Assembly (NCBI RefSeq): GCF_019443985.1
Contig: NZ_CP049303.1
Span: 1,054,001-1,118,000, forward strand
Reading direction: 5' to 3'
DNA from: Liquorilactobacillus hordei DSM 19519
Lineage (GTDB): Bacteria; Bacillota; Bacilli; Lactobacillales; Lactobacillaceae
Length of the DNA stretch: 64,000 bases
Below, piece by piece: positions 1-64,000 of the stretch. Each line of letters starts with the position of its first letter. The first letter of the stretch is position 1. Both the position numbers and the translations under genes were made by a program. The notes beneath the pieces are model-generated. The model was not told the origin of the DNA, did no database searches, and was given only the letters and a program-made list of their open reading frames with translations.

Positions 1-1
1 G

Positions 2-403
2 ATAAATCAAAATCTCGATAAGCTCGCTGCGGTTGGAATTGAGCTTGAAGAATTTGGTAAAAATAGTTATATTGTTCATCAGCATCCCACTTGGTTTAAA
101 GCGGGCCAAGAGGAATCAATTTTACGCGAATTAATTGATTATATCCTAAAAGACGGTAAGATTGATATTGCAACTTATCGTGAAAAAACAGCAATTATGA
201 TGAGTTGTAAAAGATCAATAAAAGCAAATCATCATTTGGATGACTTGCAGGCAAAAGCGTTGTTAGAAGAATTAAAAAAATGTGAAAACCCATTTAATTG
301 CCCTCATGGCCGACCAGTTTTGGTACATTTCAGCAATGCGGATATGGAACATATGTTTAAGCGGATTCAAGATTCACATCAGAGTCAGCGTTCGCTGGAT
401 TAA
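2..403 (+). CDS. mutL: DNA mismatch repair protein MutL, C-terminal part (cut by window start)
   Basis: The frame is open from base 2 to the TAA ending at 403, so only about the last 133 residues are present. They form the MutL C-terminal dimerisation/endonuclease domain. [13 protein letters not shown] (residues 67-79 of the visible part) and CPHGRP are conserved blocks of MutL proteins from bacteria that lack MutH and use MutL itself as the nicking endonuclease. The upstream DQHA metal-binding motif and the N-terminal GHKL ATPase lie outside the window. The ruvA start follows after 14 bases, giving the mutL-ruvA-ruvB order common in lactobacilli. It acts after MutS recognises a mismatch. Confidence 0.95.
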
Positions 404-417
404 GGAAGGAATAAATC

Positions 418-1023
418 ATGTACGAATATTTTGATGGGTTAGTTACAAGCGTTACGCCATATTACATTGTTGTTGAAATTCAGGGCATTGGTTACCAAGT
501 TTATGTTGCAAATCCATTCAGGTACCATGCTGACTCCAAAAAGAAGGTATATATATATCAAGCGGTGCGTGAAAATGCAATTACATTATATGGATTTTGG
601 AATCTTGCTGAGAAGAATCTTTTTTTAAAGTTATTAAATGTTTCCGGAATTGGACCTAAAAGTGCTTTAGCTATTTTGGCGAATGATAATCATTTAGGGC
701 TAGTAGAAGCAATTAATGGTGAAAACATCACTTACTTGACTAAGTTCCCAGGGGTAGGTAAAAAAACAGCACAGCAAATCATCTTGGATTTAAAGGGAAA
801 ACTCGAGGACTTAGATGAACAGAGTGACTTTATAGGACAACAGAGTTTGGAATTTAAAGAGGATGCCACTAATAGTAACCTAGTAGAGGCACTCGCAGCC
901 TTAGATGCTTTAGGGTATACTAAAACGGAAACTAAGAAGATAACGAAACAATTAAAGCAGCTGAATGCTGATTCAACTGATGATTATTTGCGGGCAGCGC
1001 TTAAATTGTTGATGCATAATTAA
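418..1023 (+). CDS. ruvA: Holliday junction branch migration complex subunit RuvA
   Basis: The 201-residue product matches RuvA in length and layout. It has an N-terminal OB fold ([12 protein letters not shown]), two helix-hairpin-helix motifs ([13 protein letters not shown] near residues 75-87 and [16 protein letters not shown] near 110-125), and a mobile C-terminal domain that contacts RuvB ([15 protein letters not shown]). Tetramers bind the four-way junction and load RuvB. The start follows an AAGGAAGG ribosome site. It is 25 bases ahead of ruvB and probably cotranscribed with it. Confidence 0.97.
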
Positions 1024-1048
1024 TTAACAGGAAAAAGGAGGCCTTTTA

Positions 1049-2062
1049 ATGGTTGATAAAGATCGCGTTGTTTCAGGTGATTCACAAATCGAAGATGATG
1101 AAAATGAATTGTCCTTGCGACCACGATTCTTTGCACAATATATCGGGCAACAAGATTTAAAAAATGAATTAGCAGTATATATTGAAGCAGCCAAAACTAG
1201 GGAAGAAGCACTTGATCATGTTCTCTTATATGGTCCTCCAGGCCTTGGTAAAACCACGCTTGCGATGGTGATAGCAAATGAGATGCAAGTCCAAATAAAG
1301 ACAACAAGTGGGCCAGCAATTGAGCGTCCAGGTGACTTAGTTGCACTTTTGAATGAACTTGAGGCAGGGGATGTGCTATTTATTGATGAAATCCATCGTT
1401 TGCCCAAAGTAGTTGAAGAGGTTTTGTACTCAGCGATGGAAGATTACTTTGTTGATATTGTAATTGGACAAGGGCCAACTGCACATCCAGTTCATTTTAC
1501 ATTGCCTCCTTTTACATTAATTGGAGCAACAACGCGTGCAGGGTTGCTTTCAGCACCTTTAAGAGATCGTTTTGGAATAATTGCACATATGAATTATTAT
1601 TCCGAAACGGAACTAGCTCAAATTATAATACGTTCAGCAGGGATATTTGATTCAAGAATTACTCCTGAAGGAGCAAAGAAGATTGCATTACGCTCGCGCG
1701 GGACACCACGAATTGCTAATCGCTTATTAAAGCGCGTTAGGGACTTTGCACAAGTGGCCCAAAAAAAAGTAATCGAAGCAGAGATTGTTAATTCTTCGTT
1801 AGATTTGCTGCGTGTAGATGATAAGGGACTGGATGCTACAGATCGTAAGATGTTGAAAATGATGATTACTTTTTATGGTGGTGGTCCAGTAGGTGTAAAT
1901 ACAATTGCTGCAAATATTGGTGAAGACGTTGAGACGATTATTGATATGGTCGAGCCCTATCTTCTTCAAATTGGTTTTATTAAGAGAACTCCAAGAGGAC
2001 GAGTTGCGACAACAGCAGCATATGAGCATCTTGGAATAGCAATAGGAAAAAATAATTATTGA
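1049..2062 (+). CDS. ruvB: Holliday junction DNA helicase motor RuvB
   Basis: The 337-residue AAA+ ATPase drives branch migration with RuvA. Visible motifs are Walker [12 protein letters not shown] (about residues 62-72), Walker [10 protein letters not shown], sensor 1 GATTRAG, the arginine finger region LRDRFG, and the C-terminal winged helix with [10 protein letters not shown] and a closing TPRGRVAT segment. Length is typical. The ribosome site AAAGGAGG sits upstream of the ATG. The stop is 14 bases before the preferred queA start, indicating one transcript. Confidence 0.98.
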
Positions 2063-2076
2063 AAAGGGTGGCTATT

Positions 2077-3120
2077 TTGTCAGAGAAACATCTAACAACA
2101 GAAGATTTTGATTATGATTTACCACAAGAATTGATTGCACAAACTCCATTGAAGGAACGTGATCATTCTAGAATGTTGATTTTGGATAGTAAGTCAGGTG
2201 AATACCGGGATGATGTTTTCTACAACGTGATTGACCAATTAAATCCTGGTGATGCGCTTGTAATGAATGATTCACGAGTTATGCCTGCACGTATTTATGG
2301 CACAAAACTAGATACAGATGGACATTTGGAAGTCCTTTTACTTAATAATACAGAAGGGGACAATTGGGAGACATTAGTGAAACCTGCCAAAAGAGCAAAA
2401 GTCGGTACTAGAATTAATTTTGGTGATGGACAGCTTAGTGCTGTGGTAACAGAAGAATTAGAGCATGGTGGACGCATGATTCGTTTTGAGTATGATGGTA
2501 TTTTTATGGAAATTCTAGATAAGTTAGGTGAAATGCCATTACCTCCTTATATTAAGGAAAAGTTAGATGATCCTGAAATGTATCAAACTGTTTATTCAAA
2601 AGAAATTGGATCAGCAGCGGCTCCAACTGCAGGGTTACATTTCACAAAAGAATTGTTGCAAAAGATTGAAGACAAAGGTGTTCATCTTGTTTATTTGACC
2701 CTCCATGTTGGCTTAGGAACTTTTAGACCTGTTAGTGTTGATAATATTGAAGATCATAAAATGCATAGTGAATTCTATCGTTTGAATGAAGAAGCTGCAA
2801 AAGTATTGAATGATGTTCGAAAAAATGGCGGTAAAATTGTTGCGACAGGAACTACTTCTATTAGAACTCTTGAAACAATTGGGTCTAAGTTTGACGGTGA
2901 AATTAAACCTGATAGCGGTTGGACAGATATTTTTATTAAACCAGGCTATGAATGGAAAGTTGTACAAGCATTTATCACAAACTTTCATTTACCAAAATCG
3001 ACGCTTGTGATGCTTGTTTCTGCGTTTACGGGACGTGAAAATATCTTGAATGCATATAAACATGCAGTTGACGAGAAGTACCGTTTCTTTAGCTTTGGGG
3101 ACGCAATGTTTATTAAATAA
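2077..3120 (+). CDS. queA: S-adenosylmethionine:tRNA ribosyltransferase-isomerase QueA
   Basis: QueA transfers and isomerises the ribosyl group of S-adenosylmethionine onto preQ1 in tRNA, making epoxyqueuosine. Hallmarks include [11 protein letters not shown] at the N-terminus, [40 protein letters not shown] and the C-terminal [20 protein letters not shown] chose the TTG at 2077 (347 residues) because AGGGTGG lies 5 bases upstream. The frame also allows a TTG at 2059, which has only a weak upstream purine run and would overlap ruvB. The next gene, tgt, encodes the enzyme that inserts preQ1, so the pair forms a queuosine module. Confidence 0.95.
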
Positions 3121-3145
3121 TTGTTTTTAGAAATGGAGAATTTAA

Positions 3146-4291
<1,146 letters not shown>

Positions 4292-4372
4292 TTTTTTTTG
4301 CAAAACGCTAGTAACTAACATGAATCTTTGCTAAAGTTAAACTTAGTAAATGTTAATAGGAGTGAATATAAA

Positions 4373-4735
4373 ATGAATAGTTCAGTTTCAACTATTATAA
4401 TGTTTGTTGCCGTTATGGGTCTGATGTACTTCATGATGATTCGTCCACAAAAAAAGCAACAACAAAAACGTAAAGAAATGATGAATCAGTTAAAAAAGGG
4501 TGATCAAGTTATTACCATTGGTCGTTTACATGGTGTTGTTGATAGCATTAATGATGCTGACCAAACGGTAACGCTTGATTGTGATGGAATCTTTCTAACA
4601 TTTGACCGCTCAGCAATTGGTCGAGTTGTTCCCGCAGCAAGTGCTCCAGAGAAGACACCTACCAAATCAGCAGTTGTTGAGGATTCAAAGATAATAGAAA
4701 AGACAGATGATAAATCTGAGGAAGATATAAAGTAA
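4373..4735 (+). CDS. yajC: Preprotein translocase accessory subunit YajC
   Basis: The 120-residue protein has one N-terminal transmembrane helix (STIIMFVAVMGLMYFMMI) followed by the YajC signature IRPQKKQQQKRKEMM, a small beta domain (LKKGDQVITIGRLHGVV) and an acidic, variable tail. It associates with SecDF. A longer in-frame start exists at 4328, but the ATG at 4373 has AGGAGTG at good distance, so I use it. The tgt-yajC order is widespread in bacteria. A terminator follows the gene. Confidence 0.95.
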   Translation: MNSSVSTIIMFVAVMGLMYFMMIRPQKKQQQKRKEMMNQLKKGDQVITIGRLHGVVDSINDADQTVTLDCDGIFLTFDRSAIGRVVPAASAPEKTPTKSAVVEDSKIIEKTDDKSEEDIK

Positions 4736-4752
4736 TAATTTGGAGAAATAGG

Positions 4753-4794
4753 GATGCTACTACAAAGTGATGATTTTGTGGTAGTATCTTTTTT
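4753..4794 (+). terminator. Rho-independent terminator after yajC
   Basis: The inverted repeat GATGCTACTACAAA / TTTGTGGTAGTATC, with G-U pairs, is followed by TTTTTT. It closes the mutL-yajC transcription unit. Confidence 0.9.
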
Positions 4795-5078
4795 GTATGT
4801 CAGTATAGGAATAGGATAAAGTCTATTTTTAATTATTAATTTTAGATTAGAATTTGTCCAAATTGTTTAGAAATACGATGAATAGTAAAAAAAACTTGTT
4901 TTCTTCTATTTTAAAAGTTATGGTATTATAAGATAAAAATTAATTTGATATTCAAGATAATTGCCTTGAAGTTGAAGATCACATGAAATAATAAAAAAAT
5001 AATTCTATGTCGATCTTGCTATTTGAGCTTATATATTTAATGAAAATAAATATACATTTTGTGTGAAAAAGTGACTGT
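4795..5078. other. AT-rich intergenic region upstream of the fab locus
   Basis: About 280 very AT-rich bases without a convincing reading frame. An imperfect inverted repeat with AAGATC (near 4975) and GATCTT (near 5011) as outer arms is visible, but I assign no function. The fab promoter follows directly. Confidence 0.6.
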
Positions 5079-5107
5079 TTGACAATTTTTGGCGATTGTA
5101 ATATTAT
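5079..5107 (+). promoter_or_regulatory. Promoter of the fabZ1-fabT operon
   Basis: TTGACA (5079-5084), a 17-base spacer and TATTAT (5102-5107) make a near-consensus sigma-A promoter. The predicted start point lies just upstream of the FabT-like operator at 5121. Confidence 0.85.
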
Positions 5108-5120
5108 TCAATCATCGAAT

Positions 5121-5137
5121 AGTTTGATGTTCGAAAT
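5121..5137. promoter_or_regulatory. Candidate FabT operator 1
   Basis: AGTTTGATGTTCGAAAT resembles the FabT box of streptococci and enterococci (ANTTTGATTATCAAATT) at most positions, with a strong left half and weaker right half. Its place just downstream of the predicted start of transcription fits repression of the whole locus by FabT with acyl-ACP as corepressor. Confidence 0.65.
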
Positions 5138-5161
5138 ATTATTTTTAGTGAGGTGACGGAT

Positions 5162-5608
5162 GTGGCATTCATGGATACACAAGAAATAATGGATTTGATA
5201 CCTAATCGTTTTCCGATAATCTATATTGATTATGTTGATGAACTGGTTGCAGGTGAAAGTATTGTAGCAACAAAAAATGTTACAATCAATGAATCTTTCT
5301 TTCGTGGGCATTTCCCAGGGAATCCAGTTATGCCTGGAGTATTGATTATTGAAACTTTAGCGCAAGCAGCATCAATTTTAATTTTGAAATCACCAGAGTT
5401 TTTCGGAAAAACAGCATATCTGGGAGCAATTCATAAGGCCAAGTTTCGTCGAGTTGTTAGACCAGGTGATGTTTTAAAATTACACATTACCTTGACGAAG
5501 AAAAAAGAAAATATGGGAATTGTGGAAACAAAGGCAGTTGTTAATGGAGAGAATGCTTGTGTTGCAGAGTTGATGTTTGTTGTAGCTGAGAGAAATGAGA
5601 AAATATAA
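5162..5608 (+). CDS. fabZ: (3R)-hydroxyacyl-ACP dehydratase, first copy (FabZ1, possibly FabN-like)
   Basis: A hotdog-fold dehydratase of about 148 residues with the active-site block GHFPGNPVMPGVLIIETLAQ (His and Glu catalytic). I prefer the GTG at 5162, placed 6 bases after GAGGTG; a GTG at 5153 overlaps that ribosome site. It is a paralogue of the dehydratase at 10806. Lactobacillales without FabA or FabM often use one of two FabZ copies as a dehydratase/isomerase to make unsaturated chains. Which copy does this here cannot be decided by eye. It is first in the operon, ahead of fabT. Confidence 0.93.
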   Translation: MAFMDTQEIMDLIPNRFPIIYIDYVDELVAGESIVATKNVTINESFFRGHFPGNPVMPGVLIIETLAQAASILILKSPEFFGKTAYLGAIHKAKFRRVVRPGDVLKLHITLTKKKENMGIVETKAVVNGENACVAELMFVVAERNEKI

Positions 5609-5617
5609 GCAAAAGGG

Positions 5618-5652
5618 TTGTTTTTTTACTCATTTACTTTGATAATCAAAGT
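5618..5652 (+). promoter_or_regulatory. FabT operator 2 overlapping an internal promoter before fabT
   Basis: ACTTTGATAATCAAAGT (5636-5652) is a perfect 17-base palindrome and an excellent match to the FabT box. It covers the -10 element GATAAT (5641-5646) of a possible promoter whose -35 is TTGTTT (5618-5623), spacer 17. This predicts autoregulation of fabT and repression of the downstream fab genes. Confidence 0.85.
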
Positions 5653-5684
5653 ATGAAATATACAAAGGAATGGAAGCATAATGA

Positions 5685-6125
5685 ATGAAAAAGCAAGTGA
5701 AAACAATCAATGATTCCCTAGTTAGGATATACGGAGATATATTGTGGATTGAAGAAAATGAGTTGCGGCAAAGTCGTTTTAAGGACTTAACAATCAAGGA
5801 TATGCATGCAATAAGCGCGATTACAATGTATGACCAAAAAACTGCGTCTCAAGTTGCAAAGGAACTACATTTAACGCCTGGAACGTTAACATCTACCATT
5901 GATAGGTTGGAAAGAAAAGATTATGTCAAAAGAATTCGTAGCAATAACGATAGAAGAGTGATTCGTTTGGGTTTAACTAAAAGAGGACGCCTAATGTATC
6001 GCGCGCATGATGCCTTTCACCGAATGATGGTCGATAGTTTTTTGAAAGATGTTGAACCCGATGAAATCAAAACAATTGAAAAAGCTCTACGAAATCTGGA
6101 AAGCTTTTTGCGGGAGCATTCATAG
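5685..6125 (+). CDS. fabT: MarR-family fatty-acid synthesis repressor FabT
   Basis: The 146-residue winged-helix protein has the MarR layout: an N-terminal dimerisation helix, a recognition-helix region (TASQVAKELHLTPGTLTSTIDRLERKDYV, about residues 47-75) and the beta-wing IRSNNDRRVIRLGLTKRG. Its place between fabZ and fabH, right after a perfect FabT box, identifies it. FabT binds long acyl-ACP and represses fab genes. The ATG at 5681 is out of frame and stops after ten codons, so the ATG at 5685 is used. Confidence 0.92.
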   Translation: MKKQVKTINDSLVRIYGDILWIEENELRQSRFKDLTIKDMHAISAITMYDQKTASQVAKELHLTPGTLTSTIDRLERKDYVKRIRSNNDRRVIRLGLTKRGRLMYRAHDAFHRMMVDSFLKDVEPDEIKTIEKALRNLESFLREHS

Positions 6126-6146
6126 AGTTAAGGAGTAAGTATTACG

Positions 6147-7121
6147 TTGGAAAAATTAAGAATTAATGAAATTGCTAGTTATGTTCCGCCAAAAGTGGTT
6201 ACAAATGATGACTTAGGCAAGATAATGGATACGTCTGATGAGTGGATTAGTAGTCGGACAGGCATCCGGCAAAGACATATTAGCCTTAATGAAAATACCG
6301 CGGAACTTTGCAGTAAAGTAGCGTTAAAGCTTCTGGATGAAAGTTCTTGGAGCCCTGAATCAATTGATTTGATTATTATTGCAACTATGTCGCCTGACAG
6401 CTACACGCCAGCAACGGCTGCATTGGTTCAAGGAAAGATTAAGGCTGTTAATGCAGTTGCCTTTGATGTCAGTGCAGCATGTTCAGGATTTGTGTACGGA
6501 CTTGCAGTTGCTGAGGGCTTCTTATTGCAAGATGATATTAAAAGAGTAATGTTGATCGGCGGAGAAGTACTCTCAAAGGTAATTAACTGGTCGGATCGAA
6601 CTAGTGCTGTTTTATTTGGAGATGCAGCAGCAGGAGTATTGCTTGAAAAAGCAGAGAGCGATTCTGGGATACTAGCGAAGGATTTAAAAACTTATGGTGA
6701 ACTAGGTGATAAGTTGGAAGCTGGGAAAACGGATGCGATTGAAGAATTCCCTCGAATGGGAAAACACGAAATTTCGGCCTTCTCAATGTCTGGCAGGGAT
6801 GTCTATACATTTGCAACGCATAAAGTACCACAATCAATTCAAAATGCTGCTGCAAAGGCAGGAATAACTCTTGACCAAATCGATTGGTTTGTCATGCATC
6901 AAGCTAATTCACGAATAGTTACTCAGATTTCTAAGAAGTTGCAACAACCGATTGAAAAGTTTCCAATGAATATTGCTGAATATGGAAATACCTCAGCTGC
7001 AAGCGTACCGTTGCTGCTGGATGAATTAGTAAAAAATGGTAAAGTTAAACGAGGCCAGATTATTGCATTAAGCGGATTTGGTGGAGGTTTGACAGTTGGT
7101 ACACAAATTATAAAATATTAA
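6147..7121 (+). CDS. fabH: Beta-ketoacyl-ACP synthase III
   Basis: The 324-residue initiating condensing enzyme joins acetyl-CoA and malonyl-ACP. The thiolase fold carries the catalytic Cys in DVSAACSGFVYGL (about residue 112), His in WFVMHQANSRI and Asn in GNTSAASVPLLL. N-terminal SSRTGIRQRHI matches FabH. It begins with TTG after AAGGAG and is 21 bases downstream of fabT. Confidence 0.97.
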   Translation: MEKLRINEIASYVPPKVVTNDDLGKIMDTSDEWISSRTGIRQRHISLNENTAELCSKVALKLLDESSWSPESIDLIIIATMSPDSYTPATAALVQGKIKAVNAVAFDVSAACSGFVYGLAVAEGFLLQDDIKRVMLIGGEVLSKVINWSDRTSAVLFGDAAAGVLLEKAESDSGILAKDLKTYGELGDKLEAGKTDAIEEFPRMGKHEISAFSMSGRDVYTFATHKVPQSIQNAAAKAGITLDQIDWFVMHQANSRIVTQISKKLQQPIEKFPMNIAEYGNTSAASVPLLLDELVKNGKVKRGQIIALSGFGGGLTVGTQIIKY

Positions 7122-7148
7122 ATAAATAGAAAATAGGAGTGTTATAAA

Positions 7149-7391
7149 ATGACAGAACAAGAAATTTTTGAAAAAGTACAAGGTATCGTAGTTGAACAAT
7201 TGGATGTAGACGCAGCAGATGTAAAAATGGATGCAGATATTAAGGAAGATCTTGAAGCAGATAGTTTAGATGTTTTTGAAATCATGAATGAACTTGAAGA
7301 TGAATTAGATATTAAGCTTGAAGCTGATGAGAATGTTAAAACAATCAAAGATGTTGTTGATTATGTAAAAAAAGAAGTTGCCGCAAAATAG
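7149..7391 (+). CDS. acpP: Acyl carrier protein
   Basis: An acidic 80-residue protein with the phosphopantetheine attachment motif EADSLDVFEIM (Ser at about residue 38). It carries growing acyl chains for every enzyme of this locus. AGGAGTG lies upstream of the ATG. It sits between fabH and fabD as in many lactobacilli. It is distinct from the D-alanyl carrier protein at 39507. Confidence 0.98.
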   Translation: MTEQEIFEKVQGIVVEQLDVDAADVKMDADIKEDLEADSLDVFEIMNELEDELDIKLEADENVKTIKDVVDYVKKEVAAK

Positions 7392-7406
7392 TTTGGAGAT
7401 TCGATT

Positions 7407-8348
7407 ATGAGAATTGGCTTTTTATTTAGTGGTCAAGGAGCACAGTATTCTGAGATGGGATTAGACTTTTATCAAGAAGATGAACTTTTTCGTTCATTGA
7501 TTGATGAAGTAAGTTCAAGTATCGGAATTGATTTACCTACTGTTTTTAAAAATCAGGATGGACAACTTTCTCAGACCAAGTTTGTTCAACCTGCGATTGT
7601 AGCAATGAGTCTTGGGATATATCAGATGTTGCGCAGAGACTTGCCTGATTTAGATGTTCGCGGGATGCTTGGATTGAGCCTTGGAGAATACTCCGCTTTG
7701 ATTGCATCTGGTGCTTTTGATGTTGCAGATGGTTTTAATGTTTTGAAAGATCGTGCAGCATACATGCAAGCAGATGCCGATGAGACAGAGGGTGCAATGC
7801 TTGCAGTTATGAAGACAGAACATGATGTTATCGCTGAAATCTGTGAACAAGCAAGTACCAATGATGAAGTTGTTACTTTTGCCAATTATAATTCACCAAG
7901 TCAAGTTGTGATTGGTGGACATAAGAAAGCAGTAAATCGTGCACTTGATTTATTTAGAGAACAAAATATAAAAAAGGTCATTCCATTGAATGTTAGCGGG
8001 GCGTTTCATACCCCGCTTTTTCAAAAGACAAGCTTTCAAATGGAAAGACGCTTAGCAGATGTCACAATTCATAAATTAACGGTTCCAGTATATAGTAATA
8101 CCACGGGTAAGCTGTTTTCAAAAGATACTATTAAGCAAATACTTGCACAACAAGTTATCTTACCTACTCATTTTGGCGAATGTTTGCAAGAGATGATTAC
8201 AACAGATGAAATTGACACTGTGGTAGAGCTTGGGCCTGGTAAAACATTATGTAAATTCACCAAGCAAATTGATAGGCAAATTAATAATTTTAATATAGAA
8301 AATATTACAACTTATACTAAATTTGTTACAGCAAACCATGATGATTAA
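7407..8348 (+). CDS. fabD: Malonyl-CoA:ACP transacylase
   Basis: The 313-residue alpha/beta hydrolase-like enzyme loads malonate onto ACP. It has the N-terminal FLFSGQGAQYSEMG, the nucleophile elbow GLSLGEYSAL (about residues 88-97), VSGAFHTPL with the catalytic His, and ELGPGKTL near the C-terminus. It starts 15 bases after acpP and ends 12 bases before fabG. Confidence 0.97.
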   Translation: MRIGFLFSGQGAQYSEMGLDFYQEDELFRSLIDEVSSSIGIDLPTVFKNQDGQLSQTKFVQPAIVAMSLGIYQMLRRDLPDLDVRGMLGLSLGEYSALIASGAFDVADGFNVLKDRAAYMQADADETEGAMLAVMKTEHDVIAEICEQASTNDEVVTFANYNSPSQVVIGGHKKAVNRALDLFREQNIKKVIPLNVSGAFHTPLFQKTSFQMERRLADVTIHKLTVPVYSNTTGKLFSKDTIKQILAQQVILPTHFGECLQEMITTDEIDTVVELGPGKTLCKFTKQIDRQINNFNIENITTYTKFVTANHDD

Positions 8349-8360
8349 GAGGTTAATAAG

Positions 8361-9092
8361 ATGAATTTAAAAGGAAAAACAGTGTTTATCACTGGAAGCT
8401 CTCGCGGAATTGGAGCAGCTACTGCATTAGCTTTTGCTAAAGAAGGTAGCAAAGTTATTTTGAACGCAAGAAAAGCTATTCCAGAAGAACTGCTTTCTGA
8501 GATAAAGAGTCTAGGTAGTGAATACCAGATAGTTTTGGGTGATGTTTCAAAACTAGAAGATGTTAAACGAATGCAAGAAGAAATTTTTCAAGAAAATGAA
8601 CAGTTGGATGTCTTAATTAATAACGCGGGAATTACAAATGATAAGTTATTGATTGGCATGAAGCAAGAAGATTTCCGCAGTGTTATTGAAACGAATTTGA
8701 TGGGAACCTTCAACTTAACACAACCGCTTTTCAAGAAAATGTTGCGGAAACGTAGTGGCGTAATTATCAATATGGCTAGTGTAGTTGGCCTTCATGGTAA
8801 TATAGGCCAGGCTAACTATGCGGCCAGTAAGGCAGCTATCATTGGCTTAACGAAGACACTTGCCCGTGAAGGGGCGCTCAGACATATTAGGTGTAATGCA
8901 ATTGCTCCTGGGATGATTATGAGTGATATGACGAATGTTTTAGATCAGAAAGTGAAAGATCAGGTTTTAACAGAAATTCCATTGGGACGCTTTGGGGAAA
9001 CGCAAGAAATTGCACAGACAGCAGTTTTTCTTGCACAAAACGACTACGTAACTGGTCAAGTAATTACAGTTGACGGTGGAATGACTATTTAG
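8361..9092 (+). CDS. fabG: 3-oxoacyl-ACP reductase
   Basis: A 243-residue short-chain dehydrogenase that reduces beta-ketoacyl-ACP with NADPH. It shows the nucleotide motif TGSSRGIGAATA, NNAGIT, the catalytic Ser/Tyr/Lys set (NMASVVG and YAASKAAI), and the C-terminal GQVITVDGGMTI. It sits in the expected fabD-fabG-fabF order. Confidence 0.97.
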   Translation: MNLKGKTVFITGSSRGIGAATALAFAKEGSKVILNARKAIPEELLSEIKSLGSEYQIVLGDVSKLEDVKRMQEEIFQENEQLDVLINNAGITNDKLLIGMKQEDFRSVIETNLMGTFNLTQPLFKKMLRKRSGVIINMASVVGLHGNIGQANYAASKAAIIGLTKTLAREGALRHIRCNAIAPGMIMSDMTNVLDQKVKDQVLTEIPLGRFGETQEIAQTAVFLAQNDYVTGQVITVDGGMTI

Positions 9093-9103
9093 GAGGTTGT
9101 TTG

Positions 9104-10339
9104 ATGAGTAGAGTTGTAATCACAGGAATGGGTGCAGTAACACCTGTTGGAAATGATGTTGAAACATTTGTTGCAAACATTTTTTCCGGTAAGATTGGTT
9201 TTGGTAAAATTACAAAGTTTGATGCATCAGAGACGGGAATAACAATTGCTGCTGAAGTCAAGGATTTTGATCCTACATTGAGAGTTGGGAAAAAGCCGGC
9301 CAAAAGAATGGATTTATTTTCTCAGTATGCTGTTGATAGTGCAATTGCTGCTGTTGAGCAGGCTGGAATTGATGAAACGAATACTGATTCATTTGACATG
9401 GGTGTTATCTATGGTTCTGGTATAGGTGGATTGACTACTATTCAAGAACAGGTAACTAAAATGAATGAAAAAGGGCCACAAAGAGTTTCACCACTTTTTG
9501 TTCCGACTTCAATTGTTAATATGGCTGCAGGTAATATTGCATTGCGTTTTAAGGCTAAGAATATCTGTACAGCGGTTGTAACAGCTTGTTCTTCAGGAAC
9601 AAACGCAATTGGTGAAGCTTTCCGCCAAATTCGTGAAGGCCGTGCACAAGTAATGTTAGCAGGTGGATCAGAAGCTTCAGTTAATGAGATTGGAATTGCT
9701 GGTTTTGCTGCCTTAACAGCCTTGTCAAAAGAAACTGATCCAACACGTGCTTCGATACCTTTTGATGTTGATCGCTCAGGCTTTGTAATGGGTGAAGGTG
9801 CAGCTACTTTGGTCTTAGAAAGTTTAGAACATGCACAAAAGCGTGGAGCTAAAATTTACGGTGAGATTGTTGGTTACGGCAGCACATGTGATGCTTTCCA
9901 TATGACTTCTCCTGATCCAACAGGTGAGGGTGCAGCTAGGGCAATGCAACAAGCAATTACTGAAGCAGGTGTGACACCTGAAGCTGTTGGTTATATTAAC
10001 GCTCATGGAACTGCCACACATGCAAATGATGTGGGAGAATCTGTTGCAATCAATCGTGTTTTTGGTGAGGATAGCAAAGTTAAAGTAAGTAGTACTAAAA
10101 GTATGACAGGCCATTTATTAGGGGCTGCAGGTGCACTTGAAGCAGTCATAACCTTGGCAGCACTTGAAAAAGGTAAACTACCAGTTAACGTTGGGTTGAA
10201 GACACAAGATCCCGAATGCCATGTTAATGTAGTTACTGAAAATCAACAAGAGGCGCCAGAACTTGAATACGCAATTAGTAATTCACTAGGTTTTGGTGGT
10301 CACAACGCTGTTTTGGCATTTAGAAAATGGAGTGAATAA
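9104..10339 (+). CDS. fabF: Beta-ketoacyl-ACP synthase II
   Basis: The elongating condensing enzyme (411 residues) has the catalytic Cys in TACSSGTNAIG (about residue 163), His in INAHGTATHANDVGE, and SSTKSMTGHLLGAAGALEA with Lys and His, then NSLGFGGHN. I use the ATG at 9104, 7 bases after AGGAGG, rather than the adjacent TTG at 9101. It is the only KAS I/II-type enzyme in this locus. Confidence 0.97.
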   Translation: MSRVVITGMGAVTPVGNDVETFVANIFSGKIGFGKITKFDASETGITIAAEVKDFDPTLRVGKKPAKRMDLFSQYAVDSAIAAVEQAGIDETNTDSFDMGVIYGSGIGGLTTIQEQVTKMNEKGPQRVSPLFVPTSIVNMAAGNIALRFKAKNICTAVVTACSSGTNAIGEAFRQIREGRAQVMLAGGSEASVNEIGIAGFAALTALSKETDPTRASIPFDVDRSGFVMGEGAATLVLESLEHAQKRGAKIYGEIVGYGSTCDAFHMTSPDPTGEGAARAMQQAITEAGVTPEAVGYINAHGTATHANDVGESVAINRVFGEDSKVKVSSTKSMTGHLLGAAGALEAVITLAALEKGKLPVNVGLKTQDPECHVNVVTENQQEAPELEYAISNSLGFGGHNAVLAFRKWSE

Positions 10340-10341
10340 GT

Positions 10342-10803
10342 TTGGACTTTATTGAAATACAAAAATTAATATCTGATTTTAATGATTCACCAATGCGTGA
10401 ACTTGAGATTGAAACAGAAGGTTTAAAACTGAAATTAAGCAAAAATGAATTATCTACAAAGATGGTTCAACAGTTGCAACCGAATGTAAAACCTCAGCGA
10501 GAATCTAAAAAAGCAGAGCAAGACTCCACACAAACATCTCAAAATCAAACAGTTCCAACTCCGGGGTTGACAATTGATGCGCCAATGGTTGGGAGTGTTT
10601 ATTTACAGCCAGAACCTTCAAAACCGACATTTGTAAAGGTCGGCTCGGCGGTTAAAAAAGGTGACGTTGTTTGTGTCATCGAAGCAATGAAAATGATGAC
10701 GGAAATCAAAAGCGATGTCACTGGAGTTGTTAAGGAAGTTCTTGTTAAAAATGAAGAACTCGTTGAGTTTGGGCAACCACTTTTTAGAATTGAGGAGAAT
10801 TAA
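10342..10803 (+). CDS. accB: Biotin carboxyl carrier protein of acetyl-CoA carboxylase
   Basis: The 153-residue protein has an N-terminal helical segment, a Gln/Thr/Pro-rich linker (about residues 50-78) and a C-terminal biotinyl domain with the biotinylation motif VIEAMKMMTEI (Lys at about residue 118). It begins with TTG, two bases after fabF, consistent with translational coupling. It works with the accC, accD and accA products encoded just downstream. Confidence 0.96.
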   Translation: MDFIEIQKLISDFNDSPMRELEIETEGLKLKLSKNELSTKMVQQLQPNVKPQRESKKAEQDSTQTSQNQTVPTPGLTIDAPMVGSVYLQPEPSKPTFVKVGSAVKKGDVVCVIEAMKMMTEIKSDVTGVVKEVLVKNEELVEFGQPLFRIEEN

Positions 10804-10805
10804 AG

Positions 10806-11231
10806 ATGGTATTAGATGTTACTGAGATTCAAAAAATTATTCCGCATCGTTATCCAATGCTTTTAATTGATCGTGTCGATGAATTGGTTCCAGGAGAATC
10901 TGCAATAGCACGACGCAATGTTACAGCACACGAAGAGGTCTTCAATGGCCACTTTCCTGGTAATCCAGTTATGCCAGGTGTCTTGATTGTCGAGGCACTT
11001 GCACAAACTGGTGCAGTAGCGTTGTTATCTTTACCTGAATTTAAGGGTAAGACAGCTTATTTTGGAGGAATCAAAAATGCTAAGTTCAGGAAGGTAGTTC
11101 GTCCTGGCGATACAATGATTCTTGAAGTTAAGCTAGATAAAATCCGAAATAATGTTGGTCTTGGGAAAGCATTGGCGACAGTTGACGGTCAAAAAGTCTG
11201 CTCAGCTGAACTGACTTTTATGATTGGTTAA
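10806..11231 (+). CDS. fabZ: (3R)-hydroxyacyl-ACP dehydratase, second copy (FabZ2)
   Basis: The 141-residue hotdog dehydratase carries GHFPGNPVMPGVLIVEALAQ, almost the same active-site block as the first copy at 5162. It starts 2 bases after accB, with GAGGAG overlapping the accB end. Its place between accB and accC is the classic position of the housekeeping FabZ in lactobacilli, so I consider it the main elongation dehydratase. Confidence 0.96.
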   Translation: MVLDVTEIQKIIPHRYPMLLIDRVDELVPGESAIARRNVTAHEEVFNGHFPGNPVMPGVLIVEALAQTGAVALLSLPEFKGKTAYFGGIKNAKFRKVVRPGDTMILEVKLDKIRNNVGLGKALATVDGQKVCSAELTFMIG

Positions 11232-11245
11232 GGTAGGGTGATTTG

Positions 11246-12610
11246 ATGTTTAAAAAAGTCTTGGTTGCTAATCGTGGCGAAATAGCGGTGCGAATAATCC
11301 GTTCATTGAAGGAAATGGGAATAAAGTCTGTTGCAATTTATTCGGATGTTGATCGTGAAAGTTTGCATGTCCAATTAGCAGATGAAGCAGTTTGTGTTGG
11401 AACTGCAAAAGCTCAGAATTCATATTTGAATATGAAAAACATTTTGAGTGCTGCTGTGGGAACTGGAGCCGAGGCGATTCATCCAGGCTTTGGTTTCTTG
11501 TCAGAAAATAGTCGATTTGTTGAAATGTGTGAAGCATGTGGAATAGTATTTATTGGACCAAAATCAGAGACAATTGATTTAATGGGAAATAAAGCAAATG
11601 CACGTGAACAAATGCGATTGAGCGGAGTCCCAGTCATTCCAGGTAGCGAAGGTTTTATATCTGATGTAGAAGAAGCTCAAAAGGTTGCTTTAAAAGTTGG
11701 ATATCCCGTGATGTTGAAAGCAGCAGCAGGTGGTGGTGGCAAGGGAATTAGGCGTGTTGCAACCCCTGACGATCTTGGCAAAGCTTTTGTTGAAGCTCAA
11801 CAAGAAGCACTGGGTTCATTTGGTGATAATCGAATGTACTTAGAGAAGATCATGGAAAATGTAAAACACATTGAGGTTCAAATCTTCCGTGATCAACAAG
11901 GCAATGCGGTATTCTTTCCAGAAAGAGATTGTTCATTGCAAAGAAATAAGCAAAAGATGATCGAGGAGAGCCCATGCGATTTAGTTTCTGCAAAACAAAG
12001 AGAATTCTTGGGAGAAATTTCAATTAAAGCAGCCAATGCAATTGGCTATATCAATACGGGTACTTTGGAATATTTAATGGATGAGGAACATAATTTCTAT
12101 TTCATGGAGATGAATACACGTATTCAAGTTGAACATACTGTGACAGAAATGGTAACTGGAATTGATTTAGTTAAGGTTCAGTTACAGGTCGCAGCAGGTG
12201 AAGAATTACCGTTTGAACAAAGCGATATTAATTGTCTCGGTCATGCGATTGAATGCCGAATTAATGCAGAAGATCCTGCAAATGGCTTTGCACCTTCAGT
12301 TGGTAAAGTTTCATATCTTTATATTCCAGTTGGGAATCTTGGGATGAGAATTGATTCTGCACTTTATGCAGGTGCAATGATTTCACCTTTTTACGATTCA
12401 ATGATTGCCAAAGTCGTTGCACATGGAAAAGATCGAAGTGAAGCAATTGCCAAGATGAAGCGTCTATTAAATGAATTGGTTCTTGATGGGATCAAGACAA
12501 ATCAGCAGTTTCATTTAGCAGTTTTATCAGATAAAAACTTTGTGCAAAATAAATTTACAACGGAATATTTGGAAAAAGAATTTATGAAGGTATGGAAGGG
12601 AGACAAGTAG
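11246..12610 (+). CDS. accC: Biotin carboxylase subunit of acetyl-CoA carboxylase
   Basis: The roughly 454-residue ATP-grasp enzyme carboxylates biotin on AccB. It has the N-terminal KKVLVANRGEIAVRIIRSL, EAIHPGFGFLSEN, the glycine-rich ATP loop KAAAGGGGKGIRRV, ERDCSLQRNKQKMIEESPC, MEMNTRIQVEHTVTEMVTG and IECRINAEDP. The ATG at 11246 after AGGGTGA is preferred over the TTG one codon earlier. Confidence 0.98.
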   Translation: MFKKVLVANRGEIAVRIIRSLKEMGIKSVAIYSDVDRESLHVQLADEAVCVGTAKAQNSYLNMKNILSAAVGTGAEAIHPGFGFLSENSRFVEMCEACGIVFIGPKSETIDLMGNKANAREQMRLSGVPVIPGSEGFISDVEEAQKVALKVGYPVMLKAAAGGGGKGIRRVATPDDLGKAFVEAQQEALGSFGDNRMYLEKIMENVKHIEVQIFRDQQGNAVFFPERDCSLQRNKQKMIEESPCDLVSAKQREFLGEISIKAANAIGYINTGTLEYLMDEEHNFYFMEMNTRIQVEHTVTEMVTGIDLVKVQLQVAAGEELPFEQSDINCLGHAIECRINAEDPANGFAPSVGKVSYLYIPVGNLGMRIDSALYAGAMISPFYDSMIAKVVAHGKDRSEAIAKMKRLLNELVLDGIKTNQQFHLAVLSDKNFVQNKFTTEYLEKEFMKVWKGDK

Positions 12611-12613
12611 AGT

Positions 12614-13471
12614 ATGCAACTGTTCAATGAATTAAAGACACTTGGTCAGCAGCATATTAAAGCTGATAAAAAAGCTGGTGAACGTGTTCCTTCTGGATTG
12701 TGGATAGCTTGTCCTAAGTGTCATCAATCTTTATACCATAAGGATCTTGGAGTATTTCAAGTATGTCCAAATTGTGAATATGGTTTTAGAATTACAGCAA
12801 GAGAGAGAATTTCTTGGTTAGCCGACGATTTTGCAGAAATCGATGCGGAAATGCGAACTACTGATCCGTTGAATTTTCCTGGTTATGACAAGAAGCTAGA
12901 AAAGGGCCGTAAGGATACCGGATTAAACGATTCTATTCTGACAGGAACTGCAAAAATTAATGCTACGGAATTTGCTTTAGGAATAATGGATCCGAACTTT
13001 ATAATGGGATCTATGGGAACAGTTACTGGAGAGAAAATTACCCATTTGTTTGAATATGCATTGAAAAAAAGATTACCTGTTGTCTTGTTTACTGCTTCTG
13101 GCGGTGCAAGAATGCAAGAAGGAATTCTTTCGTTGATGCAAATGGCAAAAATTTCAGCCGCCATAAAGCGTCACTCTAACGAAGGATTGCTTTATATTAC
13201 GGTGCTGACTGATCCAACAACTGGTGGTGTAACAGCCAGCTTTGCGATGCAAGGCGATATTATTTTGTCTGAACCAAGAGCTCTAATCGGCTTTGCCGGA
13301 AAAAGAGTAATTGAGCAGACCATTCATCAAAAAGTTCCAAATAATCTGCAAGATGCTGAGACAGTGTTGGAACATGGATTCATCGACGGAATTGTCCAAC
13401 GGAAAGACTTAAAGCAAAAGTTAGAGTGGCTAATAAGTTCTCACATTGAAGGGGGATTGACTAATGGTTAA
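12614..13471 (+). CDS. accD: Acetyl-CoA carboxylase carboxyltransferase subunit beta
   Basis: The 285-residue crotonase-fold subunit has an N-terminal four-cysteine zinc ribbon (CPKC and CPNC, about residues 34-56), then GFALGIMDPNFIMGSMGTV-like core and GGARMQEG. With AccA it transfers the carboxyl group from biotin to acetyl-CoA to give malonyl-CoA. It overlaps accA by 8 bases. Confidence 0.97.
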   Translation: MQLFNELKTLGQQHIKADKKAGERVPSGLWIACPKCHQSLYHKDLGVFQVCPNCEYGFRITARERISWLADDFAEIDAEMRTTDPLNFPGYDKKLEKGRKDTGLNDSILTGTAKINATEFALGIMDPNFIMGSMGTVTGEKITHLFEYALKKRLPVVLFTASGGARMQEGILSLMQMAKISAAIKRHSNEGLLYITVLTDPTTGGVTASFAMQGDIILSEPRALIGFAGKRVIEQTIHQKVPNNLQDAETVLEHGFIDGIVQRKDLKQKLEWLISSHIEGGLTNG

Positions 13472-14252
13472 TATCCTAGATAGAAAAAAGACTGCTGCAC
13501 AAATAGTTGCTGGTGCACGTAATCAAGAGAAAATGTCAGCTTATGATTTAATCAATGGTATTTTTGATAATTTTTTTGAGTTGCATGGTGACCGACTTTC
13601 AGGTGATGATGCTGCGATTGTTGGTGGCATCGCAACACTGTCTGGAAAACCTGTAACTGTAATTGGAACTAATAAAGGTGAAAGTGCACAAGAACGGATG
13701 CTAACTCATTTTGGGTGTCCCCAACCTTCTGGTTATCGAAAATCATTACGGCTAATAAAACAAGCCGAAAAATTTGGACGACCAGTTTTTATTTTTGTAA
13801 ATACGGCAGGTGCTTATCCAGGAAAATCGGCTGAAGAAAATGGTCAAGGAGAAGCACTTGCTCGCAACTTACTAGAAATTAGTGATGTAAAAGTACCAAT
13901 TATTTCAGTAATTTATGGTGAAGGTGGTAGTGGTGGAGCTCTCGCATTAGCTTGTGGAGATTCAGTCTGGATGGTCGAAAACAGTATGTATTCAGTATTA
14001 TCTCCTGAAGGATTTGCTGCAATTTTGTGGAAGGATAGCAAACGTGCTGATGAAGCTGCAGAAGTGATGCAACTTACTCCTGAAAAGCTGCTTGCACAGA
14101 AGATTATTGAAGGTATTATTCCAGAGTCACATTCTCATAAAAGAGTATGCCGAGCTATTAAAAAAACAATTGAGCAAGAAATGAAAGAATTAGTGAAATT
14201 GTCCCCAGATGAATTACTTGTGAGAAGATATGAGAGATTTAGAAAGTTTTAG
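13464..14252 (+). CDS. accA: Acetyl-CoA carboxylase carboxyltransferase subunit alpha
   Basis: The 262-residue subunit has FELHGDRLSGDDAAIVGGIA, NTAGAYPGKSAEENGQGEA, and GEGGSGGALAL, the hallmark loops of AccA. It is shorter than the enterobacterial protein (about 319), as usual in lactobacilli, where the N-terminal extension is reduced. The start overlaps accD, indicating coupled translation and equal stoichiometry. Confidence 0.97.
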   Translation: MVNILDRKKTAAQIVAGARNQEKMSAYDLINGIFDNFFELHGDRLSGDDAAIVGGIATLSGKPVTVIGTNKGESAQERMLTHFGCPQPSGYRKSLRLIKQAEKFGRPVFIFVNTAGAYPGKSAEENGQGEALARNLLEISDVKVPIISVIYGEGGSGGALALACGDSVWMVENSMYSVLSPEGFAAILWKDSKRADEAAEVMQLTPEKLLAQKIIEGIIPESHSHKRVCRAIKKTIEQEMKELVKLSPDELLVRRYERFRKF

Positions 14253-14273
14253 ATGGTAAGTGGAGGTATAAAA

Positions 14274-15032
14274 TTGGAAAAGTTACTTAGTGGTAAAAAG
14301 ATATTAATAATGGGGGTTGCAAATAAGCGCAGTATTGCATGGGGTTGTGCCCAAGCAATGCTTGATAATGGTGCAGAACTGATATTTACATATCAGAATG
14401 CACGACTCAAAAAGAGCTTATTACGACTTATTTCAGATGAAGAACGTTTAGTTGAATGTGATGTTTCAAGCGATGACAGTATCAAAAATGCTTTTGAGAT
14501 AATCAAAGAAAAATTTGGTAAGATTGATGGAATTGTCCATGCAATTGCATATGCAAATAAGGATGAACTTGCTGGCGATATCATGAATTCTAGTCGTGAA
14601 GGATATGCATTAGCCCAAGATATCTCTGCATTTTCATTAATTGCTGTAGCAAAATATGGAATTGAAATTCTTAATAACCCAGCAAGTATTGTTACTTTAA
14701 CGTACTTTGGTTCAGAACGTGCTATTCCTAACTATAATGTGATGGGAGTTGCCAAGGCAGCACTTGAAGCTAGTGTACGTTACCTTGCACGTGATATGGG
14801 TAAGTATGGCGTTCGTGTCAATGCAATCTCAGCAGGGGCAATTAAGACACTTGCAGTTACCGGAGTGAAGGACCATGGTGATTTGTTACGCATTTCTGAA
14901 GAAAGAACTGTCGATGGTAAGTCCGTAACTACTAGTGAAGTTGGTGGAACTGCAGCATTCTTGGTCAGTGATCTTTCAACAGGTGTAGTTGGAGATGTGA
15001 TTTACGTCGATAAGGGAGTACATCTTATTTAA
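14274..15032 (+). CDS. fabI: Enoyl-ACP reductase (NADH), FabI type
   Basis: A 252-residue short-chain dehydrogenase-like enzyme that completes each elongation round. It has the FabI-type nucleotide motif GVANKRSIAWG, the YxxxxxxK catalytic pair in NYNVMGVAKAALE, and AGAIKTLA. I chose TTG at 14274, 7 bases after TGGAGG; an ATG at 14253 in the same frame precedes that ribosome site. It is last in the fab operon. No clear terminator follows, so some read-through into zwf is possible. Confidence 0.96.
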   Translation: MEKLLSGKKILIMGVANKRSIAWGCAQAMLDNGAELIFTYQNARLKKSLLRLISDEERLVECDVSSDDSIKNAFEIIKEKFGKIDGIVHAIAYANKDELAGDIMNSSREGYALAQDISAFSLIAVAKYGIEILNNPASIVTLTYFGSERAIPNYNVMGVAKAALEASVRYLARDMGKYGVRVNAISAGAIKTLAVTGVKDHGDLLRISEERTVDGKSVTTSEVGGTAAFLVSDLSTGVVGDVIYVDKGVHLI

Positions 15033-15134
15033 TTTGCTAATCTAAAAAGTTGCTGAACACTTGTTTTATCAAAAAATTGCAAGTACACTATTAACAGGAT
15101 GCAACAAGTATAGATGAAAGCGGTGCTAGCTATT

Positions 15135-16589
15135 ATGGAAATTGAACAAAAAGCGCTCTTTGTTATTTTTGGTGGAACAGGTGATCTTGCCAAACGTAAG
15201 CTTTATCCTTCACTTTTTCAATTGTACAAAAAAGGAATTTTACAAGATAATTTTGCAGTAATTGGCACTGCTAGGCGGCCATGGACTGATGAACATTTAC
15301 AAGAAGTTGTAAGGACATCAATTGCAAGTAATGATGAATCGCAAAAACAAATTGATGAATTTGTAAGACATTTCTATTATCAATCACACAATGTTAATGA
15401 TACAGAGCATTATGTAACTCTACGCGAATTGGCAGAAAAATTGGACTTAAAGTATCAAATTAATGGTAACCGTCTATTTTATCTGGCTATGTCTCCGCGT
15501 TTCTTTGGAACAATTGCACAGCACTTAAAGTCACAGAATATTGTGACAGATGAGGGATATAATCGAGTAATAGTTGAAAAACCATTCGGACGTGATTTTG
15601 AATCCGCAAAAGAACTGAATGATTCAATTAGTAAATACTTCCCAGAAGAAGCTTTTTTTAGGATTGATCATTATCTAGGCAAAGAAATGATTCAGAACAT
15701 AATGGCACTGCGCTTTAGCAATAATTTATTCAGAGCTGTATGGAATAATCGCTATATAGATAATATCCAAATTACTTTAAGTGAAGCATTAGGTGTCGAG
15801 GAACGTGCAGGGTATTATGAGACGGCAGGAGCATTAAGAGATATGGTGCAGAATCATATTCTTCAAATCGTTTCCTTGCTTACAATGAATATGCCTGCTT
15901 CTTATTCGGAGTCTGATATTCGACGTGAGAAGATATATGCGCTTAAGTCACTGAAAAAGTATTCTCCTGCAAAGGTAGCTGAAAATTTTGTTAGAGCACA
16001 ATATATTGGCAATGATGGACAAGTAGGATATCTACAAGAAAATGAAATTGCAGATGATTCAACCACAGAAACATTTGTTGCAGGCAAGCTTTTTGTCAAC
16101 AATGAGAATTTTTCAGGTGTTCCGATTTACATCAGAACTGGTAAGCGTCTTACTCAAAAAACGACTAGAATAGATATTTCGTTCAAAGAAATGGAAACTA
16201 GTTTTTTTGACTCTAAAAAGCTTGGTCGCAATATTTTGACAATCAACGTTGAACCTGAGGGTCAGGTCTATTTGCAGACTAATATAAAGAAAATTGGTCA
16301 AGGCTTCGATTTGAAACCTAGTCGAATGGACCTACAGCTTAATAATGAAAATGAAGTTGTGCCAGAAGCATATGAAAAACTATTGTTGGATGCATTACTT
16401 GGAGATGCAACTAATTTTGCCCACTGGGAAGAAGTAGCTTATGCTTGGAAGTTTGTTGATTCTATTCGTGAAGCTTGGGATGCAGGTAATGGAGATTTGT
16501 CTGAGTACAAATGTGGCTCAATGGGGCCAAAAGAATCAGAAGATTTATTGAAACACGATGGAAACCACTGGGTATTCACCGGTGAATAA
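15135..16589 (+). CDS. zwf: Glucose-6-phosphate 1-dehydrogenase
   Basis: The roughly 484-residue enzyme oxidises glucose 6-phosphate to 6-phosphogluconolactone, giving NADPH that the neighbouring lipid genes consume. Motifs are the Rossmann loop FGGTGDLAKRKLYP, VEKPFGRD, and the catalytic RIDHYLGKE. Two ATG codons are possible (15114 and 15135). The second gives the usual N-terminus and has a weak AGCGGTG upstream, so the start is uncertain by 7 residues. The gene ends before a repeat-linked terminator. Confidence 0.95.
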   Translation: MEIEQKALFVIFGGTGDLAKRKLYPSLFQLYKKGILQDNFAVIGTARRPWTDEHLQEVVRTSIASNDESQKQIDEFVRHFYYQSHNVNDTEHYVTLRELAEKLDLKYQINGNRLFYLAMSPRFFGTIAQHLKSQNIVTDEGYNRVIVEKPFGRDFESAKELNDSISKYFPEEAFFRIDHYLGKEMIQNIMALRFSNNLFRAVWNNRYIDNIQITLSEALGVEERAGYYETAGALRDMVQNHILQIVSLLTMNMPASYSESDIRREKIYALKSLKKYSPAKVAENFVRAQYIGNDGQVGYLQENEIADDSTTETFVAGKLFVNNENFSGVPIYIRTGKRLTQKTTRIDISFKEMETSFFDSKKLGRNILTINVEPEGQVYLQTNIKKIGQGFDLKPSRMDLQLNNENEVVPEAYEKLLLDALLGDATNFAHWEEVAYAWKFVDSIREAWDAGNGDLSEYKCGSMGPKESEDLLKHDGNHWVFTGE

Positions 16590-16600
16590 ATAACTGAGTA

Positions 16601-16763
16601 GTGTGCCATAAGTTGGAAAATTTGAGTCTTAATTCGAAATTGCGAACATAGCGAGTAATTTGCTATGAGTAATTCGAGCTAAACGAAGAATTTAGACTTA
16701 TGAAACGCATTTATCAGAAATAAATAAAAAGATGGGTCAAAATTTATTTGGCCCGTCTTTTTT
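16601..16763 (+). repeat. Terminator-linked intergenic repeat, copy A
   Basis: An intergenic element with outer arms CATAAGT (16607) and ACTTATG, then a core GAAACGCATTTATC-AG-AAATAAATA, ending in a terminator hairpin. Related copies lie at 30149-30266, 49213-49293 and 56108-56227. This copy has the longest interior, with extra inverted segments containing AATTCGA and TCGAGC. Confidence 0.75.
16726..16763 (+). terminator. Terminator after zwf
   Basis: The stem GATGGGTCAAA / TTTGGCCCGTC with a short AT loop is followed by TTTTTT. It is the distal part of repeat copy A. Confidence 0.9.
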
Positions 16764-16776
16764 ATTTATTTGTAAT

Positions 16777-16790
16777 CGAACGCTTGTTCC
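16777..16790. promoter_or_regulatory. LexA (SOS) box upstream of dinB
   Basis: CGAACGCTTGTTCC matches the Gram-positive SOS box CGAACNNNNGTTCG at all but the last base. It lies about 45 bases before the dinB start, so dinB is predicted to be DNA-damage inducible. Confidence 0.85.
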
Positions 16791-16833
16791 TGTATTATTT
16801 ATAGTAAGATAAGATAGGAAAGATGGATGTTTT

Positions 16834-17919
16834 ATGGTTGAACAACGGAAAATAATTCATGTTGATATGGATGCTTTTTACGCATCCATTGAAATGAGAG
16901 ATAATCCTAAAATTAGAGAAAAAGCAGTTGTTATCGCAAAAAATCCTAGGCATACAGGAGGAAAGGGCGTTGTGGCAACTGCTAATTACATTGCACGGAG
17001 TAAGGGAATACATTCTGCAATGAGTGCACAACAAGCAATGGAATTATGTCCAGAAGCCATATTTGTGAAACCAGATTTTAAAAAATATCGGGCAGTTTCA
17101 GCTCAAATTCATGAGATATTTCACGAATATACAGATATAATTGAACCAATTGCCTTTGATGAAGCGTACCTTGATGTGACACAAAATAAAAAAGAAATCC
17201 ATAATCCTTTAATTATTGCAAGAATGCTACAACAAGAAATATTTTCAAAAACCCATTTGACATCATCTACGGGAATTTCATACAATAAATTTCTTGCGAA
17301 AATGGCTTCTGATTACCATAAACCTGTGGGAACAACTTTAATTAGAGAAGAAGATGTACTATCTTTTTTGGCGCCTTTACCAATTGAAAAGTTTCGTGGT
17401 GTTGGGGTTAAGACAGCTAAAAAAATGCATGAGTTAGCTATTAATACAGGATTGGATTTACTAAAAAAGAGTGAGCTTGAGTTAATTGCGAATTTTGGAA
17501 AAATGGGAGAAGCATTTTTCCAACATGTCCGTGGAATTGATGAACGTCCTGTTGAGTGGAAAAGAGAGCGTAAGTCAATGGGAAATGAACGAACCTTTGC
17601 TCAGGCGTTAAAGAGTACTACCGAAGTTGAAGAAATGTTCAAATATTTAACAAATCTTTTAATTGACCAGCTGAGCAGGCGGCAACTACATGGTAAGACA
17701 ATCGTGATAAAAGTTCGAAATAGTAATTTTGAAACTGTAACTAAAAGGCGAACCTTAGACAACTTTTATCAAAACAATCAAGAAACTTTAGTTTTTCATG
17801 CTTTACAATTATTTGATGAGGTTCAAAGTGAAGTTGATGTTCGACTACTGGGGCTAACTATGACAAATCTAGCACCCTTGCAATTTGAAAATATTGAATT
17901 GCCATTATGGCAGATGTGA
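16834..17919 (+). CDS. dinB: Y-family DNA polymerase IV
   Basis: A 361-residue translesion polymerase. It has the catalytic DMDAFYASIEMRDNP (about residues 11-25), PIAFDEAYLDVT with the acidic pair, the steric region STGISYNKFLAKMASD, helix-hairpin-helix FRGVGVKTAKKMHEL and a C-terminal little-finger domain ending in LPLWQM. The last residues resemble a beta-clamp binding peptide. A LexA box upstream predicts SOS control. Confidence 0.96.
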   Translation: MVEQRKIIHVDMDAFYASIEMRDNPKIREKAVVIAKNPRHTGGKGVVATANYIARSKGIHSAMSAQQAMELCPEAIFVKPDFKKYRAVSAQIHEIFHEYTDIIEPIAFDEAYLDVTQNKKEIHNPLIIARMLQQEIFSKTHLTSSTGISYNKFLAKMASDYHKPVGTTLIREEDVLSFLAPLPIEKFRGVGVKTAKKMHELAINTGLDLLKKSELELIANFGKMGEAFFQHVRGIDERPVEWKRERKSMGNERTFAQALKSTTEVEEMFKYLTNLLIDQLSRRQLHGKTIVIKVRNSNFETVTKRRTLDNFYQNNQETLVFHALQLFDEVQSEVDVRLLGLTMTNLAPLQFENIELPLWQM

Positions 17920-17992
17920 CCTATTTTGTATTTATCTGATTTTATCGGTATACTAAGGATATTAAAGTTTTTTTGATAAGGGGAGATATCAA

Positions 17993-18676
17993 ATGCAGAT
18001 TGTATGGCACGGACATTCTATTATTGAAATAATTACAGCAAATGAAACGAATATTTTAATTGATCCTTTTATTACTGGAAATGATTTGACTGACTTAAAG
18101 ATCGCTGATTGTCATCCAGATTATATTCTTGTGACTCATGCTCATTATGATCATGTTGGTGATACTATAGAGATTGCAAAAAAAACGGGTGCACAGGTGA
18201 TAGCAATCACAGATTTAGCAGCTTACTTGGGTGAACAAGGAGTTACAGCAGAAGGATTGAATTTTGGTGGCTCATATCAAACTGATTTCGGTAAGTTCAA
18301 GTTAGTTCCTGCTTGGCATACTGCAGCATTGCCAGTTGGAGATAAGGCCCCACGAACACTGGGTGTAGCCGCTGGATTTGAGATGCACATAGATGGTAAA
18401 GTCTTGTATAATTCGGGTGATACTGCATTATTTTCAGATATGAAGCTGATTAATCACGGTAAAGGGGTTGATGTAGCCTTTCTTCCGATTGGAGATCATT
18501 TTACAATGGGAATTGAAGATGCTGTGATTGCTGCAGATTTTGTAAAAGCAAAACATGTTTTACCAATTCATTTCAACACTTTTCCTGCTATTAAGCAAGA
18601 TCCAACAGAGTATCTTGAGCAACTAGAAGATGGTGTTGGAATATCTGTTGCAATTGGTGAGAGTTTTGAAATTTAA
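17993..18676 (+). CDS. Metallo-beta-lactamase-fold hydrolase, UPF0173 (YtkL-like)
   Basis: The 227-residue protein has the metallo-beta-lactamase metal motif THAHYDHVGD (about residues 49-58), a further GHSII motif at the N-terminus, NSGDTALFSDM and LPIHFNTFP. This is the UPF0173 family, whose substrate is not firmly known. The ATG follows AAGGGGAGA. It precedes nrnA by 11 bases and is probably cotranscribed with nrnA and the helicase. Confidence 0.9.
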   Translation: MQIVWHGHSIIEIITANETNILIDPFITGNDLTDLKIADCHPDYILVTHAHYDHVGDTIEIAKKTGAQVIAITDLAAYLGEQGVTAEGLNFGGSYQTDFGKFKLVPAWHTAALPVGDKAPRTLGVAAGFEMHIDGKVLYNSGDTALFSDMKLINHGKGVDVAFLPIGDHFTMGIEDAVIAADFVKAKHVLPIHFNTFPAIKQDPTEYLEQLEDGVGISVAIGESFEI

Positions 18677-18687
18677 GGAGAATTAGA

Positions 18688-19638
18688 ATGACAGTAGAAC
18701 AAAAAATATTAGCAAAAATCGAGGAATTTGACACGATTATTATTCATCGTCATCAAAGACCCGATCCTGATGCGTATGGGTCTCAATGCGGGTTGGCCGC
18801 TATCTTGAGAGCAAACTTTCCACAAAAGAAAGTTTATCAAGTTGGAGAAAAAGTCCATGGGTTAGCGTGGATTGCTGAGCCAGAGGAAATCGCTGATGAA
18901 GTATATCGAGATGCACTAGTGATTGTAACTGATACTGCAAATCAACCACGAGTTGATGACCAACGCTATTTAAGTGGAAAAGCTCTAATCAAGATTGATC
19001 ATCATCCTAATGAGGATCCATATGGAGATCCTTGCTGGGTTAAGACAGATGCATCAAGTTGTTCAGAAATTATTGTAGATTTTGCAAATGCAAATAATTT
19101 AGTGATACCAGACGAAGCAGCAAGAATGCTTTATGCTGGTATAATTGGTGATACTGGGCGATTTATGTATGATGCTACGACGTCGCATACATTGAATGTT
19201 GCTGCCCAATTAATTGAGCACAATTTCGATGCTGCGCAGATTAATCGTCGACTTGACAGTATTGAATTGCCGGTTGCCAGATTAGCTGCTTATGTTTATG
19301 AAAATATGGAATTTACTGAACATGGTGCAGCCTATATTATTTTGACTAGCGAAGTTATGAAACAATTTAATCTGAAGGATGCAAGCACCGCACCGATTGT
19401 TCCATTGATTGGAAAAGTTGTAGGTGTAAAGTGTTGGACGATACTTGTACAGCAAAAAGATGGATCATTTAGATTACGGATTCGCTCTAAAGCACCAATT
19501 ATTAATGAGTTGGCAAAAGAATATGGTGGCGGCGGTCATCCACTAGCTAGTGGCGCATTTATGCATGATGATCAGCAAATTCCCGAGTATATAAAGAAAC
19601 TTGACGCGATTGCAGAAAGTTACAATGGAGAAGATTAA
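18688..19638 (+). CDS. nrnA: Bifunctional oligoribonuclease / pAp phosphatase NrnA
   Basis: The 316-residue DHH-DHHA1 phosphoesterase degrades short oligoribonucleotides and 3'-phosphoadenosine 5'-phosphate. Visible are HRHQRPDPDAYGSQ, TDTANQPRVDD, the DHH motif KIDHHPNED, GDTGRFMYD and the C-terminal substrate motif GGGGHPLASGA. The stop overlaps the start of the next gene by one base (TAATG). Confidence 0.94.
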   Translation: MTVEQKILAKIEEFDTIIIHRHQRPDPDAYGSQCGLAAILRANFPQKKVYQVGEKVHGLAWIAEPEEIADEVYRDALVIVTDTANQPRVDDQRYLSGKALIKIDHHPNEDPYGDPCWVKTDASSCSEIIVDFANANNLVIPDEAARMLYAGIIGDTGRFMYDATTSHTLNVAAQLIEHNFDAAQINRRLDSIELPVARLAAYVYENMEFTEHGAAYIILTSEVMKQFNLKDASTAPIVPLIGKVVGVKCWTILVQQKDGSFRLRIRSKAPIINELAKEYGGGGHPLASGAFMHDDQQIPEYIKKLDAIAESYNGED

Positions 19639-20978
19639 TGAAAGAAACATTTGAACAATTCGGTTTTAATGAGTATATCAACAAGGCTTTAAAGAAAATA
19701 AATTTTGACACACCAACAGAAGTTCAACAGCGGTTAATTCCGTTGATAAAAGAAGGAAGAAGTGTAGTTGGACAATCACAGACTGGAAGTGGGAAAACAC
19801 ATACTTTCTTGTTACCAATTATTAATGCTATTAATTCTTCTGTTGCAGAAGTCCAAGCAGTTATTACGACACCTAGTCGTGAGCTAGCATATCAGATATA
19901 TGAAGCAACAAAGCAAATTATAGAAGAATATCCTGCTCAAGAGCTTTCTGCGGCTAATTATGTTGGTGGAACTGATAAGCAACGACAGATTGACAAGTTA
20001 AAACATCGGCAGCCACAAATTGTAATTGGAACACCTGGCCGTGTACTTGATTTGGTGAAGAATGGTGCACTAGACATTCATAAGGCCCATTTCCTTGTAG
20101 TGGATGAAGCTGATATGACCCTTGACTTGGGTTTCTTAAAGGAAGTTGATGCAATTGCTTCAACACTGCCAACTGATTTACAGATGCTGGTTTTTTCAGC
20201 AACTATTCCAGAGAAACTAAAACCTTTTTTGAAGAAGTATATGCAGTCCCCAGTTGTAGAAGTTGTTGAGAATAAAAATGTAATTAGTCCAACAATTGAC
20301 AATTGGTTGTTATCAACCAAAGGTAGAGACCGCAATGGGATAATTTACAAATTATTAACGATGGGACAGCCCTATTTGGCTTTAGTTTTCACTAACACGA
20401 AAACAAGAGCGGATGAGTTGACGGATTATCTGCGTGCTCAAGGGTTGAAAGTAGCCAAAATTCATGGTGGAATTGAACCTCGTGAGAGAAAACGAGTAAT
20501 GCGAGATGTCCAAAATCTTGACTATCAATATGTTGTTGCAACCGATCTTGCAGCACGTGGAATTGATATTGAAGGAGTATCACATATTATTAATGATGAT
20601 ATTCCAGACGATTTAGAGTTTTTCATTCATCGTGTCGGAAGAACTGGTCGAAATGGAATGAGCGGAATTGCGATTACCTTATATGCACCAAGTGATGATG
20701 AAAAAATTGCTGAACTTGAGGAATTGGGTGTGAAATTCAAACCTAAAGCAATTAAGAATGATGAAGTTGTTGATTCTTATGACCGGGATCGGCGTGAAAA
20801 ACGTCATGTTAAGAAGGACAGACTTGATGGTAAGCTTGTTGGAATGGTAAAAAAGGAAAAGAAGAAGAAAAAGCCTGGGTATAAAAATAAAATTAAACGT
20901 GCAATTAAAAGGCAAGAACAGCAAGATCGAAAAATTACAAGAAGACAGAAAACACGTGAAGAACGAAAGAAACACTGA
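19638..20978 (+). CDS. cshB: DEAD-box RNA helicase, CshB-like
   Basis: The 446-residue helicase has the Q motif (FDTPTEVQQRLIP), Walker A SQTGSGKT (about residues 51-58), PSRELAYQ, GTPGRVLDLV, the DEAD motif VDEADMTLDLGF, SAT, ARGIDIEGV and HRVGRTGRNG, followed by a strongly basic Lys/Arg-rich tail of about 75 residues. This layout fits the CshB cold-shock helicase that helps RNA turnover and ribosome assembly. Its translation is coupled to nrnA. Confidence 0.92.
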   Translation: MKETFEQFGFNEYINKALKKINFDTPTEVQQRLIPLIKEGRSVVGQSQTGSGKTHTFLLPIINAINSSVAEVQAVITTPSRELAYQIYEATKQIIEEYPAQELSAANYVGGTDKQRQIDKLKHRQPQIVIGTPGRVLDLVKNGALDIHKAHFLVVDEADMTLDLGFLKEVDAIASTLPTDLQMLVFSATIPEKLKPFLKKYMQSPVVEVVENKNVISPTIDNWLLSTKGRDRNGIIYKLLTMGQPYLALVFTNTKTRADELTDYLRAQGLKVAKIHGGIEPRERKRVMRDVQNLDYQYVVATDLAARGIDIEGVSHIINDDIPDDLEFFIHRVGRTGRNGMSGIAITLYAPSDDEKIAELEELGVKFKPKAIKNDEVVDSYDRDRREKRHVKKDRLDGKLVGMVKKEKKKKKPGYKNKIKRAIKRQEQQDRKITRRQKTREERKKH

Positions 20979-21007
20979 TTGACTTTTTTTTGCAGATTAG
21001 CTATACT
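20979..21007 (+). promoter_or_regulatory. Promoter of the alaS leader
   Basis: TTGACT, a 17-base spacer and TATACT. The -35 begins one base after the helicase stop codon. Confidence 0.85.
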
Positions 21008-21013
21008 TTTAGT

Positions 21014-21236
21014 GTTTCAGGATATGTTTATAATTATTTTAGTTTTTAGAGAGAGTTCATTGTAGGTGAAAGAACTCAGCTAATAATTTAAATGCTCCCT
21101 GGTATATGGTTCAGTAGCTATTTACGTTAACTCAACGTTATCGAGTCTAAAGAGGTAAACGACAAACATCGTTGCAAGTAAGGTGGTACCGCGCCAAGAG
21201 GCGTCCTTACTAGCAACGGTGTTTTTATTGTTTTTT
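21014..21236 (+). promoter_or_regulatory. Alanine T-box riboswitch of alaS
   Basis: The conserved T-box AAGGTGGTACCGCG is at 21180-21193. The specifier is read as GCT (21094-21096) before CCCTGG, giving alanine, in agreement with the gene. The terminator stem pairs CGTTGCAAGTAAGG with CCTTACTAGCAACG and is followed by GTGTTTTT. Uncharged tRNA-Ala should stabilise the antiterminator. Confidence 0.93.
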
Positions 21237-21254
21237 TGAAAGGAAAGGGAAGAA

Positions 21255-23897
21255 ATGAAGCAATTATCAAGTGCACAAATTCGACAAATGTATTTAGACT
21301 TCTTTAAGAGTAAGGGACATAAGGTAATGCAAAGTGCCCCACTTGTTCCACATGATGATCCAACCTTACTTTGGATTAATTCTGGAGTTGCGACTATGAA
21401 GAAGTTTTTTGATGGTTCTGTAGTTCCAGATAATCCTAGAATTACTAGTTCACAAAAAAGTATTAGAACAAATGATATTGAAAATGTTGGTCATACTGCT
21501 AGACATCATACGTTATTTGAAATGTTAGGTAACTTTTCAGTTGGAGATTATTTTAAAGAAGAAGCAATTACTTGGGCTTGGGAATTATTAACTAGTCCAA
21601 AGTGGTTTGGAATGGATTCAGAAAAGTTATATGTTACTGTCTATCCAAAGGATACTGAGGCAAAACGAATTTGGCTAGAAGAGGTTAAATTACCTAAAGA
21701 TCATGTTTATGAAGTTGAGGATAACTTTTGGGATATTGGTGAAGGCCCCAGCGGACCAGATTCAGAAATTTTCTACGATCGTGGGCAAGAATTTAATAAT
21801 CTGGCAGAAGATGATCCAGAGAATTATCCTGGTGGTGAGAATGAGCGTTACCTTGAAATCTGGAATATTGTCTTTTCAGAATTCAATCATAAACCAGATG
21901 GCACATATGAACCACTTCCACATAAAAATATTGATACGGGGATGGGACTAGAACGTGTTGTTTCTGTTTTCCAGAACGCAAGGACCAACTTTGAAACTGA
22001 TTTATTCTTGCCTTTAATTGAGAAATCTGCAGAATTGGGTAATGGTGTAAAATATGGCGATTCTCCAGTGACCGACGTTTCATTTAAGGTTATTGCTGAT
22101 CATATCCGTGCCGTGACTTTTGCAATCGGAGACGGAGCGTTGCCTTCAAATGAAGGACGAGGATATGTCATTAGAAGGCTGATTAGAAGAGCTGTAATGC
22201 ATGGACAAAAGCTTGGAATTGATGAGGCATTTCTATATCGGTTAGTACCAATTGTTGGACAAATAATGAAGTCACATTATCCGGAAGTTCTTGAGCAATC
22301 TGAATATATCGCTAAGGTAGTAAGAATGGAAGAAGACCGCTTTAACGAGACATTGAAAGACGGTTTGCAGTTATTGAACGAAATGATTACAGCTGCAAAG
22401 GAAAAGGGAGCACACAAGCTCTCAGGCAAATTAGCCTTTAAACTTTATGATACTTATGGTTTTCCATTTGAACTAACAACTGAATATGCGCAAGATCAAG
22501 ATTTCATAGTTGACGAGGTTGAATTTACTGAACAGATGAAGCAACAAAAAGAGCGTGCTCGTGCAGCTCGTAGTAATGCCAAGTCAATGGGTGTTCAAAA
22601 TGGACTTCTGACCGATATTAAAACAGAAAGTAAGTATGTCGGGTACGAGAAATTAGTTACGAGCGGTATCTTGAAAAATATTATCGTTAATAATCAATTA
22701 GTTGATAAAGTTACCACTGGAACCGCCGATTTGATTTTCAGTGAGACACCTTTTTATGCCGAAATGGGTGGTCAGGTTGCTGATCAAGGGGTAATTATGA
22801 ATAAGTCTGGTGTCGTGGTAGCAGAAGTTACAAATGTTCAACATGCACCAAATGGACAAAATATGCATACGGTAAAAATTCTTAGTCCATTAGCAGTCAA
22901 CGAGGAGTACAAACTGATTGTTGACGAGACATTCCATAATAAGGTACGTAAGAATCATACAGCAACGCATTTGTTGGATCAGGCATTGCGGGATGTTTTA
23001 GGAGAACATACACACCAAGCAGGTTCACTAGTCGAACCAACTTATTTACGATTTGACTTCACAAATCTTGGGTCGGTAACTCCTGAAGACCTACAGAAAG
23101 TCGAACAGATTGTTAACGAAAAAATATGGGCTAATCTTGAAGTTAAGACCGTTGAGACAGATTTGGAATCAGCTAAGAAGATGGGTGCAATTGCCTTATT
23201 TGCTGAAAAATATGGTGACTTGGTACGTGTTGTAAAAATTGGCGATTATTCAATGGAATTTTGTGGAGGCAATCATGCTGTTAATACTGGCGAGCTTGGA
23301 TTATTTAAGATAGTTGCCGAGTCTGGTGTTGGTGCTGGTGTTCGTCGAATTGAAGCTGTTACAGCGCGAGAAGCATTTGAGTTCTTAGAGCAAAAGAGCG
23401 ATTTATTGCAAGATGTTGCTACTCAATTGAAGGTCACTCAAATTAAGGAAGTTCCACGAAAAGTAGAGGCTTTGCAGGCTGAAATTAAAAATCTGGAGCA
23501 ACAAAGAAGCTCTTTAGAGGCCAAATTTGCAAACCAGCAAGCTGCCAATATCTTCAATGAAAGTGAAAATATTGGTGGATTGACGATAGTCGCTTCACAA
23601 GTTAAGGTATCCGGTATGGATCAACTACGTCAATTAGCAGATCAGTGGAAAGAAAAAAATGTTTCAGATGTCCTCGTTTTGGCGACAGCAACTGTTGAAA
23701 ATAAAGTCAACTTGATTGTTGCAGCAACTCCAACTGCTATTAAAGCAGGCATAAAAGCTGGAGAGTTAATTAAGTCAATTTCACCACTTGTAGGTGGTGG
23801 TGGCGGTGGACGTCCTGATATGGCACAAGCTGGTGGGAAGAAACCAGAAGGAATCAGTAGTGCTTTGAAAGCAGCAAAGGATTATTTAACAAAATAG
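21255..23897 (+). CDS. alaS: Alanyl-tRNA synthetase
   Basis: The 880-residue class II synthetase has an N-terminal aminoacylation core (SAPLVPHDDPTLLWINSGVA, TARHHTLFEMLGNFS, ETDLFLPLIE), an editing domain with metal motif HTATHLLDQAL and CGGNHA, and a C-terminal DHHA1 domain with GGGGGGRPDMAQAGG. Length is normal. It follows AAAGGAAAGGGAAG and an alanine T-box. A long hairpin ends the unit. Confidence 0.98.
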   Translation: MKQLSSAQIRQMYLDFFKSKGHKVMQSAPLVPHDDPTLLWINSGVATMKKFFDGSVVPDNPRITSSQKSIRTNDIENVGHTARHHTLFEMLGNFSVGDYFKEEAITWAWELLTSPKWFGMDSEKLYVTVYPKDTEAKRIWLEEVKLPKDHVYEVEDNFWDIGEGPSGPDSEIFYDRGQEFNNLAEDDPENYPGGENERYLEIWNIVFSEFNHKPDGTYEPLPHKNIDTGMGLERVVSVFQNARTNFETDLFLPLIEKSAELGNGVKYGDSPVTDVSFKVIADHIRAVTFAIGDGALPSNEGRGYVIRRLIRRAVMHGQKLGIDEAFLYRLVPIVGQIMKSHYPEVLEQSEYIAKVVRMEEDRFNETLKDGLQLLNEMITAAKEKGAHKLSGKLAFKLYDTYGFPFELTTEYAQDQDFIVDEVEFTEQMKQQKERARAARSNAKSMGVQNGLLTDIKTESKYVGYEKLVTSGILKNIIVNNQLVDKVTTGTADLIFSETPFYAEMGGQVADQGVIMNKSGVVVAEVTNVQHAPNGQNMHTVKILSPLAVNEEYKLIVDETFHNKVRKNHTATHLLDQALRDVLGEHTHQAGSLVEPTYLRFDFTNLGSVTPEDLQKVEQIVNEKIWANLEVKTVETDLESAKKMGAIALFAEKYGDLVRVVKIGDYSMEFCGGNHAVNTGELGLFKIVAESGVGAGVRRIEAVTAREAFEFLEQKSDLLQDVATQLKVTQIKEVPRKVEALQAEIKNLEQQRSSLEAKFANQQAANIFNESENIGGLTIVASQVKVSGMDQLRQLADQWKEKNVSDVLVLATATVENKVNLIVAATPTAIKAGIKAGELIKSISPLVGGGGGGRPDMAQAGGKKPEGISSALKAAKDYLTK

Positions 23898-23954
23898 AAA
23901 AAGCTTAATTGTATAGCACATAGAGTAGTTGAGAAACTATAAGGATTAGCGTGT

Positions 23955-24012
23955 AAAAAGTGCCCCATATTATTAGACCCCTTTTGAGGTCTAATAATAT
24001 GGGGCACTTTTT
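23955..24012. terminator. Bidirectional terminator between alaS and the FMN oxidase-like gene
   Basis: A perfect inverted repeat with arms of 25 bases, beginning AAAAAGTGCCCCATATTATT, and an 8-base loop. A-runs and T-runs flank both sides, so it can stop both convergent transcripts. Confidence 0.93.
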
Positions 24013-24088
24013 ATAATTAAATAAACAACTAAATTCAAGGTTAATTAGCTAGAGTTGAGTTGTATTTATAAAGATAGATATTTAAAAT

Positions 24089-25213
24089 TTATGCTCGTGG
24101 ATAAGAGTGTTCTAGACGAGCATTATTTTTAAGTTCTTTAATATCAGTCACTCCAGCAAGAAGCATTGTATTTAATAGTTCAGTACGAAGTTGTTCTAAA
24201 ACAGATGTCACACCCCTAGCGCCGCCAAAGTGAAGACCATAAAGTGGGGCACGACCAACAGCAACTAAATCGGCTCCAAGAGCAAGAGCTTTGAAAACGT
24301 GCTGTCCACGTCTGATACCACTATCAAAAACAATTGGAACCCGTTTATTTACTGCTTCGACAATTTCTGGAAGAGCTTTAATAGTTGAACGAATGCCATC
24401 TAGTTGACGTCCTCCTGTATTTGAAATCCAGATACCGTCTGCGCCATTTTCAATCGCTCGAATTGCATCTGCACCAGACTGAATACCTTTGACCAGAACA
24501 GGTAAACCAGTTTGTTCTTTAATCTTAGCGATTTCCTCTGGATTAATATCCCTTTTACGATTATTAACTTTTAAAATATCAAGGCCCGATGGATATTCAG
24601 GAAATGCAGCAAGTTGACGAAATGGTAAATCAGAATCAAAATCAAAATGATTACGAATATCGCGTTCTCTTCGACCAAAACTTGCTCCAAATACGCCAAC
24701 TACGATAGCTTTTGCTCCTTGTCGAATAGCTTCATTTAATAGAAAATTATTTAAATTCTGATTTTGATCAAAGCTAAATTGATAAAACCAGGGAGCAGCA
24801 GACTCTGCTTCATGAATTGACTTTAATAATTCATTGCTAAATGTCGAAACTGTCATTAAACTGCCAGCATCAAATGTTCCTTTAAGTGTTCCTAATTCTG
24901 CGGTTGAATGTACTAAACCATGAGCCGCACTTGGTGAAACAATAATAGGTGTCTTTAACTTTATTCCAAAAATTTCTGTAGCAGTATTTCCCCGACTTTC
25001 ATCAAGTCCACGGATAACACTTGGTACAATTTCCCAATTATCAAAATCACTAATATTATGCTGGAGTGTGTACTCGGAACCAGCACCGCCAATAATAAAA
25101 TCAGCTTCCTTTTTATGATTAACTGCACTCATTGATTTTTCAAATTCTTTTTCTAAATCAGGAATATTAATAATTTCAAGTTCTTTTTCAATTGAGTTTG
25201 CATGATATGACAT
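24089..25213 (-). CDS. FMN-dependent alpha-hydroxyacid oxidase-like protein with altered active site
   Basis: A 374-residue TIM-barrel protein of the lactate oxidase/glycolate oxidase family. FMN-binding parts are clear: SPSAAHGLVHSTAELGT, LPVLVKGIQSGADA, DSGIRRGQHVFKALALGADLVAVGR. By eye alignment to lactate oxidase, catalytic residues differ. The His of SNHG is Thr (ISNTGGRQLDG), the Asp of the TADS strand is lost (VVGVFGASFGRRERD), the Tyr of WFQIY is Ser (FYQFSF), and the Tyr of the N-terminal YIAGA segment is Ile (DFIIGGAG). The following Arg is kept. The ATG at 25213 follows AAAGGAGTGG. A Met-type T-box precedes it. I infer a changed reaction; ordinary lactate oxidation is doubtful. Confidence 0.88.
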   Translation of the reverse strand: MSYHANSIEKELEIINIPDLEKEFEKSMSAVNHKKEADFIIGGAGSEYTLQHNISDFDNWEIVPSVIRGLDESRGNTATEIFGIKLKTPIIVSPSAAHGLVHSTAELGTLKGTFDAGSLMTVSTFSNELLKSIHEAESAAPWFYQFSFDQNQNLNNFLLNEAIRQGAKAIVVGVFGASFGRRERDIRNHFDFDSDLPFRQLAAFPEYPSGLDILKVNNRKRDINPEEIAKIKEQTGLPVLVKGIQSGADAIRAIENGADGIWISNTGGRQLDGIRSTIKALPEIVEAVNKRVPIVFDSGIRRGQHVFKALALGADLVAVGRAPLYGLHFGGARGVTSVLEQLRTELLNTMLLAGVTDIKELKNNARLEHSYPRA

Positions 25214-25333
25214 ATTGACCACTCCTTTTAGCTTTAGTCAGTAATTAAATTATTAAGGTTTAAAATGGTTTGGAAAGAAATAGTAGTATGAGATAAAGTG
25301 CAATTTTTTAATAATTTTGTTATTTTTCTGAAA

Positions 25334-25595
25334 TAAAAAAGCGGCTCTTGCTTATGCAAGGGACGCTTTAGCGTGGTACCACCCATATTCGTAACAAAAC
25401 ATATTACCTCAAAGACACAAAAATATCTGTAATTATAACGTATTTCAACGTATCTTGAGCTTGCACTCTTGATATGACTAAGGACTCATCTTCAAAAGTT
25501 CGTTTAATCTGTCCTTGCACCATACGACAGTCGCTTAAATTTACTAGAACAATCTACTCTTTCCATTCATGTCTTAATATTTAAATCACTAATTT
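25334..25595 (-). promoter_or_regulatory. T-box riboswitch (AUG specifier) upstream of the FMN oxidase-like gene
   Basis: On the minus strand GGGTGGTACCACGC (25371-25384) is the T-box. A terminator hairpin with arms AAAGCGTCCCTTGC and GCAAGAGCCGCTTT, followed by a T-run, lies at 25336-25369. A stem AAGGAC/GTCCTT encloses a loop with GAAG-ATG-A; the ATG (25487-25489) aligns with the specifier position, which predicts tRNA-Met. The leader ends about 120 bases before the gene start. Confidence 0.85.
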
Positions 25596-25602
25596 TCTTT
25601 AG

Positions 25603-25631
25603 AGCTTATATTATTAGAAAAAAAATGTCAA
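25603..25631 (-). promoter_or_regulatory. Promoter of the T-box/FMN oxidase-like gene
   Basis: TTGACA on the minus strand (25626-25631) is followed by TATAAG (spacer 15) or TAAGCT (spacer 17). The -35 is consensus; the exact -10 is uncertain. Confidence 0.65.
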
Positions 25632-25743
25632 CTGAAAAAGAATGAATTTTTACAGATGATCCTATATCTAATTAAAATAAAAGAAAAACGTTTTAGGATG
25701 AAAACAGATAAAAAGGTTTTGTATTACTTTTTTTATTTTTTTC

Positions 25744-25771
25744 TTGACAAAAATAAAGATTCGATTAGAAT
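25744..25771 (+). promoter_or_regulatory. Promoter of the metQNI leader
   Basis: TTGACA (25744-25749), a 16-base spacer and TAGAAT (25766-25771). It is divergent from the promoter at 25603-25631. Confidence 0.75.
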
Positions 25772-25778
25772 AATATAC

Positions 25779-26066
25779 ATAGTTATTAATAATCGAATGA
25801 AAACATCTTGAAGGGTAGAGTACAGAATTGAGTTTCTAAGAGAGCTTCTGGTTGGTGTGAAGAAGCGAAACAAGATATTTTGGAAGATGGACTTGGAATG
25901 GTGGCGGTGATTTTTAAGCCGTTGACGTGGTTGCAGACGTTATACTTGCAAGATTGTTGTATAGTTTTCTAGAGGCTATACTACAGTTTACTGAGGTGAT
26001 AATTTATTATCACGAACTAAGGTGGTACCACGAGTAACTCGTCCTTTTTATAGGACGGGTTTTTTA
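25779..26066 (+). promoter_or_regulatory. Methionine T-box riboswitch of metQNI
   Basis: The T-box AAGGTGGTACCACG is at 26019-26032. The specifier context GGAAG-ATG-GACTTGG puts AUG at 25887-25889. The terminator AACTCGTCCT / AGGACGGGTT with a T-run ends near 26066. Leader features such as the AGAGAG bulge and GGTTGGTG are visible. Confidence 0.93.
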
Positions 26067-26164
26067 TTTCGATTAAAAAAATATGGGGGATAGGAAGAAA
26101 AAAATAAGTTTGTTATAGAAATTATAGATTATACAAAATTGAAAAAAGAGGAGCATATTTAATT

Positions 26165-27007
26165 ATGAAAAAGAAAAATATTATTATTTGGGCAATTGTA
26201 GCCATTGTAGTTATCATTGCAGGATATTTTAGTTTTGGTGGGGGACAAAAGAAAGCTTCAGGTAAGACAGTGACTATCGGAATTATGTCAGGTGTTAAGC
26301 AAGAGGATGCAATCTGGAAGACAGTTGCTAAAACGGCTAAGTCAAAATACAACATTACTTTGAAATTCAAGAAATTTACTGATTACTCACAGCCTAACAA
26401 GGCTTTGACAAATGGTGATGTTGACCTCAATGCCTTCCAACATTATGCATTCTTAAATGCCTGGAACAAGGCTAACAAAACGAATATCGTAGCAATCGGT
26501 AAAACGTTCATTACACCGATTCGTTTATACTCTAACAAGGTAAAAAATGTTAAGGATATTCCAGATGGTGCAACAATTGCAGTACCTAACGATGCAACAA
26601 ATGAGTCAAGAGCTTTGTATCTCTTAAAGAATGCAGGTTTGATCACCTTAAAGAATGATACTGACTTGGCAACAATTAAGACAATTGCTAAGAACCCAAA
26701 GCATTTGCAGATCAAAGAATTAGATGCTAGTCAGACAGCACGTTCATTATCAGATGTAACTGCAGCAGTTATCAATACCAACTATGCACAGGCAGCAAAA
26801 ATTGATTACAAATCTGCAATTTATGTAGAACCAGTTAACAAAGACTCAGAACAATGGATTAATGTTATTGCAGCTAATAAGAAGGACAAGAACAAACAAG
26901 AATACAAAGAAGTTGTTAAGGCTTATCAAACAGAAAAGACTAAACAAGTAATTAAGAAACAATATGGAACAGCAGAAATCACTGCATGGGACATTAAATT
27001 AAAATAA
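26165..27007 (+). CDS. metQ: Methionine ABC transporter substrate-binding protein MetQ, apparently without lipobox
   Basis: A 280-residue NlpA/MetQ-family binding protein: VTIGIMSGVKQEDAIWK, GDVDLNAFQHYAFL, IPDGATIAVPNDATNESRALYLL, ITAWDIKLK. It should capture methionine outside the cell and hand it to MetNI. The N-terminus is a hydrophobic helix (about residues 5-23) followed by FGGG, but there is no cysteine anywhere in the protein, so it cannot be a standard lipoprotein. It is more likely anchored by an uncleaved helix. It is first in metQNI after a Met T-box. Confidence 0.93.
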   Translation: MKKKNIIIWAIVAIVVIIAGYFSFGGGQKKASGKTVTIGIMSGVKQEDAIWKTVAKTAKSKYNITLKFKKFTDYSQPNKALTNGDVDLNAFQHYAFLNAWNKANKTNIVAIGKTFITPIRLYSNKVKNVKDIPDGATIAVPNDATNESRALYLLKNAGLITLKNDTDLATIKTIAKNPKHLQIKELDASQTARSLSDVTAAVINTNYAQAAKIDYKSAIYVEPVNKDSEQWINVIAANKKDKNKQEYKEVVKAYQTEKTKQVIKKQYGTAEITAWDIKLK

Positions 27008-27041
27008 TTACATTCGTTCGTAAGTAGGAGGCTAAGAATAT

Positions 27042-28121
27042 ATGGCTGTTGAAGCGATTAGATTAGAAAAGGTAAGTGTTACATTCACGCAAAAAAACAA
27101 GAAAGTTGATGCCGTTAAAGATGTAACCCTGCATGTTGAAAAAGGTGATATATACGGAATTGTGGGCTATTCAGGTGCAGGTAAGTCAACTTTAGTTCGT
27201 GTAATCAACTTGCTACAGCGTCCTACTTCCGGAAAAGTTGAAGTCAATGGTGAAACTTTGTATGAAAAAGATAGTTCTGGCGAGAAGATCATTAGTGACA
27301 AAAAGTTGCGTGAAAAAAGACGAAAAATAGGAATGATTTTCCAACACTTCAATCTGCTTAATGAACAGACTGTAATACAGAATGTTGCTTTTGCTTTAAA
27401 ACACAGTAATTTGAAAGAAAAGAATATTTTAGAAAAATCAAAGAAGCTACTGGAACTTGTTGACTTAAGTGACAAGGCAGATGTGTATCCAGCACAGCTT
27501 TCAGGGGGACAACAACAACGTGTTGCGATTGCGAGAGCTCTGGCAAACGATCCAGATATTTTGATTTCAGATGAGGGAACTTCTGCACTTGATCCAAAAA
27601 ATACTATTCAAATTCTTGATTTATTAAAAGAAATCAATGAGAAACTAGGGTTAACGGTTGTTTTAATTACACACGAGATGGACGCCGTTAAGCGAATTGC
27701 TAATAAAATAGCGGTTATGGAAGAAGGCCAAATTATTGAACGTGGTGACCTAATTTCAATCTTTACTGATGCTAAGGAGAAGCTGACACGCGAGTTTTTG
27801 GGTGGTGGTTCTGCAAAGGCGCTTGCAACTTTACAAGAATATGAACTTGGAAAGCTAGCTGAGGATGAACGATTGGTACAGCTCATTTATATGGGTTCAA
27901 AGGTTAGCGAACCAATTTTGGTTAAGCTCTATCGTGATTTTAATGTAGAGGCCAATATTATTTATAGTAATATTGAAGTTTTACGTGGGACCCCCATTGG
28001 AACACTTTTTGTTATTTTGAAGGGTAATAATGATAGTCGTAATAAAGCAATTACTTATTTAAAAGAACAAGGAGTTATTATCAAGGCTGTTAAAGAACAG
28101 GATGTGAAGAAGAATGGCTGA
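27042..28121 (+). CDS. metN: Methionine ABC transporter ATP-binding protein
   Basis: The 359-residue ATPase shows Walker A GYSGAGKSTLVR (about residues 43-54), the Q-loop MIFQHFNLL, signature LSGGQQQRVAIARAL, Walker B ILISDEGTSALDP and the H-loop ITHEMD. A C-terminal NIL domain of about 90 residues binds methionine and trans-inhibits transport in the family. The ATG follows GGAGG. The gene overlaps metI by 8 bases. Confidence 0.96.
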   Translation: MAVEAIRLEKVSVTFTQKNKKVDAVKDVTLHVEKGDIYGIVGYSGAGKSTLVRVINLLQRPTSGKVEVNGETLYEKDSSGEKIISDKKLREKRRKIGMIFQHFNLLNEQTVIQNVAFALKHSNLKEKNILEKSKKLLELVDLSDKADVYPAQLSGGQQQRVAIARALANDPDILISDEGTSALDPKNTIQILDLLKEINEKLGLTVVLITHEMDAVKRIANKIAVMEEGQIIERGDLISIFTDAKEKLTREFLGGGSAKALATLQEYELGKLAEDERLVQLIYMGSKVSEPILVKLYRDFNVEANIIYSNIEVLRGTPIGTLFVILKGNNDSRNKAITYLKEQGVIIKAVKEQDVKKNG

Positions 28122-28815
28122 TTTTTTTGCAAAATATTTGCCTAACGTTGTGTCTCAAGGATGGAGCGGTGATGGTGGCTGGTTGACTGCAATTGGCGAA
28201 ACCTTTTATATGATTTTTTGGCCAGCAGTTTTTGGCGGCTTACTTGGATTATCGTTTGGAATTGGGTTAGTCTTAACCGACTCAGATGGAATTTTGCCAA
28301 ATAAAACATTCTTTAGTATTTTTGACAAGATTGTTTCTTTCTTCAGAGCTATTCCTTTTATCATCTTACTGGCACTTATAGCTCCTGTAACCCATTTTCT
28401 TGTTGGAACACAAATTGGAACTCTTGGTGCCTTGGTTCCTTTATCATTAGGATTATTTCCATTTTATGCACGTCAAGTCCAAGTTGCTTTGAAAAGTGTT
28501 GATCATGGAATTATCGAAGCAGCTCAATCGATAGGTGCAACTTTTTGGGATTTGATTTTTGAAGTTTATCTTAGGGAAGCACGTTCCGAACTGATTCGGG
28601 TTACTACTGTAACGATGATTAGTTTGGTTGGTTTAACAGCGATGGCCGGTGCAGTTGGGGCTGGTGGACTTGGTAATATGGCAATTGCCTATGGTTATGG
28701 GCGCTTTGCAAATGATATTACATTTATAGCCACATTTTTGGTATTGGTAATTGTTTTGGCTATTCAGTTGTTAGGTGATTTTTTAGCCAAAGTCTTCAAT
28801 CATAAATCAGTTTAA
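28114..28815 (+). CDS. metI: Methionine ABC transporter permease
   Basis: A 233-residue inner-membrane permease with five predicted hydrophobic segments and the coupling motif EAAQSIGATFWDLIFEVYLREA. FRAIPFIILLALIAP and GAVGAGGLGNMAI are typical of MetI. The start overlaps metN, so stoichiometric synthesis is likely. A terminator follows. This transporter permease is unrelated to the biosynthetic MetI-type enzyme at 57438. Confidence 0.96.
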   Translation: MADFFAKYLPNVVSQGWSGDGGWLTAIGETFYMIFWPAVFGGLLGLSFGIGLVLTDSDGILPNKTFFSIFDKIVSFFRAIPFIILLALIAPVTHFLVGTQIGTLGALVPLSLGLFPFYARQVQVALKSVDHGIIEAAQSIGATFWDLIFEVYLREARSELIRVTTVTMISLVGLTAMAGAVGAGGLGNMAIAYGYGRFANDITFIATFLVLVIVLAIQLLGDFLAKVFNHKSV

Positions 28816-28885
28816 TAAACTTGGTTATAATAAAACTAGAAATCAAAAAATATTAACTATTTTATATAAAGTGAGTTAAAATAAG

Positions 28886-28928
28886 AAAGAGTTGTGATCA
28901 GATTATTATTTGATCAGACTCTTTTTTA
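28886..28928 (+). terminator. Terminator after metQNI
   Basis: The stem AAGAGT..TGATCA / TGATCA.ACTCTT with an AT-rich loop is followed by TTTTTT. Confidence 0.9.
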
Positions 28929-29086
28929 TGCAAAAAAAATCAAAATATATTATGATAATTGATATCAATTAAAATTTAACAATTTGACAATTATATTACG
29001 GTATCATTACAAGCGCGTGTTTTGATTGTGACAATCTTTTTTCTTTAGTAAAATAGTAATAGGTTATGCATGCGGAGGTGCTTACG

Positions 29087-29350
29087 ATGAGTTCGTTAGA
29101 TAAAACAATGTATTTTGATTTTGGTGATAATCATCAAAAGGATGTACATGAAACTTTAGTAACTGTATACCAAGCTTTAGAGGAAAAGGGATATAACCCA
29201 ATTAATCAAATAGTAGGGTATCTTCTTTCGGGAGATCCTGCTTATATTCCAAGACTAAATGATGCACGTAATTTGATTAGAAAACATGAACGTGATGAAA
29301 TTGTTGAAGAATTAGTTCGTTCTTACCTACATAAGGAGGATAAGAAGTGA
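29087..29350 (+). CDS. ireB: IreB family regulatory phosphoprotein (UPF0297)
   Basis: An 87-residue protein starting [13 protein letters not shown], with [26 protein letters not shown]. In Enterococcus faecalis IreB is the substrate of the IreK Ser/Thr kinase and tunes cephalosporin tolerance; TMYFDF holds the conserved Thr region. The ATG at 29087, after GGAGGT, is chosen over an upstream ATG at 29066 that overlaps the ribosome site. It overlaps ruvX by 4 bases. A promoter TTGTGA-17-TAAAAT lies just upstream. Confidence 0.95.
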
Positions 29351-29784
29351 CGAGATTAATGGGACTTGATGTTGGATCTAAGACGGTTGGAGTTGCGGTT
29401 AGTGATCTGCTTGGGTGGACAGCACAAGGAATTGAAATTATTTCTATAGATGAAGATAATGAAGAATTTGGAATTGAACGTGTTAAGGAACTTGTTCAGC
29501 AGTATGAAATAAGCGGTTTTGTACTAGGTTTACCTAAGAATATGAATAATACTTCTGGACCAAGAGTTGAGGCGTCAAAGAGGTATGGTGAATTATTGAC
29601 AAAAACTTTTGGATTGCCGATAGACTTTCAAGACGAGCGACTTACAACAGTTGCTGCGGAAAGAATGCTGGTTGAACAGGCTGATACATCGCGTAAGAAG
29701 AGGAAGAAAGTAATTGATAAGGTAGCGGCTGGTTTAATTTTACAAAACTACCTAGATAAAAAAGGACCTCTTTTGCAGAATTAA
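29347..29784 (+). CDS. ruvX: RuvX/YqgF, Holliday-junction resolvase-like RNase H-fold protein
   Basis: The 145-residue protein starts with GTG after AAGGAGG and shows [16 protein letters not shown] with the first catalytic Asp, GLPKNMNN, and [16 protein letters not shown] with the Glu/Arg motif. The family acts in pre-16S rRNA 5' processing and may process recombination intermediates. The ireB-ruvX-DUF1292 order is conserved in Firmicutes. Confidence 0.95.
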
Positions 29785-29813
29785 TAAAAAATAAGAATAT
29801 GAGGTATTACACG

Positions 29814-30101
29814 ATGAATGATAATGATAACTTGATGACTTTAGTCGACGAAAATGGAAATGAAACATTATATGAAGTTCTTTTTACTTTTGAGTCTGAT
29901 GATTATGGTAAGTCATATATCTTATTAATCCCTGCGGGTGCACAACCTGAAGAACAAGTTGATGTTTTGGCATTTTCATTTGATCCTAATGAAGATGGAG
30001 AAGCTGTTGATGCACAATTGCATGACATTGAAAGTGATGAAGAATGGGATATGGTCGAAGGTGTGCTTGATACATTTTTGAATGATGAAAATATGCAATA
30101 G
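29814..30101 (+). CDS. DUF1292 family protein (YrzB-like)
   Basis: A very acidic 95-residue protein (MNDNDNLMTLVDENGNETLYEVL, EEWDMVEGVLDTFL). Function of the family is unknown. I prefer the ATG at 29814 because ATGAGGT upstream serves as its ribosome site; the frame opens at 29799. It completes the ireB-ruvX-yrzB operon and is followed by a repeat-linked terminator. Confidence 0.92.
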   Translation: MNDNDNLMTLVDENGNETLYEVLFTFESDDYGKSYILLIPAGAQPEEQVDVLAFSFDPNEDGEAVDAQLHDIESDEEWDMVEGVLDTFLNDENMQ

Positions 30102-30148
30102 TTAGCCTAAATTCACTTGAGCAGGATTATTTACCATAAATGAGGAGA

Positions 30149-30266
30149 GTGTGACATAAGTTGAGAAATTTGAAGTTCGGCGGAGTATCTTGACTTATGA
30201 AACACGTTTATCTGGAATAAATAGAGAGGGTGGGTCAAAATTCAACTTTTGGCTCACCTCTTTATG
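30149..30266 (+). repeat. Terminator-linked intergenic repeat, copy B
   Basis: Starts GTGTGACATAAGTTGAG, contains the inverted partner TTGACTTATG and the core AAACACGTTTATC-TG-GAATAAATAGAG, and ends in a terminator hairpin. It closely follows the layout of copy A at 16601. Confidence 0.8.
30224..30263 (+). terminator. Terminator after ireB-ruvX-yrzB
   Basis: GAGGGTGGGTCAAAA pairs with TTTTGGCTCACCTC, followed by TTTATGTTTT. It is the distal half of repeat copy B. Confidence 0.8.
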
Positions 30267-30458
30267 TTTTAGCCTATTGTTGAATGATTAGCGTAATTAA
30301 ATAATAATTTGAATTAGATGTTTAGCAGTTATGAAATTTTTAGTTTTCAATTAGAATAAAGATTATGTTTTTTTACTAAGATATTGGGAAAGTGCACTAA
30401 TTTGTTGCGATAGTATGCTAAAATTAACGTCATATAATTCAATGTGGGAGGGGAGAAA

Positions 30459-30716
30459 ATGTCTGACGAAAAACGCCGGTTTAGAGCAAAAATTGCCGGT
30501 GAGAACTATACTATTATCGGAAATAGTACAGACGAACATATGGATACAGTAGTAAGCCTTGTTGAAGAACAGTTTGAAGAAATCCAGAAGTTAATGCCAG
30601 GTCTAAGTAAAGAACGAGCTGCTGTTTTATTGGCAATTAACGCTATTTCAGATCAGCTATACAAAGAAGAAGAGATTGAAAAGCTGCGAGCATTGTTGGA
30701 CTCAAGAGAAAAGTAG
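30459..30716 (+). CDS. zapA: Cell division protein ZapA
   Basis: An 85-residue FtsZ-ring stabiliser: KRRFRAKIAGENYTIIGNS-type N-terminal strand region, then a helix ending in a coiled coil (IEKLRALLDSREK). The ATG at 30459 follows GGGAGGGGAG. An extended -10 element (TATGCTAAAAT) lies about 40 bases upstream. It is 8 bases ahead of cvpA. Confidence 0.92.
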   Translation: MSDEKRRFRAKIAGENYTIIGNSTDEHMDTVVSLVEEQFEEIQKLMPGLSKERAAVLLAINAISDQLYKEEEIEKLRALLDSREK

Positions 30717-30724
30717 GTGATTAG

Positions 30725-31270
30725 ATGATATTATCCTTAATTATTATTGTAATATTGTTCTTGTCTTTTATACATGGAATGCACCGGGGATTGATATTGA
30801 TGCTGCTTAATTTAATAGGATTAGTCGTACTATTCTTTATTGCGCATAGTTTTGCTGGCACAGTGGGTGGCTGGTTGCAGCAATTAGTAGAATCATTCAA
30901 TCAGAGTTCTGCAACTTGGAGTGCGGATCAAGGGAGCCTAAGTGGTAGTTCAACATTTTATTATGGATTAGCATACTGGTTAATTATGATTATAGGTGGT
31001 TTTATAATTTATCGAATAATCAGAACATTTAATTTAGTAAAAAAGATTCCTGTGATTGGACAGCTTAATGCCTTGGCTGGTGGAGCGGTTTCGATTATAT
31101 TAACGTATTTAGTTATGTTTGCGGCATTAATTATTATGCAGTCGTGGCCAACTACAAGTGTCAGAGAGACAGTTTCTGAATCAAATGTAGCTCAATTTAT
31201 TCTGGAAAAAACACCTGTGATGTCACAGAATTTAAAAGATTGGTTGCAAGAAAATGATAGCAGTGTATAG
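30725..31270 (+). CDS. cvpA: CvpA family membrane protein
   Basis: The 181-residue protein has four hydrophobic segments (about residues 1-20, 25-45, 80-98 and 120-140) and the CvpA-type SFIHGMHRGLILMLLNLIG start. The family is linked to colicin V production in E. coli and to envelope functions elsewhere. The zapA-cvpA-mutS2-trxA order is conserved in Bacilli and argues for a housekeeping role. Confidence 0.9.
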   Translation: MILSLIIIVILFLSFIHGMHRGLILMLLNLIGLVVLFFIAHSFAGTVGGWLQQLVESFNQSSATWSADQGSLSGSSTFYYGLAYWLIMIIGGFIIYRIIRTFNLVKKIPVIGQLNALAGGAVSIILTYLVMFAALIIMQSWPTTSVRETVSESNVAQFILEKTPVMSQNLKDWLQENDSSV

Positions 31271-31281
31271 GGGGAAGTTTT

Positions 31282-33642
31282 GTGAACAGTAAAACTTTGA
31301 AGACTCTAGAGTTTGCCAAAGTTAAAAAAAATCTATTGCCTTTTGTAAGTACTCCAATGGGGGAAAAGCAAGTTACTGCACTTGAACCAAGCAGCGACAT
31401 AATAGAAATAAAAAAGCAAATTGCACAAACTAAAGATGGTGCTGATATTTTGAGGATGAAAGGCGGAATTCCGGTTCCCAAATTATCGGATATTTCGCAG
31501 TCATTAAAGCGGTTAGACATAGATGCTAGCTTGAATGGTAAAGAATTAGCAGCTATTAGTAAAGTTTTGCGTGCAACAAATGAAGTTAGAAATTTTTTTG
31601 TAAAGCTTGATGATGATGCAATTGAACTAGTTTCTTTGGATGAGTTGGCAGATAACTTGCAAGTCTTGCCTGGGGTTAATAAGCGATTATTAACTTCGAT
31701 TGAAGGCGATGGACATGTAACCGATGAAGCTTCAACTGCTTTAGCTGGGATTAGGCGTTCAATTGCAGCTGTTGAAGGTCAACTGAGAGATCAATTGAAC
31801 GTATTAGTTCATGGCAGTTCATCCAAGTATTTGAGTGATGCTGTAATTACAATTAGAAATGATAGATATGTGATTCCTGTCAAGCAGGAGTATCGTAATC
31901 ATTTTGGAGGCGTTGTACATGATCAAAGTGCTTCCGGTCAAACTGTATTTGTTGAGCCAAGGCAGATTGTAGAACTAAATAATCGCTTGAAACAGCAACA
32001 GGCAAACGAAAAAGAAGAAGTTATACGAATATTACGAGAACTCTCGGAATTAATTGCACCATATACAACGGAAATTCGGCAGAATGTACATGTACTCGGT
32101 ATTTTTGATTTTGTAAATGCAAAAGCAAAATATGCTGCGCAAATTAAGGCAACAGAACCTTTACTTTCACCAGAAAATAAGGTTTATTTACGTCAGGTAT
32201 GGCATCCTTTAATTGATATGAAAGTAGCTGTAAAAAACGATATCATGCTTGGAGATGATTACAAAGCAATTGTTGTTACCGGACCAAATACGGGTGGAAA
32301 AACGATTACTTTGAAAACTTTGGGATTAATTCAACTTATGGGTCAATCAGGACTTTTTATTCCGGCATTCGAGGAAAGTCGGATTGGTATTTTTGACAAT
32401 ATTTTTGCGGATATTGGGGATGAACAGTCGATTGAACAAAGTCTAAGTACCTTTTCATCACATATGACAAATATTGTCTCAATTTTATCTGAAGTTGATG
32501 ATAAATCACTGATTTTATTTGATGAACTAGGAGCTGGTACGGATCCACAAGAAGGAGCTGCACTTGCAATTTCTATTCTTGACTATGTGGGTTCTAAGAG
32601 TAGTTATGTAATGGCAACAACACATTATCCGGAGCTCAAAGCATACGCTTATGAACGCCCTCAAACTATTAATGCAAGCATGGAATTTGATATAGAAAGC
32701 CTAAAACCAACTTATCATTTGTTGCTAGGAATACCTGGTCGCAGTAATGCTTTAGATATTTCAAAGAAATTGGGCCTTGATGAAGTTATTATAATGCAAG
32801 CAAAGCAGTTAACTGCGGGGCAAAATCAAGATTTAAATGATATGATTCAGGATTTAGTATCAAAAAGACATCGGCTTGAAGAAGAATCAATAGAACTGCA
32901 TAAAAACTTAGATGAGTCACGAAAACTTCATGATGATTTAGACAAAAAATACGATGATTTTGTTAATCAACGGGAAAATTTGCTTGATGATGCAAAGAGA
33001 AAAGGTAATGAAATTGTTGAACAAGCTACCCAAAAATCTGAAAAAATTATTGCAGAATTACGGCAAATGAGATTAAATGCTGGAACAACAATTAAAGAAG
33101 ATGAGTTGATTTCTGCAAAGGCAAGGCTAAATAATCTTGAGCAACCGACGAATTTGAAGAAAAATAGGGTTTTACGCCGTGCAAGAGAAAATCAAACTCT
33201 GAAACCAAATGATGATGTCCTTGTGAAATCATACGGACAACGAGGTGTATTGTTAAGGAAAGCCGGAAATCATGAATGGGAAGTCCAACTAGGAATCCTT
33301 AAGATGAAAGTTATGGCAGATGATTTAGAAAAAATAAAAGTTGAAGATAATAAGAAGACGGCAATTAGAACAAGTGTTAAATCCGCTAATACAGCGCATG
33401 TTTCTCCAACTTTGGATTTACGTGGTGAACGTTATGAGGAAGCACTTGTGAAGGTAGATCGTTACTTAGATGCTGCTGTTTTAGCAGGTTATTCAACTGT
33501 GACAATTGTTCACGGCAAAGGAACTGGCGCATTAAGAAAAGGAATTACCGATTTTCTAGCGCAAAATCGAGCAGTAAAAAGTTTTAAATTTGCGGCACCT
33601 AATGCAGGTGGAAATGGAGCAACTGTAGTATATTTTAAATAG
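31282..33642 (+). CDS. mutS2: Endonuclease MutS2 / ribosome rescue factor
   Basis: The 786-residue protein has a MutS-like core with Walker A GPNTGGKTITLKT (about residues 335-347), STFSSHMTNI, Walker B ILFDELGAGTDPQEGAAL, a long coiled coil (about 510-620) and a C-terminal Smr domain (LDLRGERYEEAL, IVHGKGTGALRKGI). MutS2 was described as an anti-recombination nuclease and more recently as a sensor of collided ribosomes. It starts at GTG after GGGGGAAG. Confidence 0.97.
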   Translation: MNSKTLKTLEFAKVKKNLLPFVSTPMGEKQVTALEPSSDIIEIKKQIAQTKDGADILRMKGGIPVPKLSDISQSLKRLDIDASLNGKELAAISKVLRATNEVRNFFVKLDDDAIELVSLDELADNLQVLPGVNKRLLTSIEGDGHVTDEASTALAGIRRSIAAVEGQLRDQLNVLVHGSSSKYLSDAVITIRNDRYVIPVKQEYRNHFGGVVHDQSASGQTVFVEPRQIVELNNRLKQQQANEKEEVIRILRELSELIAPYTTEIRQNVHVLGIFDFVNAKAKYAAQIKATEPLLSPENKVYLRQVWHPLIDMKVAVKNDIMLGDDYKAIVVTGPNTGGKTITLKTLGLIQLMGQSGLFIPAFEESRIGIFDNIFADIGDEQSIEQSLSTFSSHMTNIVSILSEVDDKSLILFDELGAGTDPQEGAALAISILDYVGSKSSYVMATTHYPELKAYAYERPQTINASMEFDIESLKPTYHLLLGIPGRSNALDISKKLGLDEVIIMQAKQLTAGQNQDLNDMIQDLVSKRHRLEEESIELHKNLDESRKLHDDLDKKYDDFVNQRENLLDDAKRKGNEIVEQATQKSEKIIAELRQMRLNAGTTIKEDELISAKARLNNLEQPTNLKKNRVLRRARENQTLKPNDDVLVKSYGQRGVLLRKAGNHEWEVQLGILKMKVMADDLEKIKVEDNKKTAIRTSVKSANTAHVSPTLDLRGERYEEALVKVDRYLDAAVLAGYSTVTIVHGKGTGALRKGITDFLAQNRAVKSFKFAAPNAGGNGATVVYFK

Positions 33643-33655
33643 TAGAGCAGAAATA

Positions 33656-33683
33656 TTGATTTTATTGCTTAATCTGTTATTAT
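33656..33683 (+). promoter_or_regulatory. Promoter of trxA
   Basis: TTGATT (33656-33661), a 16-base spacer and TATTAT (33678-33683), about 35 bases before the trxA start. Confidence 0.7.
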
Positions 33684-33716
33684 TTACTTACGAAAAGATA
33701 GTAGGAGGCGTTTTAA

Positions 33717-34028
33717 ATGATTAAAGAATTAACAGATTCAACATTTGATAAGGAAACAAGTACAGGCGTTACACTAACTGATTTTTGGGCAACATGGTGT
33801 GGTCCTTGTCGGATGCAGTCGCCGGTTGTAGAACAATTATCGGAAGAAATGGGTGACAAAGTAACTTTTGCTAAGGTTGATGTTGATCAAAATCAAGCAA
33901 CAGCAAGTGAGTTTGGAATTATGAGTATTCCAACGTTACTGATTAAGAAAGATGGTAAAGTGGTTGATACTCTAGTAGGTTATCATCCAAAGGAAAGATT
34001 ACAGGCTAAGTTGGAACAATACATTTAA
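33717..34028 (+). CDS. trxA: Thioredoxin
   Basis: A 103-residue thioredoxin with the redox motif ATWCGPCRMQSP (about residues 27-38) and the cis-Pro loop MSIPTLLI. It reduces protein disulphides with electrons from thioredoxin reductase. It has its own promoter and GGAGG site, and a terminator follows. Confidence 0.98.
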   Translation: MIKELTDSTFDKETSTGVTLTDFWATWCGPCRMQSPVVEQLSEEMGDKVTFAKVDVDQNQATASEFGIMSIPTLLIKKDGKVVDTLVGYHPKERLQAKLEQYI

Positions 34029-34051
34029 TTTACTTTATTGTTAATAGCGAT

Positions 34052-34090
34052 AAAAAAATGCAGAAGGTCATTTGACTTTTTGCATTTTTT
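34052..34090 (+). terminator. Terminator after trxA
   Basis: AAAAAATGCAGAAGGTCA pairs with TGACTTTTTGCATTTTTT. The T-run is long. Confidence 0.92.
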
Positions 34091-34101
34091 TTATATAATA
34101 A

Positions 34102-34134
34102 TTACATAAACAATATTATATTACGTATAATATT
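34102..34134 (+). promoter_or_regulatory. Promoter and candidate operator of the padR operon
   Basis: TTACAT-18-TATAAT (34102-34131). A perfect inverted repeat AATATTATA-TTACG-TATAATATT (34112-34134) covers the -10. This is a likely autoregulatory site for the PadR-type protein encoded just downstream. Confidence 0.7.
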
Positions 34135-34164
34135 ATGAGGCGTAAAGCTAGAGGAGGTTAAGCT

Positions 34165-34494
34165 ATGAAAATAAAAATATCAGCTGATTTGCTGGATGGA
34201 ATGGTTCTAGCATTACTATCACAAAAAGACTATTACGGCTATGCGTTGACTCAAGATATGCAAGCTGCCATCGATATTTCAGAATCAACAATGTACCCAG
34301 TTTTACGCCGCCTTCAAAAAGATGGTTTTTTGACGACTTACGATCAACCTTATCAAGGAAGAAATCGACGTTATTACAAAATTACTGATAAGGGATTTGA
34401 TCATCTTAAAGCAGTTGAGACAATGTGGCAAAGCTATAAGCTAAGTTTAGATCAAGTCTTTTTTGGGGGAAGAGGAGGAAAAACGAATGGATAG
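34165..34494 (+). CDS. PadR family transcriptional regulator
   Basis: A 109-residue winged-helix protein: LDGMVLALLSQKDYYGYALTQDMQ, STMYPVLRRLQKDGFLTTYDQ, GRNRRYYKITDKGFDHL. It lacks the long C-terminal helix domain of classical PadR and resembles the short PadR forms coupled to membrane proteins. It starts after AGGAGG and overlaps the next gene by 8 bases. It likely represses its own operon through the palindrome at 34112-34134. Confidence 0.93.
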   Translation: MKIKISADLLDGMVLALLSQKDYYGYALTQDMQAAIDISESTMYPVLRRLQKDGFLTTYDQPYQGRNRRYYKITDKGFDHLKAVETMWQSYKLSLDQVFFGGRGGKTNG

Positions 34495-35092
34495 TCAAGG
34501 GTATTTAGATGAATTAAGAGGGTTATTAAGGGGATTATCAAAAACTGAAATTGAAGAAGCAGTAAGTTTTTATTCTGAATTTATTTCTGATGCAGGGATT
34601 ACAACAAGAAAGGAAATTGAAACACGGTTAGGTACTCCGAAACAATTGGCACGAAAAATAATGGCAGATCACTCAGTCAAAATGGACGATGAAAGTGAAG
34701 AAAAAATTAGACCAGCACATAAAAGTTCAAAAATGATTTGGCTGATAACTTTAGTGATTTTATCATCACCAGTGACACTTGGAATTGGTGGGGGATTACT
34801 GATTGCCTTAGTAGCAGTTATTCTCTCAATGGTAATTCTGGTTGTTGTTTTATTTGCTGGTCTGATTGTTGGAATGGTGGGTGCATTGTATGCAGGTATT
34901 TTATTATTGTTTCAGAGTTTAAATACTGGCCTTTTTTATATGGGGATATTCCTGACAACTTTAGGACTTTTACTGATATTATTGCCAATTATTTATTGGA
35001 TTTGTCGTGTTGTACTGCAATGTACTGCCAATTTTGCAAGATATTTGTATAAGAAGTTCGGAAATAGGCAAGAAAGTGGTGAAAGAAAATGA
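34487..35092 (+). CDS. DUF1700 family membrane protein
   Basis: A 201-residue protein. The N-terminal cytosolic part (YLDELRGLLRGLSKTEIEEAVSFYSEFI, about residues 5-32) is the DUF1700 signature, and RLGTPKQLARKIM follows. The C-terminal half holds four hydrophobic segments. The family is usually paired with short PadR regulators and DUF4097 proteins. The ATG at 34487 (after AGAGGAGG) is chosen; the frame opens at 34463. Confidence 0.9.
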   Translation: MDSQGYLDELRGLLRGLSKTEIEEAVSFYSEFISDAGITTRKEIETRLGTPKQLARKIMADHSVKMDDESEEKIRPAHKSSKMIWLITLVILSSPVTLGIGGGLLIALVAVILSMVILVVVLFAGLIVGMVGALYAGILLLFQSLNTGLFYMGIFLTTLGLLLILLPIIYWICRVVLQCTANFARYLYKKFGNRQESGERK

Positions 35093-36030
35093 AGAAAACG
35101 ATAATTATAGGATTTTTCATCATGGTAATTGGTCTCCTTCTTACAGGATATGGGTATATAAAAAATGGTGCCAAGCCACTGTATATTGATGGGTGGAAAC
35201 CCAAAGTAGCAACGCGGATTGAAAAGAAACAGATTTTATCAAAAAATGTTAGTTTTGATAAGATAAACGTCAATGATACCATAAATGATATTGTAATTAC
35301 TCGAGGATCGCATTTTCAAATTAGTTATCAGGGAAACAAAAAATATCTACCAACTGTTTCAATTTCTAATGGGATTTTAAATATTCAGCAAAAAAAGAGT
35401 TTGAGTAACTATATTAGTATTTCAGGTAGTGTTGAAAACAGTGAAAGAGTAATAATTACAGTGCCTAAAACGGCTACTTTGCAAGATATCGGTGTAACTA
35501 TTACTGAAGGAGATTTAAGTATCCAAAATATTAAAACCCAAAAAATTAGTGTTGATGATACAGATGGAGATATTAGTATTGGAAACTTGACTGCAGGTGA
35601 ACTCAAAATAGATAATGAAGATGGGGATGTAGATGTAACAGCGCAAAGCCAAATAACTAATGGGACATTTTCATTAGTTGATGGTGATCTAACTGCACAT
35701 GAAAGTAGCTTTACTAATGTGAAAATGACCAATTCTGATGGTGACATCAGTCTTTATGATTCAACTATTAATGGTGGAGAACTTAAGTTGACGGATGGTG
35801 ATTTTGAGGGGACAAAGATTGGAATAACAGGAGAGCTTAATGTGGTAAATAATGATGGTGATAACTCAATATCGCTCTTAAATGATAGTGGGATAGGGTA
35901 TTCAATGAGCAATGAAGATGGCGATAATACTTTGTTTGGAAAAGGTGTCAAAAGTAGAGTGTCAAGTCGAAGTAATCAAGCAAATCAGATTAAGCTAATT
36001 AATATATCTGGGGATAACGAGATAAAATAA
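35089..36030 (+). CDS. DUF4097 family beta-repeat protein, membrane anchored
   Basis: The 313-residue protein has one N-terminal membrane helix (TIIIGFFIMVIGLLLTGYGYI) and then an extracellular parallel-beta region in which a (T/S/N)-(E/D)-GD motif recurs about every 20 residues (TEGDLS, TDGDIS, EDGDVD, VDGDLT, SDGDIS, TDGDFE, NDGDNS, EDGDNT). This suits DUF4097 solenoids. It overlaps DUF1700 by 4 bases. Acidic turns might bind cations; that is inference. Confidence 0.88.
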   Translation: MKKTIIIGFFIMVIGLLLTGYGYIKNGAKPLYIDGWKPKVATRIEKKQILSKNVSFDKINVNDTINDIVITRGSHFQISYQGNKKYLPTVSISNGILNIQQKKSLSNYISISGSVENSERVIITVPKTATLQDIGVTITEGDLSIQNIKTQKISVDDTDGDISIGNLTAGELKIDNEDGDVDVTAQSQITNGTFSLVDGDLTAHESSFTNVKMTNSDGDISLYDSTINGGELKLTDGDFEGTKIGITGELNVVNNDGDNSISLLNDSGIGYSMSNEDGDNTLFGKGVKSRVSSRSNQANQIKLINISGDNEIK

Positions 36031-36043
36031 GGAGGAAATGGTC

Positions 36044-36295
36044 ATGAGAAATAAGAAATTAATGAAATCAAAGGATAAAGTATTTTCAGGGGTTTTGGGT
36101 GGATTAGCCGAGTATTTGGAAGTGGATAAAGCAATTGTGCGTATTATTGGGGCAATTTTAATAATTTTTCCAGGTCAAATATTCATTGGATTAATTATTT
36201 ATATTGTGGCAGCGGTTGTTATGCCAGAAGATGATGGAAGTAATCGTAAAGATGAACATATTGTTGAGGGTGAATTTAGAGATAAAAATAACTAA
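36044..36295 (+). CDS. PspC domain protein
   Basis: An 83-residue protein with the PspC signature (DKVFSGVLGGLAEYLEVDKAIVRI) and a membrane helix (ILIIFPGQIFIGLIIYIVAAVVMP). The family takes part in envelope stress responses. The ATG at 36044 lies 8 bases after GGAGG; an ATG at 36038 is too close to it. It ends the padR-DUF1700-DUF4097-pspC operon. Confidence 0.93.
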   Translation: MRNKKLMKSKDKVFSGVLGGLAEYLEVDKAIVRIIGAILIIFPGQIFIGLIIYIVAAVVMPEDDGSNRKDEHIVEGEFRDKNN

Positions 36296-36312
36296 AAAGT
36301 AGTAATTGGAAT

Positions 36313-36360
36313 AAGAAGGGCTGGATTAAAATTCTAACTTTTAATCTGGCTTCTTTTTTT
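36313..36360 (+). terminator. Terminator after the pspC operon
   Basis: AAGAAGGGCTGGATTAAAA pairs with TTTTAATCTGGCTTCTTTTTTT. The arms resemble the hairpins of the intergenic repeat family, but the upstream core is missing. Confidence 0.92.
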
Positions 36361-36589
36361 AGGATTTAACAGCGAAAATGAAGAATGTAGTTCGATTTAA
36401 TTTTATCTTTTTTACAAAAATATTACAAAAATAAGTTAATTTTACAAATTCTTTAAGAAATCTTATAAGATAAACTATTGTAACAATTTCCAAGAAATGT
36501 AATCATAGTAGATGTATAGAATATGAATAAATTGTGAATTTTATATGAATTTAAATTTTTTTCAACATTCAAGAATTGGAGGGATTTTT
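36361..36589 (+). promoter_or_regulatory. Upstream region of the dlt operon
   Basis: AT-rich, without a gene. TTACAAAAATA-TTACAAAAATA (near 36412-36433) gives two TTACA boxes 11 bases apart, and another TTACAA lies near 36443. This spacing is typical of response-regulator sites on one face of the helix. A TATAGAAT near 36514 could be a -10. The dlt operon is often under two-component control, so this is a plausible operator region. Confidence 0.4.
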
Positions 36590-36739
36590 TTGAAACAATT
36601 TAGTAATATGTTGATTAAAAATGAAGTTGCAAAGTTTATTTTAAAAACTGTTTTTTATGCAGTGATTATAATGGGCTTGGTATACTTTTTTAGTTATAGC
36701 GGTATGAATGGTCCGCACTTTATTTATAACGAGTTTTAA
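36590..36739 (+). CDS. dltX: Teichoic acid D-Ala incorporation-associated protein DltX
   Basis: A 49-residue single-span membrane peptide. FILKTVFYAVIIMGLVYFF is the membrane helix and the C-terminus SGMNGPHFIYNEF matches the conserved DltX end. I use TTG at 36590, 6 bases after GGAGGG; the longer frame from 36545 has no ribosome site. DltX is needed for D-alanylation with DltB and DltD, and this is its usual first place in the operon. Confidence 0.93.
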   Translation: MKQFSNMLIKNEVAKFILKTVFYAVIIMGLVYFFSYSGMNGPHFIYNEF

Positions 36740-36761
36740 TTTAAGGGAGGATAATTTTATC

Positions 36762-38282
36762 GTGAATATTATTCAACAAATCGACAAATGGGCTGAAATT
36801 ATGCCAAATAAGACTGTATGTGACTATCTAGGAGATAAGAGGACATACTTAGAGCTAAAGCAGATGTCAGACTCACTAGCTCAAAAATTAGTAAATTTAG
36901 AATTACCTAAAAAAGCACCCATTTTGGTATTTGGGGGCCAAACTTTTGAGATGTTAGTTTCTTTTTTAGCAGTCGTAAAAGCTGGACATTCATACATACC
37001 ATTGGATGTGGAATCACCAAATGAAAGAATTACACAGATTGTTGAGATCGCAAAACCAGCAGCGTGTATTGCGGTCGAAAAATTACCAGTAGAATTAGGT
37101 GACCTCATTATTTTGAATAATGAAGAGTTGACAAAGATTTTCCAAAGTAACATAAGGGCATTTGATGCAACCAAGTATCAGGTTAGCGGTAATGATGTTT
37201 TTTATACGATTTTTACTTCGGGAACAACTGGGATGCCTAAAGGAGTACAAATAAGCGCTAATAATCTACAAAGCTTTTTAGACTGGATGAAAAGTGATTT
37301 TGGAATTACAGCAGGAAAAACCTTTTTGGCACAGGCAGCATATTCATTTGATTTATCTGTGATGTCCATTTATCCTGCATTAACTCAGGGAGGCAAATTG
37401 ACTGTCCTGCCTAAGAAGGTAACGGATAATTTTAAGAATCTATTTGAAACATTACCAAAAATGGAATTAAATATTTGGGTGTCCACTCCTTCATTCATGG
37501 ATATTTGTTTGCTTGATAAAAATTTCAATGAGGATAACTATCCAACGGTTACACATTTTCTATTTTGCGGGGAAGAGCTTACACATAAAGCCGCACAAAT
37601 GCTGAAAGAAAGATTCCCTAAGGCGGGTATCTATAACACATATGGACCAACTGAAGCAACAGTTGCAGTTAGCCAGGTATTGATTGACAAGAACATTCTT
37701 ACTAATTATCCACGATTACCAATTGGAATCAGTAAAGAAGATACAGAGTTGCTGATTGTGGATGAAGATTTGCATGAAGTACCAAGCGGAACGTCTGGCG
37801 AATTATTGATAATTGGTCCAAGTGTTTCAAAAGGATACTTGAATAATCCAGAAAAAACGCAGCAAGCATTTATTAATTTTAACGGAAAACAAGCTTATCG
37901 TACTGGGGATCTGGCTGAAATTGATGACAAGGGACAGCTGTTATATCATGGCAGAATTGATTTTCAAGTAAAGTTACATGGTTTCAGAATTGAACTTGAA
38001 GAAGTTGATCATCATTTAAATCAAGTTTCATTAATCAAACAAGCTACATGTGCGCCTAAGTATGACCAAAATCATAAAGCTACACAAATTGTGGCTTATG
38101 TAGTACCAAAGGAAAATGAATTTGAATCAGAATTTGCGTTAACGAAAGCCATCAAAGCAGAACTAACAACGATGATGATGCCATACATGATTCCACAGAA
38201 GTATGTTTATGTGACATCCTTGCCACTGACGAATAACGGTAAGGTTGACCGCAAGGGAATTTTGCACGAGGTTAATAGCTAA
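36762..38282 (+). CDS. dltA: D-alanine--D-alanyl carrier protein ligase
   Basis: The 506-residue adenylate-forming enzyme activates D-alanine and loads it on DltC. Motifs are the AMP loop FTSGTTGMPKGV (about residues 151-162), YNTYGPTEATVAVS, YRTGDLAEID, and the catalytic Lys in NNGKVDRKGI. The GTG at 36762, after GGGAGG, is preferred. The stop overlaps the dltB start by one base (TAATG). Confidence 0.97.
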   Translation: MNIIQQIDKWAEIMPNKTVCDYLGDKRTYLELKQMSDSLAQKLVNLELPKKAPILVFGGQTFEMLVSFLAVVKAGHSYIPLDVESPNERITQIVEIAKPAACIAVEKLPVELGDLIILNNEELTKIFQSNIRAFDATKYQVSGNDVFYTIFTSGTTGMPKGVQISANNLQSFLDWMKSDFGITAGKTFLAQAAYSFDLSVMSIYPALTQGGKLTVLPKKVTDNFKNLFETLPKMELNIWVSTPSFMDICLLDKNFNEDNYPTVTHFLFCGEELTHKAAQMLKERFPKAGIYNTYGPTEATVAVSQVLIDKNILTNYPRLPIGISKEDTELLIVDEDLHEVPSGTSGELLIIGPSVSKGYLNNPEKTQQAFINFNGKQAYRTGDLAEIDDKGQLLYHGRIDFQVKLHGFRIELEEVDHHLNQVSLIKQATCAPKYDQNHKATQIVAYVVPKENEFESEFALTKAIKAELTTMMMPYMIPQKYVYVTSLPLTNNGKVDRKGILHEVNS

Positions 38283-39490
38283 TGATTAGTATGCAACCTT
38301 ATCAAAATCCAACATATTTTCTATTAATAGCATTATCATTTGTGCCAATAATTATAGCGAATCTTTGTGAAAAGAAAATATATTGGTATCAAACTCTTAT
38401 TTCTCTTGGCTTTTTAACATTATCTTTTGGCGGAATAAAATGGCATCAAGGAATAGCCTTAATAATCTATATCATCTTAGAAGTTATTTTAATTAAACTG
38501 TATTTTAATTATAGGATGAGGCTAAACAATTCGTGGGTGTTTTATCTGGCAGTGATTATCTCAATTGTTCCTTTGGTTATTGTCAAAGTCACACCTGCAG
38601 TTTACGGGGGACAGGTTTCAATTATTGGATTTTTAGGAATCAGTTACATTACTTTCAAAATTGTTGGAATGATTATGGAAATTCGTGATGGAGCAATTAA
38701 GGACTTCAATTTATGGAAAACACTCCAATTCTTATTATTCTTCCCAACTATTTCCTCGGGTCCAATTGATCGTTATCGTCGATTTATCGGAGATTATGAT
38801 AAAAAACTCTCGCGTGAAAAATATTTAGACTTACTTGAAAAGGGAATTTGGTATATTTTCTTGGGCTTCTTGTATAAGTTCTTTATTGCATACTTTTTTG
38901 GAACACTTCTAATGCCACAAGTTGCTCAAAATGCATTAGCACATGGCGGATTATCTTGGTGGCTGGTTGCCTACATGTATATTTGGTCAATGGATTTGTT
39001 TTTTGATTTTGCGGGATATAGCTTATTCGCGGTTGGGACGAGCTATATTATGGGAATTGCAACGCCAATGAATTTCAACAAACCGTTTGCTGCTCCAAAT
39101 ATTAAGGAATTCTGGAATAGATGGCATATGTCATTGTCATTTTGGTTTAGAGATTACATTTATATGCGACTGGTATTTTTTATAATGAAGAAGAAACTAA
39201 TTAAAAGTCGTATAACGATTGCCAACTTAGGGTACTTAACATTATTCTTAATAATGGGATTCTGGCATGGGGTAACATGGTATTACATTGTTTATGGTTT
39301 ATTTCATGCATGTGCAATCATTATTTGTGATGCATGGTTGCGTTTTAAAAAGAAGCACCGCCAGCAAATTCCAAGTAATCGTTTTACGAAATTATTTGCT
39401 ATCTTTCTAACATTTAATACAGTTTGTTTTAGTTTTTTGATTTTTTCAGGTTTCTTAAACACAATGATGTTTCACCATATTATGAAATAA
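38282..39490 (+). CDS. dltB: D-alanyl transfer membrane O-acyltransferase DltB
   Basis: A 402-residue MBOAT-family protein with many hydrophobic helices. [16 protein letters not shown] and the catalytic His in [15 protein letters not shown] are family hallmarks. It passes D-alanyl groups from DltC across the membrane toward lipoteichoic acid, with DltX and DltD. Confidence 0.96.
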
Positions 39491-39506
39491 AAAGGGAGTT
39501 TTTAAA

Positions 39507-39740
39507 ATGAAAGAACAAGTTATTGAGATTTTACAAGATTTAACTGGAAGTGAAGAAGTTGCTACTAATCTTGACATCAATCTTTTTGATGCAGGATTAA
39601 TTGATTCAATGGCAACTGTTCAATTACTACTTGAATTGCAAGCACAATGTGGGGTCGATGTTCCAGTTTCTGAATTTGAACGTAGTGAGTGGGAAACACC
39701 TAATAAGATTATTGCGAAAGTTGAATCATTAAAGGCATGA
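39507..39740 (+). CDS. dltC: D-alanyl carrier protein
   Basis: A 77-residue carrier protein with phosphopantetheine Ser in [14 protein letters not shown] (about residue 35). It accepts D-alanine from DltA. It overlaps dltD by 4 bases (ATGA). Confidence 0.97.
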
Positions 39741-40984
39741 GTATGTTCAAAAGACTATTTTTGATTTTTGGTCCAATTGTGTGCGCAGTCATAATCGTCA
39801 TGGGCTTCTTATTTTCTCCGTTAAGACCAGATAAAATCTCACAAAGTACAATTCAAAGAGCAGCACTTTCACAATCACCCCAAGTCTTTAAGGGTATGGC
39901 TGTTAAACGAGCAGCTTTTAAAGAAAATTATGTTCCTTTTTTTGGATCATCGGAACTTTCACGGATAGATGCACTTCATCCATCTGTATTAGCACAAAAA
40001 TATCATCGTAGTTATCGTCCTTTTTTACTTGGAACTGCTGGAACACAATCAATAACGCAATTTTGGCAGATGCAAGGTTTTGGTAATGAGTTGAATAATA
40101 AGAAGGCTGTATTTATTATTTCACCTCAATGGTTTGTTAAAGGCGGGATAGATGCTGCTGCATTTAATTATTTTTACCCACGTCCAGAAATTGTAAACTG
40201 GTTATTAAAGGCAAAACCAACAACTCAAAATAGGTATGCAGCTGAAAGATTACTTGCACTCAATGCCAAAGATTCTACAGATGTAATCGATGATAGTGTT
40301 TTGCGGATTGCTGCAGGACAACACTTAACTAATTTTCAAAAGAATTATTTGCGTTTGGTGAAAAATGAATTGGATCATGAAGATCAGCTATTTTCAACAA
40401 TTTCACTAAATAATCGAGAAGCATTAATTAGAAGAAGAGAAAAAGAATTGCCCACAGTTTATAACAAATATCGACTTGATAAAATAGGATATGAATTGGG
40501 TAAAGCAAATACAACAAGCAATAAGTTATACATTGATAATAACTTTTGGAATTACAAATTAAAACCAGTTTATAAGAAGTTAGCAGGGGAGCAAAGGAAT
40601 TTTAGCTACATTAAATCTGTAGAATATTCAGATTTTCAGCTTGTATTAAATGAGTTTGCTAAGCATCATATCAATGTCTTGTTTATAATCCCACCTGTTA
40701 ATGAGAAATGGGCAAAATATACTGGGTTATCAATGTCAATGATTCAAGCTTTTAATAAAAAAATCACGTATCAATTGAAGTCGCAAGGATTTACACATAT
40801 TGCAAATCTGACCAAAGAAGGTAAGAAACCATATTTCATGCAAGACACAATTCATCTTGGATGGAGAGGGTGGTTAGCTGTTGATCAGTATGTGAATCCG
40901 TTTTTGACAAAGAAACAGACAAGCCCACAGTATAAAATGAAGAACTATTTCTATACAAAGAAATGGCAGAACATGAGTTATTAA
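39737..40984 (+). CDS. dltD: D-alanyl transfer protein DltD
   Basis: The 415-residue protein has an N-terminal membrane anchor ([20 protein letters not shown]) and an extracellular SGNH-hydrolase-like domain with [13 protein letters not shown] (catalytic Ser region), GTAGTQS, and a C-terminal [10 protein letters not shown] carrying the Asp/His pair. It completes transfer of D-Ala to teichoic acid. An alternative ATG lies two codons downstream. Confidence 0.96.
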
Positions 40985-41049
40985 TTAACTCAGCCAAGGT
41001 CATTTACAAGAAGACTTGCATAATAAAGTTATTTAGTTTTCACAAGATA

Positions 41050-41098
41050 TAAAATAGGATTGGATCAAAAATTAAATTTTGATTCAGTCCTATTTTTA
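41050..41098. terminator. Bidirectional terminator between dltD and a convergent gene
   Basis: AAAATAGGATTGGATCAAAA pairs with TTTTGATTCAGTCCTATTTTT. The left A-run lets it work for the minus strand too. Confidence 0.9.
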
Positions 41099-41139
41099 TG
41101 GCTAATATCTGTTGTTTGTTCTCTGAATATTCTTTATCA

Positions 41140-41571
41140 TTATTGAGGTAAATGGCTGACAAACTTTACAATCTTGAAATGTGGCTGTCCTTTGAGTGTT
41201 ACACTATTGATTCGAACGTCCATCACAGTGCTAAAACGTTGGTTAAAAAAAACAGTTCCACAAACATAATTAATATAATAAACATGTGGTTGCCGTGTTT
41301 TCCAAATTTCTATAGTATAGTCATGAAGACCCTTAAAATTATAATTATGAAGTTGCTGTTTAATTGCATATTTGGTTAGACGTACAAAAGCATAATATTG
41401 TTGTGATGTTAAACGGTGAACTGCTTGGTCATCAGAGACTAGTTCAACACGTTGATGGCTGTTATAGTACGGAGTTTCCCATATCCATCCCTCATACCAT
41501 TTGTAGATGCTAAATACGATCAAGAAGTCCAAAGTCACAATTAGTATGACTATTTTTATCCAAAAACGCAT
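41140..41571 (-). CDS. Hypothetical membrane-anchored protein
   Basis: A 143-residue protein that I do not recognise. It starts MRFWIKIVILIVTLDFLIVF, one N-terminal membrane helix or signal, followed by a soluble domain rich in Tyr, His and Gln (QQYYAFVRLTKYAIKQQL, VYYINYVCGTVFFNQRF). The start at 41571 is fixed by GGAGGATTTGAT; the frame extends to 41640 without a ribosome site. It converges on dltD across a shared terminator. Confidence 0.72.
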   Translation of the reverse strand: MRFWIKIVILIVTLDFLIVFSIYKWYEGWIWETPYYNSHQRVELVSDDQAVHRLTSQQYYAFVRLTKYAIKQQLHNYNFKGLHDYTIEIWKTRQPHVYYINYVCGTVFFNQRFSTVMDVRINSVTLKGQPHFKIVKFVSHLPQ

Positions 41572-41770
41572 ATCAAATCCTCCGTCCATGATGTTATTCA
41601 AAGTAAATAGTGTAAAAACATAAAATATATTTTGAAGCAAAGCTTTTAGTTGATTATGTAATAAATGTATTTCATAAGCTAAATTTTTTGTGAAATAGAT
41701 AATACTATATTTTTAAAATTTCATTTTTTGGTAGGTACCAATATATAATATATATTAACAGATGATGAAT

Positions 41771-41814
41771 TAAAGGAGGCATTTGCAAAACACATTTTGC
41801 AAGTACCTCCTTTA
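41771..41814. other. Strong stem-loop containing AAGGAGG, between two minus-strand genes
   Basis: TAAAGGAGG-c-ATTTGCAAAA is followed by CACA and TTTTGCAA-gta-CCTCCTTTA. The stem is long with one bulge, and neither side has a T-run, so it is not a typical terminator. Around it, about 41641-41871 holds only AT-rich sequence. Confidence 0.7.
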
Positions 41815-41871
41815 GTAAGTATTACTTAGGATAATTAGTTTTCCTTTATTTCCAAAAGGATAAGTATCAAA

Positions 41872-42360
41872 TTATTCAGTGAATTGAAGTGGTTCTTTAT
41901 CAGGAATCAATGCGCTGTCAATTGAATCTTCAGGATCTAATTGGACTAAAAATGAGATAATACCACTTTTTTTCTTAATTTCTTTAATAATAGCTTCACA
42001 TACAAAACCACTTTGTAATTGAATTGTTTCTGCAAGAAAACCGGCTTCCAACAAGAAATCGGCTTGCTTCACGACCTGGTTACGAAGTTGAACAACGTCA
42101 CCTGATAATTCGAAAAGTTGTTGTTTTTTATTGCCTTTAATTCGTTTTAAATCTCCCCAACCGGCTTCAGAAAAGAAAACCGGCAGATCATCATCTTTAG
42201 CGAGGTAGACCTCACGTGCTAAACGTTTTCCCGCCCAATAGAGAATATTATGATTGTCCCCGATTAATTCAGGGACCAAGATGTCACGTATAACTTCATA
42301 TCCAAGAGTATTTACCAACTCTTTTTTTTGTGACAGTTCTAGATATTTTTTTACATCCAT
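41872..42360 (-). CDS. DUF2507 family protein (YslB-like)
   Basis: The 162-residue protein has LGYEVIRDILVPELIGDNHNILYWAGKRLAR, typical of DUF2507. The fold is related to heme/ligand sensing V4R domains, but no function is proven. ATG is preceded by AGGAGCG. It is divergent from rdgB. Confidence 0.85.
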   Translation of the reverse strand: MDVKKYLELSQKKELVNTLGYEVIRDILVPELIGDNHNILYWAGKRLAREVYLAKDDDLPVFFSEAGWGDLKRIKGNKKQQLFELSGDVVQLRNQVVKQADFLLEAGFLAETIQLQSGFVCEAIIKEIKKKSGIISFLVQLDPEDSIDSALIPDKEPLQFTE

Positions 42361-42455
42361 GATGACGCTCCTTTGATTCAGTCTACCATTGATTATACAT
42401 TGAAATGAATAAAAAAGTTGTAATTAATTTGAAATTTAAATAATAGTGAAGATTT

Positions 42456-42484
42456 TTGCTACCACTAAGTTTTATATGTATAAT
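42456..42484 (+). promoter_or_regulatory. Promoter of rdgB
   Basis: TTGCTA (42456-42461), 17-base spacer, TATAAT (42479-42484), about 40 bases before the start codon. Confidence 0.8.
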
Positions 42485-42524
42485 CGTAAGAGAAAACAAC
42501 ACTATTTAATAGCGAGGCATATTT

Positions 42525-43124
42525 ATGAAAAAAATATTGATAGCTACAAAAAATGAGGGAAAAGCTCGTGAATTTAGAACTTTCTTTGAGCCAAAAGGTT
42601 TTAAAGTTATTACACTAAATGAATTAGACAATATTCCAGAAATTATTGAGAATGGCTCAACTTTTGAAGAAAATGCTTTGATTAAGGCACAATCTCTGAC
42701 TAATTTGTTACAAACAGTTGTTGTAGCGGATGATTCTGGGTTAATGGTAGATGCACTTGGAGGTGAACCTGGAATTTTTTCTGCACGTTATGCAGGAGAT
42801 CATGATGATGATGCAAATAATCAGAAATTACTTAGCAATTTAGAAGGTATCCCTGAAGAGAAAAGAACGGCTGTATTTCATACTTCATTAGTTGTTACCC
42901 GTACTGGAAAGAAACCTCTTGTAGTTGATGGAGAAGTTAAAGGAAGGGTACTGAGAAGCTTACGAGGAGAAGATGGTTTTGGCTATGATCCCTTATTTTA
43001 TCTGCCTGAACTCGATAAGACTTTCGCAGAATTAACACCTGCTGAAAAAAATGAGGTTAGCCATCGCGGACGAGCAATCAAGAAATTGAGTGAAAAATTT
43101 GATGATTGGTGGGTCAAAGAATAA
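42525..43124 (+). CDS. rdgB: XTP/dITP diphosphatase (Ham1/RdgB)
   Basis: A 199-residue house-cleaning enzyme that removes inosine and xanthosine triphosphates. Motifs are IATKNEGKAREF at the N-terminus, FEENALIKA, VADDSGLMVDALGGEPGIFSARYAG, GFGYDPLFYLP and SHRGRA. It overlaps the next gene by one base (TAATG). Confidence 0.96.
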   Translation: MKKILIATKNEGKAREFRTFFEPKGFKVITLNELDNIPEIIENGSTFEENALIKAQSLTNLLQTVVVADDSGLMVDALGGEPGIFSARYAGDHDDDANNQKLLSNLEGIPEEKRTAVFHTSLVVTRTGKKPLVVDGEVKGRVLRSLRGEDGFGYDPLFYLPELDKTFAELTPAEKNEVSHRGRAIKKLSEKFDDWWVKE

Positions 43125-43651
43125 TGGATGAAAAAATATTGGTAGTAAGTGATAGTCATGGCGATCGTGACATCTTGGTCAAGCTATTGAAAAAGTATAA
43201 AGGACAGGTCACGGCAATGTTTCATTGTGGAGATTCAGAACTTGAACCCGATGACGAATTATTCAATGATTTCCATGTCGTAAAGGGAAATTGTGATTAC
43301 GATTCTAGATTTGCAAAAAAAGTAGTTGTCAAAGTTGGTTCTGAAAATGTCTTATTAACTCATGGACACTTATATGGTGTAAATAGCGGTTTAAATAGCT
43401 TGAATCTTCTGGCACAGGAAAATAAAGCTACAATTGCATTATTCGGTCATACGCATCTTTTGGGTGCAGAAATGGTAAAAGAATGCTTATTCCTTAACCC
43501 AGGCAGTATTAGTTTTCCAAGAGGAGAATATAGTAATATAGGGGGAACTTATGCGTTAATTGATAGCACTGTGCAGAATCTCCATGTACAATTTTATAAT
43601 CGTGACTTTGAAGCTATTCCTAATTTAGCAATGGATTATAAAAGGAGATAA
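43124..43651 (+). CDS. YfcE/MJ0936-type metallophosphoesterase
   Basis: The 175-residue calcineurin-like phosphodiesterase shows VVSDSHGDRDIL, FHCGDSE, VKGNCDYD, LTHGHLYG and FGHTH, the full two-metal site. Substrate unknown. The ATG at 43124 is translationally coupled to rdgB; the pairing is common in Bacilli. Confidence 0.92.
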   Translation: MDEKILVVSDSHGDRDILVKLLKKYKGQVTAMFHCGDSELEPDDELFNDFHVVKGNCDYDSRFAKKVVVKVGSENVLLTHGHLYGVNSGLNSLNLLAQENKATIALFGHTHLLGAEMVKECLFLNPGSISFPRGEYSNIGGTYALIDSTVQNLHVQFYNRDFEAIPNLAMDYKRR

Positions 43652-43656
43652 GAGAA

Positions 43657-43842
43657 GTGAATCCAGATTTGAGGAAATTGTATATTAAATTATTGAAATG
43701 GAGTGTGACCACTGCTTTTTTAATGATTTCACGACAATTTGTTAATAATCAGGTATTTGATATTGTTATAATTCTTTGTGTCTGCTATTGTGTAGGTATC
43801 TTTGTTATGTGTTTTTATTTTCAACTTTTTGGGAAAAAATAG
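43657..43842 (+). CDS. Small two-helix membrane protein, unknown
   Basis: A 61-residue frame beginning GTG, with AAGGAGA 8-10 bases upstream and only 5 bases after the phosphoesterase stop, so it is likely real and cotranscribed. It holds two hydrophobic stretches (VTTAFLMISRQF and FDIVIILCVCYCVGIFVMCFYF) and ends in GKK. I do not recognise the family. Confidence 0.7.
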   Translation: MNPDLRKLYIKLLKWSVTTAFLMISRQFVNNQVFDIVIILCVCYCVGIFVMCFYFQLFGKK

Positions 43843-43885
43843 TATTGACATTACTCAAAATGAATGTATAATAATAAGAGTATTT

Positions 43886-43958
43886 TGCCCGTTGGTCAAA
43901 TTGGTTAAGACGTCGCCCTCTCAAGGCGGAGTTACGGGTTCGATCCCCGTACGGGTGA
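43886..43958 (+). tRNA. tRNA-Glu (anticodon CTC)
   Basis: Cloverleaf visible: acceptor arms TGCCCGT and ACGGGTG, a D arm with TTGGTTAA, anticodon stem TCGCC/GGCGG with loop CTCTCAA (anticodon CTC at 43920-43922) and T arm ACGGG-TTCGATC-CCCGT. No CCA is encoded. The first pair is T-G, which is unusual. Confidence 0.88.
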
Positions 43959-44109
43959 TATGTTGAGGCAAAACACGTGTCCATCATTTAATTAGGATGG
44001 ACTTTTATTTTGCGGAAGCAGCACAATTTTGCTTGTCATTCGTGAGTAATTGCGTGTATTGACAAGCAAATGAATAAGTATTACCATAAAATAGTTATTT
44101 TTAATTCAT

Positions 44110-44182
44110 TGGGCATTCGCCAAATTGGTAAGGCAGCGGACTCTGAATCCGCAATGTACTGGTTCGAGTCCAGTATGCCCAA
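44110..44182 (+). tRNA. tRNA-Gln (anticodon CTG)
   Basis: Acceptor arms TGGGCAT and ATGCCCA, the TGGGC start typical of tRNA-Gln, anticodon stem GCGGA/TCCGC with loop CTCTGAA (anticodon CTG), and T arm with GGTTCGAGTCC. No CCA is encoded. A decayed integrase follows, so its 3' end may be an old attachment site. Confidence 0.9.
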
Positions 44183-44195
44183 TTGTAGGTTAGTA

Positions 44196-44246
44196 AATGG
44201 TGGTAAATCTTCGTAAAACGTTGATTTACCGCCATTTTTATTTTTT
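44196..44246 (+). terminator. Terminator after tRNA-Gln
   Basis: AATGGTGGTAAATC pairs with GATTTACCGCCATT (one G-U), followed by TTTATTTTTT. Confidence 0.85.
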
Positions 44247-44369
44247 ATATTCGTAACGTTTCGTATACTTTTACACCTTTATGTTGCATAGATGTTGCAT
44301 GGAATTATCTCAGAGATGCTTTCATAGTAGTGGCCAGAGACTCATGCAACAAATCTAGGTTGCATAGAA

Positions 44370-44973
44370 TCAAAAATTAACAAAAGCAGTAAATTTCTCG
44401 GGTGTATTTTCTCGCTGCTGATCAGTTACAGAAGTATATATATCCAGTGTGGTTTTAATATCACTGTGGCCAAGTTGTGCTTGTAACTCTTTAGGTGGCA
44501 TTCCACCTTGAATAGCTAGAGTTGCATAGGTATGTCTAAAACCGTGTACAGGGATGTGTTTTAAATCATAGTTTTGAGTCACTCTGACTGCCCAGACACG
44601 AGGTTTGTTAGGATTATGCATGGTAATTCTTTGAGGAGAAAACAAGCTGTTTTTTATTCAAAGAGTTAAAGCCATACTGTAACAACTCTTTGCGCTGTAA
44701 CCTTTGCCAGCTCTTTAAAATACCGAGTGATTTTGAATCAATGAAAATGGTCCGATCACTGGCCGATGTTTTAGTTGATTGAACTACTAAGTGGTTATTG
44801 TAATCATTGGACTGTGTTTTATTGATTCTTATCTGTCTTGTTTTAAAATCGACGTCAGACCATGTTAGGGCGAGAGCTTCGTCTTTACGCATATCAGTAG
44901 TTTGTTCCTCATATGATACCTAGAATCTCCAGAACCGTCCCTTACTCGTTTTATATTTTGTATATGAAGCCAT
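44370..44973 (-). pseudogene. Decayed tyrosine-type phage/ICE integrase
   Basis: Three pieces remain in order. The N-terminus MASYTKYKTSKGRFWRF (starting 44973) looks like an arm-binding domain and stops early. Then comes MRKDEALALTWSDVDFKTRQIRINK (44892 down to about 44614), with the first catalytic Arg region. The C-terminal piece (to 44370) has HGFRHTYATL and LGHSDIKTTLDIYTSV with His, Arg and Tyr. A large internal deletion after the N-terminus and a frameshift near 44630 inactivate the gene. It lies 190 bases from tRNA-Gln. Confidence 0.88.
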
Positions 44974-45125
44974 ATTGATCTCTCCTTACAAGCATAAGTT
45001 TGCTGACGACAAGTGACTTATTTTAGAGAAATCACTGTTGAACATCAACTTCTTTACAATTACAAACAGAGGGTACAGCTGTATAAACAGTGAGACACAT
45101 CTTTTGCTTTGTGGGGGATGCTTTT

Positions 45126-45845
45126 TTATTTAATCAATTTGTTAATTTTTTCTTTTAACTCAATATTTTCTTTTTCTAATTGATCTAGCTTTTTCAATAT
45201 TTTATCCTCTTTGTTATTCTCTTGGACAGTAAAATATTCTGTGATTGAACTTGTTAACATTCCTATGAAGCCAATTCCAACAAACATTAGCAAAACTGCT
45301 GCAAACTTTCCGACTGCTGTATGAGGTGAAATATCACCATAACCAACAGTAGTAGCAGTTGCTATAGCCCACCAGAAGGATTCTGAAAGTGAAACATTCT
45401 CAGCTAAAGAATACATAACTGATGAAATACATAATATTGCTAAGCAGACTATCATCAAATAAATAAGACCGTTTGTTTTTAGAAACTTCTTTACATTTTT
45501 TTGAAGTTTTCCCGTTAAACCTATCAATCGCGTAAATCTAAAGAATTTGGCTAACCGAGAAATTCTAACAATTCTGGTTAATCTTGCTATTCTAAAAAAA
45601 GAAAATATAGAATTTACCGGAATGATTGCTAAAAGATCGAATATGTTGTTTTTAAAGAACAATGTCTTATCTTTTGAAAGATATAATCTTACAAAATAGT
45701 CTACAGCGAATATGATTAAAATTGTATTATCAATATAATTATATGGATATTTATCAATTGAAATAGTATTAGCATAATCCATTATGACCATTGTCACAGA
45801 TATAGCAGCCAAAAGGGATATCAAAACATCGTATAATCGTTTCAT
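45126..45845 (-). CDS. Voltage-gated potassium channel (6-TM Kv-like)
   Basis: The 239-residue protein has six membrane segments. S4 carries a basic residue at every third position (RIARLTRIVRISRLAKFFRF, about residues 85-104), the mark of a voltage sensor. The pore has the selectivity filter ATTVGYGD (about 166-173), and the C-terminus is a coiled coil (KILKKLDQLEKENIELKEKI) for tetramer assembly. Length is short but complete. The gene sits in the accessory stretch after tRNA-Gln. Confidence 0.92.
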   Translation of the reverse strand: MKRLYDVLISLLAAISVTMVIMDYANTISIDKYPYNYIDNTILIIFAVDYFVRLYLSKDKTLFFKNNIFDLLAIIPVNSIFSFFRIARLTRIVRISRLAKFFRFTRLIGLTGKLQKNVKKFLKTNGLIYLMIVCLAILCISSVMYSLAENVSLSESFWWAIATATTVGYGDISPHTAVGKFAAVLLMFVGIGFIGMLTSSITEYFTVQENNKEDKILKKLDQLEKENIELKEKINKLIK

Positions 45846-45930
45846 ATTAGTTTCTCTGTTTTTTTAAATGATACACAGTATACACTAAAAGAATCAAAAG
45901 GTTTCAATTCTACTCGACTCCTTTATATAG

Positions 45931-46257
45931 TTAGTTTGCAATTTTAAAATTTGTATTTTTTGCTTTCCAATCTTCCAATTTAATACCAACCCAAAATAAA
46001 TAAACTCCAAGTGTAATAATGCTCAATAAAAGCCATTTAATCCAATTTCCAAATAATCCTACCGCGGAACCTTTAAATTTCATTCTGTGTCCATCAATCA
46101 CGGTATGATTTATTTTCCAACCATAAACCATACACAAAGCCCACGGATAACAGATTCCAAATGTAAAAAAGGTTAGAATGAATCCTATAATATTCCAGCC
46201 AATATAAGATAGTAGACCACCATCAAAAAAAGAATTTCGACCATATTTTATTTCCAC
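45931..46257 (-). CDS. DUF898 family small membrane protein
   Basis: The roughly 108-residue protein has three hydrophobic segments (LLSYIGWNIIGFILTFFTFGI, an ICYPWALCMVYGW segment, and WIKWLLLSIITLGVYLFWV). FKGSAVGLFGNW and a GVYLFW motif resemble DUF898/YjgN-like proteins of unknown role. I use GTG at 46257, 7 bases after GGGGGA; the frame opens at 46272. Confidence 0.75.
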   Translation of the reverse strand: MEIKYGRNSFFDGGLLSYIGWNIIGFILTFFTFGICYPWALCMVYGWKINHTVIDGHRMKFKGSAVGLFGNWIKWLLLSIITLGVYLFWVGIKLEDWKAKNTNFKIAN

Positions 46258-46364
46258 AATGTATTCCCCCAAATGTTTTAAGACTTTAAAGTCGTTAGAT
46301 AAGGTTTTAATAATTTCTTAACAAGTAGATAATGCTCCTAAGTCAATATTTGGCACATGCTTTT

Positions 46365-47180
46365 CTAGACACTTGTTCTGATTCTTTCAGTGTTGAACCA
46401 ATTAATATAATTTGAGATTCTGAGAATTAAGTCCTCAAAGCTTGAGAAGTGCGTTTGAAAAACGAATTCTCGTTTTAATAATGAATGAAAAGCTTCTATT
46501 TGGCTATTATCGTAAGGATATCCTTGCTTAGAATACGAATGGAGGATTTGATGTCGTCTAAGCAAGTTTTCAACATCACTGCTCGTATATTGTGAACCCA
46601 TATCTGAATGAAAATATGCTGGTCTTTTATGATGTTCAAGTGCTTGGTTAACTGTATCTACTACTAGTTTGGCATTCATCTGTCGTCCTATCTTATATGC
46701 GAGTATCTTATGAACCTTTGGCTCATACACTGAACTAAGATATACCCAAGTTCCAGGTCGTAGCTCAAGATAAGTAATATCAGCTCGCCAAGTTCTAGCT
46801 TTTGGCTTGTTTTTGATTAGATTGGGACGTTGTAAATAATCAACATGAGTACTAGGCTTTTTAAAACGCCGATGCATGAGAGAGTGAATCTTCATTTCTT
46901 GCATTAGCCGAAAAATCCGTTTGACACCAACTATAATTCCCAGTCTATTTAATGCTAGTTTGATTCTTGGATAACCATAAGCGCGATAGTTTTCTTCCCA
47001 AATTTTTCGAATACTTGCTTTTAAGTGACGGTCAACACAATCGTGTTGACTAGTTTGATAGTTCAACCAATGGTAATAGGTGCTACGAGCTAATCTTAAA
47101 GTTGAGAGTATTAAGGATAGGCGGTGATAGGGTAATTGAATCTTAATGAAAGCAAGAGTTTTAACTCGCCCTAACGCTTT
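46365..47180 (-). CDS. IS3-family transposase OrfB (DDE catalytic part)
   Basis: The frame is open from the orfA end and reaches the first in-frame ATG only at 47066, so it is probably made as an OrfAB fusion. RAYGYPRIKLAL is the HTH_21-type segment. The DDE set is complete: RADITYLEL, FHSDMGSQYTSS and DNSQIEAFHSLLKREFV. The stop codon lies inside the left inverted repeat. Confidence 0.92.
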   Translation of the reverse strand, partial: KALGRVKTLAFIKIQLPYHRLSLILSTLRLARSTYYHWLNYQTSQHDCVDRHLKASIRKIWEENYRAYGYPRIKLALNRLGIIVGVKRIFRLMQEMKIHSLMHRRFKKPSTHVDYLQRPNLIKNKPKARTWRADITYLELRPGTWVYLSSVYEPKVHKILAYKIGRQMNAKLVVDTVNQALEHHKRPAYFHSDMGSQYTSSDVENLLRRHQILHSYSKQGYPYDNSQIEAFHSLLKREFVFQTHFSSFEDLILRISNYINWFNTERIRTSV

Positions 47181-47434
47181 CCCAGTAACACCGCCGCAGC
47201 TTTTAAAATCTCCAATTCCTCCTTGAGACGTTGGTTCTCTTTTTGTAATTTTTTAAATTCTTTAGAAGTAACTTCAGTTCCATCATCAAGTTCAACTGAT
47301 TTTGCATCTTTAATCCAGTTATGAATTGATGCAGGAGACACTGCATATTCTTCTGAGAGAGAACGAGCTGATCTCTTTTCCTCGGTGTGCATTTTAATAA
47401 TGCTTGCTTTAAAATCATCAGTATATCGTTTCAT
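47171..47434 (-). CDS. IS3-family transposase OrfA
   Basis: An 87-residue helix-turn-helix protein (MKRYTDDFKASIIKMHTEEK, YAVSPASIHNWIKDAK) with a C-terminal leucine-zipper-like coiled coil (FKKLQKENQRLKEELEIL). Just before its stop the heptamer G-GGA-AAG (47183-47177) is in the right phase for -1 slippage into orfB. Confidence 0.92.
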   Translation of the reverse strand: MKRYTDDFKASIIKMHTEEKRSARSLSEEYAVSPASIHNWIKDAKSVELDDGTEVTSKEFKKLQKENQRLKEELEILKAAAVLLGKR

Positions 47435-47515
47435 ATAAAAACTCCTATCCTAGTTATTTTATTATGGCACAACTGTCTAAATATTTGTGTACCAAATACT
47501 AGGATAAGAGCACTA

Positions 47516-48384
47516 TTATCGTAATGATTTTCTGTATCCAGCTGCTTGAGCATCTGCTTCACTATTAAAATATACAGCGTTAGATGAATTCGTGTGATAC
47601 CCAGCCTGGCCTGGAACATGATAAATATGTGATTGGGAATTTCCAATAATTTTACCAGAAGTTCCGGTGTAAAGGTCATCTCCACCATTGTTATTAGTTG
47701 TTTGAGTCACCGTAGCTTTTGAAGTTGCAGCTGCACGGCTTCTGGAAGCAGCAATTGATTGTGAAGTTGCAATTGAAGAAGCTACTGACTGAGAAGAAGC
47801 TACTGATTGAGAAGAAGCTACAGAGGCAGCAATAGAAGAAGATTGTGCAATACTAGAACTAGAAGCTATAGATTCACTTTCAGATTCTGACGAAGCTATA
47901 CTTGCTGATTCTGAAGAGGCAATGGAAGCTTCTTTTGCCTTTTTAGAAGCTTCTTTTTTTGCTGAAGCTTTGGCTTTTCTGGAAGAGGCAAGTGCTAGAC
48001 TTTCTTTTTTAGATTCTTTGGCAGCTTTAGCTTTCTTGGATTCTTCAGTAGTTTTTTATGACTGACTTTGTGAGACACAGCAGTTGTTTCAGAAGAAGTG
48101 TTATTAGATGATGCATCTGACTTTATAACACCATCAGAAAAAGAAGCAAAAAATATTACAAGGACAGCAATTAAAGCAGTTTTATACTTATGATGTGAAT
48201 CACTCTGTTTGCCTGTACGTTTGAGAATATAAATAAGCAGTAATACCGCGAAAGCAATGATTGAAATTATTGCAATATTGATTAAAAAATCACGTGGAAA
48301 TAGTAGCAGAATGATAAATGCCACTATAAACAAACTAATAAAATAATGCTTATGAATGAAACCTAATACTTTATCTTTAAACAA
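47516..48384 (-). pseudogene. Frameshifted membrane protein with Ser/Ala-rich linker and sunset-type domain
   Basis: The N-terminal frame (48384 to 47995) encodes at least three hydrophobic segments and then a basic stretch. The rest of the gene is in the -1 frame. It is a long linker of Lys/Ala and Ser-Ala-Ser/Gln repeats (ASSQSVASSQSVASSIATSQ), then a C-terminal domain GNSQSHIYHVPGQAGY with FNSEADAQAAGYRKS, which resembles the sunset/Ada-like domain at the end of lactobacillar nucleases and surface proteins. The frames meet at an A6 run in TCATAAAAAACTACTG (about 48050). A one-base change or slippage would restore the full protein of about 289 residues. Confidence 0.75.
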
Positions 48385-48432
48385 AAAAACTCCCCCAAGT
48401 AATTTCAGCTTTTACAGTCATCAGTGTTTGGA

Positions 48433-48564
48433 CTATCTTTCATTTGCGAGTCTAACTTTTTGATTCATCGTGGTATATGCTATTTCAGTCACTGAATCAT
48501 TATTAATTGGTTCTTTTGAAATAGCTTTTACAGAATATTTATGATATTCGAAGACGTAACAATG
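48433..48564 (-). pseudogene. Possible short gene remnant
   Basis: A 43-codon open stretch with protein-like composition (YVFEYHKYSVKAISKEP, EIAYTTMNQKVRLANER) ending in TAG. It has no start codon and a stop just upstream. I cannot name the family. The rest of 48385-49190 is AT-rich and shows no supported gene. Confidence 0.35.
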
Positions 48565-49212
48565 TTAAAAATTGAAGGCTGTCTCATTTTTAGTTGTAGA
48601 ATTCGAATTATTTGAGTGACAAATAAAGAATAGTAAACAAGTTGTCCGTGTTTCAAAATAATACTTACTGTTCTTATATGCAGAACTATTGTTTCTAAAT
48701 GTAGTAAACAGAAGAGAAAAAGTTGCTATTAGACCATTAAATATACTTTTTTAATTTTTGTTTCACTTTCCAAAATAATTTTATGTCAAGCGAGTAATAT
48801 CTGATACTTGAGTTTATTCCAAAATAAAGCCTACAGAGAGACAATAACTTAAAACATTGATTTAACTATTATGAAATGTGTATTTTTAGGAACTTAAATA
48901 GTTATTTTATTGCTAAAATATTAATTAAAGCGTATTCTAGTTTTAATATTTGAATCTATTTTTCGATAATATAATATCACAAATAATTAATAAATTATAA
49001 AGTTTTTTTAAAGCTAACAAAAAATAAAAATTATTTGAAATATTAAAAAAGAACACTTTTAAAAATATGGATAGATTAAAGGAAGAATTGTAAAGTTTAG
49101 ACTTGAAATTGAAATGGCTATATAAGGCATTATTGAGAGAATAGGTACTATAAGTAGAAATAAAGTGTAGCATTTGAAAGTAAAATAAGGAGATAGGTTT
49201 GAGGATAGTAAA

Positions 49213-49293
49213 AGTGTGTTGAACTTATGGAACGCGGCTATGCAAAATAAATAGAGGAGTCAAGTCAAAGTTAGATTTTGACCTGGCTCCTTA
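49213..49293 (+). repeat. Terminator-linked intergenic repeat, copy C
   Basis: AGTGTGTTGAACTTATGGAACGCGGCTATG, then AAATAAATAGAG and the hairpin GGAGTCAAGTCAAA / TTTTGACCTGGCTCC. The CATAAG arm and interior are missing compared with copies A and B. There is no clear T-run, so termination here is weaker. Confidence 0.65.
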
Positions 49294-49386
49294 GGAGAAA
49301 AGTTTATGACAATTTAGTAGATAGAGATGTGTTGAGTGGCTAATCACTCGGGAGAGTAATTATGTTTCATCGTCGAAATAGAAAAG

Positions 49387-49794
49387 TCAATTTGGAGATT
49401 CATCATGTGACATTTTAATGAAGAAGGCATTATTTAATCTATTGATTGTATAAAGAACCTTACCAATCAAAGCAGAATCTTCGAGATCCGCTTTTTTTAA
49501 TATAAATGATTTCTTATTTAAAAAATTGGATAGAGGGTGGAATTTAAATTCTAATTTATTAAGATCTTCAACACGATAGAGATGAAAGAGAAATCCGTGA
49601 TCGTTAGAGGTAAAGGCAACAATATCCTTTTCTCGAATATAGTCTAATTTATTCCTTTTTAGCTTAGCTATGCAAATGATATCATCATTTTTTAAATATG
49701 GATTATCACTTGCTGTTATTAGCGCGCTGTATTCCAGTTCGATATTGGTATATTTTTCATCATTGATACTGATAACTATATCTGAATTATTCAT
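49387..49794 (-). CDS. Hypothetical protein, faint S24/LexA C-terminal-like layout
   Basis: The 135-residue protein starts ATG after GAAGGAAT. NPYLKNDDIICIAKL, REKDIVAFTSNDHGFLFHLYRV, FKFHPLSNFLNKKSF and ALIGKVLYTINRL follow the order of beta strands seen in LexA/phage-repressor C-terminal domains, but I see no clear Ser-Lys dyad. It could be a degenerate or non-catalytic member. This is a weak resemblance only. Confidence 0.6.
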   Translation of the reverse strand: MNNSDIVISINDEKYTNIELEYSALITASDNPYLKNDDIICIAKLKRNKLDYIREKDIVAFTSNDHGFLFHLYRVEDLNKLEFKFHPLSNFLNKKSFILKKADLEDSALIGKVLYTINRLNNAFFIKMSHDESPN

Positions 49795-50229
49795 TTTGAA
49801 ATTCCTTCTTTAATTATGATTTTTTACTGCTGACACTGTAAATTATTTTTTATTTTGGATGTATCAAAGTAAAATACGCATAAAAGTTTATTAATTCTTT
49901 TTTTTAATATAACCGATCTAATTACAATGTTCTTAATTTTTTTCATATTTGTGCAGATATTTCCACACCAAAAACTAGTTTAAATAGAAAAGTTGAGTGC
50001 CCCATAAAATAAAGGAACTCAACTTTCTTCGTCATTTGATTTCATTAACATTAATAAAACTCAGATCTACCACGGACGCTTAATAAAGGTGAGCAACAAG
50101 ACAAGAACATCAACAAACCAATCCAATACTTTGAGGATAGCAATAAAAATTTTTTTGAGCAAATTAATCAAGTCCTTTTATCAAGAAATTATTCTAACTT
50201 CTATTATTTATATAGTAAATCAAAGAATA
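49795..50229. other. AT-rich intergenic region with one hairpin
   Basis: No supported gene. The hairpin AAAAGTTGAGTGCC / GGAACTCAACTTTCTT at 49989-50034 could end transcription. The plus-strand frame 50089-50322 lacks a ribosome site and overlaps the end of the GNAT gene. Confidence 0.5.
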
Positions 50230-50703
50230 CTAATTAATTATTTTGAAATATTTGTAATTATTAACGTATCTATTATTTATAAAAAATCTATTCTTCTCGG
50301 TAACAAAACGTGTGAATCCTAAATTTTCATAGAATTTTATGGCCACAGGATTGGTCGAGAGTACGTCAAGATTTATTCGTTTAATGTTGTGTGTGGAGGC
50401 ATCATTAATCATTTGCGTAATTAATTTTTGACCAATTCCTAATCTTTGATATTTTTTTGAGATAAAGACTTCAAATTCAATTACATCTTTTGAGTTGTAT
50501 GATGGGTAATAAATTAATGCTCCAACAACCAGATTTTTCAAATTTGCGACTATAGCTGTACCATGGCTGACTTTTTCGACAAATTTATCATAGTCTGTGC
50601 TGGAATAAGGGTAAGGATCTTCAGTTAATGTCATTACTTCACGGCTGATTTGCCAAACAGCTCGAATATTTTGGGTGGTTAATTTCTGAAAACGTAATTT
50701 CAT
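50230..50703 (-). CDS. GNAT family N-acetyltransferase
   Basis: A 157-residue acetyltransferase. The core is VVGALIYYPSYNSKDVIEFEVFISKKYQRLGIGQKLI, with the acetyl-CoA loop QRLGIGQ (about residues 92-98), and ends NPVAIKFYENLGFTRF. Substrate unknown. The ATG at 50703 follows AGGAGGT; the frame opens at 50721. Confidence 0.88.
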   Translation of the reverse strand: MKLRFQKLTTQNIRAVWQISREVMTLTEDPYPYSSTDYDKFVEKVSHGTAIVANLKNLVVGALIYYPSYNSKDVIEFEVFISKKYQRLGIGQKLITQMINDASTHNIKRINLDVLSTNPVAIKFYENLGFTRFVTEKNRFFINNRYVNNYKYFKIIN

Positions 50704-50801
50704 TTTAAATACCTCCTGCATAACATAACCTTTTTTTATAGTATACCTTATAAAAACTTAAACCCTTGTTGATACTATGAAGAAAAAATGAGGGTGATAA
50801 T

Positions 50802-50903
50802 ATGGAACTTTTTAAGGCTATCAGAAATGCACTTTTACCATCTGCATTATTTTGGGTGGTTATATATTGGACAATAAGATTAATAGCCGAATTAATAAAG
50901 TAG
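50802..50903 (+). CDS. Small hydrophobic peptide (33 residues)
   Basis: MELFKAIRNALLPSALFWVV-type peptide with a single membrane helix and charged ends (IRLIAELIK). GAGGGTGATAAT provides a ribosome site. About 100 bases of untranslated sequence lead to a strong terminator at 51002-51056. This is the gene size and layout of type I toxins, small membrane regulators or leaderless bacteriocins, but I recognise no family. Confidence 0.55.
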   Translation: MELFKAIRNALLPSALFWVVIYWTIRLIAELIK

Positions 50904-51001
50904 TTGGCTTGTACAGAAATCAGATATATTTACAATTTTGCTGTAAAAATTCCTTATTGAGTATAATAAATGAAAATAAGATTATCTTGCGAAAACGAAA
51001 T

Positions 51002-51056
51002 AAAGTAACCCACAAAAACAGGCTGTCAATTGCTGATTTTGTGGGTTATTTGTATA
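51002..51056 (+). terminator. Terminator after the 33-residue peptide gene
   Basis: TAACCCACAAAAACAG pairs with CTGATTTTGTGGGTTA, followed by TTTGT. A 16-base arm makes it one of the longest in the window. Confidence 0.8.
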
Positions 51057-51149
51057 ACATAATGACTTTTTCAGTTAGGAATGAGTAATTATATGATAAT
51101 ACTGCTTTATTTATTCACGGTTGCTTTTTTTATATAGCAATTAAAATAA

Positions 51150-51956
51150 TTAATGATTTTTTTGTTGTCCATAATACCAAAGATAAAGTCCATATAATGA
51201 ATTTATCAACATAATAATCTGAAGAACGAACATTGATGTTGATGCGGGACTAACTATTTGCAGTTGATTGTACCAGATAATTATGTTGACAATGTCTAAA
51301 GTTATCCAAGCAATCCATTGTGAGCGATAGCCATAAGTCATTAGCACTTGACCAACAATACCAAGAGGTAAGAGCGAGGCATCTAAGTAAATCTGAGTGC
51401 CGTTTAGTTTCTTACTAAAGAAGAGAACTATAAAATAAATAATGAAAGTTATAACTAACCAGAATAGTCCATTTAACCAAGTAAAACTACGAGAGGTTAA
51501 TTCTTCCTTGTTGCTTTGTTTATTGATTTGATGGTGCCAAACGTATAATCCAACAAATTGCATTATTAGATAAAATGATTGGGATGCAATATCGCCGATT
51601 AAGCGATTATTAATTGCAATTATCAGCCAGACTACACAGCCAAGAATTCCCCAACTATAATTAGTTAGACGTCCTTGATCAACAAGAATCAAATTCAAAA
51701 CGACTGCAATTCCAGTTATTAGACCAACCCAACCGGAGAAAGTATAGTCAGCGCCAAAGATGAAAGATCCAATTGTTGCAATGAGCATGATACTCATTAT
51801 AATTTTTGTAGCCTTATGTAAAGTTTTTAGTTCTAAAATGTTTCTTTGAAGATTAAAAACTTGTAAAAAAGCCTCAGAAAAACTACTGGTAAATTGTGAA
51901 AAAGTTGTTAATGATTTCTTATCTGAAACTTTATAAAACTTTGAAGTATTTTTCAT
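51150..51956 (-). CDS. pnuC: Nicotinamide riboside transporter PnuC
   Basis: The 268-residue membrane protein has seven or eight hydrophobic helices with PnuC motifs: SGWVGLITGIAVVLNLILVDQGRLTNYSWG, QFVGLYVWHHQ, and TYGYRSQWIAWITLDIVNIIIWY. It takes up nicotinamide riboside for NAD synthesis by facilitated diffusion. ATG follows AAGGAGA. A short leader with a stem-loop precedes it. Confidence 0.93.
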   Translation of the reverse strand: MKNTSKFYKVSDKKSLTTFSQFTSSFSEAFLQVFNLQRNILELKTLHKATKIIMSIMLIATIGSFIFGADYTFSGWVGLITGIAVVLNLILVDQGRLTNYSWGILGCVVWLIIAINNRLIGDIASQSFYLIMQFVGLYVWHHQINKQSNKEELTSRSFTWLNGLFWLVITFIIYFIVLFFSKKLNGTQIYLDASLLPLGIVGQVLMTYGYRSQWIAWITLDIVNIIIWYNQLQIVSPASTSMFVLQIIMLINSLYGLYLWYYGQQKNH

Positions 51957-51984
51957 ATTAAAAAGTCTCCTTATTTGTTTTTAG

Positions 51985-52010
51985 ACAGCCGTGTTCGGAT
52001 GCAACGCTGT
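51985..52010 (-). promoter_or_regulatory. Stem-loop in the pnuC leader
   Basis: On the minus strand ACAGC-GTTGCATCCGAACACG-GCTGT forms a stem with a large loop between the promoter and the ribosome site. pnuC genes of related bacteria can carry NAD-sensing riboswitches, but I cannot match the consensus by eye. Confidence 0.4.
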
Positions 52011-52033
52011 TAATCATATAAACTCATTAGCAC

Positions 52034-52062
52034 ATTCTACCCCTGTCTTGACACATAGTCAA
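52034..52062 (-). promoter_or_regulatory. Promoter of pnuC
   Basis: On the minus strand TTGACT, 17-base spacer, TAGAAT. It lies back-to-back with the SemiSWEET promoter at 52075-52103. Confidence 0.75.
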
Positions 52063-52074
52063 TAACTTTTGAAT

Positions 52075-52103
52075 TTGAACGATTTAAGCTAATAGTTTAC
52101 AAT
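52075..52103 (+). promoter_or_regulatory. Promoter of the SemiSWEET gene
   Basis: TTGAAC, 17-base spacer, TACAAT, about 55 bases before the TTG start. Confidence 0.7.
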
Positions 52104-52157
52104 GGACTTTGAACTTATTGTACAAATGGCAGCAGAGAATACTCGAGGAGGGTTTTT

Positions 52158-52424
52158 TTGAAGGAAGAAACAAGATTTATTCAAATTTTAGGACGTATTG
52201 CGACTGTTCTTTCAGTATTAATGTATGTTTCTTATGTTCCACAGATTATCAGTAATTTGAATGGTCAATATGGTAATCCGATTCAACCACTGGTTGCTGC
52301 AATTAACTGCTTGTTTTGGTGTGTTTATGCGTATTTTAAAATGAACCGTGATTGGCCAGTATTTTTTGCGAATTTACCAGGTATTTTCTTGGGAATTATT
52401 ACTTTTGTTACTGCATTACATTAG
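52158..52424 (+). CDS. SemiSWEET sugar transporter
   Basis: An 88-residue protein with three membrane helices and the PQ motif VSYVPQIISNL, a conserved NCLFWCVYAYF helix and FFANLPGIFLGIITFV. Bacterial SemiSWEETs work as dimers for sugar movement. TTG start is set by GGAGGG. Confidence 0.9.
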   Translation: MKEETRFIQILGRIATVLSVLMYVSYVPQIISNLNGQYGNPIQPLVAAINCLFWCVYAYFKMNRDWPVFFANLPGIFLGIITFVTALH

Positions 52425-52499
52425 AGAAAAATATGGCGAATGAGGGAAAAAACTTGTGAATTTTTTCGTTTTACACAACTTTTTTTATTTAACAGATAA

Positions 52500-52608
52500 G
52501 ATAAAATGAAGATATAAAGCAAATTGGTAAATTGTCGTCACAGATTAATTTGTTCACAGCCAATTTGTTTTAAGATAGGCCTATAACATTCCCTATAGGT
52601 CTATTTTT
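52500..52608 (+). ncRNA. Candidate structured RNA or 3' UTR after the SemiSWEET gene
   Basis: CAAATTGG (52521-52528) pairs with CCAATTTG (52560-52567), with an inner TAAATT/AATTTG. A -10-like GATAAAAT lies just upstream (near 52499). A terminator with stem ATAGGCCTATA / TATAGGTCTAT ends the segment at 52573-52608. No reading frame is present. It may be an independent small RNA or just a structured 3' end. Confidence 0.35.
52573..52608 (+). terminator. Terminator downstream of the SemiSWEET gene
   Basis: AGATAGGCCTATA and TATAGGTCTAT with a short loop ACATTCCC, then TTTTTG. Confidence 0.85.
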
Positions 52609-52703
52609 GTTGAAAAAAAATAGAACCCCCCAAAGCGTGAGTTCTAGTTTCTAACTTATTTTTAAATAAAATTATGCTCACGCATCAAAAAATTCCCCAT
52701 TTT

Positions 52704-53153
52704 TTATTTTGAACTCTTGAGTTCATAGCTCACAATTAAAGCATCGTTTTGCTTTTTAGGATACTTAGCTTTATTTGGTTTATTTACCTTTCGCTTTGTC
52801 TTGTGAAATCCTAAGGGAGAAACGGAATTATGATTAGTTGCATCTCCCAGTATATTAATCTTATCAGACTTATTACCAAAATTTCGTGGCTGTGGCTGTT
52901 GTATATTCTTTTTCTTCTTAACTTTGACAGTTTGCAAAGTTTCCAACTGTCGAAGTTCTTTTTTTGTGTGGTGCTGTGTATTAGTGGAAGACATATTGGC
53001 GGTTAGTGGAACACTTGCAATAATAAAGGGGAGTGCAAGGACACAGATAACCATAGGTCCCCATGAAGTCTTTTTTAAGTACGCAGTAACTAAGAAAATG
53101 ATAATACAAATAGCAACTGTAATGGCAAGTGTAAGCAGTAATAAAGATAACAT
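52704..53153 (-). CDS. Hypothetical two-helix membrane protein with basic tail
   Basis: The 149-residue protein has two membrane helices (LLLLTLAITVAICIIIFLV and GPMVICVLALPFIIASVPL) and a long Lys-rich, low-complexity tail (KVKKKKNIQQPQPR, KTKRKVNKPNKAKYPKK). AGGAGG is 5 bases before the ATG, so it is likely real. I do not recognise the family. The layout is like that of the frameshifted protein at 47516-48384, but without the sunset domain. Confidence 0.65.
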   Translation of the reverse strand: MLSLLLLTLAITVAICIIIFLVTAYLKKTSWGPMVICVLALPFIIASVPLTANMSSTNTQHHTKKELRQLETLQTVKVKKKKNIQQPQPRNFGNKSDKINILGDATNHNSVSPLGFHKTKRKVNKPNKAKYPKKQNDALIVSYELKSSK

Positions 53154-53318
53154 ATTATCCTCCTATTAAATTTAAAATAATGCTTTAATCCAATGATGAA
53201 AAAGTATCGTGTAAATATGACTAATTCATGAATATGATAAGTTGTCTTAGTAAAAGCCATAACTCTATATTCTTAATTTTACGACAAAATCTAATTAAAT
53301 TACAGGGGTAAATCCTAA

Positions 53319-53906
53319 TTATTCTTTATGCAAGGTTGTAATAAAAGCAGTTAGGCCTTGACTAAGTAATGAATTTGGACTTGAACCTGGAAGTTTGTTC
53401 GGAATTGGTAAATCTAATTTTTTATAGTAGTCATGCCACTCTGGTAATATCGAGCCATTTGGTCCAAAAGACATGGGTGTTTGAGCAAAGACATTTTTAT
53501 ACAAGGCACAGATAAATTCAGAGCAATAGTAACCAGGCTGTTCGGCTATAAAGCTGCTATTATAGGGTTCACCCAGAAGCTTTTTACCACGTTGTATGGC
53601 GGTTTTATGACTGATAGTGCTTTTTTTAAGTCGATATACATCGATAGTTTGTTGATTATTTAAAAAAACAGTTAAAGTTTCCCTGATGCATCCTTTAATT
53701 GGTGTTGCATGTAACACAAAAAAATCGTTATATTTAGAATTATATTCTAATACACCAACATGAGTATAATTTTGGCATGTTTTTAACGATAAATCAGTTT
53801 CATTCATTGTACTTTTAGCAATTATTTGTGACAAATCTTCGTGTGTATCAGGTACAAAAAGTAAATCACCAGTTTTAAGTGATTCTGACATCTTTTGTAA
53901 GTCCAT
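53319..53906 (-). CDS. Permuted papain-fold (NlpC/P60, YiiX-like) hydrolase
   Basis: A 195-residue protein. LKTGDLLFVP, YTHVGVLEYNSKYNDFFVLHA (His) and EQPGYYCSEFICALYKN (Cys) follow the circularly permuted order of YiiX/YebB-type amidases, in which the His precedes the Cys. Possible targets are peptide or lipid amide bonds. It has no signal peptide, so it is probably cytosolic. It starts 22 bases after the GIY-YIG gene and likely shares its transcript. Confidence 0.82.
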   Translation of the reverse strand: MDLQKMSESLKTGDLLFVPDTHEDLSQIIAKSTMNETDLSLKTCQNYTHVGVLEYNSKYNDFFVLHATPIKGCIRETLTVFLNNQQTIDVYRLKKSTISHKTAIQRGKKLLGEPYNSSFIAEQPGYYCSEFICALYKNVFAQTPMSFGPNGSILPEWHDYYKKLDLPIPNKLPGSSPNSLLSQGLTAFITTLHKE

Positions 53907-53928
53907 TATGCGTTATTCCTTTATGCAA

Positions 53929-54606
53929 TTATTCTAATTCTTGATTCACCATTGGTTTGATATCAGAGACAAGAATATCATTGTATTTGAACCAATCAAA
54001 TCCATTTCGATCCTTACCTCTTTGTTCGGGAGGTAAAGCATGGTAGGAGTCATAGCAACATATTGCTGCTCTTGAAAGAGTATGCTTTTTTCCACAGCAA
54101 CATAAAACATGATTCTTTTCATCTATTACAGTAACGACTAATTTAGTATTTTCTTTAAAAGTTAGTTTTGCTCCAGTAGGGATACTCAGATATCTAAAAT
54201 TTCGATTTGGACGTGTGCCAATTTTTCTTTTTACGATTTCAAATGTTTTTCCAGTTATTTTTGAATTATATTCTTCTGGTCTAATTAAAAGGGCATTAGC
54301 ATCATTGAAGGTCAGTAATTCAAAGACGCTTTTTACTTGATTATAGGTAGCCTTGAAAAATTCTTTGGATGAACTCTCACGTTTGTCAGAAAGTGCCTTA
54401 TGTAAAATACGCTCAGCTTTTTTGTAGTTTTCAAGGTAAACAGCAAAAAGTAATAAGGTAGGTTTGCCATCTGGGATACCAGTATCATTAAATTGAGCTA
54501 ATCTGTGTTCAAGATTTTTTGTTTGCCCGACCTTGATATATCCAGGGAAGGCCTTATTTTCTAATGCATATACAAATCCAAAGTTTTCATTTTTAATAGT
54601 GTTCAT
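53929..54606 (-). CDS. GIY-YIG (T5orf172-type) nuclease-domain protein with C-terminal DUF4357-like domain
   Basis: About 225 residues. The N-terminal domain FGFVYALENKAFPGYIKVGQTKNLEHRLAQF plus YKKAERILHKAL has the Tyr, Arg and Glu of T5orf172 nucleases. The C-terminal part GAKLTFKENTKLVVTVIDE, CCCGKKHTLSRAAICC and RNGFDWFKYND resembles DUF4357, with an extra Cys-rich patch that might bind zinc. Such genes occur in phages and mobile islands. The ATG at 54606 has AAGGAA upstream. Confidence 0.8.
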   Translation of the reverse strand: MNTIKNENFGFVYALENKAFPGYIKVGQTKNLEHRLAQFNDTGIPDGKPTLLLFAVYLENYKKAERILHKALSDKRESSSKEFFKATYNQVKSVFELLTFNDANALLIRPEEYNSKITGKTFEIVKRKIGTRPNRNFRYLSIPTGAKLTFKENTKLVVTVIDEKNHVLCCCGKKHTLSRAAICCYDSYHALPPEQRGKDRNGFDWFKYNDILVSDIKPMVNQELE

Positions 54607-54667
54607 TTTATCACAGTTCCTTCGACTCAAAAATATTAATTTTTAAGGTAATTAGCAACTCGTAAAT

Positions 54668-55114
54668 TCACTTGATTTGTGTTTGCCAATTTCCGTTATC
54701 TTCAAAATAGTACAATTCGCTACTTGGGGTTGTAAAGATTTCATACATTTCTTTAAAACCTGAAGCTAATTTAGTTGAGAAAAGATCTTCTTGGTCAATC
54801 CAAAAAACCTCACTCTCAGAAGAAGATTTTATGTGTCCCGTAAATTTGGAGGTTTTATAAAGAAAAACAATATAACGACCATCATCTTCAGTTGTAAATT
54901 GCTTTACGCCACAAAGAACAGGATCATAAATTGTTAAACCTGTTTGCTCATAAACTTCACGAGCAACTGAATCAACAAAGGATTCTTTAGGTTCAACATG
55001 GCCTCCGGGAAAAGTAATTACTGCCCAATTCTTATTTGTCCGTTGTTCAACCAGAAGTTTATTTTTGCTGGTGATCGTACAAATATTTGTTAAAGTTGTT
55101 TTTTCTGTTCGCAA
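54668..55114 (-). CDS. NUDIX hydrolase
   Basis: The 148-residue protein starts MRTEKTTLTNICTI and holds the Nudix box GHVEPKESFVDSVAREVYEQ followed by TGL (about residues 38-60). The last Glu of the box EE pair is Gln here (EQ). The TFPGGHVEP start of the box resembles MutT-like 8-oxo-dGTP diphosphatases of lactobacilli, but substrate cannot be read from sequence. It is upstream of the GIY-YIG gene on the same strand, 61 bases apart. Confidence 0.85.
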   Translation of the reverse strand: MRTEKTTLTNICTITSKNKLLVEQRTNKNWAVITFPGGHVEPKESFVDSVAREVYEQTGLTIYDPVLCGVKQFTTEDDGRYIVFLYKTSKFTGHIKSSSESEVFWIDQEDLFSTKLASGFKEMYEIFTTPSSELYYFEDNGNWQTQIK

Positions 55115-55231
55115 ATTATTTCACCTCATCCTCGTAGTATAACATAATAGATTAGAATAAGATTAGACATATATAAGCAATATGCTAAGATATTATTATG
55201 AATTTTATTTGTTGAGAGGCAGAAAAATAAG

Positions 55232-56113
55232 ATGGAATATGAAAAAGTTAGTGCTCTTACTGATATACAGAAAAAAGAAATAGAACAATTAATTGAAAGA
55301 GTTCATGAGTTTGATGGTTCCAAAAAGGATCCATACCTGAATAATCAATTTAATTATTATCCACAAATGCCGAGCTTCTTTTTGGCCAGAAGTGCAGGAG
55401 AACTAGTTGGTTTTGTTATGTTGTATGCGGATGGTAATTATACAGAATCTGTCGATGTATTTATGGTAGTTGCGCCACAGAACAGGCACCAAAAAATCGG
55501 GACAAAATTATGGCAAAATGCGCATCGTGTTTTACGCGAATTTGGATATCAAAAGTGGGAATTTATTGCAGAAAAGGGCTTCCTAGACAGTAATCCAAAT
55601 TTTTTGAACAATAAGAATTTAATTGCCGACCCTGAACCAGAATATCAGATGAGGTTAGACAGAGGTAAGCAAGAATTTGAGGATACACGCACAGATTTGG
55701 CAATCCGATTACTTGAATCAGAAGATGTTTCTAAGGTTGTTCCAATTTATACGGAGTCATTTCCTGAATCTTCAGCAAAGGAAGCTGTCACGTATTTAAC
55801 AAAAGGATTAGCAGATATTGCTAATGAAAATTTTGTCCTAATATATGATAAAGAAATTGTGGGCTGTTGTTCTGTAGATATTAGTAAAGAAAATGAATAT
55901 TATTTATATGGAATTTTTATTGCAAAAAAATATCGAAATCAAGGCTTTGCGTATAATTTCATTATTAAGGTAATCAACTGGCTTAATAATGAAAATTCAT
56001 ACCGGAGAATTTGTTTACTTGCGGTTGATGGCTCAAACTCAATTGCAATGCGCTTATATAAAAGTATTGGATTTGAAGTAGAAACTGAAGTTTATTATTT
56101 ATATGAAACATAA
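55232..56113 (+). CDS. Tandem GNAT-domain acetyltransferase
   Basis: The 293-residue protein has two GNAT domains. The first (about residues 1-150) has ELVGFVMLYADG and VVAPQNRHQKIGTKLW. The second (about 155-293) has EIVGCCSVDISKENEYYLYGIFIAKKYRNQGFAYNFI and IAMRLYKSIGFEVE. Tandem GNATs can act on antibiotics or mycothiol precursors in other groups; no substrate is implied here. The ribosome site (GAGAGG) is weak and distant. Confidence 0.85.
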   Translation: MEYEKVSALTDIQKKEIEQLIERVHEFDGSKKDPYLNNQFNYYPQMPSFFLARSAGELVGFVMLYADGNYTESVDVFMVVAPQNRHQKIGTKLWQNAHRVLREFGYQKWEFIAEKGFLDSNPNFLNNKNLIADPEPEYQMRLDRGKQEFEDTRTDLAIRLLESEDVSKVVPIYTESFPESSAKEAVTYLTKGLADIANENFVLIYDKEIVGCCSVDISKENEYYLYGIFIAKKYRNQGFAYNFIIKVINWLNNENSYRRICLLAVDGSNSIAMRLYKSIGFEVETEVYYLYET

Positions 56114-56227
56114 GAAGCTAAAGATTTGAGTATAGATTGGAAATATCTGTAAAATTTAGACTTATGAAATAAGATTGTCCGAAATAAATAGAGGTGGAAT
56201 CAAATTTTGACTTTTGATTCCACCTCA
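56108..56227 (+). repeat. Terminator-linked intergenic repeat, copy D
   Basis: CATAAG at 56109, TTTAGACTTATG near 56156-56167, the core AAATAAG-ATTGTCCG-AAATAAATAGAG, then a hairpin GGTGGAATCAAA / TTTGATTCCACC near 56193-56226. The stem differs in sequence from copies A-C but keeps pairing. Confidence 0.75.
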
Positions 56228-56276
56228 TTGTGTAAAGAAATAATTTTAATTACCACTTATTAAAGTGACAATTTGC

Positions 56277-57425
56277 TTAGGAGTTGCTTGCTAGTTTTAA
56301 TGCTTGGTCTAAATCTGCAATTAAATCATCTGCATCTTCAATGCCAACAGCCAAGCGAACAAGGTTGGGAGAGATTCCACAGGCCAAAAGTTCGGTATCT
56401 GATAATTCTGCATGTGACATTTTGGCTGGTAATTCAGCAAGGCTTTCAACAGCACCTAGACTAACTGCTAGTTGAAACAACTTTAAATTGTTTACAAATT
56501 TTACCACATCAATATTTTGTACTTCAAAAGATAAAACAGCACCAAAATTTTTACATTCATCTTTGGCAATAGCGTGCTCAGAAGTTCCTGGAATTCCTGG
56601 ATAATTAATTTTTTTAATGTCAGTTCTTTTTTGGAGAAAAGCAACAATTTTTTGCGTATTTAATAATTGTCTATCCAAACGTACACTAAGAGTCTGGATA
56701 CCTCTACGAATTAAATTCGAATCTTCAGGAGAGAGAACACTTCCGATTGCATTTTGGGAGAAATATAATTTATCTGATAGTTCCTTGCTTTTAGTAACCA
56801 CAACACCAGCAATTACATCCGAATGTCCACCAAGGTATTTAGTAGCGGAGTGGATAACAATATCTGCTCCAAGATTTAGTGGTTGCTGAAGATAAGGCGT
56901 TAAGAAGGTGTTGTCCACGATAACCAATAAGTCATTTTGCTGTGCTATCTCCACAATTTTACGCACACTTGTGACATGAAGGAGTGGATTAGTGAAAGGT
57001 TCAAAATAAATAGCCTTTGTATTAGGTTTAATTGCTGCTTTTACAGCTGCTGAGTTTCTTGTATCGACTGCGGTGAATTCAATATTCCAACGCTTGAAGT
57101 ACTGATTGAATAAGCGGAATGTTCCGCCATAGATTTGATCTCCAATAATTAAGTGGTCGCCAGGTGAAAAAATGGAAAGTGCTGCATGAATAGCTGCCAT
57201 TCCTGAAGAGAATGCAAATCCTCTGTCTCCATTTTCGAGTTGTGCAACCAATTTTTCCAAAAATTCACGCGTTGGATTACCTGAACGAGCGTAATCCCAG
57301 CGAATTACAGATTCTGTGTCAGGATAAGCGAATGTAGTTGAATTATAAATAGGTGGATTCACTGCCCCTGTTTTATTTTCATTACCAGGTATTCCATGGA
57401 CAAGGTTGGTGTTAAATTTACTCAT
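56277..57425 (-). CDS. metC: Cystathionine beta-lyase (MetC-like, PLP enzyme)
   Basis: The 382-residue Cys/Met-metabolism PLP enzyme has TGAVNPPIYNSTTF, YARSGNPTREFLE, FSSGMAAIHAAL, VDNTFLTPYLQ, the PLP-Lys motif HSATKYLGGHSDV (about residue 198) and SLGAVESLAELPAKMSHA. It resembles Bacillus MetC and may also act as gamma-lyase. It should convert cystathionine to homocysteine. It is third in metA-metI-metC, behind AAAGGAG and 12 bases from metI. Confidence 0.88.
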   Translation of the reverse strand: MSKFNTNLVHGIPGNENKTGAVNPPIYNSTTFAYPDTESVIRWDYARSGNPTREFLEKLVAQLENGDRGFAFSSGMAAIHAALSIFSPGDHLIIGDQIYGGTFRLFNQYFKRWNIEFTAVDTRNSAAVKAAIKPNTKAIYFEPFTNPLLHVTSVRKIVEIAQQNDLLVIVDNTFLTPYLQQPLNLGADIVIHSATKYLGGHSDVIAGVVVTKSKELSDKLYFSQNAIGSVLSPEDSNLIRRGIQTLSVRLDRQLLNTQKIVAFLQKRTDIKKINYPGIPGTSEHAIAKDECKNFGAVLSFEVQNIDVVKFVNNLKLFQLAVSLGAVESLAELPAKMSHAELSDTELLACGISPNLVRLAVGIEDADDLIADLDQALKLASNS

Positions 57426-57437
57426 AAAAAAACTCCT

Positions 57438-58559
57438 TTATTTCAGTGCATTTTTTAATTCATCAATCAAATCTTTACTATTTTCAAGACCTGTTGAAAG
57501 GCGTAGCAAGTTATCCGTAATACCTAGTTTTTCCCTTTGTTCAATAGGCATGTCATGATGGGTCTGTTTTGCAGGCAAGGTAACTAACGATTCAATTCCA
57601 CCAAGACTCTCTGCGAATGAAATTATTTTCAAGTTGTCAAAGAATAAGGCCAGTTTAGACTTATCTTTCAGGTAAAAGCTAATCATTCCACCTTCGCCAG
57701 GATAAAGAACCTTTGATACCGCGGACGAATTTTGTAAGAATTTAACGATGGCTTGTGCGTTTTCTGTATGTTGCCGCATTCTGAGTGGCAATGTTTTGAG
57801 ACTTCGCAAAAGAAGCCATGAATCAAAAGGATCGAGAACAGCACCTGTAGTATTAAAATTAAACGTTAAACTTTCAGCAATCTTTGTCCCTTTGCAAATA
57901 ACTGCACCGCCAAGTAGGTCATTGTGACCAGAAAGATATTTAGTTGCACTGTGGACTACAATGTCAGCTCCCAAGGCAAGTGGTTTCTGATATATAGGTG
58001 TATAAAAAGTATTATCAACAATAACTTTTATATCAGGATTAATCCCATGAACTAGTGCTGAGATTTCTGCAATATCAGTTTTTTTCATTGTAGGGTTTGA
58101 AGGAGTTTCAATCCACAAAGCTACAGTTTTAGCAGTAATTTTTTTAACGAGTTCATTATTGTTTTTTCCATCCCACTGTGTGAAGTTAAGATTATAATGT
58201 TCACTGAGATGATCAAAATAGCGAAATGTTCCACCATATAGATCGTTAGTTGAGATGACTTCATCGCCACTTTTGAAAAGGGAAAATACTAGCTCAATTG
58301 CAGCCATCCCAGAACTTAAAGCAAATCCTTTGGTGCCTTCCTCCAGTAAAGCCAGCGTTTGCTCTAGAACTTTTCTTGTTGGATTAGCCATTCTTGAATA
58401 AGCATATTGTTTTTCATAGTCAAAATGATCTACATCAGAGAGCTTTCCGTGGCGAAAGGTTGATGACAGATATATTGGTGTCGCAACCGTTCCATATGGA
58501 TCTTCTGGACTATGGTTACCAGCTTGTGCTAAAAGTGTTTCAATTTCGTATTTTTCCAA
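57438..58559 (-). CDS. metI: Cystathionine gamma-synthase / O-acylhomoserine thiolyase (MetI-like)
   Basis: The 373-residue PLP enzyme shows TVATPIYLSSTFRHG, SRMANPTRKVLE, VDNTFYTPIYQKPLALGADIVVHSATKYLSGHNDLLGGAV and the short LYPGEGGMISF loop, which matches Bacillus MetI rather than longer relatives. It joins activated homoserine with cysteine or sulphide. Start is TTG, 5 bases after the metA stop. Its symbol is shared with the unrelated transporter permease at 28114. Confidence 0.88.
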   Translation of the reverse strand: MEKYEIETLLAQAGNHSPEDPYGTVATPIYLSSTFRHGKLSDVDHFDYEKQYAYSRMANPTRKVLEQTLALLEEGTKGFALSSGMAAIELVFSLFKSGDEVISTNDLYGGTFRYFDHLSEHYNLNFTQWDGKNNNELVKKITAKTVALWIETPSNPTMKKTDIAEISALVHGINPDIKVIVDNTFYTPIYQKPLALGADIVVHSATKYLSGHNDLLGGAVICKGTKIAESLTFNFNTTGAVLDPFDSWLLLRSLKTLPLRMRQHTENAQAIVKFLQNSSAVSKVLYPGEGGMISFYLKDKSKLALFFDNLKIISFAESLGGIESLVTLPAKQTHHDMPIEQREKLGITDNLLRLSTGLENSKDLIDELKNALK

Positions 58560-58564
58560 AGTGA

Positions 58565-59374
58565 TTATTCCCTTCCAAGAGCGATTGATTTTTTTGTTTT
58601 AATAACATTAGCCATCCATTGATGGTAGAATTTATTAGCGGTTAATGACCAAGTATTTACAGGAATATTATTTTTATCAAAATAATTTCCGGGTTTATGT
58701 GGCGACAACCCAGCCACTATATCACGTTGATACTCTTGAGCTAAAGTATTGGTCTGATATTCCAAGTGCCCTGTCAAGTATGTTGAGTGCAATTGATCAT
58801 TTTGAATTAATACTGCTCCAATTTCAGTGTTTCCAGCTAAGATTGTTCCATTGATTGAATTTTTTAGTGGGATTGTGAAGTAGCGTGAATGAGGGATGGT
58901 TAGTCCATTAGTTGTATAGACTCCTGAAATTTTTCTGGTAAGTTGTTGTCCTTTGAAAACCCCATCAATTTCTCCAACAGCGTATGCACTCCAACAAATA
59001 AAAAGACTTTGTGTCACATGAGTTTTACGCCATTCTGTTATTTCCAAAAGCTCATCCCAATAATCAACGGCAGTAAAACTTATACGATCTAACGGTGCAC
59101 CGGTAACAATCAAGGCATCATAGTAGTTTGACTTGACTTCATCGAAAGTTACATATTTTTTTAAAGATTCATGAGGATTATTTTTTAAAGTGTGAGTTTT
59201 TGGCAAGCAAAAGGTTAATGTGATATCCTTTGTTGAATTTTTCAATAAAGAGACAAATTGATGTTCAGTTTCTGCACGATTGGGCATTAGATTTAGCAAC
59301 AGTACATTTAATGTTTCTGGATGATCAATATTTGTATTTTTAGTAAATCCACTAGTAATATAAATTGCAGCCAT
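58565..59374 (-). CDS. metA: Homoserine O-acyltransferase MetA, short form
   Basis: The 269-residue protein activates homoserine. It has LLNLMPNRAETEHQFVSLL, LIVTGAPLDRISF, the nucleophile Cys in SLFICWSAYAVG (about residue 125), and GHLEYQTNTLAQEYQRD with the catalytic Glu. It lacks roughly 25 N-terminal residues of typical MetA. The position after GAPL that separates acetyl (Glu) from succinyl (Gly) users is Asp here. AAGGAGG precedes the ATG. It heads the operon under a Met T-box. Confidence 0.9.
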   Translation of the reverse strand: MAAIYITSGFTKNTNIDHPETLNVLLLNLMPNRAETEHQFVSLLKNSTKDITLTFCLPKTHTLKNNPHESLKKYVTFDEVKSNYYDALIVTGAPLDRISFTAVDYWDELLEITEWRKTHVTQSLFICWSAYAVGEIDGVFKGQQLTRKISGVYTTNGLTIPHSRYFTIPLKNSINGTILAGNTEIGAVLIQNDQLHSTYLTGHLEYQTNTLAQEYQRDIVAGLSPHKPGNYFDKNNIPVNTWSLTANKFYHQWMANVIKTKKSIALGRE

Positions 59375-59435
59375 TTGAATGTGCCTCCTTAGTTTTAATA
59401 ATCAGATTTGATTTTTGATACAACTTATTTTTTGA

Positions 59436-59712
59436 TAAAAAAATCCCGCAGTCTAAAAAAAGACTGCGGGACGATTCATCGTGGTACCACCCGGTTTTAG
59501 CTAAAAAGCCCTCAAACGTACAAAATGGATTCTATACGTGAACACTGTAACGGGTGTACCCGTGCAAGATTTACTTAAAATATAAAAGCTCACCTTACCT
59601 AAACTCCAAGACCATTTTCGTATTTTTGCAATAACCGAATCTCAGCATAATCGGCTTTCTGTGATATTACTCAAAAAACTACTTATCTTTTCAACGTTAA
59701 TTATTATCAATT
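59436..59712 (-). promoter_or_regulatory. Methionine T-box riboswitch of metA-metI-metC
   Basis: On the minus strand the T-box CGGGTGGTACCACG is at 59480-59493. The specifier context CGAAA-ATG-GTCTTGGAG gives AUG at 59613-59615. The terminator stem TCCCGCAGTCT / AGACTGCGGGA with a T-run is at 59444-59471. Confidence 0.94.
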
Positions 59713-59741
59713 AGGATAAAGCTAAATAAAAAAAAGGTCAA
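59713..59741 (-). promoter_or_regulatory. Promoter of the metA operon
   Basis: On the minus strand TTGACC (59736-59741), 17-base spacer, TATCCT (59713-59718). Confidence 0.7.
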
Positions 59742-59845
59742 GCATTTTCTCAGATTAAGAACTGAAAATAATTATTTTCTAGGCAACAAATTTTTTAGCA
59801 TAATCATTGTATCTGAAAAAATAAGGTTCAATGACGAAGTAAGGG

Positions 59846-59920
59846 TTTAAGGTTTTCTTTAATTGCGGTATAATATACGTTTGAATTATATATGTTGTTT
59901 CTGCAAAAAACAGAAACATA
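59846..59920 (+). promoter_or_regulatory. Promoter and leader hairpin of lspA
   Basis: TTTAAG, 17-base spacer, TATAAT (59869-59874). The leader then has GTTTCTG-CAAAAAA-CAGAAAC (59896-59916), a small hairpin with no T-run. Confidence 0.65.
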
Positions 59921-59942
59921 TTGAAAGCGAGGATACGTCATA

Positions 59943-60389
59943 ATGGAGCTATATATCTTTTTGATTTTTGCGGTTATTTTGCTGGATCAGATAGTAAAAT
60001 TATTAGTAGTAAATAGCATCCCACTGGATAGTAGTGTGCAACTCATTCCGTCTGTTTTGTCGGTGGCCCATATTCGCAACTATGGAGCTGCGTGGAATAT
60101 CTTCACTGGACAAAAATGGTTTTTGTTTTTAATAACAGTTGTCGCTTTAAGTGTATTAGTGTATCTCTTTTTAAAATTGTGGAAAAATTGGATTTATGCA
60201 CTTGGAATTAGTTTAATGATAGGTGGAACGCTGGGCAACTTTATTGATCGAATCAGAGTAGGATATGTAGTTGACATGTTACAACTTGATTTTATCAATT
60301 TCCCTATTTTCAATGTTGCTGATTCAGCACTCTCAGTGGGTGTATTGATTATCATAATCGCTATGTTACGGGATGAAAAAAATGACTGA
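59943..60389 (+). CDS. lspA: Lipoprotein signal peptidase II
   Basis: The 148-residue membrane aspartyl protease has four helices and the LspA motifs LDQIVKLLVV, IRNYGAAWNIF, GTLGNFIDRIRVGYVVDML (first Asp) and FNVADSALSVGV (second Asp). It removes signal peptides from diacylated prolipoproteins. It overlaps the downstream gene. Confidence 0.97.
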   Translation: MELYIFLIFAVILLDQIVKLLVVNSIPLDSSVQLIPSVLSVAHIRNYGAAWNIFTGQKWFLFLITVVALSVLVYLFLKLWKNWIYALGISLMIGGTLGNFIDRIRVGYVVDMLQLDFINFPIFNVADSALSVGVLIIIIAMLRDEKND

Positions 60390-61287
60390 AAAAAAGATAA
60401 TTAGTAATGAAAGAGGGAGAATAGATAAAGCACTGACTGCGCTTTTCCCTGAATATTCTAGGTCACAATTAAAACAATGGTTAGTTGAAAAAGCAATTTT
60501 AGTAAATTCACAGCCGGTTAAGCCTAACTATAAAGTAAAAGAAAATGATCAAATTGAATTAACAGTGCCACCTATTAAAGAAATCAGTCTCCAACCTGAA
60601 AATATTCCGTTGAAAATTGTCTATGAAGATGAAGATGTCTTGGTAATTAACAAACCGCAAGGAATGGTAGTTCATCCTGCACCTGGTCATCCAGATAAGA
60701 CGCTTGTTAATGCGCTATTGGCACACAGCCCACTCTCAACAATCAATGGCGAATTTCGTCCAGGAATTGTTCATCGAATTGACAAAGATACTTCAGGATT
60801 ATTGATGGTTGCCAAAAATGACCAAGCACATCGAAGTCTTGCAGCACAACTGAAAGCAAAGACAAATATCAGAGAATATACTGCCCTAGTTCATGGGGTT
60901 ATTAAAGAAGATAGTGGAAAAATTGATGCACCATTAGGAAGATCACAAATAGATCGTAAAAAACAGGCGGTCATTTCAGGCGGTCGAAATGCTGTTACAC
61001 ATTTTACTGTTATCAAACGTTATCAAAATTACACGTTAATTAAGTGTATTTTAGAAACAGGTCGCACTCACCAAATTAGAGTACACTTAAAATATATTGG
61101 ACATCCATTGGTTGGTGATCCATTATATGGTCCAATGAAGACAATTAAAGGTAATGGACAATTTTTGCATGCAGGTAAGCTTGGATTTAAACATCCAAGA
61201 ACAGGAGAAGAATTGATTTTTGTGGCCCCATTACCAGAAATTTTTAGAAAAACGTTGGATTATCTTGACAAACAAGATAATCTTTAG
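60382..61287 (+). CDS. RluD/RluA-family 23S rRNA pseudouridine synthase
   Basis: A 301-residue protein with an N-terminal S4 domain (RIDKALTALFPEYSRSQLKQWL) and a catalytic domain with VHRIDKDTSGLLMVAKND (catalytic Asp), YTALVHGVI, TGRTHQIRVHL and HPLVGDPLYG. The lspA-rluD pairing is standard in Bacilli. The ATG at 60382, overlapping the lspA stop, is preferred to the one at 60373. Confidence 0.94.
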   Translation: MTEKKIISNERGRIDKALTALFPEYSRSQLKQWLVEKAILVNSQPVKPNYKVKENDQIELTVPPIKEISLQPENIPLKIVYEDEDVLVINKPQGMVVHPAPGHPDKTLVNALLAHSPLSTINGEFRPGIVHRIDKDTSGLLMVAKNDQAHRSLAAQLKAKTNIREYTALVHGVIKEDSGKIDAPLGRSQIDRKKQAVISGGRNAVTHFTVIKRYQNYTLIKCILETGRTHQIRVHLKYIGHPLVGDPLYGPMKTIKGNGQFLHAGKLGFKHPRTGEELIFVAPLPEIFRKTLDYLDKQDNL

Positions 61288-61317
61288 TAAATTAATAGCT
61301 AATCAAGGTCCTTTAAA

Positions 61318-61979
<662 letters not shown>

Positions 61980-61994
61980 TAAGCATGACCGTTT

Positions 61995-62098
61995 AATTGA
62001 CTCCAGAGAGAGCAAAAAGGTTGAAGAGCTGATCCTTTGAATTAGGAATTTGCTCTAGCCTTATGCCGACCTGGATCAATTAAGATTCAGGTTTTTTT
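61995..62098 (+). promoter_or_regulatory. PyrR-dependent attenuator before the uracil permease
   Basis: CTCCAGAGAG heads a stem AGAGCAAA / TTTGCTCT (62009-62056). A terminator ACCTGGATC / GATTCAGGT with TTTTTT follows (62069-62098). The pair is a standard pyr attenuator. Confidence 0.85.
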
Positions 62099-62117
62099 GT
62101 ATAGAAGGAGAATGAAG

Positions 62118-63404
62118 ATGAGCTCAGATGAACAAAAAAAATTCAGAAATGATGAAGCTTTACTTGATATTAAGGATCGACCAAGTTTTGGATATTGGTT
62201 AATTTTGTCGATACAGCATCTATTTACAATGTTCGGGGCAACTGTTCTTGTGCCACTTTTGGTAGGAATTAATCCAAGCATCGCTTTATTTAGTTCAGGG
62301 GTAGGAACGTTAGTTTATATAATATGTACTAAAGCAAAGATTCCTGCGTATCTAGGTTCTAGCTTTGCTTTTATTGCGACAATGCAATCATTAATGCAAT
62401 CTTATGGTTATCCGGCGGTTGCTCAAGGTGCCATTTCAGCCGGTCTGGTTTATCTAATCGTTTCTTTGATTGTTAGTCGTTTTGGAAGTAGCTGGGTCAA
62501 TAAAATTTTGCCTCCAGTTGTGGTTGGACCAATCGTAATTGTTATTGGACTTTCGATTGCAACAACTGCTGCAACGAATGCAATGATGAATGGAACACAC
62601 TATGATTTAAAATATTTTCTAGTTGCAATTTTTACACTATTAATAACGATTGTTTTTAATATGTATCTCAAAGGCTTTCCTAGCATGATACCAGTATTAC
62701 TTGGAATTGTTTGTGGCTATATCTTGGCGTTAGTACTCGGAATTGTGGATCTCAAATCTGTTGCAGATGCAAAATGGTTCTCTTTGCCAGCTTTTGACAC
62801 AATGTTTATCAATTATGATTTTAAATGGTATCCAGCAGCAATTATTGGAATGGCTCCAATTGCTTTTGTAACAATGACTGAGCACATGGGCCATGTAATG
62901 GTTTTGAACAAGTTGACAAAGCGTAACTTTTTTGAAGATCCAGGATTGCATCGAACTCTTTTTGGAGATGGATTGTCATCAATTATTGCAGGCTTCGTTG
63001 GTGGACCTCCTACAACCTCATACGGCGAAAATATCGGAGTACTTGCAATGACGAAAGTTCATAGCGTATGGGTACTTGGCGGAGCAGCAGTTTTTGCGGT
63101 TTTATTCAGTTTTGTAGGTAAAATCAGTGCTTTAATACACTCTATTCCGAACCCAGTAATTGGTGGTATCAGTTTTTTGTTATTTGGAATGATTGCATCT
63201 AATGGTTTGAGGATCTTAGTAGACAATAAAGTAAATTATGAATTAAAGAGAAATTTGATTATTACATCGGTTATCTTGGTTATTGGAATAGGTGGCACGT
63301 ACTTACAATTGAATGATTTTAAATTAACAAGTATCGCGTTAGCAACAGTCTTTGGCATCGTTTTGAATTTAGTTCTTCCTGAAAAAGCAGTGAGCGAAAG
63401 GTAG
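62118..63404 (+). CDS. pyrP: Uracil permease (NCS2 family)
   Basis: The 428-residue transporter has 12-14 hydrophobic helices. LSIQHLFTMFGATVLVPLLVGI, GMAPIAFVTMTEHMGHVM and GGPPTTSYGENIGVLAMTK are the signature of uracil/xanthine permeases. The ATG at 62118 is chosen at about 8 bases from AAGGAGA. It is controlled by the upstream attenuator and sits between pyrR and pyrB. Confidence 0.95.
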   Translation: MSSDEQKKFRNDEALLDIKDRPSFGYWLILSIQHLFTMFGATVLVPLLVGINPSIALFSSGVGTLVYIICTKAKIPAYLGSSFAFIATMQSLMQSYGYPAVAQGAISAGLVYLIVSLIVSRFGSSWVNKILPPVVVGPIVIVIGLSIATTAATNAMMNGTHYDLKYFLVAIFTLLITIVFNMYLKGFPSMIPVLLGIVCGYILALVLGIVDLKSVADAKWFSLPAFDTMFINYDFKWYPAAIIGMAPIAFVTMTEHMGHVMVLNKLTKRNFFEDPGLHRTLFGDGLSSIIAGFVGGPPTTSYGENIGVLAMTKVHSVWVLGGAAVFAVLFSFVGKISALIHSIPNPVIGGISFLLFGMIASNGLRILVDNKVNYELKRNLIITSVILVIGIGGTYLQLNDFKLTSIALATVFGIVLNLVLPEKAVSER

Positions 63405-63414
63405 GAGATAAAGA

Positions 63415-64000
63415 ATGTTAGAGGTAGGAAGTCACGTTAAGTTACAACATTTTGTAACAGTCAAGGATCTACATGATGATCAAGTTATGGCATTGATTGA
63501 GCGTGCAATTTATTTTAAAAATGGTGGATCTGTACCACAATTTGAACGACCAGTTTATGCCGTCAACATGTTTTTTGAGAACAGTACGCGAACACATTGT
63601 AGTTTTGAGATGGCTGAACGTAAGCTTGGATTACAGACAATTCCTTTTGATCCTGCTGCTAGTTCAGTAAGAAAAGGCGAGACTCTCTATGATACATTAC
63701 TTTCTTTAAACGCGATTGGAATTAATCTGGCGATTATGCGCCATCAGGAAAATGAATATTATAAAGAATTAATTGAACTTGAAACAACACAGAAACTTGA
63801 TATAGGTGTAGTGAATGCTGGTGATGGTAGTGGACAGCATCCATCACAGTCATTGTTAGATATGATGACAATTTATGAACAATTTGGAAAATTCAAGAAT
63901 CTAAAAGTCGCAATAATTGGGGACTTGAGCAATTCTAGAGTGGCACGCAGCAATATGCAATTATTAAACAAACTTGGGGCAACAGTCTTCTTTGCAGGAC
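63415..64000 (+). CDS. pyrB: Aspartate carbamoyltransferase, N-terminal part (cut by window end)
   Basis: About 195 residues are present. [20 protein letters not shown] holds the carbamoyl-phosphate binding STRT motif. [20 protein letters not shown] and [20 protein letters not shown] are also typical. The frame is open at the window end. GTAGGAGA precedes the ATG, 10 bases after the permease stop. It makes carbamoyl-aspartate in pyrimidine synthesis. Confidence 0.97.

Follow-up and report, generated by a model that had tools for sequence, protein, structure and literature searches.

In L. paracasei, according to the available text of PMC6004538, methionine-specific T-box leaders (RF00230) lie at metE-metF, metQ and yxjH-luxS and control methionine synthesis and transport. 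The leader described here is of the same kind and carries the same ATG specifier, but the gene under its control encodes a flavoprotein rather than a protein of methionine synthesis or transport. In the literature that we searched (accessible article text, including PMC2494555, PMC6004538, PMC3766115 and PMC7039449), no methionine T-box before an FMN_dh gene is reported. The closest described relatives of the flavoprotein are L-lactate oxidase and the FMN-dependent alpha-hydroxy-acid oxidases (PF01070; chains 7f22 and 2du2). For lactate oxidase, the accessible part of PMC7039449 describes contacts of the product carboxylate with Tyr40, Arg181, His265 and Arg268 and of the keto group with Tyr146, Tyr215 and His265, the last of which acts as the base.

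The locus lies in a stretch of 64,000 nucleotides from Liquorilactobacillus hordei DSM 19519, here called the window, whose positions are used below. On the minus strand the promoter-like element, the specifier, the T-box sequence, the terminator, the Shine-Dalgarno sequence and the flavoprotein gene follow one another in this order, and the divergent metQNI genes with their own leader lie on the plus strand:

25605..25631, minus strand, promoter-like element TTGACA-N15-TATAAG, read directly
25356..25579, minus strand, T-box leader, covariance match to RF00230 (84.5 bits, E 1.5e-18)
25487..25489, minus strand, specifier ATG within GAAG-ATG-A, from the covariance alignment; kept in L051 and L052 (L. 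mali)
25372..25383, minus strand, T-box sequence GGTGGTACCACG, with UGGU at 25378-25381, complementary to the ACCA of a tRNA with A73
about 25335..25369, minus strand, intrinsic terminator found by folding, overlapping the 3' side of the antiterminator
ahead of the flavoprotein ATG, minus strand, Shine-Dalgarno sequence AAAAGGAG
24089..25213, minus strand, FMN_dh-family flavoprotein gene, 374 aa from ATG (PF01070, E 5.2e-97)
25799..26049, plus strand, divergent metQNI T-box leader (112.7 bits), specifier ATG at 25887-25889
26165..28815, plus strand, metQ-, metN- and metI-like methionine ABC transporter genes (Pfam NlpA lipoprotein, ABC_tran plus NIL, and BPD_transp_1, over cut-off)

The T-box leader before the FMN_dh gene is real. 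A cmscan search of 1.3 kb aligned it to the complete RF00230 model (positions 1-219) with the score listed above, and the whole-genome search returned it with E = 6.8e-19. Its score falls below the Rfam gathering score of 93, and a search at the gathering level did not return it; 19 of the 32 T-boxes found in the genome score below 93, including the alaS leader with 76.3 bits. When folded, the terminator piece 25330-25366 reached -10.6 kcal/mol (z -3.68 versus shuffles). The Stem I stretch 25450-25585 folded alone was shuffle-like (z 0.16), as was the antiterminator stretch (z 1.08), which the covariance alignment does pair. A simple promoter/terminator scan listed neither the promoter-like element nor the terminator of this leader; the scan requires a spacer of 16-18 nt, and the promoter has N15. 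The original prediction of a complete leader before the flavoprotein gene is thus borne out by the covariance match together with the promoter-like element, the AUG, the UGGU and the terminator, all of which are in place, whereas the AAGGAC/GTCCTT stem that it included does not occur in the pairing of the covariance model. Here GGACAG pairs with an upstream CTGTC and TCC goes into the lower stem; moreover, both L. mali leaders have ATCCGG in place of GTCCTT, which breaks the proposed stem. The L. mali copies retain the terminator stem with altered bases, and across the three assemblies the specifier and T-box elements are conserved, in contrast to the diverged sequence beyond the terminator.

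The covariance alignment fixes the specifier as ATG, the codon that had been read initially, and as no other codon, in the same register as in the metE-like, metQ and other AUG leaders. In leaders of the same genome the specifier follows the rule GAA-N-codon-A, as seen before genes which, recognizing the sequences by eye, we take to be tyrS (TAC), pheS (TTC), trpS (TGG) and hisZ (CAC); the leaders of the presumed leuS (CTC) and thrS (ACC) fit the rule with a shorter or altered GAA, and GAA is not kept in every leader. On the tRNA side, A73 was read by eye at the end of four CAT-anticodon tRNA genes, one of which may encode tRNA-Ile, and the UGGU of the flavoprotein leader matches this A73, in contrast to the UGGC of the trpS leader. 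A GAT (Asp) register was ruled out, given that both tRNA-Asp genes read by eye carry G73, at odds with UGGU, and that the covariance register is ATG. The AUG, or methionine, specificity of the leader can therefore be regarded as well supported at the sequence level, and the specifier is, as had been predicted, the same as that of the divergent metQNI leader.

The encoded protein matches PF01070 over its full length and scores 308.6 bits against TIGR02708 (L-lactate oxidase), whose equivalog cut-off is 645.5. Residues were compared, in lactate oxidase numbering, between the clade formed by this protein with its orthologs (four sequences) and a table of 69 non-clade matches above 200 bits collected in family and genus searches, fragments and weaker matches being left out. 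Outside the clade, Tyr40, Tyr146 and His265 are invariant (69/69), Thr172 and Asp174 are present in all 68 readable homologs, and Tyr215 is present in 66 of 69, with Phe in the other three. All four clade members carry Y40F, Y146S, T172G, D174F and H265T and a gap at Tyr215, so that the substrate-binding tyrosines 40, 146 and 215 of lactate oxidase have become Phe, Ser and a gap, and the catalytic His of the SNHGGRQ motif is Thr in every ortholog. What the clade shares with lactate oxidase, besides the full-length family match, are the equivalents of both carboxylate-binding arginines, Arg181 and Arg268, and K241, S122, Q144, S263, D296, R300 and R320, all kept in four of four and presumably serving the flavin site. 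The exception in this otherwise kept site is Thr172, which we take to be a flavin contact; it is Gly in the clade, and for this reason FMN binding is not assured. In a midpoint-rooted tree of 37 rows the clade is monophyletic with 100/100 support, and its stem measures 2.35 changes per column. Within it dN/dS is 0.05-0.12 (four orthologs, six pairs), values that are rough because dS exceeds 1 in five of the six pairs; together with the open frames in all four orthologs they rule out a pseudogene. An AlphaFold model built from seven sequences had a mean pLDDT of 59 and was set aside as too poor. A canonical SNHG paralog is encoded in the same genome at G000:C3:73495-74562, and no T-box was found with it.

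With these catalytic and substrate-binding residues replaced, oxidation of L-2-hydroxy acids by the known mechanism is unlikely. We consider it likely instead that the locus combines an AUG T-box leader sensing uncharged tRNA-Met with a neofunctionalised FMN protein of rebuilt pocket, which is probably not an L-2-hydroxy-acid oxidase. Uncharged tRNA-Met would be sensed through the AUG specifier and the UGGU bulge of a transcription-attenuating leader, presumably by antitermination, and methionine shortage would switch on the flavoprotein gene and the divergent metQNI together. The product would have the fold of an FMN-dependent alpha-hydroxy-acid oxidase whose substrate pocket has lost the His base, the Tyr residues and the Asp and Thr next to them; with most flavin-site residues and both arginines retained, it may bind FMN and a carboxylate ligand. 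Our best guess is a redox reaction that proceeds without a His base on a carboxylate related to methionine, for example an amino or imino acid, whose product could be 4-methylthio-2-oxobutanoate and could pass to a T-box-controlled transaminase. The job of the protein in methionine-starved cells is probably new. In a bolder form, which we advance only tentatively, a lactate-oxidase scaffold would have been rebuilt in a small Liquorilactobacillus group into an FMN enzyme of new methionine-salvage chemistry. It would act on a methionine derivative (amino, imino or sulfur-containing) without help from a His base, and would be induced by uncharged tRNA-Met along with MetQNI, the importer of its substrate. 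Since the T-box tells which amino acid this uncharacterised flavoprotein serves, a direct test becomes possible of what this member of a well-studied family, with its remodelled active site, does.

Three other explanations were weighed; their probabilities and that of the main reading overlap and do not sum to one. The replacement of the named catalytic residues, the two arginines excepted, the retention of most of the flavin site and the purifying selection acting on the clade gene would also fit a pseudoenzyme that binds flavin but has lost catalysis and serves in regulation, as a scaffold or in flavin storage. We regard this as possible but doubtful, since the replacing residues are identical in four of four orthologs and both substrate arginines persist, a pattern suggestive of a pocket that continues to bind a ligand.

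The second alternative is a true L-2-hydroxy-acid oxidase acting on a methionine hydroxy analogue by an altered mechanism. In the genome of the window, 13 of the 32 T-boxes were read as AUG leaders, L078 and L079 being identical copies; L075, with GTA in the specifier place of the covariance alignment, was excluded from this count. The genes behind them look like metQNI, the FMN gene, metE, metA with a gamma-synthase, a cystathionine lyase, two oppA genes, OsmC, an amidase and transaminase pair, a GlcD-like FAD oxidase and an Ldh_2-like dehydrogenase; one of the remaining leaders precedes a transposase-like ORF and one short ORFs only. The OsmC, amidase, transaminase (in part), GlcD and Ldh_2 identities come from profile matches, all of whose best hits are below the curated cut-offs, and the other regulon genes were recognized by sequence; for the metQNI-like proteins the best NCBIfam matches are MetQ, MetN and MetI, likewise below their curated cut-offs. 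The leader of the GlcD-like gene (L017, G000:C3:48331-48552, minus strand; TIGR00387 341.5 bits, cut-off 567.9) has counterparts at five of ten genus orthologs, the own genome counted (L017, L088-L091), and that of the Ldh_2-like gene (L079, G000:C3:2211555-2211773, minus strand; best NCBIfam match L-sulfolactate dehydrogenase, below cut-off) at six of seven, counted in the same way (L079, L105-L109). The pair behind L008 (G000:C3:654653-654881, plus strand), an amidase-like gene and a transaminase-like one whose best match, PRK08068, stays under its cut-off, looks like a step from keto-methionine to methionine. A further AUG T-box (94.9 bits) lies in the window at 59464-59703 on the minus strand, before the metA-like and gamma-synthase-like genes.

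These leaders suggest a broader AUG T-box regulon in the genus, with several putative enzymes of 2-hydroxy or 2-oxo acids. AUG T-boxes before the GlcD-like, Ldh_2-like and amidase-transaminase genes make a salvage of methionine from its keto and hydroxy forms plausible, although the FMN protein need not be its oxidase. A hydroxy-acid oxidase would suit this setting, as the flavoprotein is an FMN_dh family member with both substrate-carboxylate arginines retained, and the other genes, within the limits of their below-cut-off identities, fit a route from hydroxy- or keto-methionine to methionine. We nevertheless hold this alternative to be improbable, given that all four orthologs lack the base His265 as well as Tyr40, Tyr146 and Tyr215 and that the genomes G122 and G152 carry other parts of the regulon without the flavoprotein gene. 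Of the role first proposed, in methionine or in a 2-hydroxy/2-oxo analogue pathway, the place in the AUG regulon stands for the window genome and two L. mali assemblies, while 2-hydroxy-acid oxidation has been weakened. A flavoprotein does lie under an AUG leader; this is less unusual than was supposed, with 13 AUG leaders in the genome and two others of them before the GlcD-like and Ldh_2-like genes.

The gene has a narrow distribution, being found in 4 of 14 genus genomes, namely that of the window, two L. mali assemblies and G096, and at all four loci it is divergent from metQNI. Three of these orthologous loci, the window and both L. mali assemblies, have a T-box before the gene (84.5, 77.6 and 73.8 bits). 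The pairing of T-box and gene is thus narrow and, among the 14 genus genomes, is found outside the window genome in L. mali only. No T-box was found at the G096 locus, where a promoter-like element, also seen at L051 and L052, is followed directly by the ORF at a distance of about 45 bases or less; in the close relative G122, the metQ leader has alaS next to it, and the clade gene is absent. No non-clade match exceeded 320 bits in 151 family genomes, and all matches in 794 plasmid records were below 60% identity. The SNTGGRQ pattern, searched in 395 order genomes (a sample without the other three carriers), matched only the window itself and G321; the latter was taken as chance, its three nearby ORFs of at least 100 aa not being FMN_dh-like by eye. 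Gammaproteobacterial matches (L053-L060) were rejected as clade members, the His being kept in eight of eight, and the short matches L061 and L062 were left out. No T-box was found with six canonical genus paralogs, nor a T-box motif, by simple pattern, with 27 family homologs.

Judged from these loci, the methionine link of the flavoprotein gene is real but recent or unstable, because the T-box is present at three of four and absent in G096, which fits a gain in the line of the window genome and L. mali as well as a loss in G096. The G096 ortholog, with its like promoter, indicates that the gene can do without the link, and its locus offers a natural comparison without the T-box switch. As for the origin of the leader, when it was compared with the other 31 of the genome it matched the oppA-like AUG leader L081 best (z 12.6, 30 simple shuffles each), and the metQ leader L004 reaches a z of only 4.6, which rules out a recent inverted copy of the latter. 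The leader was thus perhaps recruited from another methionine leader. Capture of a T-box by a gene with no methionine role, as a by-product of the adjoining metQNI, could draw on the G096 ortholog and on the many T-box duplications in Firmicutes noted in the available text of PMC3766115, but is rather improbable in view of this distance from the metQ leader and of the specifier and T-box elements kept in three assemblies despite the diverged stretch behind them.

Several further T-boxes were observed. A second copy of the Ldh_2-type leader lies at G000:C3:1977-2195, and the gene copy behind it matches only in pieces. The first ORF downstream of the AUG leader L015 (G000:C3:2078731-2078956, minus strand) is IS200-type transposase-like, and L083 and L075 share an identical 3'-end sequence followed by short ORFs only, as though an insertion element had interrupted them. 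Three more T-boxes (L005, L012 and L018), whose specifiers are Ile-like or unclear, precede a hydratase-like and two ketopantoate-reductase-like genes, as identified by eye. Finally, L115 (G155:C40:41162-42205, minus strand) is a diverged Ldh_2-like paralog of 50% identity with one in-frame stop, upstream of which a simple pattern search found a T-box motif together with GAAGATGG.
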